A stretch of DNA of 43,925 nt from positions 1-43,925 of the IMG/VR virus record IMGVR_UViG_3300000116_000044; one strand, 5' to 3'. Of the stretch, positions 1 to 43,925 are shown piece by piece. A program made the position numbers and the translations under genes. Every line of letters begins with the position of its first letter. Positions within the stretch are counted from its first letter, which is position 1. Source of the DNA: a virus. A model generated the notes under the pieces. The model did not search any database, was not told the DNA's origin, and worked only from the letters and a program-made list of their open reading frames with translations.

Positions 1-210
1 GCTACAACTCAAAAGGCCGCAATGGTTAACCAAGCTGCAAGACAACAAGCATCTGGTGCTGGCAACAACATCACAATTAACAAAGCCGGTGACACACAAA
101 TTAATCAAGATGGTGGCGGCAATGCCGGATCATCTCAAGTAGTTGTTGTTAAGGATTCTGGGGCTATGCCTAAGATAGGCGCTAAGATAGCCTATGGTGT
201 AGGACTATAA
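1..210 (+). CDS. C-terminal end of a phage protein, function unknown (partial)
   Basis: The reading frame is open from base 1 to the TAA at 208-210, so this is the last 69 residues of a gene that begins outside the window. An ATG at 22 is probably internal. The visible part is rich in Gly, Ala, Gln and Asn, with a polar stretch of the type NITINKAGDTQINQ. No domain is recognised. It is the only plus-strand gene in the first 7 kb and is convergent with the tRNA-Arg/gp32 block, so it probably ends a separate transcription unit. A structural (virion) role is possible but not shown. Confidence 0.6.
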   Translation, partial: ATTQKAAMVNQAARQQASGAGNNITINKAGDTQINQDGGGNAGSSQVVVVKDSGAMPKIGAKIAYGVGL

Positions 211-222
211 GTCCCACACCAT
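194..222. terminator. Bidirectional hairpin between convergent units
   Basis: ATGGTGT (194-200) pairs with ACACCAT (216-222). After one A/C mismatch, GGACT (202-206) pairs with AGTCC (210-214), leaving an ATA loop. This gives 12 bp with a single mismatch. The stop codon of the plus-strand gene lies in the loop and stem. No T-run follows on either side, so it may act as an mRNA end stabiliser rather than a classical intrinsic terminator. Confidence 0.5.
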
Positions 223-299
223 TGGTGACTCCGACAGGACTCGAACCTGTAACAATCTGCTTAGAAGGCAGATGCTCTATCCAGTTGAGCTACGGAGCC
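223..299 (-). tRNA. tRNA-Arg (anticodon TCT), CCA encoded
   Basis: On the minus strand GGCTCCG pairs with CGGAGTC in the acceptor stem (one G-T pair), followed by discriminator A and an encoded CCA. The anticodon stem ATCTGC/GCAGAT encloses the loop CTTCTAA, giving anticodon TCT, which reads AGA. The T arm carries the GTTCGAGTC core. AGA-reading tRNAs are common in T4-like phages, probably to match AT-rich codon use. The gene lies 9 nt downstream of gp32 and is probably co-transcribed with it. Confidence 0.95.
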
Positions 300-308
300 T
301 TTAGTCGA

Positions 309-1214
309 CTATTCGTCTGCCAGCTTCTTAAAGAAAGATAGACCATCGTCGTCCTCATCATTGGATTGTTCATCCCATGGAGCTGACGCAGCAGCTGGTT
401 GTGATGGTGCTGCTGCTGGTGCAGGAGCCTGTTTAACTTCAGACAACTCATCAGCAGTAATTGTATTAGCAGTCTCACCACCACCTAAAGCAAGAACCCT
501 ATAGAGCTTTGTTTTAAGTTCATCGTAAGACTTAAAGTTCTTAGGATCTACAAGTTCCTGTAGAGGCTTCAATTGATTGTAGATACCTTCTAAGTCGTCT
601 TCTGGAAGTTCAGAAGGTGAGTCAAACTCAGACTTATCATAGTTACGATATCCTTCTACATTACGAATCTTGAGTCTAAAGTTAGCACCTTCTCCAAGAG
701 AGAATGCATCAACCTTTTCCTCATCATCAAACTCAGGCATAGCAGCATCATTGATCTTATCAAAGATTTTCTTGCCAAACTTATACAAGAATACTTGCCC
801 TTCATTCTCAGGTCGTGAAGGATCCTTAACTACAACAATGTTAGAGATAAAGGATAGTCGACGTTTAGTCTTACTACGGACAAACGTCTTATCAGCTTCT
901 GTACCAGAGTTCCAGAGCATAGAATTATACTCAGAAATAGGACAGTTCTGATTGATAGTGGTTAGTGATTTCTCAATAAACCATCCACCAGGACCTTGGA
1001 ATCCATGATCCCAGATACGTACAAAAGGTACATCTGAATCTGGAGATGGTAAGAACCTAATAATAGCAGAGCCATTACCAGACTTATCAACTTCAGGTTT
1101 CCAGAACCCATCGTCATCACGACGTGGACCTTTATCAGTGAGTTTACTTAACTCTTCAGTCAGTTTATCAATATTAGACGTAGAGTTCTTCTTCTTCCAT
1201 TGTGCAAGCGACAT
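309..1214 (-). CDS. gp32: Single-stranded DNA-binding protein, T4 gp32 family
   Basis: This 301-aa protein has the gp32 layout. There is a basic N-terminus, then the core with HGFQGPGGWFIEKSLTT and EYNSMLWNSG (about 70-104), the KRRLSFISNIVVVKDP strand, FLYKFGKKIFDKI, and an acidic Asp/Glu-rich tail (about 279-301) that in T4 contacts replication partners. Of the four T4 zinc ligands (one His, three Cys) only H70 and C91 are candidates, so the zinc site seems lost, as in marine cyanophage homologues. A good ribosome site (AAGGAG, 6 nt before the ATG) supports the start. It lies downstream of 59 and 33, the same neighbourhood as in T4. It coats ssDNA in replication, recombination and repair. 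Confidence 0.95.
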   Translation of the reverse strand: MSLAQWKKKNSTSNIDKLTEELSKLTDKGPRRDDDGFWKPEVDKSGNGSAIIRFLPSPDSDVPFVRIWDHGFQGPGGWFIEKSLTTINQNCPISEYNSMLWNSGTEADKTFVRSKTKRRLSFISNIVVVKDPSRPENEGQVFLYKFGKKIFDKINDAAMPEFDDEEKVDAFSLGEGANFRLKIRNVEGYRNYDKSEFDSPSELPEDDLEGIYNQLKPLQELVDPKNFKSYDELKTKLYRVLALGGGETANTITADELSEVKQAPAPAAAPSQPAAASAPWDEQSNDEDDDGLSFFKKLADE

Positions 1215-1253
1215 ATGTTTCTCCTTATGTGCGATATATGCGATGTGTACGTT

Positions 1254-1832
1254 TTATTCAAAGCGTTCCATAATATACGACTTATACTTAGATAAGTCAA
1301 CAGTATTTATAAAGAAAGGCTTATATTTTTCAGCTTTCTTTTGAAGGTCCTGCCATACCATATCCAGACCAAGTTTTTTGGTCCAGTAATCAAAGAAGGG
1401 TGTTAGTTCGTTCATGACTATCATAGTCTCAACCCCAACATCTTCTCTAATAACTAACCTCATGAGATAAGGATGTGTGTCACCCTTAGTTAAAAGATTC
1501 TCATCATATGAGTCCTTCAACATCATGAGGTCTTGTTTAAACATATATGTCATACTCTGTTGTCTCTTTTGCCAATTAGCATAGACAGCATGAGTCTCCA
1601 TATTGTTTATATCACCAGGCCAGAAGTTAATGTTCTGCAACATATTAGCTAACATGAAGTCATCTGGATTCTTGAGCTTAGATAACTTATGAAAGAACAT
1701 CTTGTCTCTTCTAACTTCAAACCTAGAGTGTTCTGTATTTTTTACTTTGCCATTGTACTTGAAAATATCATAATCAGACGTGAAGTGTCTTTTCAGCGCC
1801 ATATATTTCTGATATGTTTCATGAGCATTCAT
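1254..1832 (-). CDS. gp59: gp41 helicase loader, T4 gp59 family
   Basis: This 192-aa protein resembles gp59. The N-terminus has TYQKYMALKRHFTSDYDIFKYNGK, followed by a basic segment with RRDKMFFHKLSKLKNPDDF, and a C-terminal part ending in FDYWTKKLGLDMVWQDLQ. In T4, gp59 binds forked DNA, gp32 and the gp41 helicase and loads the helicase. Its position between 33 and 32 is the T4 gene order. The start codon overlaps the stop of gp33 by 4 nt (ATGA type), implying translational coupling. The length is close to the family norm of about 200-220 aa. Confidence 0.9.
   Translation of the reverse strand: MNAHETYQKYMALKRHFTSDYDIFKYNGKVKNTEHSRFEVRRDKMFFHKLSKLKNPDDFMLANMLQNINFWPGDINNMETHAVYANWQKRQQSMTYMFKQDLMMLKDSYDENLLTKGDTHPYLMRLVIREDVGVETMIVMNELTPFFDYWTKKLGLDMVWQDLQKKAEKYKPFFINTVDLSKYKSYIMERFE
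1272..1300 (-). promoter_or_regulatory. Sigma70-type promoter for gp32, inside gp59
   Basis: TTGACT (1300-1295), a 17-nt spacer and TATATT (1277-1272) lie in the last codons of gp59, 58 nt upstream of the gp32 start. A T4-late-like TATAAATA occurs at 1311-1304 just upstream. This would let gp32 be made at a higher level than 33 and 59. Confidence 0.55.
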
Positions 1833-2065
1833 AATGGTAAGCGCGCTCCTTTTGTTTTTAGAAGCCGAAGGTCTTCAGCTTCTGTTGCAATCTTAGCTTT
1901 TAGAATTTGACTACTCTTGATTAACGAAGCAGCAGTCTCAACCTCTATACCATTTTTCTCAACGTAGTACATTACAGCATCGAGATACTCAATAGATTTC
2001 TCTTTGACTATCTTTTCAATTTCCATAGCGAACTGAGATGGAGTATTTATCTTTAACTCCATCAT
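1829..2065 (-). CDS. gp33: Late transcription co-activator, T4 gp33 family
   Basis: This small protein (78 aa) contains the marine gp33 signature: INTPSQFAMEIEKIVKEK, then YLDAVMYYVEKNGIEVETAA, then LIKSSQILKAKIATEAEDL. In T4, gp33 bridges the RNA polymerase flap and the sliding clamp so that the gp55 sigma factor can fire late promoters. Two ATGs in tandem (2065 and 2062) overlap the stop of the upstream hydrolase gene. TATAAATA late boxes elsewhere in the window (5673-5666, 30018-30011) fit a working late-transcription system; the gene for gp55 is not in this window. Confidence 0.85.
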   Translation of the reverse strand: MMELKINTPSQFAMEIEKIVKEKSIEYLDAVMYYVEKNGIEVETAASLIKSSQILKAKIATEAEDLRLLKTKGARLPL

Positions 2066-2601
2066 CGAAAAAACTTATGATCTTGAATTGTGATTGTATG
2101 TTCCAATAGTGGTCCCCATCTAGGATTAACCCTTGTTGTATGATAGTGAGTAGCACCATTAGTAATAGAGATACCATCACGCTGTAACTTTCCAAACTGA
2201 CTGTAAACAAAGTTCACAGCTTTGATAACTTTAGCCCATGTCTTAGTACCAACGATGTTAGATACATCATCGCTTTTTCCATCACAATAATATGAGAACT
2301 GGCACTTCCACTTAACAGGAACTATCTTGCCTTGTTTCTTCCACCACTTATTAAGTGGACCTTGATGTACAACTCCACATACGGAGTTAGGCCATCTATT
2401 ACTCTCTACTCTATTCAATATAACTTCTGCTGCACCCAACACACCTATCATAGGTTGGTTACCAGTTTCAAAGAACAGAGCTTCTGCCATGCAGAATCGT
2501 TCTTTGTGTTCTTGATCTGTGATAGGTTCGCTAGCTGATACTAATGCTCCAGACCACAATGTAGCACCCAATGCAGTCACAATTGTCACTCTCTTCAACA
2601 T
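2062..2601 (-). CDS. SleB-type cell-wall hydrolase (Hydrolase_2), exported
   Basis: The protein has 179 residues from ATG 2601. An upstream in-frame ATG at 2619 is less likely, because AAAGGA precedes 2601 and the start then overlaps the upstream stop as TAATG. A signal peptide (MLKRVTIVTALGATLWSGALVSA) precedes the family core: a Glu in CMAEALFFETGNQP (about 38-50), VILNRV, WPNSVCGVVHQ, QFSYYCDGK and the C-terminal GATHYHT. This is the pattern of SleB/CwlJ lytic transglycosylase-like enzymes. It probably cuts peptidoglycan during lysis. Placement in the same operon as gp33-gp59-gp32 is unusual for a lysin. Confidence 0.85.
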   Translation of the reverse strand: MLKRVTIVTALGATLWSGALVSASEPITDQEHKERFCMAEALFFETGNQPMIGVLGAAEVILNRVESNRWPNSVCGVVHQGPLNKWWKKQGKIVPVKWKCQFSYYCDGKSDDVSNIVGTKTWAKVIKAVNFVYSQFGKLQRDGISITNGATHYHTTRVNPRWGPLLEHTITIQDHKFFR

Positions 2602-3419
2602 TATACATTCCTTTGCCAATCAAAACAAATCAGTCGCTTCTTATGCTTCCGTATCTTATTATCGTTCCTTTTCTTGACAAAGTCAACACATTTCTGTAAA
2701 TATCCAACATGTTCTGTTATCTGATTTAAATAAGACTTTGTCCTATTTGGCATCTGAATATGGATGTCATACTCTTCCTCTAGCATTGGATGGAACAGAA
2801 AGTGCTCGTATTTCTTCTTATCAATAGCTTGAAAAAACTCTTTATCCCCATGTCTCATACCAGCAAATTCCATATCATAACCACCAGTGGACCAGAAACA
2901 TGGCTTGTTTATCAGCCATACATTAGGATGTGCTACCCACTTTAACAGCTTTTTCTCATCAAATAGCTCATAATCTTCTGGGTTATCATAGTGGTCAAAC
3001 CGTACTTTGAATACATAAAATTGATTATTCTCTAGGGCAGTATTGGTCATTGCTTCCAGTAAGTCTTCTTTGAAATACACATCAATATCAATCAACCAAT
3101 TCCAATGAGTCTCTGATTCCAACATAGCGAGATTCCTACAGCCATGGTTATTGAATCCAATATCTTGCTTTACTGTATATGATTTGAGATTAAATCTATT
3201 CTTGTATGCTTGACATATGTCTTCAAAGATACCTCTATCTGGGGCAGCATCATTAACAAATTGTACTGTGATGTGGTTCTTCAATGACTCCTTTATACCA
3301 GAAAAGAAATCACAGTGATGTATAAGTTTATCTACTTGACCGTAATATGTTAGCGATATGGTGATGTCATTAGTAGTACTAAAGTTCCATGATATATCAT
3401 CAAAAGTGTTCTCCATCAT
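2601..3419 (-). CDS. Glycosyltransferase, GT2-like (GT-A fold)
   Basis: The protein has 272 aa. The N-terminal half reads like a GT-A domain: ISLTYYGQ (about 21-28), VQFVNDAAPD (about 52-61), and a DID metal-binding motif at 111-113 within WLIDIDVYF. A later segment ACT-like in position (GGYDMEFAGMRHGDKEFF) resembles the GT2 acceptor-side region with a His/Asp pair. It should transfer a sugar from a nucleotide donor to an unknown acceptor. The start overlaps the upstream stop (TAATG). It forms a three-gene glycosyltransferase string with the next two genes. Confidence 0.7.
   Translation of the reverse strand: MMENTFDDISWNFSTTNDITISLTYYGQVDKLIHHCDFFSGIKESLKNHITVQFVNDAAPDRGIFEDICQAYKNRFNLKSYTVKQDIGFNNHGCRNLAMLESETHWNWLIDIDVYFKEDLLEAMTNTALENNQFYVFKVRFDHYDNPEDYELFDEKKLLKWVAHPNVWLINKPCFWSTGGYDMEFAGMRHGDKEFFQAIDKKKYEHFLFHPMLEEEYDIHIQMPNRTKSYLNQITEHVGYLQKCVDFVKKRNDNKIRKHKKRLICFDWQRNV
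2658..2686 (-). promoter_or_regulatory. Sigma70-type promoter inside the 3' end of the GT2 gene
   Basis: TTGACT (2686-2681), a 17-nt spacer and GATAAT (2663-2658) lie about 57 nt before the SleB-type gene. The promoter would drive the hydrolase-gp33-gp59 segment. It is embedded in coding sequence. Confidence 0.5.
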
Positions 3420-4192
3420 TATACGTCTGTGGTGTGATGCTGGAGACTACCACCAGCGGCATCAAACCTATCTTTATATTTTACCCACTCTTGGCCGTAT
3501 CTTGTATTGTGAAACGGATGTGTCTTTTCTGCTTGCATATCAATGAACCAAGGACCACCCTCAGTATAATGTATTGCTTTTGGATCAATCAAATGGTAGT
3601 ATTGATCTAAGCAATTCCACTCCATAGGCAATGAACCAATGTCTTCATCCTCTAACCAATTCAGATGATGGAAGTCAAGACCTGGTAAGTGATCATTAAG
3701 ATAGTCTGGTTTTAGTATTTGATTCTTTGGATGTTCGTTGTTGAAAATCATTAATGAGGCCCAGTTCTTTCTGAACGACTTATGCTGAGCAATACCATCC
3801 ATCTTAATATCACCAAGAGGTATATACTCTGGATGTTTAACTACACTGACAGCTTTATCTGTATCAATCTCATTGACAAGTTCATATGGAGATGATAGAA
3901 ACAAGAAATCACAATCAACAAACATACTGAATCCTGAGAAGTCACACATATATGGAACCCAGAATCTAGTAAATGTAAAGTCAGTAGATTGAGGCTCACC
4001 ATGATTACGATTGTATTCAGGTATACTTTTTGATCTTAGCTGGACAATATCTGGATGATCATCCCATGCCCACATTCCTGTTTCTTTTCTTCGATTGTTT
4101 TGATATTCTATTGAGAACTTGCATACCTCGTATGCATCATGTTCTCTTTCCTCGTAACCTATGAATATTGGGAGTGTTGAGGTATATTTCAA
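3419..4192 (-). CDS. Glycosyltransferase, GT8-like
   Basis: The domain starts at TLPIFIGYEERE, typical of the first strand of GT8-like phage enzymes. A DxD motif lies in MFVDCDFLFL, and a C-terminal GGPW segment follows. I choose a TTG start at 4192 because GGAG sits 7 nt upstream and the protein then begins at the first strand. A GTG at 4225 would extend the overlap with the upstream gene to 89 nt. Even with the shorter start, 56 nt overlap the 3' end of the upstream gene. Probably modifies a surface glycan or virion protein; acceptor unknown. Confidence 0.6.
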   Translation of the reverse strand: MKYTSTLPIFIGYEEREHDAYEVCKFSIEYQNNRRKETGMWAWDDHPDIVQLRSKSIPEYNRNHGEPQSTDFTFTRFWVPYMCDFSGFSMFVDCDFLFLSSPYELVNEIDTDKAVSVVKHPEYIPLGDIKMDGIAQHKSFRKNWASLMIFNNEHPKNQILKPDYLNDHLPGLDFHHLNWLEDEDIGSLPMEWNCLDQYYHLIDPKAIHYTEGGPWFIDMQAEKTHPFHNTRYGQEWVKYKDRFDAAGGSLQHHTTDV

Positions 4193-4940
4193 GTTGTTTC
4201 TCCAATTCTCTAATTCGTGCCACACCCTTCTCTCTTATTTCATAAGGGTTGATAGCCTCGAAGTCACCATGTTCATACTTAGACTTAACTAGAGCCCAAG
4301 GAAACGCAGACTTGGTAATCTTTTTTGTTGAATATAATAGCATAGGTGTTCTCACATATCTTGCAATCCACGCAGTCGATCCGTGATAACCTACAGCCAA
4401 AAATGCCTTCTTATATTTATCAACCGCATCTCCAATGGCATCGGTGTAGTCACAATGGACAACATCCATGCCCCACTTTGTTTGAATAAGGTTTTCAATT
4501 TGTCTCCATTTGTCGAGTCCTACAGGATCCTTCCATTGCTTTCCAGGATCATACTCTTCGAATTGTTGTTTATGTGATGCTGTTGTATTGAGTACAACAT
4601 ATGGTTTACTGATGGTAAGATTCTTAATTCTGGACCACCACAAGTTATGATAATTAGATTCAGGATCATAGTTGCTGTGGTTGTAGTCTATCTCTTTACC
4701 AAATGATTGTTTAAGATGAACTTGGTGATAGTTAACTGGTTTGCATATAGACCACAAGTACTTGAATCGTGAATCTAATGTATCTGCATCTTCTGGTTTA
4801 AACTTCTCACCTCTCTTATGCATCCAATGCATATGTAAGGTAACATCATCACAATTCTTCTGCGCCATATTATGAGCATAACAAAGTGGCGAGATTATGT
4901 CTCCATAACCTATCTTGCCCTTCCAATTAATTGTTATCAT
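4137..4940 (-). CDS. Putative glycosyltransferase, heptosyltransferase-like (GT-B)
   Basis: ATG 4940 overlaps the stop of the IscA-like gene as ATGA and gives 267 aa. The N-terminus ITINWKGKIGYGDIISPLCYAHNMA resembles the first Rossmann unit of GT9-type enzymes. The later AFLAVGYHGSTAWIARYVRTP resembles the segment that in this group contacts the donor sugar. The match is by pattern only, so the family is uncertain. Context (two glycosyltransferase genes downstream) supports a role in glycan assembly. Confidence 0.45.
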   Translation of the reverse strand: MITINWKGKIGYGDIISPLCYAHNMAQKNCDDVTLHMHWMHKRGEKFKPEDADTLDSRFKYLWSICKPVNYHQVHLKQSFGKEIDYNHSNYDPESNYHNLWWSRIKNLTISKPYVVLNTTASHKQQFEEYDPGKQWKDPVGLDKWRQIENLIQTKWGMDVVHCDYTDAIGDAVDKYKKAFLAVGYHGSTAWIARYVRTPMLLYSTKKITKSAFPWALVKSKYEHGDFEAINPYEIREKGVARIRELEKQLEIYLNTPNIHRLRGKRT

Positions 4941-5287
4941 ACGCCGAAGCTTTCTCCACATCCGCAACTAGAAGTTGCAACAGGGTTGATGACCTTTAGA
5001 AAAGATCCACCAAGCTCTTGGACATAATCAATTGTTGAACCAAGGACATGCATCTCACTAACTATATCAACTATCAAAAATATTTCTCTCATGTCAGATG
5101 GATCATGACCAATACTTAGCTTGTAATCTGAAGGGTCTGGGTCGTCTATAAAGTCCCACTTATATTGGAACCCTGTACATCCCCCACCTTCTACACCAAA
5201 CCACACATACTCCTTACCACTATTGATAGCTGTATTTTGCAGATAGTTTTTTGCATTGTCTGTTAGATTAATTGGACTTGCTACCAT
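4937..5287 (-). CDS. A-type Fe-S carrier protein (IscA/ErpA/HesB family)
   Basis: This 116-aa protein has the three conserved cysteines of A-type carriers: C37 in GGGCTGFQY, and C108 and C110 in SCGCGESF near the C-terminus. The length is typical. A-type carriers receive Fe-S clusters from IscU/SufBCD and deliver them to apo-enzymes. The ATG at 5287 has an upstream GGGAGG. The gene follows directly after the tmRNA and may share its promoter. The window encodes eight radical SAM enzymes, which are obvious cluster clients. The exact subfamily (IscA, SufA or ErpA) cannot be decided. Confidence 0.9.
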   Translation of the reverse strand: MVASPINLTDNAKNYLQNTAINSGKEYVWFGVEGGGCTGFQYKWDFIDDPDPSDYKLSIGHDPSDMREIFLIVDIVSEMHVLGSTIDYVQELGGSFLKVINPVATSSCGCGESFGV

Positions 5288-5308
5288 ACCTTTCCTCCCA
5301 AATTAGTT

Positions 5309-5640
5309 GGAGGTTTCTGTTGCCAGGTACCTCCGGACCCCGATTAATTATGCTGCAAGAGCAAAATTATCAGATGCTATATTATCGTTAGCATTTACTA
5401 TGTTTGATCTATTAAGCGATCAACCTTGTGACTCCGTATTCCTATTACCAACCTGTCGATCCTATTTCGACCCCATCAAAAACATACTAGCTCCAGGGAG
5501 ACCACTGTGCACGTCCCTCCCAACTGTATTAACGGCTACCCCAGTGTATATTACCGGTGTCGTCAACTGGTCGGCGCCCAGATTTGCTAGTATGCTTTTG
5601 GTGGAGTCGATGGGTACTGCCCCCATGTCCAGAATTGTGT
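5309..5640 (-). ncRNA. ssrA: tmRNA, circularly permuted two-piece form
   Basis: On the minus strand the acceptor half comes first. A T arm (ATGGG, 7-nt loop GGCAGTA, CCCAT; 5626-5610) is followed by CGACTCC, discriminator A (5602) and CCA (5601-5599). After a 124-nt spacer the coding half starts with GGGGTCG (5474-5468). This pairs over 7 bp with CGACTCC (one G-T) and is followed by the tmRNA-like GGATCGACAGG. A TTGATC/GATCAA stem (PK1-like) and ATAGTA precede the tag frame. That frame is GCT at 5392-5390 to TAA at 5350-5348, encoding ANDNIASDNFALAA; an AAT just before may be the resume codon. A GGAGGT/ACCTCC hairpin (5309-5334) closes the coding half. Ends are approximate. It should rescue stalled ribosomes and tag proteins for proteolysis. 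Confidence 0.9.
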
Positions 5641-5665
5641 TCAGTCCACCTCAACATCACTATCT

Positions 5666-5696
5666 ATTTATACACCGTATACTATGCAAAGTCAAC
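5666..5696 (-). promoter_or_regulatory. tmRNA promoter: sigma70-type with T4-late box
   Basis: TTGACT (5696-5691), a 17-nt spacer and TATAAA (5673-5668) form a near-consensus host promoter. The same -10 reads TATAAATA (5673-5666), the T4 late consensus. The -35 lies at the 3' end of the upstream oxygenase-like gene. The expected start of transcription is about 5660, just ahead of the acceptor half of the tmRNA. Confidence 0.7.
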
Positions 5697-6719
5697 AAGT
5701 AATCCTTCATGAAACATTTCTACTGGATGCATCTTTCCATAAAATTCATTCTGTGTCCATGATTGATCTTCCTCGTTGTAATCGAACCAAGGACTCACAC
5801 CCAAAATAATATTGGTTCTTTTGGATATTTCTCCTTTTTTTCTTATAACAGCATGCGGTTGTCCCGTATCAAAATGATACATATAGCCAGGATGCATAAG
5901 CATTTGTTCGTCTTCGGTTGCTATGTATGCTGTTTGATCCAAATACAAAGGAATGTTAATACGAAAGTTCATATAGAAGGATTCGTCACGATGCCAATGC
6001 AAATCACCAGACTTCATCTCTACAATACGGCCACGAACTATTGTTCTAGGTATCTGACTGAACACTTCCCCAAGGTAACCAGATTCACAAGCCGGAGTCA
6101 ATCTGTTAAATCCGAGAGCATCGCTATAGGTGTTCTTACCGGTTTGGTTCTTTGCGGCTGGATTATACTTCCACTGATGATAATACGCTCTCTCTTTTGA
6201 CCATACATCATGGGTGATGATATCTTTACTTCTTAAAAAGTCCCATGCGTGACCAGCTCCGTGATTGTTTACTTTGTCAAAGAACTCGACACGCAAGTCT
6301 TTTATATTGACCTGTTCAAATATCTCATTGCCTCTTTTGCCAGCATACATCTCTGGGGGAAGATTGAACTTCCTGTTACCTAGTGTCTGGCAGTTAATGT
6401 TGATATCTGATTGACGGAAGTCTGGGTTGTATGTAATAGATAGGCCACCAAGTCTTTGGCTACGGAGATCTGATGATCCGTATCCCTCACCAAAGTTTGC
6501 TATTAAGAATCCGTGCCACCCATACATACTAAATGCAGCCTCTACAGCGGTCTGCAAATTGCTGACAGGCAACTTGCATTCCAATCTGTATATTTTATGT
6601 GGCCATGCCCAGGCTCTGGTTACGTTGTTGACTCTTTCTTCAATATCAGTTTCTCGTCTGATGAAAGAGTCAACTGTATCACAGTCTGGGATATCTTTTT
6701 TATAAAACTTAAAACCCAT
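5682..6719 (-). CDS. 2OG-Fe(II) oxygenase-like protein (Asp/Asn hydroxylase type)
   Basis: The protein has 345 aa from ATG 6719. That ATG overlaps the 3' end of the upstream gene by 11 nt; longer readings start inside that gene. The C-terminal third has the double-stranded beta-helix signature: H243-x-D245 in DLHWHRDESF, then NFRINIPLYL, then HPGYMYHFDTGQPHAV with distal H289, and R301 as possible 2-oxoglutarate anchor. This matches the aspartyl/asparaginyl hydroxylase-type cupins. The first 230 residues have no recognised domain. Substrate unknown. Confidence 0.65.
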   Translation of the reverse strand: MGFKFYKKDIPDCDTVDSFIRRETDIEERVNNVTRAWAWPHKIYRLECKLPVSNLQTAVEAAFSMYGWHGFLIANFGEGYGSSDLRSQRLGGLSITYNPDFRQSDININCQTLGNRKFNLPPEMYAGKRGNEIFEQVNIKDLRVEFFDKVNNHGAGHAWDFLRSKDIITHDVWSKERAYYHQWKYNPAAKNQTGKNTYSDALGFNRLTPACESGYLGEVFSQIPRTIVRGRIVEMKSGDLHWHRDESFYMNFRINIPLYLDQTAYIATEDEQMLMHPGYMYHFDTGQPHAVIRKKGEISKRTNIILGVSPWFDYNEEDQSWTQNEFYGKMHPVEMFHEGLLVDFA

Positions 6720-6951
6720 ACAATCCATTCTCTTTACATAGCAGCATTGTTCGACCATCCTGATCAAATAGCTTAGCCTTGATCTCGTTCTGGTAGTCTC
6801 TGATATAACTTCCTGCATATTTAGTCATGCAACCAGAAGGCTTCATCTCAAACTTTCTGCAGGAACTTGCGAAAGCCTGCTTTGCAGTAACACAGGAGTT
6901 CTCGTACAATACAAGAACGTTGATTTTGAACTCTAAAGATCGCTTACTCAT
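6709..6951 (-). CDS. Small conserved-looking phage protein, unknown
   Basis: This 80-aa protein, MSKRSLEFKINVLVLYENSC..., is Lys/Arg-rich and has five Cys. The start overlaps the end of the preceding 48-aa gene, and the end overlaps the next gene, as expected for a real gene in this tight string. No domain is recognised. Confidence 0.6.
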   Translation of the reverse strand: MSKRSLEFKINVLVLYENSCVTAKQAFASSCRKFEMKPSGCMTKYAGSYIRDYQNEIKAKLFDQDGRTMLLCKENGLYGF

Positions 6952-7090
6952 TGAAATACTCCCCGGCTTCAGTTAAAAACTCATTGATATCCTCTAGTGG
7001 AATATCGGTAATAACGTCTGCATCTGAGACGCTCAGAACGTAACCCGCATCCATCGGGTTGATTTCTTCGTAAGATTTGTATGGTTCCAT
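6944..7090 (-). CDS. Short acidic protein, unknown (48 aa)
   Basis: This is the first gene of the minus-strand unit after the divergent promoter. GGAG sits 7 nt ahead of ATG 7090. The product (MEPYKSYEEINPMDAGYV...) is strongly acidic. It ends with a TAA that overlaps the start region of the next gene. No family recognised. The strong promoter and ribosome site argue that it is expressed early. Confidence 0.7.
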   Translation of the reverse strand: MEPYKSYEEINPMDAGYVLSVSDADVITDIPLEDINEFLTEAGEYFNE

Positions 7091-7113
7091 GTCAACTCCT
7101 TCTCTCATATCTT

Positions 7114-7142
7114 AGTATACATCAAAAACGAAAGAGGGTCAA
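7114..7142 (-). promoter_or_regulatory. Sigma70-type promoter (leftward arm of divergent pair)
   Basis: TTGACC (7142-7137), a 17-nt spacer and TATACT (7119-7114) are followed by AAGATATGAGAG. The same arrangement and flanks recur at 38648-38676 (spacer CTGTTTCGTTTTTGATG there, CTCTTTCGTTTTTGATG here). It drives the leftward unit from 7090. Confidence 0.85.
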
Positions 7143-7187
7143 CAGCTTTTTTCAAAAACTTTTTTTTAAAATAATTCATTTTTAGTG

Positions 7188-7216
7188 TTGACCTTTTTGA
7201 TAATCGGTAGTATACT
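7188..7216 (+). promoter_or_regulatory. Sigma70-type promoter (rightward arm of divergent pair)
   Basis: TTGACC (7188-7193), a 17-nt spacer and TATACT (7211-7216) lie 24 nt before ATG 7241. The AT-rich stretch 7147-7186 separates it from the leftward promoter. It opens the only plus-strand block of the window. Confidence 0.85.
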
Positions 7217-7240
7217 ATATTAATGATGAGGAGAGCAGAT

Positions 7241-7684
7241 ATGACATTTACATTTGACGAGACCATTCTTTCAGACCTTCATAAAGAAGCTAGAGGATTT
7301 CGACCCCGTGAGGGTTGGTTCCTGGATAAATGGAACGAGTCCGACGATGATGGCAAGCAAGCCATCTGGGATGGTCTCATTGAAGAGATGTGTAATAATG
7401 ATCGGGCAGTTGCCGATCATGAAGCCGCTTGCTTGATTGAGTTCAAGCAGCTAATAGCCACCACCATTGAGAATGGTGCTGGTGATGAGATCACCGCTCT
7501 TAGGTGGTTGATTCAAGATGGTCGTCAAATTGACCACTCTCAAGACATAGAGCACTTCTTCTGGGAGTATGGTATTCTTCATACTGAGTATGGTAAGAAG
7601 TGCATCGATGCTCTTACAGAAGTTTTCAAAAAAGAATGGATGGAGCCGGATGAGCTGTTGACCGAAAGTGATTTACGTGTATAA
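7241..7684 (+). CDS. Phage protein, unknown (147 aa)
   Basis: ATG 7241 is preferred over the ATGs at 7223 and 7226, because GAGGAGAG lies just before it. The product is acidic, with many Trp residues (for example REGWFLDKWNESDDDGKQAIWDGL) and a mostly helical look. It is the first gene of the rightward unit under a strong promoter, so probably early. No domain recognised. Confidence 0.75.
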   Translation: MTFTFDETILSDLHKEARGFRPREGWFLDKWNESDDDGKQAIWDGLIEEMCNNDRAVADHEAACLIEFKQLIATTIENGAGDEITALRWLIQDGRQIDHSQDIEHFFWEYGILHTEYGKKCIDALTEVFKKEWMEPDELLTESDLRV

Positions 7685-7717
7685 TAAGAGAATGAACAAC
7701 ACAACTAGGAGACTTAA

Positions 7718-8668
7718 ATGTCACATGAATTAGAAATTGTTAATGGCGAAGCACAGATGGCCTACACTGGAGAAGTTCCATGGCACGGTCTAGGTGTTAA
7801 GGTTGAAGAGAGTCTTAGTCCTGCAGAGTTTCAAAAAGCTGCTGGTCTTGATTGGAACGTTGTTGAGCGTCCTGTGTATGCAGAGTTCAATGGCAATAAA
7901 ATCACATCAGGTCATAAGATGCTGATCCGAGAGACTGATGCTAAGCCTCTTACGATTATCACTGGTGATTGGAATCCAGTACAGAACTCTGAGGCTTTCG
8001 AGTTCTTCAATGAGTTCTGTGAAGTTGGAGCCATGAAAATGGAAACTGCTGGCTCACTTAAAGGTGGACAGTGGGTCTGGGCTTTGGCTAAGATGACTGA
8101 TACCTTTGAGTTATTTGGTGGGGATTCCATCGAAGGATATCTACTATTCTCTAACCCACACATTTATGGTCGTGGGATTGATATCCAACAGACTCTTACT
8201 AGGGTTGTATGTAACAATACAATCAATGTTGCACTACAAGGTGCTTCGAAGAATAAGGTTCGATTCAATCATCGTCGTGTCTTTGATGCTGATCTAGCTA
8301 AAGAACTTCTTGGTCTAGCTGCTGATAAGATGGAATCCTTCAAAGCAATGGCTCAGTTCTTGGGCACTAGGTCTTACAAGGATGAGATTGTAGCAGACTA
8401 CTTTGATGAAGTGTTCCCTGGCTACTCTAAGAAGACAGAAGATAAGAAGTCTTCTAAGAATGCTTTGAGAGCTTTTGAAGTACTTGAGACACAGCCTGGA
8501 GCAGAATATGCTAAAGGTACATGGTGGCAGGCTCTTAATGCTGCTACTTACTTGGTCGATCATGAGATTGGTAAGTCCCAAGAGTCACGATTGATCTCTA
8601 ACTTTTACGGATCTAACAAGCAGCTGAAGACTCGTGCTTTAGAGAAAGCTCTTGAATATGCTTCGTAA
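7718..8668 (+). CDS. DUF932 / phage-plasmid-like protein (TIGR03299 type)
   Basis: The protein has 316 aa. The N-terminus MSHELEIVNGEAQMAYTGEVPWHGLG is the hallmark of this family, followed by ITGDWNPVQNSEAF (about 81-94), HIYGRGIDIQQTLTRVVCNNTIN and a C-terminal LRAFEVLETQPGAE...GTWWQALNAATYLVDHEIGK. The family is common on phages and plasmids; its biochemical role is not established. An AGGAG site precedes the ATG. Confidence 0.85.
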   Translation: MSHELEIVNGEAQMAYTGEVPWHGLGVKVEESLSPAEFQKAAGLDWNVVERPVYAEFNGNKITSGHKMLIRETDAKPLTIITGDWNPVQNSEAFEFFNEFCEVGAMKMETAGSLKGGQWVWALAKMTDTFELFGGDSIEGYLLFSNPHIYGRGIDIQQTLTRVVCNNTINVALQGASKNKVRFNHRRVFDADLAKELLGLAADKMESFKAMAQFLGTRSYKDEIVADYFDEVFPGYSKKTEDKKSSKNALRAFEVLETQPGAEYAKGTWWQALNAATYLVDHEIGKSQESRLISNFYGSNKQLKTRALEKALEYAS

Positions 8669-9098
8669 TTTTGTTCTAGTAGCCGCTTCAGTTGCTCTAA
8701 TGAGCACTGAAGTAGTTGCTGGACCAGATCCTTGTAATGTGAGAAAGACTACCACAGTCACAACAGATGAGAATGGTAGGGAAATACTTACGAGCAAGAT
8801 TACTGCGGACTGTGGCTTTGATGCTAATGCTCTTGAAAGAACAAGGAAGTTAGAATCAACACTGCAAGAAGTCCAAAATAGACTCGACTACATTGAAGAA
8901 CGTCAAGAGCCAATTGTTATCGAGGTCGCAAAGGTACCTAAGGCTGCTCCTGTAGAACCAGTACGGCAAGTAGTATTATTAGGCCCTGTTGACAAAGATC
9001 CGCTTTTGATAGACTATAAGGGTAAGCGAGTACCTCGATGGAACACTAAGGCGTTCTTTAGAGGATTTTTCAAAGGCCTGAGTGAAGGGAATTCATAA
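8658..9098 (+). CDS. Exported protein with coiled coil, unknown
   Basis: I use ATG 8658, inside the 3' end of the previous gene. A TTG two codons earlier is an alternative. A signal peptide (MLRNFVLVAASVALMSTEVVA, cut near 21) precedes a 125-aa mature part with two Cys (26 and 52), a likely coiled coil (about 56-82) and a basic tail ending in FFRGFFKGLSEGNS. It is first of a run of exported proteins, so it may act in the periplasm with the next two gene products. Confidence 0.65.
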   Translation: MLRNFVLVAASVALMSTEVVAGPDPCNVRKTTTVTTDENGREILTSKITADCGFDANALERTRKLESTLQEVQNRLDYIEERQEPIVIEVAKVPKAAPVEPVRQVVLLGPVDKDPLLIDYKGKRVPRWNTKAFFRGFFKGLSEGNS

Positions 9099-9763
9099 TG
9101 AATAGGTCAATTAAGATTGGTGTAACTGGGTTAGGTCTGTTAGGCTTAACTGCTTGTGGAGCTACAAATATTTCTAATTTAGAAGATGCTCCACCTTTTG
9201 GAGCTACGGCTCTGTATAAGTACAATGTACAAGCTAATAAGGAACAAGTCGATAAGATTCCTGATTGGTTTCTCAAGATGCCTAAGGAAGAGGCTAGTAT
9301 CTTTGCTGTAGGTACTTCTGCTACACCAGACTTACAATTGTCTGTTGACATGGCTATACTGATGGCTAAGACTACTCTAGCCGATAGGTTTCAGAGTCAG
9401 CTAAGGTCTCAGACTAAAAACTTTATTGCTAAGGTAGGAACTACAGCTGTAGATACCACTGTGATAAATGAGCTTGAAAGAGTGACTAAGAATCTAGTTG
9501 CTGATACTGATGTTTCTGGATACAGTGTTGTTGAGAATGTTGTACAGTCTGCTGGTAACCAGTTTCGAGCTTATGTACTATTGAAGTATAATGATGAGGA
9601 AGCTAGTAAAGTTCTCATGAATCGTCTCAAGAAAGATAGGATGTTGATGGCTAAGTTACGATCTAACACTGCATTTAAAGAGTTAGATAAGAATGTCGCA
9701 GCAGCCAAGAAGGAGGCAAAGAGTGAGCAAGAAGCTGTCGTTAAGTCTTATACTCTTCAGTAG
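9098..9763 (+). CDS. LPP20-like lipoprotein
   Basis: The signal peptide ends in a lipobox LTAC with acylated C20. The mature part contains IPDWFLKMPKEEASIFAVGTSATPDLQLSVDMAILMAKTTLADRFQ, typical of LPP20-type lipoproteins, followed by ERVTKNLVADTDVSGYSVVE and QFRAYVLLKY. The start overlaps the previous stop (TAATG). The protein should be tethered to a membrane of the host envelope. A phage-encoded lipoprotein could alter the envelope or take part in superinfection exclusion; this is inference. Confidence 0.75.
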   Translation: MNRSIKIGVTGLGLLGLTACGATNISNLEDAPPFGATALYKYNVQANKEQVDKIPDWFLKMPKEEASIFAVGTSATPDLQLSVDMAILMAKTTLADRFQSQLRSQTKNFIAKVGTTAVDTTVINELERVTKNLVADTDVSGYSVVENVVQSAGNQFRAYVLLKYNDEEASKVLMNRLKKDRMLMAKLRSNTAFKELDKNVAAAKKEAKSEQEAVVKSYTLQ

Positions 9764-10037
9764 TATTTTAGTGAGTCCGGCTCAAGCAATTGAGCCGATC
9801 TCTATTGCTGCTAGTGTGGTTGGTGGATCTTTATTTTGTAAAATGATATCATGCAAGACCATTGTCAATAAGACGGAATTGATCGATCTTTATAAAACTA
9901 GGCAACATCAACATGCGCGCTTCGAGGATATTAGGAAGAATGGATTAAAACTAAACTTTGATGAGAAGTTCTGTAGGTCTGTTCCTGATACTAAGGGTGC
10001 AATGTGTTATGAAAATGGAAAATGGAGTTTGAAATAA
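9723..10037 (+). CDS. Small exported Cys-containing protein, unknown
   Basis: GTG 9723 is chosen because AAGGAGG lies 6 nt upstream and the protein then starts exactly at a signal peptide (MSKKLSLSLILFSSILVSPAQA). The mature 82 aa have four Cys (39, 44, 84 and 95 of the precursor), compatible with two disulfides. It overlaps the LPP20-like gene by 41 nt. No family recognised. Confidence 0.65.
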   Translation: MSKKLSLSLILFSSILVSPAQAIEPISIAASVVGGSLFCKMISCKTIVNKTELIDLYKTRQHQHARFEDIRKNGLKLNFDEKFCRSVPDTKGAMCYENGKWSLK

Positions 10038-10183
10038 TGGAAACGGTATTGATGGTTGGTGGAGTGTTCTTTGCGCTTCCTTTTGCAATATTAGTAGTTG
10101 CTGGTGTGGCGTCTAGCACCGTTGAGCTAGCAATGTTCGTTGGGGAAAGTGCTATAAATATAGTTACATTCCCTTTCACTTAG
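10037..10183 (+). CDS. Small membrane protein (48 aa)
   Basis: The ATG overlaps the previous stop (TAATG). The product is almost entirely hydrophobic (METVLMVGGVFFALPFAILVV...), with one clear transmembrane helix (about 4-24) and a second weaker one. It belongs to the exported/membrane group 8658-10183. A TATAAATA late-type box lies inside it (10153-10160), ahead of the next gene. Confidence 0.6.
   Translation: METVLMVGGVFFALPFAILVVAGVASSTVELAMFVGESAINIVTFPFT
10153..10160 (+). promoter_or_regulatory. Possible T4-type late promoter
   Basis: TATAAATA on the plus strand, 33 nt before ATG 10193. It is an exact late consensus, but lies inside a small gene in an AT-rich genome, so chance is not excluded. 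Confidence 0.3.
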
Positions 10184-10192
10184 GAGTATATT

Positions 10193-10450
10193 ATGGTATC
10201 AAGAAATGAAGTATTTACTTTTCTGGAACAGCTTCGAGCATCCGGTAAGGTAAATATGTTCGAAAGTCCTAAACACTTAGAAAATAAGTTTGGTATGACC
10301 CCGGAAGAAGCCAAGATGGATTTCTTTCAATGGACACAACATTTGAAGCGAGAAGAAGATGCGACTAGCAAAGAGATCGACACGAACATTGCCCAAGGAT
10401 GGGGAACCCAAGAGGAAGATGCGAAAGATCAGGAAGCCTCTAACTCCTAA
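10193..10450 (+). CDS. Phage protein, unknown (85 aa)
   Basis: AGGAG lies 8 nt before the ATG. The product is acidic. The region FLEQLRASGKVNMFESPKHLENKFGMTPEEAKMDFFQW looks like a small helical domain, perhaps helix-turn-helix-like. The C-terminus is polar. It overlaps the next gene by 32 nt. Confidence 0.65.
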   Translation: MVSRNEVFTFLEQLRASGKVNMFESPKHLENKFGMTPEEAKMDFFQWTQHLKREEDATSKEIDTNIAQGWGTQEEDAKDQEASNS

Positions 10451-10982
10451 AGAGAAGGCCGAACGCATTGAGCGTTTGGCTAAAGCTCGTGCAGCTAAAG
10501 GTCCTTCTGAACATAAATCTGTCCATGCTTCTGTAAGTAGGGACGATAAGAATCCAGTAAATGTAACTACTGTTAGGAAATGGATTAGATCCAATCAAGA
10601 AAGACTAACAGCTGCAAGAGCAAGTCTCAAGCTCAATGAGAAGAACAGAGATCTCAATAACGAAGTTAATATCCTTGAGACATATGTCCATAACTTGCAG
10701 TCATATCTTCGTACTGGAGTCTGGTTGGACTTTAGATGGGGTGAGAATATGGAAGGTAGGATCAATAATATTGTAAGAGTCAATGGTCATCATTGGCATC
10801 CTGCTGATCCACATATTGGTATGGTCAAGCGTCAAATAGGTTCATGGTATCAAGATATTGGATTGTGGACTCAAGAAATGCACGAGGAATATTATGGTGT
10901 GCCAGAGTTCATTGATGCCCCAAGCAAGAAACCAAAGAAAACCAAAGCTAAGAAAACCAAGGCAAGGAAGAAGCCTAAATAA
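10419..10982 (+). CDS. Basic phage protein, unknown (187 aa)
   Basis: I take ATG 10419 (MRKIRKPLTPKEKAERIER), just after AGAGGA; longer in-frame readings extend into the previous gene. A very basic N-terminus (1-40) is followed by a coiled-coil-like stretch (about 55-90), a Trp/His-rich middle (VNGHHWHPADPHIG) and a Lys-rich tail. It could bind nucleic acid. No family recognised. Confidence 0.6.
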   Translation: MRKIRKPLTPKEKAERIERLAKARAAKGPSEHKSVHASVSRDDKNPVNVTTVRKWIRSNQERLTAARASLKLNEKNRDLNNEVNILETYVHNLQSYLRTGVWLDFRWGENMEGRINNIVRVNGHHWHPADPHIGMVKRQIGSWYQDIGLWTQEMHEEYYGVPEFIDAPSKKPKKTKAKKTKARKKPK

Positions 10983-11009
10983 CAGGCAAACAATGTTAGA
11001 AGGGCTGAG

Positions 11010-11351
11010 ATGTCAAATGTAATTGTTTTTCCACAGCATAAAGTTGGTGCAAGACCTCCGCAGAATGAGAACGAGCTTAAAGCTCATGCGGAAGCTATAA
11101 GACAGAAGTTCATACAAGACCATGCCACCGATTTTGCTTTTGATGTATTCAGACAGTTGGAATCGCATGGGTTTGATCTTAGAAATAGCGCTGATATAAA
11201 ATATGATCTTGTACTAATCAGCGAAGCAATAAAGTCTGCAATGTGCAGATCTCTTGAGCAGAAACATCCTCTACAAGAATTTGCTCAAAACATCATAAAT
11301 TTAAAGGACTCAGATATTAATTTTGAGGACTTTGATGAAGAGGATGGCTAA
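11010..11351 (+). CDS. Conserved-looking phage protein, unknown (113 aa)
   Basis: MSNVIVFPQHKVGARPPQNENEL... has a helical middle and a very acidic C-terminus (NFEDFDEEDG). The general form is familiar from small proteins near rnh in marine T4-like phages. No function can be assigned. Confidence 0.65.
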   Translation: MSNVIVFPQHKVGARPPQNENELKAHAEAIRQKFIQDHATDFAFDVFRQLESHGFDLRNSADIKYDLVLISEAIKSAMCRSLEQKHPLQEFAQNIINLKDSDINFEDFDEEDG

Positions 11352-11368
11352 CACTTAAAGGATTAGTT

Positions 11369-12244
11369 ATGATTTTAGTTGATATGAACCAAGTGATGAT
11401 TTCTAACTTGATGGCACAGATAGGAAGTCATCATAACATTGAACTTGATGAAGACTTAGTTAGACATATGGTACTGAATTCTCTAAGAGGATACAGGAAT
11501 AAATTTTCAGAAAAGTATGGCGAGTTGGTTATATGCTGTGATGATAAGAACTTCTGGCGTAAGAAACTATACCCCTACTATAAGGCTAATCGTAAGAAAG
11601 CTAGGAACGATTCTGATCTTGATTGGAGTAAGCTGTTCTCGTGTTTGAATGCTATTAGAGAAGAGATAAGAGAGTACTTCCCATATAAAGTAATACAAGT
11701 TGAGGCTGCTGAAGCAGATGATATTATTGCTACTATCATCTATGATGTTGAGGGGGCTCATCTTATGAATGGTCACTCTAAGCCAGTGTTGATTATGTCT
11801 GGGGATAAAGACTTCATTCAGCTTCATAAGTTTAGTAATGTAAGTCAGTATGATCCTGTACGTAAGCGTTGGATCAACCACGACAATCCTGAAAAGTATT
11901 TGATTGAACATATTGCTAAGGGTGACCGAGGTGATGGTATTCCAAATATCTTATCTAAGGATGATTGCTTTATTAATGGACGGCAAAAGCCTCTTCGTTC
12001 TAAAGTACTAAATACTTTTGTTGATATGAGAAATATTGAAGAAATAGAGAATTATCACACAGAACATAAGACTAATTGGAACAGAAACAGACGACTCGTT
12101 GACTTATCTCTTGTTCCAGACTATATTAAAGATGAAGTGAAGAAGCAATACAATGAAGAACATAGTGATGGACGTGATCAACTCTACGCATATTTCATCG
12201 ACAAGAAACTCAAAGGATTAATGGAAAACATAGGTGATTTTTAA
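11369..12244 (+). CDS. rnh: RNase H / 5'-3' exonuclease, T4 Rnh family
   Basis: This 291-aa enzyme belongs to the FEN-like family. The metal-binding acids are visible in order: D5 (ILVDMNQ), D58-D59 (VICCDDKNFWRK), the E112/E115/D117/D118 cluster (EAAEADDIIATII), and D146/D148 (IMSGDKDFIQL). The DRGDGIPNILSKDDCF segment is the helix-hairpin region. T4 RNase H removes RNA primers from lagging-strand fragments and works with gp32. The start has no overlap with its neighbour, and the stop overlaps the next ATG. Confidence 0.9.
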   Translation: MILVDMNQVMISNLMAQIGSHHNIELDEDLVRHMVLNSLRGYRNKFSEKYGELVICCDDKNFWRKKLYPYYKANRKKARNDSDLDWSKLFSCLNAIREEIREYFPYKVIQVEAAEADDIIATIIYDVEGAHLMNGHSKPVLIMSGDKDFIQLHKFSNVSQYDPVRKRWINHDNPEKYLIEHIAKGDRGDGIPNILSKDDCFINGRQKPLRSKVLNTFVDMRNIEEIENYHTEHKTNWNRNRRLVDLSLVPDYIKDEVKKQYNEEHSDGRDQLYAYFIDKKLKGLMENIGDF

Positions 12245-12690
12245 TGGCTTATACTAAAGCACTGTATGAGATTATAGACGAAGTTCGAAAATCTAAAAAC
12301 GTAAAAATAAAAGCTGAGATTCTAAAGAATCATGAGTCTACAGCACTAATTGATCTACTACAGCTTACGTACAACCCTGGTATCAAATGGCTGCTCCCTG
12401 AAGGCGTGCCTCCATATACACCAGCAGAAGGTACTACAGAAGATGGTGAAGGAACAGATCTCGAAGGTGCCTTGATTGGCAAAATGAGAATGATGAAGTA
12501 CTTCATCTCGGTTGATGGTAATGTAATTGAAAACATCAAACCAGCAAAAAGAGAAGTTGTGTTTATACAACTCCTGGAGACTGTTGCTCCAAAGGATGCT
12601 AAGTTAGTTTTAGAAATGAAAACTGGTGCACTAAAAGGTGTATCTACTGGTGTGGTGCAAAAGGCTTTCCCCCAGATCCAAACAAAATAG
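12244..12690 (+). CDS. T4-like marine phage conserved protein (possibly DUF6433)
   Basis: This 148-aa protein, MAYTKALYEIIDEVRKSKN..., has the pattern LIDLLQLTYNPGIKWLLPEGVPPYTP, then a KREVVFIQLLETVAPKDAKLVLEMK segment. Such proteins sit next to rnh or gp55 in marine T4-like phages; the DUF number is from memory and unverified. Role unknown. Confidence 0.65.
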   Translation: MAYTKALYEIIDEVRKSKNVKIKAEILKNHESTALIDLLQLTYNPGIKWLLPEGVPPYTPAEGTTEDGEGTDLEGALIGKMRMMKYFISVDGNVIENIKPAKREVVFIQLLETVAPKDAKLVLEMKTGALKGVSTGVVQKAFPQIQTK

Positions 12691-12699
12691 GAGGCTACT

Positions 12700-12867
12700 A
12701 TGACCCCCGTCTACAAGTCATCCCCTTACGAATATGATGAAGGCGACGAGAAAAAGTCTATGAAGTTTAAAAAAGCTATCACTGCTAGAAAAACAAAGAA
12801 CAGAGTTGATGCAGCTCTTCGTACAAAAGATGTACAGTACATTATGGATATGGAGGATGAAATATAG
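12700..12867 (+). CDS. Small charged phage protein (55 aa)
   Basis: ATG 12700 has AGGAGG seven nt upstream. The product (MTPVYKSSPYEYDEGDEKKS...) is rich in Lys, Asp and Glu. The stop overlaps the GTG start of the next gene (TAGTG). No domain recognised. Confidence 0.65.
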   Translation: MTPVYKSSPYEYDEGDEKKSMKFKKAITARKTKNRVDAALRTKDVQYIMDMEDEI

Positions 12868-13094
12868 TGCCAACATACACTATTGAAGACACCCAAACTA
12901 AAAAAACTTATGATGTGAGTGTTAAGTGGACTGAACTACAAGAACTGTTAGTTATGCATCCCCACCTTAAAAAGGTAATAACAGCTCCTAACATTATTGG
13001 TGGAGTTGGTGGGTTCAAGACAGACTCAGGATGGAAAGACCTCCTGAAGACTGTTAAAAAAGGATCTGGCGCCGGTAATACGATTGATATTTGA
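12867..13094 (+). CDS. FmdB-like small protein lacking the zinc ribbon
   Basis: A GTG start overlaps the previous stop. The 75-aa product begins MPTYTIEDTQTKKTYDV, like FmdB-type regulators, and continues ELLVMHPHLKKVITAPNIIGGVGG. The CxxC pairs normal in FmdB are absent. Similar Cys-free versions occur beside PhoH in marine T4-like phages. Function unknown. Confidence 0.55.
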   Translation: MPTYTIEDTQTKKTYDVSVKWTELQELLVMHPHLKKVITAPNIIGGVGGFKTDSGWKDLLKTVKKGSGAGNTIDI

Positions 13095-13095
13095 T

Positions 13096-13845
13096 ATGGC
13101 TCGTAGATTAACTAAGCGTCAGAAGCGCATGCTGCGTCAGGATGGGCTCATGGATGAACACAATGAAGTTACAAAAGGTAAGTTCAATCTCATAGACCTA
13201 AACTTTGATCTAACAAATACCCAAGAACAAGTTATAGATGCATATGAGTCTGGCAGCCACCTAGTCCTCCATGGTATGGCAGGTACTGGTAAAACATTCC
13301 TATCAATGTATCTTGGATTGAATGAGATACAAACAAATCCAACTGGTGATGGACCACATAAAATGTTCATTGTGAGGTCAGTAGTCCCCACGAGAGACAT
13401 GGGGTTCTTGCCTGGTAATTGGCAGCAGAAAGCTGCGGTTTATTCAGAGCCATACAGACAGATAGCTAGTGAGTTATATGGTCGAGGTGACGCATATGAT
13501 ATACTATCACATAGGGATACTGTGGAGTTTATAACTACGAGTTTTGTAAGAGGTACAACATTCCGTAACTGTGTGATTGTCGTTGATGAGATGAACAACA
13601 TGAACTTTCATGAGCTCGATAGTCTCATTACTCGTGTAGGTGAGAATTGTAGAATTATATTCTGTGGTGATTATAGACAAACAGATCTAACTCTTGAACA
13701 AGACAGGAATGGTTTGAAGCAGTTTCAGAAAATACTAAATAACATCGAGTCGTTTACAAGTTTTGAATTTGGTGTAGACGATATTGTGAGATCCGGCATT
13801 GTCCGTGAGTATATTATTGAAAAGAGTAAGCTTGGGTATGTTTAA
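13096..13845 (+). CDS. phoH: PhoH-like P-loop ATPase
   Basis: ATG 13096 gives 249 aa. Walker A is GMAGTGKT (60-67) and Walker B is VIVVDEMNN (about 160-168). The middle segment VRSVVPTRDMGFLPG and the sensor IIFCGDYRQTDL are typical of PhoH. PhoH is widespread in marine phages; its in vivo task, perhaps RNA or phosphate-stress related, is not settled. Starts right after the preceding stop and overlaps the next start. Confidence 0.92.
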   Translation: MARRLTKRQKRMLRQDGLMDEHNEVTKGKFNLIDLNFDLTNTQEQVIDAYESGSHLVLHGMAGTGKTFLSMYLGLNEIQTNPTGDGPHKMFIVRSVVPTRDMGFLPGNWQQKAAVYSEPYRQIASELYGRGDAYDILSHRDTVEFITTSFVRGTTFRNCVIVVDEMNNMNFHELDSLITRVGENCRIIFCGDYRQTDLTLEQDRNGLKQFQKILNNIESFTSFEFGVDDIVRSGIVREYIIEKSKLGYV

Positions 13846-14500
13846 ACACACATTAGTTGAATTTGATGAACTTGAAACTGTAACAGAAGATAAAAAAAGA
13901 TTTTATCTTACACCAGAAGGTAATAAGTATCCTTCTGTAACTACTGTATGTAGTTTAGCCACCGTTGACGGTATTAAGAAGTGGCGTAAGAGAGTTGGTA
14001 ATGAACAAGCTAATAAGATATCATCAAAGGCCTCATCACGAGGTACTAAGGTGCATAAGTTGGTGGAAGACTATGTTAACAATAAAGACTTAGACTTTGA
14101 CGATGTGCTACCGGTAAACCTGTTTATGTTCAAACAGATCAAGCCTATCTTAGATACCTACCTAGAGAATGTCTATGCAATAGAATGTCCATTGTATAGT
14201 GACTATCTTGAAACTGCAGGACGTGTTGATTGTATAGGTACATTCAAAGGTAAGCCTGCCATCATTGACTTCAAGACAGCTAACAAAAGAAAGCAGCGGT
14301 CTTGGATTCACAACTACTTTATGCAAGAAGCTGCTTATGCGGTTATGTTTGAAGAAAGAACAAAGATACCCATATCAAGAATTGTAACAGTTATTGCTGT
14401 AGAACAAGACGAACCTCAATTGTTTATTGAGAAGAGAGATGATTACATCAATCTTTTTCAACAATACAGAACTCTCTATAAGGAGAAGTACAGTGTATAA
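13838..14500 (+). CDS. PD-(D/E)XK nuclease superfamily protein
   Basis: ATG 13838 overlaps the PhoH stop by 8 nt and gives 220 aa. The nuclease signature is present: GTKVHKLVEDY (H73), RVDCIGTFKGKPAIIDFKTANK with D131, D144 and K146, then EAAYAVMFEE. This is the RecB/Cas4-like exonuclease pattern seen in marine T4-like phages. It likely processes DNA ends in replication or recombination. Confidence 0.85.
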   Translation: MFKHTLVEFDELETVTEDKKRFYLTPEGNKYPSVTTVCSLATVDGIKKWRKRVGNEQANKISSKASSRGTKVHKLVEDYVNNKDLDFDDVLPVNLFMFKQIKPILDTYLENVYAIECPLYSDYLETAGRVDCIGTFKGKPAIIDFKTANKRKQRSWIHNYFMQEAAYAVMFEERTKIPISRIVTVIAVEQDEPQLFIEKRDDYINLFQQYRTLYKEKYSV

Positions 14501-14816
14501 AATCCTGGCGGCCTTTATGATGACAGCACTATTGAGTACAGTAGCATTAGCTCAAACAGCACCAGAAGGTGCATACATGAGCAGTAAACCAGCAGCATGC
14601 ATGGATACAACTGCACTGTTTAAAAAGTTTACTGATGACAAGAATGAACAGGTCATCTTTAAATACAAAGATCCAATACACAACACTCTAGGATATATAT
14701 TTTACAACCCAGTAATGAAGGTAGTCCATACTGTTGAGCTAGCTCCAGCAGCTGGAGGTAATAAAGCTTGTGTGATTGTATTTGGTAAGGATGTAAAAGC
14801 TACTACTTGGAAATAG
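14493..14816 (+). CDS. Small exported protein, unknown
   Basis: GTG 14493 lies after AAGGAG and overlaps the previous stop. The protein then starts with a signal peptide (MYKILAAFMMTALLSTVALA, cut near 20). The mature 87 aa have two Cys (in KPAACMD and NKACVIV), possibly one disulfide. It is the last gene of the rightward block. Confidence 0.65.
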   Translation: MYKILAAFMMTALLSTVALAQTAPEGAYMSSKPAACMDTTALFKKFTDDKNEQVIFKYKDPIHNTLGYIFYNPVMKVVHTVELAPAAGGNKACVIVFGKDVKATTWK

Positions 14817-14828
14817 AAAGAGTAGCTT
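14797..14828. terminator. Bidirectional hairpin between converging genes
   Basis: AAGCTACT (14797-14804) is perfectly complementary to AGTAGCTT (14821-14828). The hairpin spans both stop codons of the converging genes, which overlap by 14 nt. Leftward the stem is followed by TT before other bases. It is a plausible two-way transcription stop. Confidence 0.55.
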
Positions 14829-15453
14829 CCGAAAATCTTTCTTTCCACTCATCTACACTAATATGCTCAATGGGTGGGGTTGTTTTTCCTTCCCATGCAA
14901 GTACTTGCCATGCTTTCCAATTGTCATCATCTGGGAATGTCTTAAACATTTTGTCTTGAATGACATTGAAGCTTGTATCATATTGTTTGTTGAAAAACTT
15001 ACATATGACATTTAATGGTCTAATTCTTTGGACATGTTCCATTGTCATGATCATAGAGTTTCTACCAGATGATGCCATATCTCTTTGCATAGGAAACAGA
15101 TAAGCTGATTTAGCCGGCCAATCAGCCTTGTATACGCCTCTCTGAACCGGTCCAAGTAGTTCACTGGTCCTCTTACGGAACTTAGGTGCTACATAAAGTC
15201 TCGTCATTACTCTATAGATACCTACTGGGAAATTGTGTTTCTGTACACCAGCACAACACCATATCTCACCATCTATCTTAGAGAACGTCCACATAGGATA
15301 TGTTTTCCAGAAATCTTTGTCCAGCAGATAATCAAACCAATCTGCATTACGATCAGCTGTTCCCAATTCTCTTTGTTCAATTAGGAAATCTTTAAACTCA
15401 TCTTGGTTCTCTGGTGTTAGCTTTTCGCTAGTCGGTACCGAATACTTTGTCAC
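14803..15453 (-). CDS. GNAT-like phage protein, unknown substrate
   Basis: This 216-aa protein has the middle segment WCCAGVQKHNFPVGIYRVMTRLYVAPKFRKR. That resembles the strand-loop part of a GNAT acetyltransferase ending in a partial acetyl-CoA loop. The usual RxxGxG/A is not complete (KFRKRTSELLG), so activity is uncertain. It is the last gene of the long leftward string. Confidence 0.45.
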   Translation of the reverse strand: MTKYSVPTSEKLTPENQDEFKDFLIEQRELGTADRNADWFDYLLDKDFWKTYPMWTFSKIDGEIWCCAGVQKHNFPVGIYRVMTRLYVAPKFRKRTSELLGPVQRGVYKADWPAKSAYLFPMQRDMASSGRNSMIMTMEHVQRIRPLNVICKFFNKQYDTSFNVIQDKMFKTFPDDDNWKAWQVLAWEGKTTPPIEHISVDEWKERFSEATLSISK

Positions 15454-15649
15454 AGGATAGTCTCACCCTTCTTAGATATTCTCTTTGTTTTTTTGTTACA
15501 GCAAACTCATCGTCTATGACATCCAATAATTCTCTGAGTTCTTCCATAGCTTTGAATACATTGAATCTACCCTGGTCAGATATCTTATCCCATAATTTAT
15601 TTGCACCGGATTCAATTCTTTTTTGATTATTCCATTCTTCTGGTGACAT
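15428..15649 (-). CDS. Small phage protein, unknown (73 aa)
   Basis: ATG 15649 (MSPEEWNNQKRIESGANKLW...) has GGGAG five nt upstream and begins 1 nt after the stop of the glycosyltransferase gene. Mostly helical and highly charged. Overlaps the next gene by 26 nt. Confidence 0.65.
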   Translation of the reverse strand: MSPEEWNNQKRIESGANKLWDKISDQGRFNVFKAMEELRELLDVIDDEFAVTKKQREYLRRVRLSCDKVFGTD

Positions 15650-15650
15650 A

Positions 15651-16622
15651 TTAACTCCCATTAGCTATACCCTCGAGGAATATCTTCCATTGCATGGATC
15701 TGACATCCCAGTTATAGAACGCATCTGTATATTGTTTTTGCATATGCAATCTATCTTGTAGTGCACTATCATCTACTAATGATACTGCGTTAAACAAGTT
15801 TTGTGCAAAGATCTGAGCATGATCATTAGCAACCTCATGTACAGGATACATCATAGTCCAGTTAGCAGCTGTCTCAGGTAACCCAGCAAACGAACTATGA
15901 ACACACAATAACTTTGCTGACATAGCTTCCATAAGAACCATACAACTTGTCTCAGGCCACACACATGGGTATGCGAGGATATGCATCTTCTTCAGGTTTT
16001 CTCTCATCTCTGCATTTGGTACAGATCCATGATAATGAATACCTTCGGTGTTCTTACACTTATCAATTAGAGCTTTGTGTTCTTTATCTCTCTCGGGCCA
16101 TCCATACAGCTTAAAGCTAGAGTATACATGTAGGTTAACAGGCTTCTTTATACTCTGAAAGTGATTGGCCTTCATCTCTTCAAATACAGGAACAAGGATA
16201 TCTAATCCTCTATGTGGTGTGGAGAAATATACAAGATTAATCTCATCTGTTGGCTTTTCATGATCGTCAATTGGATCAATAGCATTTTGAAGTACATAAC
16301 CTGATGAGTGAGGTATACCAAGATGATACATATAGTCTTGAAACTGCCAGTGAGATACAAACACAAGTTTGTCATACTTCTCATGACCACCATCTTTCAG
16401 ATGTTCAACTTCAGGATCTTGTGCTAGATCATGACACCAAAGTATCTTCTTTTTATCTTCTTTTAGCTTACGAGGTCTAGAACAAATAATTTGGAATTGA
16501 TCAATGAGATCTTTTGGCATCTCCTTATACAATCTATTTTGCATAAGCTCAGTACCACCCCAAGCATTTTTATTCAACTCATTCTTTTCTGGACCACTGT
16601 CCATTATTGTCAATTTAACCAT
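15651..16622 (-). CDS. Glycosyltransferase, GT4-like (GT-B fold)
   Basis: This 323-aa protein has an N-terminal GGTELMQNRLYKEMP (about 22-36) and KKILWCHDLAQDPEV. The linker LVFVSHWQFQDYM and the donor-site signature AYPCVWPETSCMVLMEAMSAKLLCV (Glu-x7-Glu type) are typical of GT4. A short phage form of the family. It probably adds a sugar to the product of the cluster or to a virion or surface structure. Confidence 0.8.
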   Translation of the reverse strand: MVKLTIMDSGPEKNELNKNAWGGTELMQNRLYKEMPKDLIDQFQIICSRPRKLKEDKKKILWCHDLAQDPEVEHLKDGGHEKYDKLVFVSHWQFQDYMYHLGIPHSSGYVLQNAIDPIDDHEKPTDEINLVYFSTPHRGLDILVPVFEEMKANHFQSIKKPVNLHVYSSFKLYGWPERDKEHKALIDKCKNTEGIHYHGSVPNAEMRENLKKMHILAYPCVWPETSCMVLMEAMSAKLLCVHSSFAGLPETAANWTMMYPVHEVANDHAQIFAQNLFNAVSLVDDSALQDRLHMQKQYTDAFYNWDVRSMQWKIFLEGIANGS

Positions 16623-16628
16623 AATAAA

Positions 16629-16880
16629 TTATCTTCCGCTTTGTATTGATTCCTCTACATACACTTTGAAGTCATCAAAGCCACCAATGTGGTTCTCACC
16701 AACAAATATTTGTGGTACTGATGTAGTCCCAGGAGGTACCTTTGACAGTAACTCATCTCTGTGGTGTGGATGTGATTCAAGATTAAGTTCTTCATACGGA
16801 AGACTCAATGAATCCATAAGAGCTTTAGCTGCTTCACAAAAGCCACATAGGTCTCTTGTGTAGATAGTGTATAGGGCCAT
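16629..16880 (-). CDS. Glutaredoxin
   Basis: This 83-aa protein has active site C12-G-F-C15, cis-Pro motif TSVPQIF (53-59) and the GG of HIGGFDD. The length is typical of phage glutaredoxins. T4-like phages often use glutaredoxin for ribonucleotide reductase. Here the neighbours are radical SAM genes, so a redox or Fe-S role is also possible. The CGFC site, instead of CPYC, is unusual. Confidence 0.92.
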   Translation of the reverse strand: MALYTIYTRDLCGFCEAAKALMDSLSLPYEELNLESHPHHRDELLSKVPPGTTSVPQIFVGENHIGGFDDFKVYVEESIQSGR

Positions 16881-16883
16881 TAT

Positions 16884-17003
16884 TTATTCCTCATAGATAA
16901 ATGGATCGTGTTTACGAATCTCTTCAAGTCTCTTTCTTCTTTTGTATCTTATATATGGATATGTAATCCAATCAATGAAGTTATGCCAGATCTGGGTAAG
17001 CAT
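16884..17003 (-). CDS. Tiny basic phage protein (39 aa)
   Basis: ATG 17003 is preceded by GGAG at 7 nt and overlaps the end of the SGNH gene by 23 nt. The product has a Trp/Tyr-rich half then RYKRRKRLEEIRKHDPFIYEE. The same KRLEEIRKxDPFIY style is familiar from small proteins of marine T4-like phages. Function unknown. Confidence 0.6.
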   Translation of the reverse strand: MLTQIWHNFIDWITYPYIRYKRRKRLEEIRKHDPFIYEE

Positions 17004-17877
17004 TCATTATCTCCGGGTAAATATGTTCTGCCCAATCAATATGAGCTTGTTCTCCAAGATGCCAATACGTCTGGCTTTTTGGTGCATGGCCTTTAACCTC
17101 AGTACACCACCTATAGTAATTAAAATGTTTGTCCATAGGCTTGTAATAATATTTATCATCTATAGTATAATAAATCTTTTGATTGCCCACAAAAGGAGGA
17201 AACGTAATGTCTTGATATGGCTTAGGAGGGTTTGATAGATGAGTATCATAATAATTCTCTATCGCATTGAACATATAATATTTGTATGGAGATATTGCCA
17301 TCATACTCTGTATAGCATAAATGTAGGCTGCAAGTCTGTTAGCAGCAATTACATCATCTGCCCAAACATATGCCATATCAAATGCCTTACGTATCTCTTT
17401 GTCTTTAAGCATAAGTGGATTAGTACCAACAGTTGCTGGAATGTATTTGTTGTCTGCTCGTGCACCATAATCACCAGCTTGTTTCCACTCATTTTCATCT
17501 TCTTGTTTGTATCTCATATCAAGTCTATTCAAACTAGTCCATCCTATCAGAAAGAAGTAATTATAGTCTTCTCTTATAGGAGCATAGTAACCATATCCTG
17601 ATTCTATGTCGCTCATGATTGTACAGAACTGATCAAATATTCTATGGTTACTACCACCACACTGTGCATAGTTTAAATGTTGATAATTCCATTTCTCTGC
17701 AATCTTAGCACCGTAAGATAACTGTCTCTGCTCATCACTATCACCAACACCTAGAGTCTCACTACCAGCTGTATGACTACAACCAAGAGATATAAGTACA
17801 CCCTTGTAGCTATCATATCCCTTCCAGCTAGATTTATTAGCTTCGTATATGTGATCAAATGGGTCTACTTCAGACAT
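16981..17877 (-). CDS. SGNH-like hydrolase family protein
   Basis: This 298-aa protein has a candidate nucleophile S34 in ISLGCSHTAGSE, followed by CGGSNHRI as the GGxN-like block. A C-terminal HLGEQAHIDWAEHI segment supplies a possible Asp/His. This looks like the SGNH/GDSL esterase-acyltransferase group found in phage glycan gene sets. It overlaps the first radical SAM gene by 8 nt, so it is in the same operon. It could deacylate or acylate the cluster product. Confidence 0.6.
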   Translation of the reverse strand: MSEVDPFDHIYEANKSSWKGYDSYKGVLISLGCSHTAGSETLGVGDSDEQRQLSYGAKIAEKWNYQHLNYAQCGGSNHRIFDQFCTIMSDIESGYGYYAPIREDYNYFFLIGWTSLNRLDMRYKQEDENEWKQAGDYGARADNKYIPATVGTNPLMLKDKEIRKAFDMAYVWADDVIAANRLAAYIYAIQSMMAISPYKYYMFNAIENYYDTHLSNPPKPYQDITFPPFVGNQKIYYTIDDKYYYKPMDKHFNYYRWCTEVKGHAPKSQTYWHLGEQAHIDWAEHIYPEIMNAYPDLA

Positions 17878-19228
17878 ACTGACTCATCCATGGTAAGTAA
17901 TCGCTTCCTTTTAACTTTCTAAATTTATCAGATGCTCTCTGAACATCTAAGAATTGGTCCCACCTATGAGGGTCACGGTCTTCCATAATAATTTTTGCTA
18001 GGTTATTTAGGTTGTTGAGATTATCTTGTTCCCAACTATTCTCTATTGTACCCTTAACTCGATTATAAGTCAACTCTATTTGTTTTACTGCTTGGTGTTT
18101 CAACTCAGTAGGTAGATGGCGGATATGGTAGTACCTAGGGAAATCAACAATGTTAATATGAGGAAGTATGTTAATATAACCGTGAGGAGCCCTGGCTTCT
18201 GTATCGAAATAGTGAAATTTCTGATATTGATTCCTCGAAAACTCATACACTTCGCCGATGTCTAAGATGTTAAGCATACTTACTGTTGTATGCAACTGCA
18301 CATTGATATGCTTAACCTCTTTACACCTTTGTCTTAGCTTGTCGAAGTTCTTCTCAATCACTGACCATTTACTAGGATGCCTTATATAGTATGCTTTGTC
18401 ACCCACTGCATCTACACTTATACCAAGATTAATGTGCTCAAAGTGTGACCAAAGATCAATCAAGGCATTGGGTATTGTAGTTCCATTTGATGTATATTGT
18501 AATGTTTTATTCTTTGCCCATCCCTTGTTTATGATATGCTTCAACCACTCATAGTGTTCCTTTACAACTAGTGGCTCTCCACCAAGGAAGTTAATTGTTC
18601 TTATCTGACCAAGTATAGGATCAAAGAATCTTTCTCTGAATGCTTTTACAAACCAGGGCTCTGCTCTACCTTTCTTTAAGTAAGGAATGTATTCTGGTTT
18701 ATGTTCTTGATGAGGTATGACTTGAGCTTCTTCTATCCAGTTATGACTACTCCATGGATTACAGGTTTTACATTGTAAGTTGCACACATTACCAAGAGTA
18801 ACATCTAAGTATGATATATGCTCCATGTCTATCATCACGCCATCTTTTTCTTGGATAGAGTCTTCATGTATAAGATGCTTATGAGTTTCGTTTGCATCCA
18901 TTCTATATGAGTATCCACCTTGGTCCTCAACACCAAAACATCTCTCACACTCAGCTGGCCTTCGGTTCTTCTTCAGCTTCTCTCTAAGATGGCACAACAC
19001 AGGATCATTAAGAAGTTCTTTAACATGTCCCATTGCTTGTATCTGTGGTTGGAATCCAAACTTACCATTGTCCATTTTAATTGGCCAAGTATTGATATAG
19101 TCCAAGTCATGGGAGTTGATTACACCAGGAGCTCCTGATATAGACTTAAATGTTTTTGCAACACAGCATGGTCTCACTCTACCAAAGTTGTTTACACTCA
19201 AACCGTTCATAGCATAATAACAATGCAT
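17870..19228 (-). CDS. Radical SAM protein, SPASM/twitch-like part first (array member 1)
   Basis: This 452-aa protein has the radical SAM cluster motif C149-x3-C153-x2-C156 (GNVCNLQCKTC) and GGEP at 216-219. Ahead of the core lies an auxiliary-cluster-like part: C3, C21-C22 (RPCC) and C94/C97 (CERC). So the SPASM/twitch-like Cys set precedes the core instead of following it. Radical SAM enzymes use a [4Fe-4S] cluster to cleave S-adenosylmethionine and start radical chemistry. It is the last of seven consecutive paralogues. Substrate unknown. Confidence 0.88.
   Translation of the reverse strand: MHCYYAMNGLSVNNFGRVRPCCVAKTFKSISGAPGVINSHDLDYINTWPIKMDNGKFGFQPQIQAMGHVKELLNDPVLCHLREKLKKNRRPAECERCFGVEDQGGYSYRMDANETHKHLIHEDSIQEKDGVMIDMEHISYLDVTLGNVCNLQCKTCNPWSSHNWIEEAQVIPHQEHKPEYIPYLKKGRAEPWFVKAFRERFFDPILGQIRTINFLGGEPLVVKEHYEWLKHIINKGWAKNKTLQYTSNGTTIPNALIDLWSHFEHINLGISVDAVGDKAYYIRHPSKWSVIEKNFDKLRQRCKEVKHINVQLHTTVSMLNILDIGEVYEFSRNQYQKFHYFDTEARAPHGYINILPHINIVDFPRYYHIRHLPTELKHQAVKQIELTYNRVKGTIENSWEQDNLNNLNNLAKIIMEDRDPHRWDQFLDVQRASDKFRKLKGSDYLPWMSQYV
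18045..18073 (-). promoter_or_regulatory. Sigma70-type promoter inside a radical SAM gene
   Basis: TTGACT (18073-18068), a 17-nt spacer and TACAAT (18050-18045) lie in the 3' end of the 17870-19228 gene. The site can feed the SGNH, glutaredoxin and GT4 genes independently of the radical SAM string. Confidence 0.5.
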
Positions 19229-20190
19229 TATATTGGACCTTTTGCAATATTGAAATCAGCAGCGCAATGGCAATGATGCTTTGGACAAATTATTGGTTTG
19301 ATATTACTTGAGTCAAACTCGCCAGCTATATTACCAACTATTGGTCCTACACCACAGCTGGCTTGTCTTATTCTTCCATCTGGATATATGTGGAGACTGT
19401 CTTGTATGTTACACTCCCAACCTTTCCAGAAATTCCAACCATTTTGCATTATCCTATTTGACTCAATTGGTACCTCATCACCATCAACAATCATATTTGC
19501 ATAGGCGTAATTTGGATCTTTGAATATAGTAAAATTAGTTGTCTTTACATCAGGATTAGATTTGAAAAAGTTTATCTGATATTCCTCATCGTAATGATAT
19601 TCTTCTGTGTCTGGTCTAAGAGAATCTAACACTGGAACATAGTCAATGATGTGGTTTGTACACTCTTTAAGTCTCTCAGTCATAGCAATACATTGGTCCC
19701 ACTTATCTTTGTGCATCATTACTCTGGCACACATATATGCTATTCTTGTACACAACCAATCATAGTTCTCAAAATATCTGTCATCTTTTGTAAATTCTGC
19801 ATGATAGCTTGCTACTATATCATCAAACAAAGTGTAGTTTTCTTTCCACCACTTCAGACCTCTTGATAGGTTTGTATTGACGCCCACACAGCTTCCAGGG
19901 AACTCTACACGCTCTCTAAACAACTCTATAGTTGGTATGAGTCCTGGCCATAGAGTAGGCTCACCACCGCTTAGAAACAGTTTAAAGTAGCGATAACCAC
20001 GATCCTGATACAGATCTATGATATAGTCTAATGTTGTGAGGATCTTATCAATATCATCTTCGTGTTTGAATCTACCACCCCAGTTTCCCTCATTACAATA
20101 CGTGCAACGAAAGTTACAGAAGTCATTAACTTGCCAAACAATACTCAACCACTTTTCTTTAGCAGGTACAATTTTAGTCAGGGTGGGCAT
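19228..20190 (-). CDS. Radical SAM protein, conventional order (array member 2)
   Basis: This is the shortest member (320 aa). The core motif C25-x3-C29-x2-C32 (DFCNFRCTYC) is near the N-terminus and GGEP is at 75-78. Cys/His-rich segments in the C-terminal region (IRQASCGVG and CPKHHCHCAADF) are in the normal SPASM/twitch position. It therefore differs in order from its neighbours. The start and stop overlap adjacent genes by 17 and 1 nt. Substrate unknown. Confidence 0.88.
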   Translation of the reverse strand: MPTLTKIVPAKEKWLSIVWQVNDFCNFRCTYCNEGNWGGRFKHEDDIDKILTTLDYIIDLYQDRGYRYFKLFLSGGEPTLWPGLIPTIELFRERVEFPGSCVGVNTNLSRGLKWWKENYTLFDDIVASYHAEFTKDDRYFENYDWLCTRIAYMCARVMMHKDKWDQCIAMTERLKECTNHIIDYVPVLDSLRPDTEEYHYDEEYQINFFKSNPDVKTTNFTIFKDPNYAYANMIVDGDEVPIESNRIMQNGWNFWKGWECNIQDSLHIYPDGRIRQASCGVGPIVGNIAGEFDSSNIKPIICPKHHCHCAADFNIAKGPI

Positions 20191-21385
20191 GTTGAATCAC
20201 TTTAACCATATCTGGAAATACATCCTCAAACTTGTACTTCCTATACTTGTCAAGGAAGTGCACATACGTTCTCATTTTATTAATAAGCTCGCCCTTATAT
20301 TTATTTGTATTTTTTGTGTAGTTAATTATGTTACGTATTGCACCTTCGTACTGAGTATCAAAAGCTTCTAGTTGTTTTACAACATCCATTCTCATTTCTT
20401 CTGGCCACACACAACTGTGAATATAATCTGGACTCTCGAGAAAAATAGGTACAAAGTCTACTCTACGAGTTTGATTCCGCTCAATCCATCTTACTACTTT
20501 TGTTACATCGTATACATTCCATGCCTGATATACAAAGTATACTTTCAGTAAACACTTCTCAGTTAATTGTTGAGCTTTTGCAAAGTTCTTTTCTACCGCC
20601 TTCCAATTGGTTGGATATCTTACATATGAGTTAGTCATTTCATATCCATCAATACTCATCTGGACCTCTGACTCATCAAAGAAGTCTAATTTATCATAGA
20701 ATTCATCTGGCCAATTAGTGAGATTTGTTGTCCAGCATACATAACATTCATTATTACCAACTTCTACTAACTTGTCTAGGACTTCTCTGTTCTTTTGGAT
20801 GAGAGTTGGTTCTCCTCCCGTAAGATACAATCTTTTGAGATTAGGCGCCACTCTATCAATAAATTTGTCGAACATTGGTGTATTAAACCAATCATAATCA
20901 AACTGATCAACACTATCCAACTCATGTCGCCATACGTTCTGTAACCATTGAGGAACCTTTTCATTATCAAGTATCCTTTTTCTTTCGTTATATAATTGAT
21001 CAGAACTTACAGCCCAGCAACCACTGCACTTCAAGTTACACACATTGCCAAGTCTCAGTTCAAGTAGATTAGGATCAAACACTGGATCTAAACTATCAGT
21101 GTGAAAGTTTTTGTTTGCCCATTGTCTTGAACTTTCCAATCCTTTCTCTTCATGCTCGTAGCATCTATGACACGCATCAATACGTTCACCTTGTAACATT
21201 GCTTTTCTAACATCTGTCATATACTTACCATGCCATATATCATCAAACTCTTGGTGACCTAGTATAGCAAACTTATCATCAATTGTTATGTAATCTTCTG
21301 TATAGATGTTACAGCATAGCTTACATCTACCATCAGTATTAGTATGAATATTTGTCCATGGGTATATGCAAAATGTCTCAGCCAC
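20174..21385 (-). CDS. Radical SAM protein, SPASM/twitch-like part first (array member 3)
   Basis: I choose GTG 21385 (MAETFCIYPW...), preceded by GGAAG and overlapping the upstream stop by 8 nt; an upstream ATG at 21403 would lengthen the overlap. The auxiliary-type Cys come first: C6, C21, C24-C25 and C72/C75. The core motif C116-x3-C120-x2-C123 (NVCNLKCSGC) and GGEP at 190-193 follow. 403 aa. FCIYPW...GRCKLCC followed by a WHGKYMTDVRKAMLQGE segment repeats the layout of the other members. Confidence 0.88.
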   Translation of the reverse strand: MAETFCIYPWTNIHTNTDGRCKLCCNIYTEDYITIDDKFAILGHQEFDDIWHGKYMTDVRKAMLQGERIDACHRCYEHEEKGLESSRQWANKNFHTDSLDPVFDPNLLELRLGNVCNLKCSGCWAVSSDQLYNERKRILDNEKVPQWLQNVWRHELDSVDQFDYDWFNTPMFDKFIDRVAPNLKRLYLTGGEPTLIQKNREVLDKLVEVGNNECYVCWTTNLTNWPDEFYDKLDFFDESEVQMSIDGYEMTNSYVRYPTNWKAVEKNFAKAQQLTEKCLLKVYFVYQAWNVYDVTKVVRWIERNQTRRVDFVPIFLESPDYIHSCVWPEEMRMDVVKQLEAFDTQYEGAIRNIINYTKNTNKYKGELINKMRTYVHFLDKYRKYKFEDVFPDMVKVIQHAHPD

Positions 21386-22634
21386 GATTCTTCCAAAAAT
21401 CATTCTTATAATAATATTCTTTTAACTTACTAAACTCTTTATAAGTTTCAAAGAAATTTTCACTACGGATGTGATCGAGTTGATTTACCTTATCAAAGAA
21501 TACAGTCAAAAGACTAGTCTTGTCTTCTTCCCACATAAAGTGTATTATACTTTCATAGTCGTGTATTATTCTATCTGTGTGAGGATATTGTTCAAGCTCT
21601 TTCATCCAATCTCTGTACTTTTCTTCTACTTCTCTTTTTAATTTTCTTGGTAGACATTGGATTCTATAAAACTCAGGATCCAACAAAGGATTTAATCTAC
21701 AATTTTGAGGTTTGAGTAAACCAAGATTAACCCATTCTCTGTGAAAGTCAACTACATTGTATGAATTGAATATACTAACAGTAGGCGTAATCCAAAAGTC
21801 AACATCAGGACACTCTTTCATCATATCCTTTCTATTTTGAACAACAACATCCCATTTTATATTTTTTCTTAGATACTCACCTTGTGAATGATTACCATCT
21901 AGGCTAGCTGCAACAACAACATGATCAAATGCTTTCCAGTATTCAAAGATAGACTTTTTCTTGAATCTCATATTAGTAAAGTTGGTTGTATAATTCAACC
22001 TAACATCTGTCATCTTATGATGGAGCCAATAGTCAAGAACTCTATAATGTTCTTCTGTTATAATAGCTTCACCACCAGCCCAATACACCTTCTCAACATC
22101 AAGTAACATTGGCTCGAGTTCTTTGAAGAACGTATCCATATCCTTACCAACCTTTAGTAGTTGAGGTATACCTGGATCACCATGCATCTTGACATGATCA
22201 TCATACCAGCTTGTACTAAAATTAGGTCCACAAGTACGACATCTTAAATTACAAAGATTTGAGAAACGAATATCAAGGTATGCCATGTTGACCAGGCCTG
22301 CGCTTCCATCTTCTTCTGTTTCTTCTACCTTCCACCAGTGATCAGCAAACTCCTTGTTGCTTGATATTCTCAATGTCTGCAAACCTGATTTTTCTTGCTC
22401 GTAACATCTCCTACACTCTTGACTTTCTCTTCCTTCAAGCATAGCATTTCTAAGAGCTTTCATCTTATCACTGTTCCACAGCTCTTGTATGGTATTATCA
22501 TGAGAGCTTCCAATTGGCATTCTGGAATCTGCTAAACAACAAGGATACGTATCCCCATTGGGCCACATATGCATATGAGTCCACGGTAACATACAAAATG
22601 TTTTATTGTTTAGAAATAAGTCCTTGTCACTCAT
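21378..22634 (-). CDS. Radical SAM protein, SPASM/twitch-like part first (array member 4)
   Basis: This 418-aa protein has C14 (FCMLPW), C32-C33 (YPCC) and C74/C77 (CRRC), with ELWNSDKMKALRNAMLEG between. The core motif C128-x3-C132-x2-C135 (NLCNLRCRTC) follows. The usual GGEP reads GGEA (187-190). The part before the core matches the Cys layout of a SPASM/twitch domain that normally sits C-terminal. Overlaps both neighbours by 8 nt. Confidence 0.9.
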   Translation of the reverse strand: MSDKDLFLNNKTFCMLPWTHMHMWPNGDTYPCCLADSRMPIGSSHDNTIQELWNSDKMKALRNAMLEGRESQECRRCYEQEKSGLQTLRISSNKEFADHWWKVEETEEDGSAGLVNMAYLDIRFSNLCNLRCRTCGPNFSTSWYDDHVKMHGDPGIPQLLKVGKDMDTFFKELEPMLLDVEKVYWAGGEAIITEEHYRVLDYWLHHKMTDVRLNYTTNFTNMRFKKKSIFEYWKAFDHVVVAASLDGNHSQGEYLRKNIKWDVVVQNRKDMMKECPDVDFWITPTVSIFNSYNVVDFHREWVNLGLLKPQNCRLNPLLDPEFYRIQCLPRKLKREVEEKYRDWMKELEQYPHTDRIIHDYESIIHFMWEEDKTSLLTVFFDKVNQLDHIRSENFFETYKEFSKLKEYYYKNDFWKNRG

Positions 22635-23841
22635 GTCGTAACATCTGTTTGATAATTGGAATGTTTTCCGTCATCTCCTTGTATACGTGTCTGAATCTTG
22701 AATGAAGATTGTGAACTAATCGTGACCGATCCCACGTATCCTTCTCCTTCATAAAAGATATGATTTGAGGGAATCCCCATCTGGGATGAGTCATCCGTCC
22801 AGAGTAGTTCTCTAGGTGTATTTCTAGGAATTGTTTTATCTCCTCTTTCATGTCTACTGGTATAGACTGTATATTAAACTCTGGTGGGCTGAATGCTATA
22901 TTATATGACATTATTGAAGTCTCGTCAACGATTCCTTTGTGTTCAAGATAGAGATGAAACTTAGGAATGTGATCAACATTCAACACACTTATTACACTAT
23001 CGACGCCTAAGTTAATATTATCAATACCTTTGAGTGATAGTAAATTAGCTTCAACTTGATCCCACTTAGTACCAAGTCTTACTAGCTCTGCTCTTTCTCC
23101 ATACGCATCGATGCTTGCTCCTACTTCAACCTTCTTAAACATCCTCCACTTATCAACTACGTTGTACTTGTAAAAGTTTAGATTGCTCATATTAGTATTG
23201 TATCTAAGAGTCATATCTGTCAGACCCTGTTGTATCAAGTAGTCGAGTATCTTATAGTGTTCAGGCATCATTAATGGCTCACCACCAGTGAAATATATCT
23301 CATCAACAGTTGGTAGGTGTTCCTTGATCTGATCCCACACTGACTCTTTTGTATTGTCTTCTAGTTTAAGATTTGGTCCTTTTGGTCCAATGATATATTT
23401 GTTCCATCCTGTACTCCAAGAAGGACCACAAGTTAAACATGCAAAGTTACATTCTGTACTAAACCTTATATTGATAGCTTTGAAATGAAACTCTTCCATG
23501 CTACCATCTTCAGCTGTTAAGTCTACAAGATTGAAATGTTTCTTGAATAGATTATTGTTATGTTTTCTATATGAAGATCCTCCTGCATCATCAAACTGCC
23601 AACATCTGGTGCAAGCATCATTTCTCTTGCCTTCCATCATATCTTTTCTGAGTTTATTCCACTCATCAGAATGATATATTTCTGCCAATGTGTTGTCTTT
23701 AAGACTACCTTTTAATTCTGGTATTCCTGGATATGGCACAGCCGTACAACATGGAAACACATTGCCATCAGGCTCTGCGTATAGATGCATCCATGGAAGT
23801 ATACAAAAGTTTTCGTTATCAGATGGGTTCTTTATAGCCAC
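22627..23841 (-). CDS. Radical SAM protein, SPASM/twitch-like part first (array member 5)
   Basis: This 404-aa protein has C13 (FCILPW), C31-C32 (FPCC) and C77/C80 (CTRC) in the N-terminal part. The core has C131-x3-C135-x2-C138 (ECNFACLTC) and GGEP at 186-189. It is clearly a close paralogue of the next gene upstream, sharing MHLYAEPDG and the SWSTGWNKY stretch after the core Cys. Overlaps neighbours by 8 and 23 nt. Confidence 0.9.
   Translation of the reverse strand: MAIKNPSDNENFCILPWMHLYAEPDGNVFPCCTAVPYPGIPELKGSLKDNTLAEIYHSDEWNKLRKDMMEGKRNDACTRCWQFDDAGGSSYRKHNNNLFKKHFNLVDLTAEDGSMEEFHFKAINIRFSTECNFACLTCGPSWSTGWNKYIIGPKGPNLKLEDNTKESVWDQIKEHLPTVDEIYFTGGEPLMMPEHYKILDYLIQQGLTDMTLRYNTNMSNLNFYKYNVVDKWRMFKKVEVGASIDAYGERAELVRLGTKWDQVEANLLSLKGIDNINLGVDSVISVLNVDHIPKFHLYLEHKGIVDETSIMSYNIAFSPPEFNIQSIPVDMKEEIKQFLEIHLENYSGRMTHPRWGFPQIISFMKEKDTWDRSRLVHNLHSRFRHVYKEMTENIPIIKQMLRHE
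22900..22928 (-). promoter_or_regulatory. Possible sigma70-type promoter inside the radical SAM array
   Basis: TTGACG (22928-22923), a 17-nt spacer and a perfect TATAAT (22905-22900) lie in the 3' third of the 22627-23841 gene, about 270 nt before the next gene. The weaker -35 makes it less certain than the others. Confidence 0.4.
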
Positions 23842-25180
23842 CAGATTCTCCTATATCTTTATTCCATCTATCAAATGGATGATCAATATCATTTATCATT
23901 CTTACTAGAGGAATGTGTTCAAGAACAGCATCCTTTGCAAACTTGAGCGTGCTGTTTAAATGTTCAGAGAGCCTACCAGGCTTATATGTATCACGAGCAT
24001 ACATATAATCAATACACGTTTGCCATCCTGGGTTCTGATATCTTGCTTTAATATTTACTGGTAATTTTGACCATTCTAACTTTAAGAACTCTTCAATAGC
24101 TGGCTTCATGTCTGCAGGAATAGATGTGAGACTCAAAGGCTCAGGTTCATGAGCAATGTTAGCTACTGTGTTGGTATTGTACTTCACCAAGCCTTCATTA
24201 TGAAAGTATCTAACCATCTTTGGTAAGTGATGTATGTTAAAAATACTAACAACTGAATCAATAGAGTATCTTATGTTATCATACTTCTGTATTTCTTTGA
24301 TATTGTTATACACATCTTTCCATTTTGTATTCCATCTTATAATCTCTACATCTCTCTCAACCCCATCAATACTAAGTCCAAGATCAATCTCTTTAAACTT
24401 TGGCCAATAATCCATAGCATGTTGTTTACCAAACTTCAACCTGCTTAAATTTGTATTGTATTGCAACTCAACTTTGTCTTGGAGATTATTATCAACCAGA
24501 TATTCTAGTATCTTCCAATGCGCAGGCATCATTAGTGGTTCACCACCGGTGAAATATATCTTTTCTACAGTATGCAAATAAGGTTGCAATTCTTCCCATA
24601 TAGGATACTTTGAGTTGTCATTTAAATCTAAAAGTTTTGTTCTGGTTGGATCTTTCCACAACCAAGGAGACTTATCATACCATGAGGTACTCCATTGAGC
24701 ATTACAAGTTAGACATGCCATATTACAATGATTGCTAAATCTGACATTTAAGAACTTTAGATCGAGCTTCTTTAAACTTCCATCCTCATTTGTATTATCT
24801 ATAGCATCAACAAACTGACCAAAGTGTCGTCTACCATATTGTCTGTAGCTATCATTACCAACATCTTCAAATCTCTTACATCTTGTACATGTACTTGGTA
24901 ATTCATCTCCATTCAACATATCTAATCTGAGTTTATTGAAATTAGGAGTATTCAAAGCCTCTAATATAGACTTGTCTTTAATATTAGATGTAGCAAAGTG
25001 AGGATCAGTCCTTGTACCAGGCTCACCCATTTCACCATCCCACAAAGGTGTTGCTGTACAACATGGAAATATTGTACCATCTGGCTCCGCGTATAAATGA
25101 ACCCACGGTAGAATACAAAAACTCTTACGGTTGTTTAAGAGGTCTTGTTTTTGAGCTTGGCTTTTGCTAACGACTGACAC
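23819..25180 (-). CDS. Radical SAM protein, SPASM/twitch-like part first (array member 6)
   Basis: GTG 25180 is the best available start for this 453-aa protein; it overlaps the upstream gene by 46 nt. Cys in order: C22 (FCILPW), C40-C41 (FPCC) and C98/C101 (CTRC). The core has C152-x3-C156-x2-C159 (HCNMACLTC) and GGEP at 212-215. FCILPWVHLYAEPDG is nearly identical to member 5, suggesting duplication and divergence. Confidence 0.88.
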   Translation of the reverse strand: MSVVSKSQAQKQDLLNNRKSFCILPWVHLYAEPDGTIFPCCTATPLWDGEMGEPGTRTDPHFATSNIKDKSILEALNTPNFNKLRLDMLNGDELPSTCTRCKRFEDVGNDSYRQYGRRHFGQFVDAIDNTNEDGSLKKLDLKFLNVRFSNHCNMACLTCNAQWSTSWYDKSPWLWKDPTRTKLLDLNDNSKYPIWEELQPYLHTVEKIYFTGGEPLMMPAHWKILEYLVDNNLQDKVELQYNTNLSRLKFGKQHAMDYWPKFKEIDLGLSIDGVERDVEIIRWNTKWKDVYNNIKEIQKYDNIRYSIDSVVSIFNIHHLPKMVRYFHNEGLVKYNTNTVANIAHEPEPLSLTSIPADMKPAIEEFLKLEWSKLPVNIKARYQNPGWQTCIDYMYARDTYKPGRLSEHLNSTLKFAKDAVLEHIPLVRMINDIDHPFDRWNKDIGESGGYKEPI

Positions 25181-26538
25181 TGGTCCATGAACTCCTTCAT
25201 TTCTGGAAATGTGCTGTAGAAATTTGTGTTTCTTCTTCTATCAAGTTCATTAAACCAATTGTAAAAATCAATACGTCCTTCAAGCAATCTCTCAGTTGAA
25301 TAGTTTGTCTGTTGCATATAGTCCACAACTCTCTTAAACTTCCAATACTCAAGATCACTGAACTTAGTTGGATCATTTTCTTTTATATTCTCTTTCATAA
25401 AATGAAGAGCATCATTCATATAGTGCATAAACTGATTCTTAGGTAGTAGATTCATATCATACTGTAATGGTTCTTTAAGATACGGTGTATCAAAACGAAC
25501 ACGATGTAGCTGTCCTGCCCCATTTGTTACATCAGGGTATTGCTCTCTCCACTCTAATATTTTCTTTAATAGACTCTTGAATGTAGTGACCGTCAATATA
25601 TTAAAAGTCATCATAAAGGTGATGTTGGCATTAGTCTCCGTTAAGTATGTATGAAAATTTTCTTCCCATACTTTTAAATCTAGACCTGTTCTTATATACT
25701 CAGCTCTTGAGCCCCATGTATCTAATGAGGTGAATAATTTAAATCTTTTAATCTTGTTTTCATCTTCAAACTCTTTTACAAACTTAGATAATCTCTTAAC
25801 TATTCTATTAGTCATACCAAGATTACTGTTTGTATTGATCTCAAGATCTGGCAGTGGATACTTAGAGATGTTCTCAAACAACTTCCAAGTACTTTGTTGA
25901 AGTAATGGTTCACCACCAGTTATCCTCAATATACTAAGAGTCTTTCTTACTTCAGGCCACCACTCCCACCATGCATCCACATATGGGTTCTCTTCTTCTC
26001 GTTTGAATAGTTTGATCCAATCAATATCCAATCTATGGTTTTCAACCATATCATATGGACCAAACTTCTCTATCTCTTTCCAGTAACTACTGCTTGCTTT
26101 TGGATGACAGTATCCGCATTTGAACTGACACTCATTACCAAAACTTATCTCAATATACTCTGGATTTATATGATGATCGTATCCATGTTTAACTATCTCA
26201 TCCACTCTCTCTTCTCTATGAATAGATGCATTACGTTCATGTCTATCACTGACATACTCTTCACCTAGAGCCTCAACATTCCAACAATACTGACAGCCCT
26301 TAGGTTTCTTACCCTCAAGCATTAACTTACGTTCTTGTTTCTTTTGTTCAGTATTATGTAGAGCGGAAGCATCCCGCTTGAGTTCATCAAGCGGGATGTG
26401 ATGTGGCTTTGGATGATAACAGCTATGTGTCTCACCAGTTTGTAGATAAATTGTTACGTGATGAAACTTAGCCAAACAAAATGTTGGGCTAACTTGAGCA
26501 GCTAACTTATCTTTGATGAGACTAATGCGTTCATCCAT
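25135..26538 (-). CDS. Radical SAM protein, divergent N-terminal part (array member 7)
   Basis: This 467-aa protein has the core C137-x3-C141-x2-C144 (NECQFKCGYC) and GGEP at 208-211. The N-terminal part keeps C21, C40 and C82/C85 (CQYC), but the PCC motif is replaced by a single Cys (HSCYHP), so an auxiliary cluster, if any, has altered ligands. It is the first radical SAM gene transcribed after the carbamoyltransferase, which it overlaps by 8 nt. Confidence 0.88.
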   Translation of the reverse strand: MDERISLIKDKLAAQVSPTFCLAKFHHVTIYLQTGETHSCYHPKPHHIPLDELKRDASALHNTEQKKQERKLMLEGKKPKGCQYCWNVEALGEEYVSDRHERNASIHREERVDEIVKHGYDHHINPEYIEISFGNECQFKCGYCHPKASSSYWKEIEKFGPYDMVENHRLDIDWIKLFKREEENPYVDAWWEWWPEVRKTLSILRITGGEPLLQQSTWKLFENISKYPLPDLEINTNSNLGMTNRIVKRLSKFVKEFEDENKIKRFKLFTSLDTWGSRAEYIRTGLDLKVWEENFHTYLTETNANITFMMTFNILTVTTFKSLLKKILEWREQYPDVTNGAGQLHRVRFDTPYLKEPLQYDMNLLPKNQFMHYMNDALHFMKENIKENDPTKFSDLEYWKFKRVVDYMQQTNYSTERLLEGRIDFYNWFNELDRRRNTNFYSTFPEMKEFMDQCQSLAKAKLKNKTS

Positions 26539-27952
26539 TGCACACTACTTCTACTCCATATTCTTCTGCAAATGCTTTTGCATCAGCACTATCATTGACC
26601 ATAGGCTGACCTTTTATATTTAAACTTGTATTCAATAATGCAGGGCATCCGGTTCTTTCATACCATGCTTCAAGTATATGTCTCAATGGTGAATTAATCC
26701 AGGTAGACCTATCGACTGTATGTACTCTAGCTGATCCATCCTCATGCATAGTAGCAAGAAACGACTTATCTCTTGCTTTCACTACATTCTGCATATAGCT
26801 GTAGTCATGTTGTCTGAATGTTCTAAAATAATTATCAGCATGTTCAGATAATATAGATGGAGCAAACGGTCTGAACTTCTGACGTTTCTTTATATCGTTA
26901 ACTCTATCTTTGTTTTCTGCTGTTCTTGGATCACATAATAAACTTCTATTACCTAGAGCTCTAGGACCAAATTCTGCTTTGCCTGCTGCAATACCAACCG
27001 GCTCTCCTTTCTCTAATAGATCTACAACATGCTTTATTTGATCAACATTCAACATTGGTAACTTGTAACCAAGAAATGAATGTTCATATTTTATCTTTTG
27101 GCCATGTACTAATGCAGCTGCACCAAGAGATGATCCTGCATCTCCAGGATTAGGAAACACATAGTGTTGTTTTCCTCTCAGCACTAATCCATTTGCAACA
27201 CTATTAAGCGCAACACCTCCACCATATACCACAGGAAGTTTTTTGTCTAACTTGGTTACAAACGTCTTTAGTATATTCTCTACTAGCTTCTGTGCGTTGT
27301 ATGCTATGTCCACATCTTCGTATTCTGACAGTAGACCTCTCATACCTCTGTGAAGATTCTTCTTCAACATCATACGTCTAAGCTCTTCATACAGTACTCT
27401 GTTGGGTTTGCCATATGCTGCCATACCCATAGTAATATATTCATCCTCCATAGGCTTGAGTCCTACTCTAGCTGTGACGGCAGAATAGAATAAACCTATA
27501 GAGGTGGGATACTTTAAAGATTTTAGTTTTGTATACCGTGCTACATCATTAACATATTCACAGTACCATACACTAACAGTATCCCACTCACCTATAGCAT
27601 CTACTACAAGCGCATTTGCATTACTGAATTCAGAACATTGGAATGCGGCAGCAGCATGAGAAAGATGATGGTTAAAGCAATGATCGTAATCGTAGTTAAG
27701 ATGACGTGCTTTAAAAGCTGACTTCCATTGCCCCGCATACGCTTGACGGGTCCGTTTGATAAAAGGCCGCTCATAGAAAGCAATTGTATCAGCGTCATAC
27801 TTTTTGACATAATCTTTTAACTCCTGACAAACGTATTTGTCATTCTTCACTTTGGAGAACCTTTCGCTGTGACCAGCAAAAAGTATCTCACTTCCATCTA
27901 AGACAGTTACAGCGGCATCATGAAATCCTTCACTGAAGCCGAGTACCCTCAT
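26531..27952 (-). CDS. Carbamoyltransferase (NodU/CmcH/TobZ family)
   Basis: This 473-aa protein has the two-part family layout. The Kae1-like N-terminal domain contains GFHDAA (9-14), HHLSHAAAAF (95-104), VVDAIGEWDT and VYGGGVALNSVANG. The C-terminal YrdC-like part contains EFGPRALGNRSLLCDPR, KRQKFRPFAPSIL and LNTSLNIKGQPMV. Members transfer a carbamoyl group from carbamoyl phosphate, through an adenylate, to hydroxyls of sugars or antibiotics. Somewhat shorter than the usual 550-600 aa. The gene leads the radical SAM string, so the end product likely carries a carbamate. Confidence 0.92.
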   Translation of the reverse strand: MRVLGFSEGFHDAAVTVLDGSEILFAGHSERFSKVKNDKYVCQELKDYVKKYDADTIAFYERPFIKRTRQAYAGQWKSAFKARHLNYDYDHCFNHHLSHAAAAFQCSEFSNANALVVDAIGEWDTVSVWYCEYVNDVARYTKLKSLKYPTSIGLFYSAVTARVGLKPMEDEYITMGMAAYGKPNRVLYEELRRMMLKKNLHRGMRGLLSEYEDVDIAYNAQKLVENILKTFVTKLDKKLPVVYGGGVALNSVANGLVLRGKQHYVFPNPGDAGSSLGAAALVHGQKIKYEHSFLGYKLPMLNVDQIKHVVDLLEKGEPVGIAAGKAEFGPRALGNRSLLCDPRTAENKDRVNDIKKRQKFRPFAPSILSEHADNYFRTFRQHDYSYMQNVVKARDKSFLATMHEDGSARVHTVDRSTWINSPLRHILEAWYERTGCPALLNTSLNIKGQPMVNDSADAKAFAEEYGVEVVCNG

Positions 27953-28203
27953 GCTGCATCTGCTTCTGCTTCCACTTCACCATCAACGTCTGCATTAGGA
28001 TCCCTAGCACCAGTCAATGTAGCTAAAATAACAACAATCAATGGATCCCGTTCTTTCTTCAACCAGACATTAAGATAGTTTTGCTCAAACTCATCAAGCT
28101 CCATGCCATCGCAGTTGTATCGGATTGTTGTATCAATCATTGCAGCCATCTTAAATAGCCTTTGATCGATATGACTCATATCTGTATCGTCTTTTGCCAT
28201 CAT
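27949..28203 (-). CDS. Small phage protein, unknown (84 aa)
   Basis: ATG 28203 (with another ATG at 28200) follows AAGGAG. The product has a helical middle (MAAMIDTTIRYNCDGMELDEFEQNYLNVWL) and an acidic Ala-rich tail. The stop overlaps the carbamoyltransferase start (ATGA). It is the first gene behind the promoter at 28232-28260. Confidence 0.65.
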   Translation of the reverse strand: MMAKDDTDMSHIDQRLFKMAAMIDTTIRYNCDGMELDEFEQNYLNVWLKKERDPLIVVILATLTGARDPNADVDGEVEAEADAA

Positions 28204-28231
28204 ATACTCCTTATCAAGCAATTATAATTAT

Positions 28232-28260
28232 ATAATACTATTAACGTGGTATTTAGTCAA
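28232..28260 (-). promoter_or_regulatory. Sigma70-type promoter for the carbamoyltransferase-radical SAM string
   Basis: TTGACT (28260-28255) begins 1 nt after the upstream stop codon. It has a 17-nt spacer and TATTAT (28237-28232). It lies 29 nt before ATG 28203, in one of the few true intergenic gaps. It heads about 13 kb of overlapping genes. Confidence 0.75.
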
Positions 28261-28914
28261 CTATTTTATACCAGGGTCTTCCATATTGTTTTGATCAAAT
28301 CCCCACTGCCTTTCTTTACACTGCCAACAATGTATAGTTTCTGTTTGTTGATAACATCTACCTTCATCAAACTCAGTGCATGTATGTGATGCTTCAAATA
28401 ACCATTCCAACTCATGCCTCAATACAAGATCAATTGTTTCAGCTTTGTTCAATTCAATGAAAGGTATCTCAAATTTACTGTACTTATCTACAGCCTTGTT
28501 AGCTACTGACCTGTCTGGGGCTGCGGTAGTTGACATAAGAGATTGAGGAGGATTAGAAGTATTCCCGCTGTACAGTACATCCAGGTCGGTGATATAATCA
28601 TCAAGAATGTGTCTAAATGCAGTTTTACCCGTAATACCCAATGAAGCAATTTCATTTTCCTTTCCACCTTTGACTACGTGTTGTTCCCATTTGTTTCTTA
28701 ATTTGCTTTTCTTTATTATATCTGCTGAATGCTTTAGACTGCCATCAGGCTTGTCCATTGTAAAGATTACAAAAGTGCAATCAGTGCAAGCAATATCAAG
28801 CAAGTTGAGTAAAAGACCTGAGTCCATACCCCCTGATAAGAGTATTCCAATCCTCTCTTCGTTCCTATAGGGTATTTGAACAATTCTATCATTCGATGAT
28901 TGGAGTGTCAACAA
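28261..28914 (-). CDS. PP-loop ATPase, QueC-like with four-Cys site
   Basis: This 217-aa protein has the PP-loop SGGMDS (27-32), which binds ATP to adenylate a carboxyl or carbonyl. Near the C-terminus C179, C187, C196 and C199 (HTCTEFDEGRC...HCWQCKERQWGF) resemble the zinc site of QueC/ExsB. It could be a QueC-like nitrile or amide-forming enzyme, or an asparagine-synthase-like amidotransferase module that works with the adjacent PP-loop gene. QueD and QueE partners are not obvious, so preQ0 synthesis is unproven. Confidence 0.7.
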   Translation of the reverse strand: MLTLQSSNDRIVQIPYRNEERIGILLSGGMDSGLLLNLLDIACTDCTFVIFTMDKPDGSLKHSADIIKKSKLRNKWEQHVVKGGKENEIASLGITGKTAFRHILDDYITDLDVLYSGNTSNPPQSLMSTTAAPDRSVANKAVDKYSKFEIPFIELNKAETIDLVLRHELEWLFEASHTCTEFDEGRCYQQTETIHCWQCKERQWGFDQNNMEDPGIK

Positions 28915-29848
28915 TTATATGATCTCCCAGCCTGCACCATTCACGACTAAACTTCATTACGGTAGTTCCTTTTTCAATACGCTCAAAAAATTCTTCCATC
29001 TCAATACCAACAAATGTCCTTTGAGGATAACAATCATATAAGGACCTATCATCATTTATATCATATTGATATATACCTCTTGTTCGATCATACACTAAAT
29101 CTGAGAAGTATGGGAACTTGTCATTGTTGAGCTTCTGCTTTATCTTGTCTGCTACTTCTGGAAAGTGGTGATCAAAGAACGTATGCTTGTACCAATATTC
29201 CCACTTACCTTGTTCTAGCTCTCTTGATTGTTGTTTGTATAGATCATCAAACAATGAATAACACACAGATGGATTATCATAAAATACACCAGTGTAATCA
29301 TACTCTCTGAATCCTACTGTCTTCCATAAATTAGATGGAGCAAAACACCACCTTTTATCATCTCTCCAACCAAACTTATATATGTTATATGGAGATGAAC
29401 AACTGACTAGGAATACATCATTTGGATTATACTTGTCGCCCAAGGCGCATTGAATAGATGAGTGTACACTGGTTGGAAACTCCTTTACAAATCTATCTTG
29501 AAAGTATTTTGACTTTTGATATTCTAGAACATCCACATCAACAAATTCTGTTTCTGGTGGCAACAAACCAGCTTCTTGCCAATTAAGATAGGCACCATTT
29601 AACAGATATCTTTGATGCATGACTCTGTGTGGGATTTCGAGATAATCGAAACCCCACTTTACTAATTGTGAGTCGGCTCCACCACTAAAGCATACTACTA
29701 ATTCTTTTGTGGTATTGCTGGCAATGTCAATTAACGTCTCGAGAAAAGCATCCCTGAACGATAGCTCGTTTTCAGTAAAGGTAAATTCAAGCTCAACGTG
29801 GTCAGGAAATATTTCAGGTTTGATTCCACCTTGGTGTTTAGCTGACAT
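28889..29848 (-). CDS. PP-loop ATPase, asparagine-synthase-like
   Basis: This 319-aa protein has the PP-loop SGGADS (55-60) in LVVCFSGGADSQLVKWGF. The rest is rich in Tyr, Trp and Asp, with no recognised glutaminase domain. It overlaps the other PP-loop gene by 26 nt, so two ATP-adenylating enzymes are made together. It probably activates a carboxylate for amide formation in the cluster pathway; inference. Confidence 0.7.
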   Translation of the reverse strand: MSAKHQGGIKPEIFPDHVELEFTFTENELSFRDAFLETLIDIASNTTKELVVCFSGGADSQLVKWGFDYLEIPHRVMHQRYLLNGAYLNWQEAGLLPPETEFVDVDVLEYQKSKYFQDRFVKEFPTSVHSSIQCALGDKYNPNDVFLVSCSSPYNIYKFGWRDDKRWCFAPSNLWKTVGFREYDYTGVFYDNPSVCYSLFDDLYKQQSRELEQGKWEYWYKHTFFDHHFPEVADKIKQKLNNDKFPYFSDLVYDRTRGIYQYDINDDRSLYDCYPQRTFVGIEMEEFFERIEKGTTVMKFSREWCRLGDHIIVDTPIIE

Positions 29849-29934
29849 GATAAATTACCTCGAGTTTTCAATAAAGCTATGTGGCTTTTTTTAGTACGTT
29901 CTTGTTTAAGATAGTTTTCGATTGCATATCTCAC
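29731..29934 (-). CDS. Possible small basic protein, doubtful
   Basis: GTG 29934 is preceded by AAAGGAG at 6 nt spacing, a very good ribosome site. It is the first start behind the late promoter at 30018. The product would have 67 aa, with a Lys/Arg-rich first half (NYLKQERTKKSH). The last 118 nt overlap the PP-loop gene in another frame, and the later sequence looks unselected. It could be a translational leader rather than a functional protein. Confidence 0.35.
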   Translation of the reverse strand: MRYAIENYLKQERTKKSHIALLKTRGNLSCQLNTKVESNLKYFLTTLSLNLPLLKTSYRSGMLFSRR

Positions 29935-29962
29935 GACACTCTCCTTTGTTACAAGTTAAGTG

Positions 29963-30004
29963 CGTTCCTTCGCTTTCGCTACTTCCGCCCTATATGGGTG
30001 AACG
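29963..30004 (-). other. Structured leader downstream of late promoter
   Basis: On the minus strand CGTTC (30004-30000) pairs with GAACG (29967-29963). Inside are a CCC/GGG hairpin with an ATATA loop and a GC-GAAA-GC tetraloop. The element lies between the late box and GTG 29934 and is GC-rich compared with its surroundings. It could stabilise the late mRNA or regulate translation. Confidence 0.35.
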
Positions 30005-30010
30005 TATATC

Positions 30011-30018
30011 TATTTATA
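30011..30018 (-). promoter_or_regulatory. T4-type late promoter
   Basis: TATAAATA starts 1 nt after the stop codon of the upstream dioxygenase gene and lies in a real intergenic gap of about 85 nt. It should drive the PP-loop gene pair late in infection, via gp55 and gp33. Confidence 0.65.
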
Positions 30019-30867
30019 TTAAATAGGAGTGAAGTCTTTAAGAGTCATCCACTCTTTCCGGTCATTTGTTATTGGCCACTGCGTTTTATTATCTATGTGA
30101 TTATAACATACGCAGAAAGTACGTCGATCCTTCGTTGAAAGATTCTTAGGACTCATATGCCACACATTAGAATGAAAGACTAAAGCATCACCAGCTTTGG
30201 CTTCTATTCTTTCAATAGGGTAAGTTGGACCATCTGCAGGTCCTCCAACATAACTGGGTGCAGTGAATGTATCGGAAGCCGTGCTTCCTCTATCATGGCT
30301 AGGATTGTCACCATATTCTGCATGAGTAAAACTATCTGGTAAATCAAACCCCTCCTGTAACTGAAGATCAACTTTGTGACTGCCTGGTGCAAAATGAAAC
30401 TGTCCGTTAGTCTCATTCATATCATCAAGCATGTAAAACACACTTAGTCCATTCATGTTCTGCCATTTATCATGATACTTAAACACAGTATAGTCAGAAT
30501 GCCACCCAAATGCTCCACCACCTTCAGCTAGCTTGTAGTTGAAGTGCAATTGGTTTATATAAACCTGGCCACCCATCAAATACTTAACTGCAGGAAGTAC
30601 TGGATTGTTCCTCGCATAGCTTTCTAACCACTTACCCCAGTCTTCCCAATGTGGAGCCCATACTGTTCTTGCACGTCCATCATATTCACCAAAGAATCTA
30701 TCGTCATTGATATCCTCAGCTTGCCTTGAGGCGTATCTCAATGCATCAACCTCTCCTGGTAGATTGACACCCTTTACAATAAAATATCCTTTATCGTTCC
30801 ATTGCTCAACTTGTTTTTGTAATATACCATTAGCACTGCTAAGAACAATTTCTTCTGCTACTTCCAT
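30019..30867 (-). CDS. PhyH-family 2OG-Fe(II) dioxygenase
   Basis: This 282-aa protein starts with QVEQWNDKGYFIVKGV (about 19-34), typical of phytanoyl-CoA/ectoine-hydroxylase-like enzymes. Iron ligands are H123-x-D125 (GWHSDY) and H237 (NVWHMSPKN), with R249 as 2-oxoglutarate anchor. GQFHFAPGSHK (155-165) is the usual strand between them. It hydroxylates an unknown substrate. It lies between the PP-loop pair and the B12 radical SAM gene, so it probably acts in the same pathway. Confidence 0.88.
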   Translation of the reverse strand: MEVAEEIVLSSANGILQKQVEQWNDKGYFIVKGVNLPGEVDALRYASRQAEDINDDRFFGEYDGRARTVWAPHWEDWGKWLESYARNNPVLPAVKYLMGGQVYINQLHFNYKLAEGGGAFGWHSDYTVFKYHDKWQNMNGLSVFYMLDDMNETNGQFHFAPGSHKVDLQLQEGFDLPDSFTHAEYGDNPSHDRGSTASDTFTAPSYVGGPADGPTYPIERIEAKAGDALVFHSNVWHMSPKNLSTKDRRTFCVCYNHIDNKTQWPITNDRKEWMTLKDFTPI

Positions 30868-30873
30868 GTAACC

Positions 30874-32439
30874 TCACAAATTCATAAGTCTTTCTAAGTA
30901 ATTGTATTGTACAATATCTTTTCTTCTATCACTTTCATCATTGGAGAATCTTTCATTATCAAAATCTTGTAATGTCCATCCAATGTTTTGCATTCTCCCA
31001 AAGAATGTAAACTGGAATCTAGCTCTCTTCTTTTTTATGAGCTGTTTGGAATAATACATTGCCAGATCTTTAGCTTGTTGCTCTGTCATCCATTCACTAT
31101 ACCAACTACCATTTTCATCCCATTGGTATCCATATTTAGCCATATTCAATCCCATTGCAGAGTCAGGACTAATTGTTAGAGCTGTAGGACTAAATGAATC
31201 TAACGGACAATCATCTCTCAATAACCATTGGTATGTTTCATGTATGGACTCCTCTGTCTCATAAGGCAATCCTATAATGAACCCAGATGTCGTTACTATC
31301 TCATTCCAACCTGGAGTGGCTTTAGCTTTATATAACCCATCCTTTATCTTTTCAGGATCCATACCTTTACCTATAGCTTTACCAGCTTGGTGGTTCAATG
31401 TCTCAATACCAAAGAACACACTACGCAGCCCACTCTCATATAACAATGGTATTGTCTCTGGTTTAGATACCATCATATCCGCTCTAGCATAAGTGCTAAA
31501 GGTGGGTTGGAAGTTCAGACTAGTGAATGCCTTGTGGAACCTCTGTACCTTGTCTACAGAGTCGTTATACGTGTCATCACACACCATGAAACCTGTAGAT
31601 CCATACTTATCATACATTTCTTGGAGGTCTTTTGCAACAAGGTCTGGGTTTCTATTGAACTCCCAAACTTTCTTACCAATAAGATTATATGAGCAGAATG
31701 CACATTTGAATATGCAACCTCTGGCTAGCTCTAAAGGCAGTACTTCTTTTGGCATAATGATATCACTATCAGTATATTTTATTCTTGAAATAGTAAAATC
31801 ATCTACGGGATAATCTTTCTCTTCAATGATCTTACATTTGCCTTTTTGATATCCTATCTTGAGATCGGCACCGTAGAATATATGATCTGCCAAAGCTACA
31901 ACAGACGTGTCAGCTTGCCCTCTTATAACAAAGTCTACGTATGCGTTGAACGGAGGATCTTCAGCAAGATAGGCTCTTGCACCTCCCACAAGCATATATG
32001 GGCTGTCACCTTTCTCTTGGATACGATCAAACAGCTCAAACATATCATCTCTACCAAACAACAAATTGGATACACCAGAAACTGACTTTGGATCAGTAGC
32101 AATGTGCCGTTCGGTTGCTACTCTACTTCCTGGAGATGGAGTTGTCTCATCTAGCGCTTCTTCCACACTTTTTGTATTGATGAGTTTTCTAATCTTTGAC
32201 CTTCCACCCCAGCCCATAACTTTAGGTAAGAAGAATGTACACGAGAAACCAACTAACTTTGTTTCCTTTGTAACAAACTTATCAATGATTTTTAGAAGTC
32301 GTTCTTTATCTAAACGAGTAAAGAACTCAACAACCTGGACAGTATAACCTGAGTCTCTGAGTTCTGTAGCTACTCTATATGTTCCTGCGTATCTACCAAA
32401 ACCTGGATAGCTAACTTCTGTAAAGATTACAATTTGCAT
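30874..32439 (-). CDS. B12-binding-type radical SAM enzyme
   Basis: This 521-aa protein has a Rossmann-like N-terminal domain in the cobalamin-domain position (about 1-190: EVSYPGFGRYAGTYRVATEL, GFSCTFF, YMLVGGARAYLAEDPP, VDFVIRGQADTSV). The core follows, with C242-x3-C246-x2-C249 (ARGCIFKCAFCSYN). No DxHxxG motif is seen, so any cobalamin would bind without the lower His. Family members methylate or rearrange unreactive carbons. The EESIHETYQWL segment is typical of the core C-terminus. Overlaps the upstream gene by 13 nt. Confidence 0.85.
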   Translation of the reverse strand: MQIVIFTEVSYPGFGRYAGTYRVATELRDSGYTVQVVEFFTRLDKERLLKIIDKFVTKETKLVGFSCTFFLPKVMGWGGRSKIRKLINTKSVEEALDETTPSPGSRVATERHIATDPKSVSGVSNLLFGRDDMFELFDRIQEKGDSPYMLVGGARAYLAEDPPFNAYVDFVIRGQADTSVVALADHIFYGADLKIGYQKGKCKIIEEKDYPVDDFTISRIKYTDSDIIMPKEVLPLELARGCIFKCAFCSYNLIGKKVWEFNRNPDLVAKDLQEMYDKYGSTGFMVCDDTYNDSVDKVQRFHKAFTSLNFQPTFSTYARADMMVSKPETIPLLYESGLRSVFFGIETLNHQAGKAIGKGMDPEKIKDGLYKAKATPGWNEIVTTSGFIIGLPYETEESIHETYQWLLRDDCPLDSFSPTALTISPDSAMGLNMAKYGYQWDENGSWYSEWMTEQQAKDLAMYYSKQLIKKKRARFQFTFFGRMQNIGWTLQDFDNERFSNDESDRRKDIVQYNYLERLMNL

Positions 32440-33185
32440 CTCGTTAGGTAACCAACTCTTGGATCTGAGATCTGGCCATCTGCGTGATATATCTCTCCGT
32501 TGTTATAGTTGTTATGGTAGACCCATCCCTTGGCTTCGTATTTCTTTATAAACTGTGTGCCATCACTTTGCCAGACAGGTACCATTTCAGTTCCTACTGG
32601 ACCTTCATGGACAACATCATTACCAGTTCGTAGATGGATCTCAAGGATCTTATTATCTAAAGCAGAACCACCATGGTTGTCTGGTGATCCATTTCTCTTC
32701 CACTCAATATTTATAACTCCACAGTCGCTAAAATCATCTAACCAGCTAGGTAAAATATGAGGAAAGTTCTCTATAGTTTGCCAATGTGTAAACTTCCACA
32801 TATCAGTTGGATGGTTATTTCCTATTGTTGTACAGAATGGCTCCCAATGACTGTGTATACCACCTTTACCATCCTCAACCCAACGGTAGTCAATAGAGTA
32901 ATGAGTACCCTCAAAGAACTCACACCAGAAATGTCCTGCCGGCATAAACCTGTGTCTTTTTATATCCTCAGCATCTTGTATTCGAAGCCATTGCTTCTTA
33001 GCTCCGACACTCATACCATATAAGTTGTATATCGGTCTTACAATATACATGCCATCTTTTTCAACAGGAACACAGGCAGGGCCCGCATGGTAACCTAACC
33101 TGAATGCTACATCTAATTTATTGAATACCCATCTATGGTGTGGGAATGCTACCCATGCTTCTTCATCTTCGTCTATTATTTTCAA
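32427..33185 (-). CDS. Phage protein, unknown (252 aa)
   Basis: The likely start is TTG 33185, with GGAG 6 nt upstream. Earlier in-frame codons run into the tRNA-Thr gene. The product is rich in Trp and His: VRPIYNLYGMSVGAKKQW, MPAGHFWCEFFEGTHYSIDYRW, DNKILEIHLRTGND. The first two segments faintly recall ATP-grasp proteins, but I cannot confirm this. It lies between tRNA-Thr and the B12 radical SAM gene. Confidence 0.65.
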   Translation of the reverse strand: MKIIDEDEEAWVAFPHHRWVFNKLDVAFRLGYHAGPACVPVEKDGMYIVRPIYNLYGMSVGAKKQWLRIQDAEDIKRHRFMPAGHFWCEFFEGTHYSIDYRWVEDGKGGIHSHWEPFCTTIGNNHPTDMWKFTHWQTIENFPHILPSWLDDFSDCGVINIEWKRNGSPDNHGGSALDNKILEIHLRTGNDVVHEGPVGTEMVPVWQSDGTQFIKKYEAKGWVYHNNYNNGEIYHADGQISDPRVGYLTRCKL

Positions 33186-33198
33186 TCTTATCTCCAAA

Positions 33199-33264
<66 letters not shown>

Positions 33265-33274
<10 letters not shown>

Positions 33275-33780
33275 ATAAACCATGCTGGAGGCATAGTATA
33301 TTTGTATCTGGCAAACTTAGACTTTTCAAGATTGTAACATGTCCTATATGCCTCAACAGTATCTTCAATATGTTTGAAGTTAGTGTTGGCATTAACAAAC
33401 GGTGTCCTTTTCACTCCAGGTAAATTGCAATACTGCAATTGGGCTTCATAGATCATTGCAGTGCCACCGTACTTATGTACTTTATGATACCGCCTTGTAT
33501 ACTCCAAAAGCATTTCATAATGATGTGCTATCAACCATTTAACATTGTTAATAGATTCCATCAACCATAATGTACATGGGTGCTTCTTCACAGACTTTGG
33601 ATAGTTAGCCAAACCAAACTGGGCATGAGGCTCAATTAAGCTACGATGCTTATCCTCATATGTAACATCCATAACTGCGGATAACATTTGACAATTCTCA
33701 ATAAGCATTTTAACAACATGCTGATCACATAATGACCTAGCTGCTACTTTCGGATCTTTGTCCACTACGAAAATGTTCAT
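33265..33780 (-). CDS. Conserved T4-like phage protein, possibly Pyr_excise-like
   Basis: This 171-aa protein starts MNIFVVDKDPKVAARSLCDQHVVKMLIENCQML, a pattern common in marine T4-like phages and reminiscent of pyrimidine-dimer glycosylase-like proteins. KKHPCTLWLMES and LLEYTRRYHKVHKYGG follow. DNA repair is a guess. The stop codon lies inside tRNA-Thr. The start overlaps the upstream gene by 44 nt. Confidence 0.7.
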
Positions 33781-34552
33781 CTAATTCAAACCCACCTTCC
33801 TCTACTAAGATTTTCAGGACCTTATTAAATATTATAATCTCTAAATGCTGTGGAGTCAACGAATCATTTGAAGGCATGTTTAAGTCTTGGCCTGGTCTGT
33901 ATGTTCCATCTTCCTTCACGTTGGCAAGATATTCATACACACCATCCTCAAAAAGATCATCGAAGTCTGGTCGTTTCAATACGCATGGTATTGTAAATGT
34001 AAACGATGGCCGATCACTCCAGTTGAGTACACTATGCGGCTTCATATTATTGAGTAGAACAACTTCACCTTCATCGCCATATTCCATACCACCAATTTGT
34101 TGTTGGAACCTACGGTGATAGTTAGAGTGTCTGAATGTCGTAATAATCTGACTGCGGGGCTGAATAGCAAAGTTCAAAGACGCACCCTTGGACTGATCTA
34201 CATGCTGTTCAAATTGCACACCAGCATTGACACCTAAGATCCAAGGTTGGATCTCACCAAACCTCTCATAAATGAAAGTGCACAGAGGGCATTTGAGCAT
34301 GATCTCTTTTGGAAAGAATGCATGATGGAAGGCATACTTGTTTGTTGGATCCCAATGATCTGTCTCAAACCAATCACCCTCTGGTCCGGTAATTCCATCC
34401 AAGTACTCTCTAGCTTCTTGTAGAATAGGAGTCTTGTTTTTAAAATGTCTAAATAAATTCTTCGTGGATGCCTTCTTCATTACATCCTTGGCACTTCGTT
34501 TGGATGCTCCTTCAGGGGCAGCAGATGGTACGTTCAATAAACTTTTACCCAC
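33737..34552 (-). CDS. Putative 2OG-Fe(II) oxygenase-like protein
   Basis: GTG 34552 is preferred: AAGGAG is 6 nt upstream and the codon overlaps the preceding stop (TAGTG). ATG 34558 directly abuts the ribosome site. In the 271-aa product, H117-x-D119 (EQHVDQS) and H173 (MKPHSVLNW), with nearby Arg in WSDRPSF, give the iron-site pattern of Asp/Asn-hydroxylase-like enzymes. Other parts are unassigned. Confidence 0.5.
   Translation of the reverse strand: MGKSLLNVPSAAPEGASKRSAKDVMKKASTKNLFRHFKNKTPILQEAREYLDGITGPEGDWFETDHWDPTNKYAFHHAFFPKEIMLKCPLCTFIYERFGEIQPWILGVNAGVQFEQHVDQSKGASLNFAIQPRSQIITTFRHSNYHRRFQQQIGGMEYGDEGEVVLLNNMKPHSVLNWSDRPSFTFTIPCVLKRPDFDDLFEDGVYEYLANVKEDGTYRPGQDLNMPSNDSLTPQHLEIIIFNKVLKILVEEGGFELDEHFRSGQRSESSS
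33831..33859 (-). promoter_or_regulatory. Sigma70-type promoter ahead of the tRNA-Thr unit
   Basis: TTGACT (33859-33854), a 17-nt spacer and a perfect TATAAT (33836-33831) lie inside the 3' end of the upstream gene, about 50 nt before ATG 33780. It would drive the Pyr_excise-like gene, tRNA-Thr and the following genes. Confidence 0.65.
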
Positions 34553-34995
34553 TAGCATCTCCTTTCAATAAAATTTTCATACAATACTTCTTGCAATTGG
34601 TAGGCCTCCTGTTCCCAAGGCAAGTCTTTGTATTTAGTATTGTCATAAACCTTATTGCCATCCATCCAGTCAACCCTGTGACGTGGCACAAACCTCTCAC
34701 GTAGACGACCATTTGCATACTGACTTGCATGTACCATTTCATGCATTACGGTAACAAGTAGCTCTTCATCACTTTGAGTTTTATCCAACTCAATATCAAA
34801 CTCTCTTGGCTTGATATTATCATCAGCCCACATACAAAATCCTACTGGTGTGCCATGAATCTTTTTTAGCTCGACATTGATCTCTAAGTTGTCAGCCATA
34901 CGCCAATGACATAGCTCGTATGCTGCGAACACGATAGCATCATTTATCTTGCTCCTTTGATTCTTCTGTCCGCCTTTTATATGGATCTGTACCAT
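34552..34995 (-). CDS. SprT-like zinc metallopeptidase
   Basis: ATG 34995 (MVQIHIKGG...) is the likely start of this 147-aa protein; a start four codons earlier is possible. The zinc motif HEMVH (H85, E86, H89) lies in LLVTVMHEMVHASQYANG. A downstream PWEQEAYQLQ supplies a third acidic ligand. SprT-like domains act on DNA-protein crosslinks in other organisms; no role is shown for phages. Confidence 0.8.
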   Translation of the reverse strand: MVQIHIKGGQKNQRSKINDAIVFAAYELCHWRMADNLEINVELKKIHGTPVGFCMWADDNIKPREFDIELDKTQSDEELLVTVMHEMVHASQYANGRLRERFVPRHRVDWMDGNKVYDNTKYKDLPWEQEAYQLQEVLYENFIERRC

Positions 34996-35401
34996 GTACC
35001 CTCTCAATCAATCCTTTAATGAAGTCAAAGTATTCTGGATTTCTCTTCATTCCATTAGCTGCTGTAAAGCAATTATACGCAGCGCACACATCAGGTCTTG
35101 TTTCGTATATACCACACTTAAAGGTGTTGACACCATCCCAATCTTTTGATGGGCAAAACCCTGTTTGCTTTAGATTAGGACACCAGTTTACAACAGCAAC
35201 TTTATCGCCTCTTTCCTCAACAAATGAAGTTGTACTCTGGCTGAACATTTCTTTCAAGTATGGTATCTTATCGACGCGATGGTTATTACGTTCAGCTTTA
35301 TTCCACCGAGGCTGCAACCATGTAGTCTTACAACATCGGCCACATTGGACGCAGACATCAGAGGTTATTAAATCCTCATCTAGTGGACGGTATTCTACCA
35401 C
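34940..35401 (-). CDS. YkgJ-type cysteine-cluster protein
   Basis: GTG 35401 overlaps the end of the upstream gene. The 153-aa product has the family motif C17-x2-C20-x2-C23-C24 (CVQCGRCCK) and a second Cys set in WCPNL...FCPS...KCGIYETRPDVCAAYNC. This family is predicted to bind zinc or an Fe-S cluster. Function unknown. In this window it adds to the group of probable metal proteins. Confidence 0.85.
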   Translation of the reverse strand: MVEYRPLDEDLITSDVCVQCGRCCKTTWLQPRWNKAERNNHRVDKIPYLKEMFSQSTTSFVEERGDKVAVVNWCPNLKQTGFCPSKDWDGVNTFKCGIYETRPDVCAAYNCFTAANGMKRNPEYFDFIKGLIERVHGTDPYKRRTEESKEQDK

Positions 35402-35760
35402 TTATATTTCTCTTCCGTGATAGCTGGCTGCTCGTCTTCTTCTGCAAAGCACCCTCTATCTCTACTGTATGATGTACACCTCTCCTTTTCTTCTTCACTC
35501 ATGCATTCCCACAACCGAACCTGTTGTTTCATGTCATCACACCTATTGCGCTGCTTCATACCTTTAATGAACTCCAGCATCATTTTCAATCCAGGTTCAA
35601 TTTGTTTTGTAAGCTCTTGGTGTGGTACGCAAGCTGCACCATCAACCATATCTTGCTTTTCAATAACTGCCTTTGCGGCCATACATTGATCCATGTTCTC
35701 ATAGATGACCTCATGTGGCTGAGCCATTCCCATTAACGCAACTATCAATAATGCTTTCAT
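35395..35760 (-). CDS. Small exported Cys-rich protein
   Basis: ATG 35760 (MKALLIVALMGMAQ) overlaps the upstream stop as ATGA, with AAAGGA upstream. An N-terminal signal-type hydrophobic segment (1-14) is followed by a charged mature part with six Cys in pairs (DQCMAA, GAACVPH, NRCDDM, WECMS, ERCTS, RGCFAE). Likely disulfide-stabilised in the periplasm. No family recognised. Confidence 0.65.
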   Translation of the reverse strand: MKALLIVALMGMAQPHEVIYENMDQCMAAKAVIEKQDMVDGAACVPHQELTKQIEPGLKMMLEFIKGMKQRNRCDDMKQQVRLWECMSEEEKERCTSYSRDRGCFAEEDEQPAITEEKYKW

Positions 35761-36776
35761 TTTGACCATCCTTTTACAACATCTGGCGAGAAGTTATTCT
35801 TAGAAAACTCTTGCCTGTTAACTAACTTAGCAGCATAACCTTCAGTATACATTGCATATCCTTCATGGTCAACAGACCTGTACACACCACCAACACTTAT
35901 AACAGTGGTCTTGAATGATGAAGGCTGTCTGTTAAGTTCCATCAGCAACATCTCTTTAGCATCAACCATTAACTCATAGTCATTGTTAAGACGATGTATT
36001 ACAGCAGTCAGCTCATTAGTAATCGAACGATACTTCTCGATCTTCTCAGCTTTCTTATCAGCAGACAGTACAGAGGCTACTTCTTTCTGCATACGATCAA
36101 ACATGAAGTCAGTGATGTTATCCTCAGCTAGACCTTTGATCTGAGCATTCCTCCACATCTTATATAGAGCCTTAGTATCATCAGACAGATCAGAATATCG
36201 TCCAACAACAGACTTAACAATACGAAGAGGTAGATCAATCCCTCTAGGATTAGAGACCTCATCATGAGCATTGATCATCCAAAGCTCATCTGTAATCTTA
36301 AACTGCTCTTTGATCTTAGCTCCATACACAACCTTATCGTTATGATAAGCAGTATGCCATACGATACCGACAATAGCAGATCTAGGAATAATACTAGTCT
36401 CATATCGGATCGTGTTAGGATGAAATTCCTTGATGTTACCACCACAGGTATTATCAAAGAACATTAAGTCACCTTGAACCATCGCATTGGAAGGTCCAAC
36501 GTATGCATTCTGCAGATACACAAGAGTGTTCCACATTGCAGTCTTCAGCTCTTCAGGAAACTTAGGATCATCATCGAAGTCGGATCGCTTGTAGTATTTC
36601 AGAGGAATCTTATTGAATATGCCCTTACGAGCAATCCAATATCCACCCTCATCCTTACCAAAGAAGATGCTAGGAGCACCATCCCACTTACGTGTATATT
36701 CGACATCATTAAGCTTGAATTTCTCAAGCAGCTCATATCCCCAAGACTCGAATAACAAGTCCTCGAAATGTTCCAT
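35757..36776 (-). CDS. Nucleotidyltransferase/ligase-like phage protein (DUF6267 type)
   Basis: The predicted transcription start near 36794 favours ATG 36776 over ATG 36794, giving 339 aa (MEHFEDLLFESWGYELLEKFK). The motif K30-W-D-G (TRKWDGAPSIFFG) is that of ATP-dependent DNA/RNA ligases, which form a lysyl-AMP. VQGDLMFFD and SAIVGIVWHTAYH could be the later nucleotide-binding motifs. The DUF number is from memory. T4-like marine phages carry this protein often; substrate unknown. Confidence 0.7.
   Translation of the reverse strand: MEHFEDLLFESWGYELLEKFKLNDVEYTRKWDGAPSIFFGKDEGGYWIARKGIFNKIPLKYYKRSDFDDDPKFPEELKTAMWNTLVYLQNAYVGPSNAMVQGDLMFFDNTCGGNIKEFHPNTIRYETSIIPRSAIVGIVWHTAYHNDKVVYGAKIKEQFKITDELWMINAHDEVSNPRGIDLPLRIVKSVVGRYSDLSDDTKALYKMWRNAQIKGLAEDNITDFMFDRMQKEVASVLSADKKAEKIEKYRSITNELTAVIHRLNNDYELMVDAKEMLLMELNRQPSSFKTTVISVGGVYRSVDHEGYAMYTEGYAAKLVNRQEFSKNNFSPDVVKGWSK
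35844..35872 (-). promoter_or_regulatory. Sigma70-type promoter inside the KxDG gene
   Basis: TTGACC (35872-35867), a 17-nt spacer and TATACT (35849-35844) are entirely within codons near the 3' end of the 35757-36776 gene. They lie about 84 nt before ATG 35760. The hexamers are identical to those of the divergent promoters at 7114-7216. Confidence 0.65.
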
Positions 36777-36800
36777 GTGTGTGTTCTCTCTCATTATATA

Positions 36801-36829
36801 AGTATCCTACATATTCGTGTTAGGGTCAA
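36801..36829 (-). promoter_or_regulatory. Sigma70-type promoter for the KxDG gene
   Basis: TTGACC (36829-36824), a 17-nt spacer and GATACT (36806-36801). The expected start of transcription, about 36794, gives a short leader before ATG 36776. The intergenic stretch upstream (36830-36986) holds no other feature I can support. Confidence 0.75.
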
Positions 36830-36986
36830 CATCAAAAACGGGAAAAATACAAAAAAAATGAAGTGGTGGAGGTCTTTCTTATGAGGGCATCTCCATTCCC
36901 ACCAGAGTCTTGAATTTATAGTCGTTTCTGGCTTAACCGCGTTTTGCATCGTCATGCTGCTCGCTCGACTGTGGCCCGGAATCTAG

Positions 36987-37166
36987 CTAGAAAGCTTCAT
37001 CGGGGCCCATGATATGATAGACATAATTCAACACGTATTTGTCATCACAAAAAGGGACTGCAGTGCGGACTCCGGCGAGCACATCACTAGGTGAAGACGC
37101 TCCCATCTCTATCATCGAGACAGCTGCCTCTTCCATTTCAATTGCCAAATCACACATTCTGCCCAT
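36987..37166 (-). CDS. Small phage protein, unknown (59 aa)
   Basis: ATG 37166 (MGRMCDLAIEMEEAAVSMIEMG...) has GAGGAG 6 nt upstream. Two earlier in-frame starts abut the ribosome site. An acidic helical N-terminal half is followed by DDKYVLNYVYHIMGP. It has its own promoter (37192-37220), so it is made separately from the glycoside hydrolase upstream. Confidence 0.65.
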   Translation of the reverse strand: MGRMCDLAIEMEEAAVSMIEMGASSPSDVLAGVRTAVPFCDDKYVLNYVYHIMGPDEAF

Positions 37167-37191
37167 ATCCATCTCCTCTATCAATATCCTT

Positions 37192-37220
37192 AGTATACAT
37201 CATTTAACCAAACAGGTCAA
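37192..37220 (-). promoter_or_regulatory. Sigma70-type promoter for the 59-aa gene
   Basis: TTGACC (37220-37215), a 17-nt spacer and TATACT (37197-37192) followed by AAGGATAT, as at 7114 and 38648. The -35 lies in the last codons of the glycoside hydrolase gene. Confidence 0.8.
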
Positions 37221-38373
37221 CAGAAAAATACGCGATTCCTTCATAATAATCGTTTTTTATTTCAGATTCAAAGCTGTGGATTCCTGTGGTTGTGTCAAAA
37301 TGGCGGTAAACTGCGGATCCTTCGCTCTCATGGGCATAGAACCCAATACCCTGCGATTCAAATTGGTCCATATCCGCAACAATCTGCGCTTCTACCTCAT
37401 TGATAGTGAAAAAATCTGTCCCAGTCGCAGTATTCTCAAATTTATACACCGGAGCCATGCCCTCATCCAGCTGTATTTCCTGATACGCAGCTGCCACGAT
37501 GTCCATAGCTTGGGTTTCCCAGATATTATAATGAAGTGGGGCAGAATTCTCATCGAAGGCTGGCGCCAGATCCCAAGCAAACATCCCCTCGAGATCCTCA
37601 TCCTTCCATTGAGCGAGAAACTCGTTGAATGCGAGATCTTGGTTAGGTCCAGCAAACCCATATTCTGTGAACATCACAGGTTTACCTGCAGCCTCAACGA
37701 TATGGGTAAGATCATTACCCGCAGAGTTAGTTTCAAGATATAAATTGAAACCTATCACGTCAATTTTGTCATAAAAGACTAAGTCCTTAGGCTCAAATGA
37801 GTTCCACCGTGGATCTACGTGACTGGAATACATCAGAGGACCATCATATATCGCCTTGACACCGTCGATCAGCGTATTCCACTGCTCGGCATGGCTCTCT
37901 GTAATCGTTCCAAGCTCACATCCAATGCTCAAATACGGCAAATCGTACTTATCAGCAAGCATCGCATGGGTTGTAATGATGTCAGTATAGTCATTGAACC
38001 ACTGATCCGGGTCTTTTATGGTAACTGGGCCACCAGCTGCATTGTCCCACAGTTGAGATCCACCCCAATTGGGCAACGTTACCGTAGGATACAGGATAGG
38101 TTGCAGTCCAGCATCGATGGATGCCTGCAATCCGTCCTCAATGTTCTCTTGATCTGGAGTGATATCAGTTTCCGAGAGGGTAGAGGTCTCCTTATCCAAC
38201 GTATAGTTCACATGGATCAGCACTGAGTTAGATCCATCCTGTGCAATACGCTCAATTACTTCAGGAAACTGCGTATCCCAATCAGAATACCAATGAGGAG
38301 CTTGCGCTCCCTGGTCATCAGTATCCATATCCCACTTATGCCATGTAGATATAGAGGTGCCCAAGGCCCTCAT
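37204..38373 (-). CDS. TIM-barrel glycoside hydrolase (clan A-like) with DUF5648 tail
   Basis: The product has 389 aa. Residues 1-300 form a clan A-type barrel. E153 in LPYLSIGCELG (end of strand 4) is the likely acid/base and E237 in PVMFTEYGFAG (strand 7) the likely nucleophile, as in GH113/GH5-like enzymes. Residues about 305-389 (APVYKFENTATGTDFFTIN...YRHFDTTTGIHSF) match DUF5648-type repeats of surface proteins. There is no signal peptide. The enzyme may be virion-borne and cut host surface glycan. Codon use looks more GC-rich than its neighbours, which suggests acquisition. Confidence 0.75.
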   Translation of the reverse strand: MRALGTSISTWHKWDMDTDDQGAQAPHWYSDWDTQFPEVIERIAQDGSNSVLIHVNYTLDKETSTLSETDITPDQENIEDGLQASIDAGLQPILYPTVTLPNWGGSQLWDNAAGGPVTIKDPDQWFNDYTDIITTHAMLADKYDLPYLSIGCELGTITESHAEQWNTLIDGVKAIYDGPLMYSSHVDPRWNSFEPKDLVFYDKIDVIGFNLYLETNSAGNDLTHIVEAAGKPVMFTEYGFAGPNQDLAFNEFLAQWKDEDLEGMFAWDLAPAFDENSAPLHYNIWETQAMDIVAAAYQEIQLDEGMAPVYKFENTATGTDFFTINEVEAQIVADMDQFESQGIGFYAHESEGSAVYRHFDTTTGIHSFESEIKNDYYEGIAYFSVDLFG

Positions 38374-38615
38374 TAAGAGAGAGCCCGGTTGCTGCTTGTG
38401 AATTCAGAAGGATTCCAGAGATGAACTACATGCTGCTCAGCAAAACGCTTAGCGCTATCGAAATCAACAAAACCAATTTCATCAATACCCTTATGAGGGC
38501 ACTGAACTGACCAATCACCAATCATATCCTTTAGGATAAAGACAGGCGCTAGCGCATTAGTAGATTCAAAAACACCGTCATCCTCAACAAAATTCATTCC
38601 TAAACTGTTACTCAT
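38373..38615 (-). CDS. Small phage protein, unknown (80 aa)
   Basis: ATG 38615 has AGGA at 7 nt and lies behind the predicted transcription start (about 38641). The ATG at 38642 would leave no leader. The segment APVFILKDMIGDWSVQCPHKGIDEIGFVDFDSAKRFAEQHV looks like a compact alpha/beta domain. The stop overlaps the glycoside hydrolase start (TAATG). Confidence 0.65.
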   Translation of the reverse strand: MSNSLGMNFVEDDGVFESTNALAPVFILKDMIGDWSVQCPHKGIDEIGFVDFDSAKRFAEQHVVHLWNPSEFTSSNRALS

Positions 38616-38647
38616 GCTAAATTCCTCTCTCGAATTGCTCATACCTT

Positions 38648-38676
38648 AGTATACATCAAAAACGAAACAGGGTCAA
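38648..38676 (-). promoter_or_regulatory. Sigma70-type promoter for the glycoside hydrolase pair
   Basis: TTGACC (38676-38671), a 17-nt spacer and TATACT (38653-38648), followed by AAGGTATGAG. The whole element is nearly the same as the leftward promoter at 7114-7142, a dispersed repeat within the phage. Confidence 0.85.
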
Positions 38677-38678
38677 CA

Positions 38679-39383
38679 CTAAACTACTTCTACAGCACCA
38701 AATTTTTCTAGAAATTCTCGAGAATTATTGACTTTGCAGTTAAATGCAAACGTCCTACGGCACCCTTCACCAAAGAATGGGTGGACTTGATGGTACAACC
38801 AGTTAGGAAACATCACCAATAGCCCCTTTGTAGGCTTGATGAACGTGGATGTCTGCGGTTTCATCATCATAATGTCCTGAGCATTGGTCGTTCCCCACAC
38901 CAACTGCGTGTATCCATCGCTCTCACCGGCTGCATTCTTGTGATTTACACTGTGACCTGGCGGCCCAGCAGCAATCTGAGGTGGAACTTCAAGGTAAGCA
39001 AAGCCAGAAAGCCCTGCAGGAGTGCGTGATCCATGCATATGGAGTGGTTGATAGTCACCTTCATACGAATCATTTGACCACAACTCGTAACATTCTGCAT
39101 TTGCCCCTCCATCATACCCTTGTCTTACGTAGGAGGTGCCCATTCCAGTAATGAAATTCTTCATCACGCTACCAAATCCATCATCGATTGGAATATCTAG
39201 CTGAGAAGACTTAGGATTTTGACGTATTTGCCCCACTAGTCTGTCTGACAGGGAACTCAATTGCTCTGAGTTGTCGTCTATGTAACCGTTGAACTGATTC
39301 ACCAATTCTGCTGGCATATTCACCAGGAGAATATTGAATGCGCCTAATGGCTGAAATGTAGCGTCTACCTCTGTCTGTTGCAT
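38679..39383 (-). CDS. 2OG-Fe(II) oxygenase (2OG-FeII_Oxy_5-like)
   Basis: This 234-aa protein has H115-x-H117 (YQPLHMHGSRT), SGFAYLEVP, and MFPNWLYHQVHPFFGEGCRRTFAFN with distal H198 or H201 and R209/R210. This is the putative oxygenase family often seen in marine phages (TIGR02466-like). The first iron ligands read HxH rather than HxD, as in part of this family. Substrate unknown; downstream neighbour of a second oxygenase gene. Confidence 0.8.
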   Translation of the reverse strand: MQQTEVDATFQPLGAFNILLVNMPAELVNQFNGYIDDNSEQLSSLSDRLVGQIRQNPKSSQLDIPIDDGFGSVMKNFITGMGTSYVRQGYDGGANAECYELWSNDSYEGDYQPLHMHGSRTPAGLSGFAYLEVPPQIAAGPPGHSVNHKNAAGESDGYTQLVWGTTNAQDIMMMKPQTSTFIKPTKGLLVMFPNWLYHQVHPFFGEGCRRTFAFNCKVNNSREFLEKFGAVEVV

Positions 39384-40198
39384 TATGCTTTCCCACTTAT
39401 ATAACCATCAACGTTTACCTCAATACCTTGAGGATGAACAGCAATCTGAGCAATGTTACCAGCGACCACATATCTTGCACGTTCGCTTTGTTGTTCTTTC
39501 ACTTCATGAGGAACCCAACCTGGGAAGATGCACAACTTGCCAGGTTCTGGTTTAATTGAATGTCTTTGATATGCAATAGATTCTGGAATAGCTTGACCAG
39601 ACTTATCATGCTCTCTGGCTAAGTCTAGAGTTCGCTGTATAGCTGGATCAGGTTCACTATATATTTCGAGAGGACTACAGTCATCGCCACAGTCAACAAA
39701 GTACACGTAAGCCCAACTATGTGGCCAATGAGCGTGCTTCTTGGTTCTGTCACCTTTTTGATATCTGATTCCCCAACCATCTACTGGATATAACTTCCAT
39801 CTATTAAGATCAATAAACCGCTCTACAAACTTAAATGCAACCTCACGTACCCAATTGACTCCTTGACTCTGCTTGTAGAATAAGAAGTCTGTCTGGTGCG
39901 CACTAACATTCTTAGCATCATCGGTCCGTCGAGCCATATCAATGTCATTCTTGATACGTTGGTTTATCTGTTCTATCTGTGCACGATCTTCCTCAGTCTC
40001 AATCAACTGATGTTGAATCAGTGGCATGTTCATTATACATGAACCATAATCCGACTGAGGGATATCAGGCATCACACCTTGTTTGTTATCAACAACAAAT
40101 TCTAAGATCACACCCTCAGACATGACCTTCTTTTTTATCTCTGTTGGTTTAGCCTTTTGCTGATCCGGCGATCTGCGACTCATGGTTGGTGTTGGCAT
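39383..40198 (-). CDS. 2OG-Fe(II) oxygenase-like protein
   Basis: ATG 40198 (with GGGA 7 nt upstream) gives 271 aa. The core has KKHAHWPHSWAYVYFVDCG (about 153-171), then LCIFPGWVPHEVKEQQSERARYVVAGNI with distal H231 and Arg nearby. This is the same scaffold as the 38679 gene. The start overlaps the upstream gene by 50 nt. The two oxygenases are translated together. Confidence 0.75.
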   Translation of the reverse strand: MPTPTMSRRSPDQQKAKPTEIKKKVMSEGVILEFVVDNKQGVMPDIPQSDYGSCIMNMPLIQHQLIETEEDRAQIEQINQRIKNDIDMARRTDDAKNVSAHQTDFLFYKQSQGVNWVREVAFKFVERFIDLNRWKLYPVDGWGIRYQKGDRTKKHAHWPHSWAYVYFVDCGDDCSPLEIYSEPDPAIQRTLDLAREHDKSGQAIPESIAYQRHSIKPEPGKLCIFPGWVPHEVKEQQSERARYVVAGNIAQIAVHPQGIEVNVDGYISGKA

Positions 40199-40388
40199 CA
40201 AATATTCCCATTACAAAGTTCTCTGCGGTGTCTTCACAATACTGTTCATTATGGTCTCTAATCATTCTTGATTCATAAAGCTTGTCATTAACATACAAGT
40301 CTACATGATACCAACGACCATCCCAAACTACGTTTGCTTTTCTGTCTTGGTATTTATCCTGTCCGAAGAACGTACTCATTACTGCCAT
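40149..40388 (-). CDS. Small phage protein, unknown (79 aa)
   Basis: ATG 40388 has AAGGGG 6 nt upstream. MSTFFGQDKYQDRKANVVWDGRWYHVDLYVNDKL... looks like a small beta-rich domain. Of a type frequent in marine T4-like phages. No function known. Confidence 0.65.
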   Translation of the reverse strand: MAVMSTFFGQDKYQDRKANVVWDGRWYHVDLYVNDKLYESRMIRDHNEQYCEDTAENFVMGIFDANTNHESQIAGSAKG

Positions 40389-40390
40389 TG

Positions 40391-40792
40391 CTATCCCCTT
40401 CTCATGTTGGCTATTTCTTTTGCTTGATCAGCTGAGAATACAGGCACTAGACTCGACTTGTGCATAGCAGATATACCTAGCAGCTTTCTCTCGCCACTAT
40501 ATATATTAGCATCTTTTTTTACAGCAACACCAACAGGGATTTGATCTGTGTCACGTTTCCAATTCTGGCTCACCGTAGCTTTTGCCTGGCCAGCTTTAAC
40601 AGTTCTAGGCTTACTTCTATACGTCGCTTTATATGAGCTTTTCTTAGCTTTCAGCTGATCTGGGTGAGCACCCATACTACGTAGAAACTTATCGTGCTCT
40701 ATATCAGCCTTGATAGCTGCAGCTGTCTTCTTTTTCTTATTGTGCTTAAATTTAGTAGTAGTCACATATGCAGGAAGTAAGTGCATCGTCAT
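40391..40792 (-). CDS. Basic T4-like marine phage protein (133 aa)
   Basis: HLLPAYVTTTKFKHNKKKKTAAAIK at the start, a basic middle, and LVPVFSADQAKEIANMRRG at the end. The pattern is familiar from marine T4-like phages. ATG 40792 overlaps the upstream stop (ATGA); ATG 40786 is possible. Perhaps a nucleic-acid or virion protein. Confidence 0.6.
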   Translation of the reverse strand: MTMHLLPAYVTTTKFKHNKKKKTAAAIKADIEHDKFLRSMGAHPDQLKAKKSSYKATYRSKPRTVKAGQAKATVSQNWKRDTDQIPVGVAVKKDANIYSGERKLLGISAMHKSSLVPVFSADQAKEIANMRRG

Positions 40793-41025
40793 GAGTTTTC
40801 CATCCCTAGTCCATTAAGTAGATCACGTTCTCTTATACATACTATTCTATCCAAAGACTCGGCTTTTGTCAACGATAAAATTTTATGTCTCAATGAAAGA
40901 TAGTTGTTACGGACATGAAAGCCGCACTCTATCTTATTACGAAAATAAGGCTCAACTACAACAAAGGCATTATGATCATCTATGGGGTTGATCAAGTATG
41001 CCAGCATTAATACTTTGTCAAGCAC
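40789..41025 (-). CDS. Phage protein, unknown (about 78 aa)
   Basis: The likely start is GTG 41025 (behind AGGGGG) or ATG 41007. The conserved-looking part is MLAYLINPIDDHNAFVVVEPYF followed by a basic stretch. An open frame extends upstream to 41097 but covers the next small gene in another frame, so the longer form is unlikely. Confidence 0.5.
   Translation of the reverse strand: MLDKVLMLAYLINPIDDHNAFVVVEPYFRNKIECGFHVRNNYLSLRHKILSLTKAESLDRIVCIRERDLLNGLGMENS
40844..40872 (-). promoter_or_regulatory. Sigma70-type promoter inside a coding region
   Basis: TTGACA (40872-40867, perfect -35), a 17-nt spacer and TAGAAT (40849-40844) lie in the 3' half of the 40789 gene, about 52 nt before ATG 40792. 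Confidence 0.55.
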
Positions 41026-41173
41026 CTTGCCCCCTGTACTTCTTCCACGATCGCTTCTGGTCCTTCTTCTTAGGTCTTGAGAACACACTCCTACCAATAG
41101 AGGTCTTCTTCTTAAACTTATGACTGGTACCTACAGTACCGAGGCCTTGCTCATTATGTCTCTTGGTTGCCAT
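41018..41173 (-). CDS. Very basic small phage protein (51 aa)
   Basis: ATG 41173 has AAGGAG at 5 nt. The product contains HKFKKKTSIGRS and ends RPKKKDQKRSWKKYRGQGA. The SxGRS...RPK...KRSWKKYRGQG form is common in marine T4-like phages. Overlaps neighbours on both sides. Possibly binds nucleic acid. Confidence 0.75.
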   Translation of the reverse strand: MATKRHNEQGLGTVGTSHKFKKKTSIGRSVFSRPKKKDQKRSWKKYRGQGA

Positions 41174-41372
41174 CTTGTCTCCTTAGTTGACTTAGTTGAT
41201 CTGATAGATGGTTGGTGAGTCCTAATAGATTGGATCCTTCCAACCTTAGCCCAGTCCAGAATAGCTTGTAATCATTTGAACTGTGCTCTCTTGGGAAGTT
41301 ATCTGCTTCCACCAATAGCTTCATGAAGTTATCGATTATCTCTTGCTGTCGTTCTTCTGGGTATAGTTCCAT
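41154..41372 (-). CDS. Small phage protein, unknown (72 aa)
   Basis: MELYPEERQQEIIDNFMKLLVEADNF... is helical and acidic, first gene after the promoter at 41406-41433. Its stop overlaps the next gene by 20 nt. No family recognised. Confidence 0.65.
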   Translation of the reverse strand: MELYPEERQQEIIDNFMKLLVEADNFPREHSSNDYKLFWTGLRLEGSNLLGLTNHLSDQLSQLRRQDGNQET

Positions 41373-41405
41373 TAGAGTCTCCTATCTGTCCGGGGCACAA
41401 AGTTT

Positions 41406-41433
41406 ATTATATACCTTTTTAGATAGAAGTCAA
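41406..41433 (-). promoter_or_regulatory. Sigma70-type promoter, 16-nt spacer
   Basis: TTGACT (41433-41428), a 16-nt spacer and a perfect TATAAT (41411-41406). It starts in the last codons of the SGNH gene and leads to ATG 41372. Confidence 0.75.
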
Positions 41434-42315
41434 CGGTATTCTGCCCCATTCTAAAATTTCTTTTGTTAATCTTAATTTTCTTACTTTGTACTTGTATTCT
41501 TTTCGTTTCTTGCTATCGTAATCTTCTATAGCTCTTATGATAGCATCTGCAAGTCTTTGGTTCTTATCATCTCCGTGGATGTGGTTTGCACTGTATGATT
41601 CAATCACCTCAGTACTATATTCCTGAAACTTATGACCCTCAACTGTGAGATTGACCAACGGAGGCTTAATCATCATACCATGTTGCCACTCATGAGGAAA
41701 GGTATGAAGAGACCGCCACTCACGAGGCTCTCCGTCATCAAAGTTATGAGACATACCATAGTTGTGCATATGGATGAACTTAGTCTGGCCATGACCAGAT
41801 CCTTCAAATGTCTTTATTAGATTATCAAAGTAATGAAGAGCACCCATGTATTCATGCTTCATCTTTTGTGGATCAAACAGCTCTTCATAGAACATTCTCA
41901 TTGCTGTCAATACTCTTTTTGGAACACCACTATTCTTTATATTCATTACTGAATTATAATTCATCCCTCTATACTCTTTGTGGTATATCCTTGAGAAGTC
42001 AGTCCAGCAGAATACTGCAACGTCTGGTAGTCCTTTGGTCAGCATATGTTCTTGGAACTGGTTTATGATAGTATCCCAGACACTTCCTCCTGGAACTCCT
42101 GTGTGGACACAATCTGCATCAAAGTGGTCGCATATCTTTTTGATGTATGTTGTCGTACTAGGATCCTCGCCTCTCATCTCTCTGGCATGGAGCCCTTTGA
42201 ATTTCTTATCTTTCTTCTTGCCATTGACATCAAGCTCTTTCCATGGAAGTGCAAGCTGCCCCCAATAGTCATACGACTCACAAAAACTGTCTCCAAAGAA
42301 TCCTATCTTCACCAA
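41419..42315 (-). CDS. SGNH-like hydrolase family protein
   Basis: This 298-aa protein has a nucleophile Ser in IGFFGDSFCESYDYW (about S10) and GVPGGSVWDT as the GGxx block. A late ANHIHGDDKNQRLADAI supplies the Asp/His region. Family members are esterases or acyltransferases. It is the second such gene of the window (the other is at 16981-17877), but with a much clearer GDS block. Overlaps the MIP18-like gene by 7 nt. Confidence 0.75.
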   Translation of the reverse strand: MVKIGFFGDSFCESYDYWGQLALPWKELDVNGKKKDKKFKGLHAREMRGEDPSTTTYIKKICDHFDADCVHTGVPGGSVWDTIINQFQEHMLTKGLPDVAVFCWTDFSRIYHKEYRGMNYNSVMNIKNSGVPKRVLTAMRMFYEELFDPQKMKHEYMGALHYFDNLIKTFEGSGHGQTKFIHMHNYGMSHNFDDGEPREWRSLHTFPHEWQHGMMIKPPLVNLTVEGHKFQEYSTEVIESYSANHIHGDDKNQRLADAIIRAIEDYDSKKRKEYKYKVRKLRLTKEILEWGRIPLTSI

Positions 42316-42617
42316 TCTATCCCCAGTATTATTTTAGCCTCTTCACTCATCATCTCTGGACCAAAAGGTGGCTCGAATGTTGTCACCACATCAACACCAT
42401 CGACTCCATCTACCATCCCGCACGCTGCTTCTATATCACTAATGATGTCATCTGCCGCAGGACAGAATGCTGATGTGAGAGTATGGGTTACTGTTACCTT
42501 AGGTAGATGGTCAAGGTCAATATCATATATCAATCCAAGATCGTATATATTTATGCTGATCTCTGGATCAAAGCATTGCTTGAGGTTCTCTACTATTTGT
42601 TCTCTAATCACATGCAC
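42309..42617 (-). CDS. MIP18/SufT/PaaD-family Fe-S assembly protein (DUF59)
   Basis: This 102-aa protein contains FDPEISINIYDLGLIYDI (16-33), the family hallmark, VTHTLTSAFCPAADDI with C52, VDGVDVVTTFEPPFGPEMMSEEAK, and a C-terminal LGI. Proteins of this family help deliver Fe-S clusters (SufT, MIP18) or mature oxygenases (PaaD). GTG 42617 directly follows the upstream stop; a second GTG at 42611 also has a ribosome site. With the IscA-like gene it forms the Fe-S supply set of the window. Confidence 0.88.
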   Translation of the reverse strand: MHVIREQIVENLKQCFDPEISINIYDLGLIYDIDLDHLPKVTVTHTLTSAFCPAADDIISDIEAACGMVDGVDGVDVVTTFEPPFGPEMMSEEAKIILGIDW

Positions 42618-42812
42618 CTACCGCACTTGGGACCCGAGGTCCTTCATTATTGACTCACGTTGCTCGTCACTATATCTTCGCCACCTAATGATCTGCTCTT
42701 TTGATCGACCACACCCTGTGCAGAACCCCTCTTCGAGATTACAGAGAGATACGCACGGAGAGGATATGTACCCAGGCAACTCTTTCAGCTTGCCAGTACC
42801 ATCAAGCACCAC
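42618..42812 (-). CDS. DUF1289-type four-Cys protein
   Basis: The 64-aa product has C20-x3-C24-x6-C31-x2-C34 (SSPCVSLCNLEEGFCTGCGRS) followed by RWRRYSDEQRESIM, the DUF1289 pattern typical of proteobacteria. The GTG at 42812 has a weak ribosome site, so translation may be coupled to the tiny gene 42785-42844 upstream. It probably binds a metal or Fe-S cluster. A bacterial rather than phage-typical family, likely acquired from a host. Confidence 0.8.
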   Translation of the reverse strand: MVLDGTGKLKELPGYISSPCVSLCNLEEGFCTGCGRSKEQIIRWRRYSDEQRESIMKDLGSQVR

Positions 42813-42844
42813 AATGCAATGTTAATTCCAATAAAAACTGTCAT
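42785..42844 (-). CDS. Possible 19-aa membrane peptide
   Basis: The ATG overlaps the stop of the 42-aa membrane protein (ATGA). The peptide (MTVFIGINIALWCLMVLAS) is one hydrophobic helix, and its stop lies inside the start of the DUF1289 gene. It could be a real micro-protein or serve only to couple translation. Confidence 0.35.
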   Translation of the reverse strand: MTVFIGINIALWCLMVLAS

Positions 42845-42969
42845 AATATAAACACCAATACAAATAAAATTGCTATACCTAATGCAGCATAGTCCTGCAC
42901 ACCTAGAGACCCATACTGCCTGCTGGCTTTCTCGGCCTCTTCCCAGATCTGCTTCCAGTCCTTTTTCAT
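42841..42969 (-). CDS. Small membrane protein (42 aa)
   Basis: The sequence MKKDWKQIWEEAEKASRQYGSLG is a charged N-terminal part followed by one transmembrane helix (about 25-42). It follows the structured element at 42976-43130, with AAGG upstream of the ATG. Lies head of the DUF1289/MIP18 unit. Confidence 0.6.
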   Translation of the reverse strand: MKKDWKQIWEEAEKASRQYGSLGVQDYAALGIAILFVLVFIL

Positions 42970-42975
42970 GTATTA

Positions 42976-43130
42976 TATATCCTTAGTAGTATGAGAGATG
43001 CTGGGGGCTTTGCTTCCCGCCGTAAGTTATACTTACGTATGCTACAGATCTTCATCTTTTTATATCCAAGCTTCCATTGCTATAATGGTATCAGTGCTTG
43101 GAAGCCTCTCTCATACTACTAAGAGATATA
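42976..43130 (-). ncRNA. Candidate structured RNA closed by a 23-bp stem
   Basis: TATATC plus CTTAGTAGTATGAGAGA (42976-42998) is complementary to TCTCTCATACTACTAAG plus GATATA (43107-43123 and 43125-43130), with one bulged base: 23 bp in all. Inside are three hairpins: a G/C one (43003-43018), CGTAAGT-TAT-ACTTACG (43021-43037), and CCAAGC/GCTTGG (43066-43101) enclosing CCATT/AATGG. This is a four-way-junction shape. No tRNA or known riboswitch is recognised. Strand is inferred from flanking genes. It could be a stable ncRNA, an RNase III processing site or a DNA cruciform. Confidence 0.5.
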
Positions 43131-43167
43131 GGAGAGGGGTGATCCTAAGACCACCCCATGAAGAACC

Positions 43168-43434
43168 CTATAGATCGAGCTTCTGAACAAACTTAATCTT
43201 GGCTCCAGACCAAGCTACATCTCTGCAGAACTTATGTATTGCTCTTACATTGTCTAGCTGATCGTATTGTATAAGATCGCGATGAAGCTGCTGCTTGTTC
43301 TTAAAGTCATATTGATCAACCACTCTAAGGGCAGCCTCTTTGGCTTGATCATAAGAAGCATTCTTCCAATCATAAGCCTCTACAGCAAACTGTACTTCAT
43401 CCCAACCATTTTTCATTGCTTTAACATAATCCAT
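43168..43434 (-). CDS. Phage protein, unknown (88 aa)
   Basis: MDYVKAMKNGWDEVQFAVEAYDWKNASYDQAKEAALR... is a helical, highly charged protein. It follows a good promoter (43506-43534). No family recognised. Confidence 0.65.
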   Translation of the reverse strand: MDYVKAMKNGWDEVQFAVEAYDWKNASYDQAKEAALRVVDQYDFKNKQQLHRDLIQYDQLDNVRAIHKFCRDVAWSGAKIKFVQKLDL

Positions 43435-43456
43435 TACTTTGACTCCTTCGTCAGAT

Positions 43457-43738
43457 CTACCCCATAGGGCTTAGTTGGGCAGCAACGTAATTGTCACTGT
43501 CCTGTATTGTACCACATTTCCCATAAAGGGTCAACAGGTTATTTAAATTATTTTCTCTATCAACACGATTAAAATATTCCTTAGAGTATACTATCCAAGA
43601 GCCATCAGACAGGGGGGAGATAATGAAGTCATCATTCTCGTACTTGTATATCTCCTTGGCAGGGTACCCACCAACTCTCACCAGGATCTTGCGGAACCCA
43701 TATTTGGTATAATTTTGATCAGGAAAATTTTTTGACAT
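43457..43738 (-). CDS. Phage protein, unknown (93 aa)
   Basis: ATG 43738 (MSKNFPDQNYTKYGFRKILVRVGGYPAKEIYKYEN...) is taken; a TTG six codons earlier is possible. The middle (FIISPLSDGSWIVYSKEYF) looks beta-rich. The 3' end contains the promoter for the next gene. Confidence 0.6.
   Translation of the reverse strand: MSKNFPDQNYTKYGFRKILVRVGGYPAKEIYKYENDDFIISPLSDGSWIVYSKEYFNRVDRENNLNNLLTLYGKCGTIQDSDNYVAAQLSPMG
43506..43534 (-). promoter_or_regulatory. Sigma70-type promoter inside a coding region
   Basis: TTGACC (43534-43529), a 17-nt spacer and TACAAT (43511-43506) near the 3' end of the 43457 gene, about 72 nt before ATG 43434. Confidence 0.65.
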
Positions 43739-43816
43739 CGGTTTATCTAGATCCAATCTAAAGTGTATTATATTTAATTAAAAAACAAGGCCTATATACC
43801 CCCCCCATGGGCGATG

Positions 43817-43909
43817 TCACATACCGAATGCGACACCTAGCCCTATGATCACTGCTAGCATCCCTACTAGCCCAACGAACTCTATTGCTCTCTCTATAGC
43901 CGCCCTCAT
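43817..43909 (-). CDS. Tiny membrane protein (30 aa)
   Basis: ATG 43909 follows GGGAG at 7 nt. The peptide MRAAIERAIEFVGLVGMLAVIIGLG... is a charged start plus a single hydrophobic helix. A C8 run lies downstream at 43799-43806. Too short for homology; judged by ribosome site and hydrophobicity. Confidence 0.45.
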   Translation of the reverse strand: MRAAIERAIEFVGLVGMLAVIIGLGVAFGM

Positions 43910-43925
43910 GCTGCTGCTCCCTCTA

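Follow-up and report, generated by a model that had tools for sequence, protein, structure and literature searches.

The permuted tmRNA gene of the window

The window analysed here is the whole 43,925-nucleotide stretch of virus record IMGVR_UViG_3300000116_000044, an incomplete genome. Rfam covariance models and ARAGORN identified an intact permuted tmRNA on the minus strand of positions 5305-5713. The alpha_tmRNA model (RF01849) matches 5713-5305 (-) with 130.9 bits (E = 1.3e-35; cut-off 50) and the tmRNA_permuted model (RF04321) matches 5661-5348 (-) with 108.1 bits (E = 2.6e-20; cut-off 47), both above the gathering score, and ARAGORN calls a permuted tmRNA (tmRNA*) at 5257-5691 with the tag ANDNIASDNFALAA. 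Taken together, the two E-values and the ARAGORN call put the match far beyond chance. The alpha_tmRNA score is well under those of the best cellular copies (250-312 bits among the matches listed).

Within this single gene the acceptor (tRNA-like 3') half lies 5' of the coding half. The acceptor half (5599-5661, minus strand), delimited by both Rfam models, ARAGORN and base pairing, contains the T arm (about 5630-5610), the 3' strand of the acceptor stem, CGACTCC (5609-5603), the discriminator A (5602) and an encoded CCA (5601-5599) at its end. It is followed by an intervening segment of 124 nt (5475-5598, minus strand), predicted to be removed on maturation. The coding half (5305-5474, minus strand; ARAGORN and Rfam), the exact 3' end of which is taken from the Rfam model, starts with the 5' strand of the acceptor stem, GGGGTCG (5474-5468), and continues with the D-arm region, the resume region, the tag reading frame and a 3' hairpin, CGGAGGTACCTGGCAACAGAAACCTCC (5309-5334, minus strand; ends approximate), which Rfam and comparison with cells show to be conserved in alpha tmRNAs. 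The tag frame (5348-5392, minus strand) runs from GCT to TAA, with an alanine resume codon first and a hydrophobic degron and stop last; it was called by ARAGORN and has homologous open tags in relatives. All seven acceptor pairs, G3-U70 included, form across the 124-nt segment.

An initial sequence-only reading had proposed a tmRNA with the acceptor half in front, halves complementary over 7 bp, a tag frame and stop near the 3' end, and the permuted arrangement of the Alphaproteobacteria and some cyanobacteria, here in a T4-like genome. Each of these parts was recovered on the minus strand, and gp32, gp59 and T4 RNase H are encoded in the window, where, with PhoH, they form the T4-like surroundings of the gene. 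That reading had also foreseen annotation as a spurious antisense ORF, and an ORF of 131 residues indeed occupies the plus strand at 5307-5702. The evidence supports the identification of the locus as a tmRNA gene of the phage that is circularly permuted, of alpha type and complete in its tag frame. The promoter at 5695-5665 and the additional ~98 nt between the halves, both described below, did not figure in the initial reading.

The next gene downstream (4937-5287, minus strand; Pfam PF01521) encodes an IscA-like Fe-S biosynthesis protein. The tmRNA-IscA adjacency is kept in the related loci L122-L130 and L138-L141, in which the identity of the IscA protein falls to 53%.

Conservation of the acceptor stem and the tag

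The seven acceptor pairs form in all 78 distinct phage tmRNAs compared, without a single broken pair, although the sequence of the stem changes. At pair 4, 71 copies have G-C and six have C-G, pair 5 varies between G-C, T-A, C-G and others, and the two strands read GGGGTCG/CGACTCC in the window, GGGCCCG/CGGGTCC in L123 and GGGGGTG/CACCTCC in L128. G3-U70, the alanine identity pair, is invariant. This stem, with strands lying 124 nt apart and changes on both sides, is the strongest evidence in the sequence for a working gene. The tag frame is likewise open in all close relatives that ARAGORN called, with changed residues, e.g. ANDNFASDNLALAA and ANDNFASDDLALAA. These two observations argue against a relic, in which a host ssrA gene would have been picked up by imprecise excision or recombination and would now be inert, an origin for which there is some precedent, host ssrA being a common integration site and ssrA fragments being found in prophages (PMC9004378). 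A relic is extremely unlikely, also in view of the promoter and phylogeny described below, and the tmRNA is real, intact and, as judged from its sequence, probably functional.

Like ordinary SsrA degrons, the window tag starts with ANDN and ends in ALAA. In this sample ALAA ends were far commoner among phage than among cellular tags (58 against 18 of about 97), and the median tag length was 14 residues in phages versus 12 in cells. The suggestion in the sequence-only reading that the phage redirects host proteolysis through a tag of its own is weakly supported at most: nothing about the window tag is unusual, though phage tags taken together tend to be longer and more often end in ALAA. It is also very unlikely that the RNA is a decoy that blocks host trans-translation, like the tag-less tmRNA-like RNA of mycobacteriophage DS6A (PMC11915505), which provides a phage precedent, since the full tag frame, resume region and stop are kept and the tags vary as working degrons do, mostly with ALAA ends.

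A dedicated promoter upstream of phage tmRNA genes

Comparison with relatives revealed a composite promoter, TTGACT-N17-TATAAATA, at 5665-5695 on the minus strand, its single occurrence in the window. It consists of sigma70-type -35 and -10 elements, of which the -10 doubles as the T4 late octamer; TATAAATA is equal to the T4 late promoter. A consensus promoter search returned nothing at 5665-5695 because TATAAA breaks its rule for position 6, and the motif was found through the relatives.

Of 77 phage tmRNAs, 56 have (T)ATAAATA, the octamer or its last seven bases, ahead of the T arm, 55 of them at a distance of 26-41 nt, against an expectation of 3.2% in the same contigs and none in 100 cellular tmRNA genes. 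A loose form, TTGANN-N15-19-TATANN, was found for 47 of the 77 (background 1.95%), with a spacer of 17 in 43. The strict form, TTGAYW-N17-TATAAATA, occurs 72 times in the phage loci: called tmRNAs follow 46 of these copies, and of the other 26 the majority stand upstream of an acceptor half that ARAGORN did not call. Most phage permuted tmRNAs thus bear a dedicated promoter, TTGACW-N17-TATAAATA, which in these contigs rarely occurs away from tmRNA genes. Its conservation in phages and its absence from cellular genes are further evidence against a relic.

In the cultured phage Melnitz, the corresponding site (TTGACA-N17-TATAAATA) was called an early promoter by its authors, who used TATAAAT as the late promoter form (PMC9004378); the site also matches the late octamer. 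Overlap of a host-type with a late promoter would permit expression throughout infection.

Relationship to known tmRNAs and origin of the phage copies

Two-piece phage tmRNAs are already known, and the window adds a further member of the class, not the first. A 2022 survey reported 133 unique phage tmRNAs, 53 of which were called two-piece by ARAGORN, 50 of these from marine or aquatic sources (PMC9004378), and 79 phage tmRNA sequences, whatever their form, are collected in a database from 2025 (PMC11915505). What is new here is the phage-side branch, the dedicated promoter, the longer intervening segments with the insertion in the window, and the nested genes found elsewhere.

Among the closest described systems is Melnitz (MZ577095-8), a Methylophilales phage that infects OM43 bacteria. 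This T4-like myovirus has a two-piece tmRNA (44732-45184 in MZ577095) beside a glutamine riboswitch (PMC9004378). Like the window, Melnitz is a T4-like marine myovirus with a permuted alpha-type tmRNA, a 14-residue tag ending in ALAA, a long intervening segment and the composite promoter. The two differ in the downstream gene, which is IscA in the window and another gene in Melnitz, and in the segment, which holds a 54-residue ORF in Melnitz and none in the window. In Melnitz the riboswitch directly follows the tmRNA (L151:2878-2926), whereas that of the window is about 24 kb away, so that the Melnitz-type unit is not present. The combination of tmRNA and riboswitch is rare in phages of the Melnitz group (PMC9004378).

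The Caulobacter-type two-piece tmRNA (RF01849/RF04321) resembles that of the window in the order of the halves, the acceptor stem with G3-U70, the T-arm and 3' hairpin sequences and the ANDN start of the tag. The phage copies differ from the alphaproteobacterial ones in forming a separate branch (in this sample), in the median lengths of the segment (87 versus 34 nt) and tag (14 versus 12 residues), and in the phage promoter. The tmRNAs of cluster C1 mycobacteriophages are also phage-encoded, but belong to other phages and hosts; the mycobacteriophage tmRNA is a standard one-piece gene.

In a maximum-likelihood tree of the tmRNA without its segment, a single branch parts 79 phage from 101 cellular sequences (SH-aLRT 87), and, after the addition of small-genome cells and a thinning of the others, 79 phage from 92 cellular sequences (SH-aLRT 93); these are quick trees of about 250 columns from a structure-free alignment, made without bootstrap, with a phage set drawn mostly through a single exact motif and with named SAR11 left out. 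The Melnitz tmRNA has been placed nearer to SAR11 (PMC9004378). Among 385 alphaproteobacterial genomes, the coding half of the window has no close match, only short conserved stretches, mostly of the 3' hairpin, and recent capture from a host was rejected on these grounds. The split in the trees and the lack of a close cellular match suggest an old phage lineage as opposed to repeated recent capture, and the separation from cells, in this sample, is again unfavourable to a relic. An IMG/VR motif scan returned at least 120 stretches, and most of those listed carry permuted tmRNAs.

In two genomes of the Ruegeria-phage type, a GOLLD RNA (RF02032) is located directly upstream of the permuted tmRNA (L152:856-1289 and L153:769-1232), and in one of the two a tRNA lies inside the GOLLD RNA.

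Proposed role in ribosome rescue

We consider it highly probable that a T4-like phage carries here a complete alpha-type permuted tmRNA gene which, with its own promoter and with host processing, charging and trans-translation, keeps ribosome rescue running. The minus strand would be transcribed from the promoter at 5695-5665, and the precursor would be cut by host tRNA-processing enzymes, with RNase P acting before G5474 and 3' maturation occurring at the CCA (5599). Removal of the 124-nt segment would leave two RNAs joined by the seven-pair acceptor stem, and G3-U70 would direct charging by the host alanyl-tRNA synthetase. The charged tmRNA, with SmpB and EF-Tu of the host, would then enter a stalled ribosome, add ANDNIASDNFALAA and free the ribosome, and the tagged protein would be degraded by host proteases such as ClpXP. 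In this way the phage could keep ribosome rescue going as the host genome and transcripts disappear.

The two-piece state of the window tmRNA and a role in late expression, both put forward in the initial reading, we infer from these features; processing, charging, trans-translation, timing and benefit are proposed by analogy with known tmRNAs. A search for SmpB found none in the window or two related contigs, each possibly a fragment, and host SmpB would therefore be needed. Rescue of ribosomes while infection proceeds, with SmpB supplied by the host, is the most likely role. The gene confirms that a complete RNA for ribosome rescue is carried by lytic T4-like phages and maintained by selection, which argues that the loss of stalled ribosomes limits infection.

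The intervening segment of the window

The segment of the window begins directly after the CCA with an outer stem of about 13 bp (AAAGCATACTAGC/GCTAGTATGTTTT). Alignment with L123, L126, L128 and L129, in which the segment is 24-26 nt in total, shows that the loop of this hairpin has an insertion of ~98 nt (5493-5588, minus strand; ends approximate) common to the window and its near twin L122 only.

The segment itself might be a functional structured RNA, such as a ribozyme, riboswitch or sRNA, freed by processing, and the entire segment does fold better than shuffles (z -1.7 to -2.7). This signal is driven by the outer stem, and the inner segment is no more structured than shuffles (z +0.79 in the window, +1.49 in L122). 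The search for a known ribozyme, riboswitch or other RNA in the segment gave no credible Rfam match besides the tmRNA at E values up to 5, and in 15 further phage loci no Rfam match at gathering scores fell inside the intervening segments. Between the window and L122, identity is 95% in the segment, compared with 99% for the rest of the tmRNA, and the insert is missing from the next-nearest relatives. A functional structured RNA is, on this evidence, unlikely.

Two other explanations of the insertion were rejected. For a coding segment, frame 2 is open in both the window and L122, but has no notable start preceded by a Shine-Dalgarno (SD) sequence, and the differences between the two alter amino acids; the longest SD-preceded ORF of the window segment is 16 residues (p = 0.22 versus shuffles), and the window tmRNA does not have a segment of the nested-gene type described below. 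For a mobile insertion, no similar sequence was present in 50,697 phage records, and among the phage loci compared the insertion is confined to the window and L122. The best reading of the insert, on sequence grounds, is a stretch under little constraint within a spacer that can be removed.

Putative nested small protein genes in other phages

Intervening segments are 8-247 nt long (median 87) in 79 ARAGORN-called phage copies, compared with a median of 34 and a maximum of 116 nt in 138 cellular copies (Mann-Whitney p = 2e-14). Most phage copies with more than a few segment nucleotides have an outer stem directly after the CCA. Of 60 phage segments with 60 nt or more, 15 contain an SD-preceded ORF longer than those of shuffles (p < 0.05); many of the 15 represent one family, so that this is not a count of independent events.

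Loci with putative nested small protein genes include L104, L030, L065, L045, L074, L120, L080, L094, L114 and L019. Family (a), MFKxYIxWSICAD..., comprises ten sequences with a median dN/dS of 0.13 (codons from the conserved Met). Family (b), MEIIWHILLTVC..., of 62 residues, is found in L043, L018 and L117 (dN/dS 0.11-0.24), and family (c), MDEVILWE..., in L013, L055 and L073 (dN/dS 0.06 for the sole unsaturated pair). Single cases (d) are L016 (73 residues) and L115 (41 residues), and the 54-residue ORF of the cultured Melnitz (L151) (e) has no gene annotation. These dN/dS values, of about 0.06-0.24, indicate that several of the nested ORFs are probably small protein genes under purifying selection. 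L015, the tmRNA of which is still above both Rfam cut-offs, has a segment of 499 nt (between 2526 and 3025, reverse complement). This segment contains two ORFs; comparison by eye shows KIPKYLSGxR in both the first of them and the nested ORF of Melnitz. The second, of 120 residues, is 53% identical over 83 residues to a relative at an ordinary Melnitz locus, so that in this case a nested and a stand-alone gene are homologous.

In families (a) and (b) the SD sequence is just after the CCA and the stop, TGA, is one base before GGGG, the predicted RNase P site. On balance, we lean towards a view of the permuted tmRNAs of marine phages as an old phage lineage with a dual-purpose promoter (host sigma70 and phage late), in which the segment would serve as a cargo site where inserts come and go. 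In several groups the cargo would be a real small protein gene with its stop beside the RNase P site, yielding the two-piece tmRNA and an mRNA from one transcript, and the 98-nt insertion of the window would be a non-coding instance. The putative protein genes between the tmRNA halves are a more surprising lead than the tmRNA of the window. If expressed, they would make the gap of a split RNA gene a new kind of site for a protein gene. These class-level results can be tested in culture, Melnitz being grown on OM43 and having both the tmRNA and the unannotated nested ORF.

Annotation pipelines overlook the nested ORFs as well as those tmRNAs that have the longest inserts. ARAGORN, as run, missed many permuted phage tmRNAs (L124, L125, L127, L130, L015, L018, L101, L115 and L117), some of them with the longest intervening segments, and published phage tmRNA counts are therefore probably too low.

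Other features of the window

The glutamine riboswitch of the window (RF01739, 49.9 bits), some 24 kb away from the tmRNA, is located at 29959-30006 (-) and is closely preceded by a copy of TATAAATA (30011-30018). An early-type promoter, TTGACC...ATGTATACT[AG]A, distinct from the tmRNA promoter, recurs at 38676, 37220, 35872 and 7142 (-). Radical SAM proteins, a carbamoyltransferase and a QueC-like protein are encoded in a cluster at 17870-28914 (-), which is probably a modification pathway.
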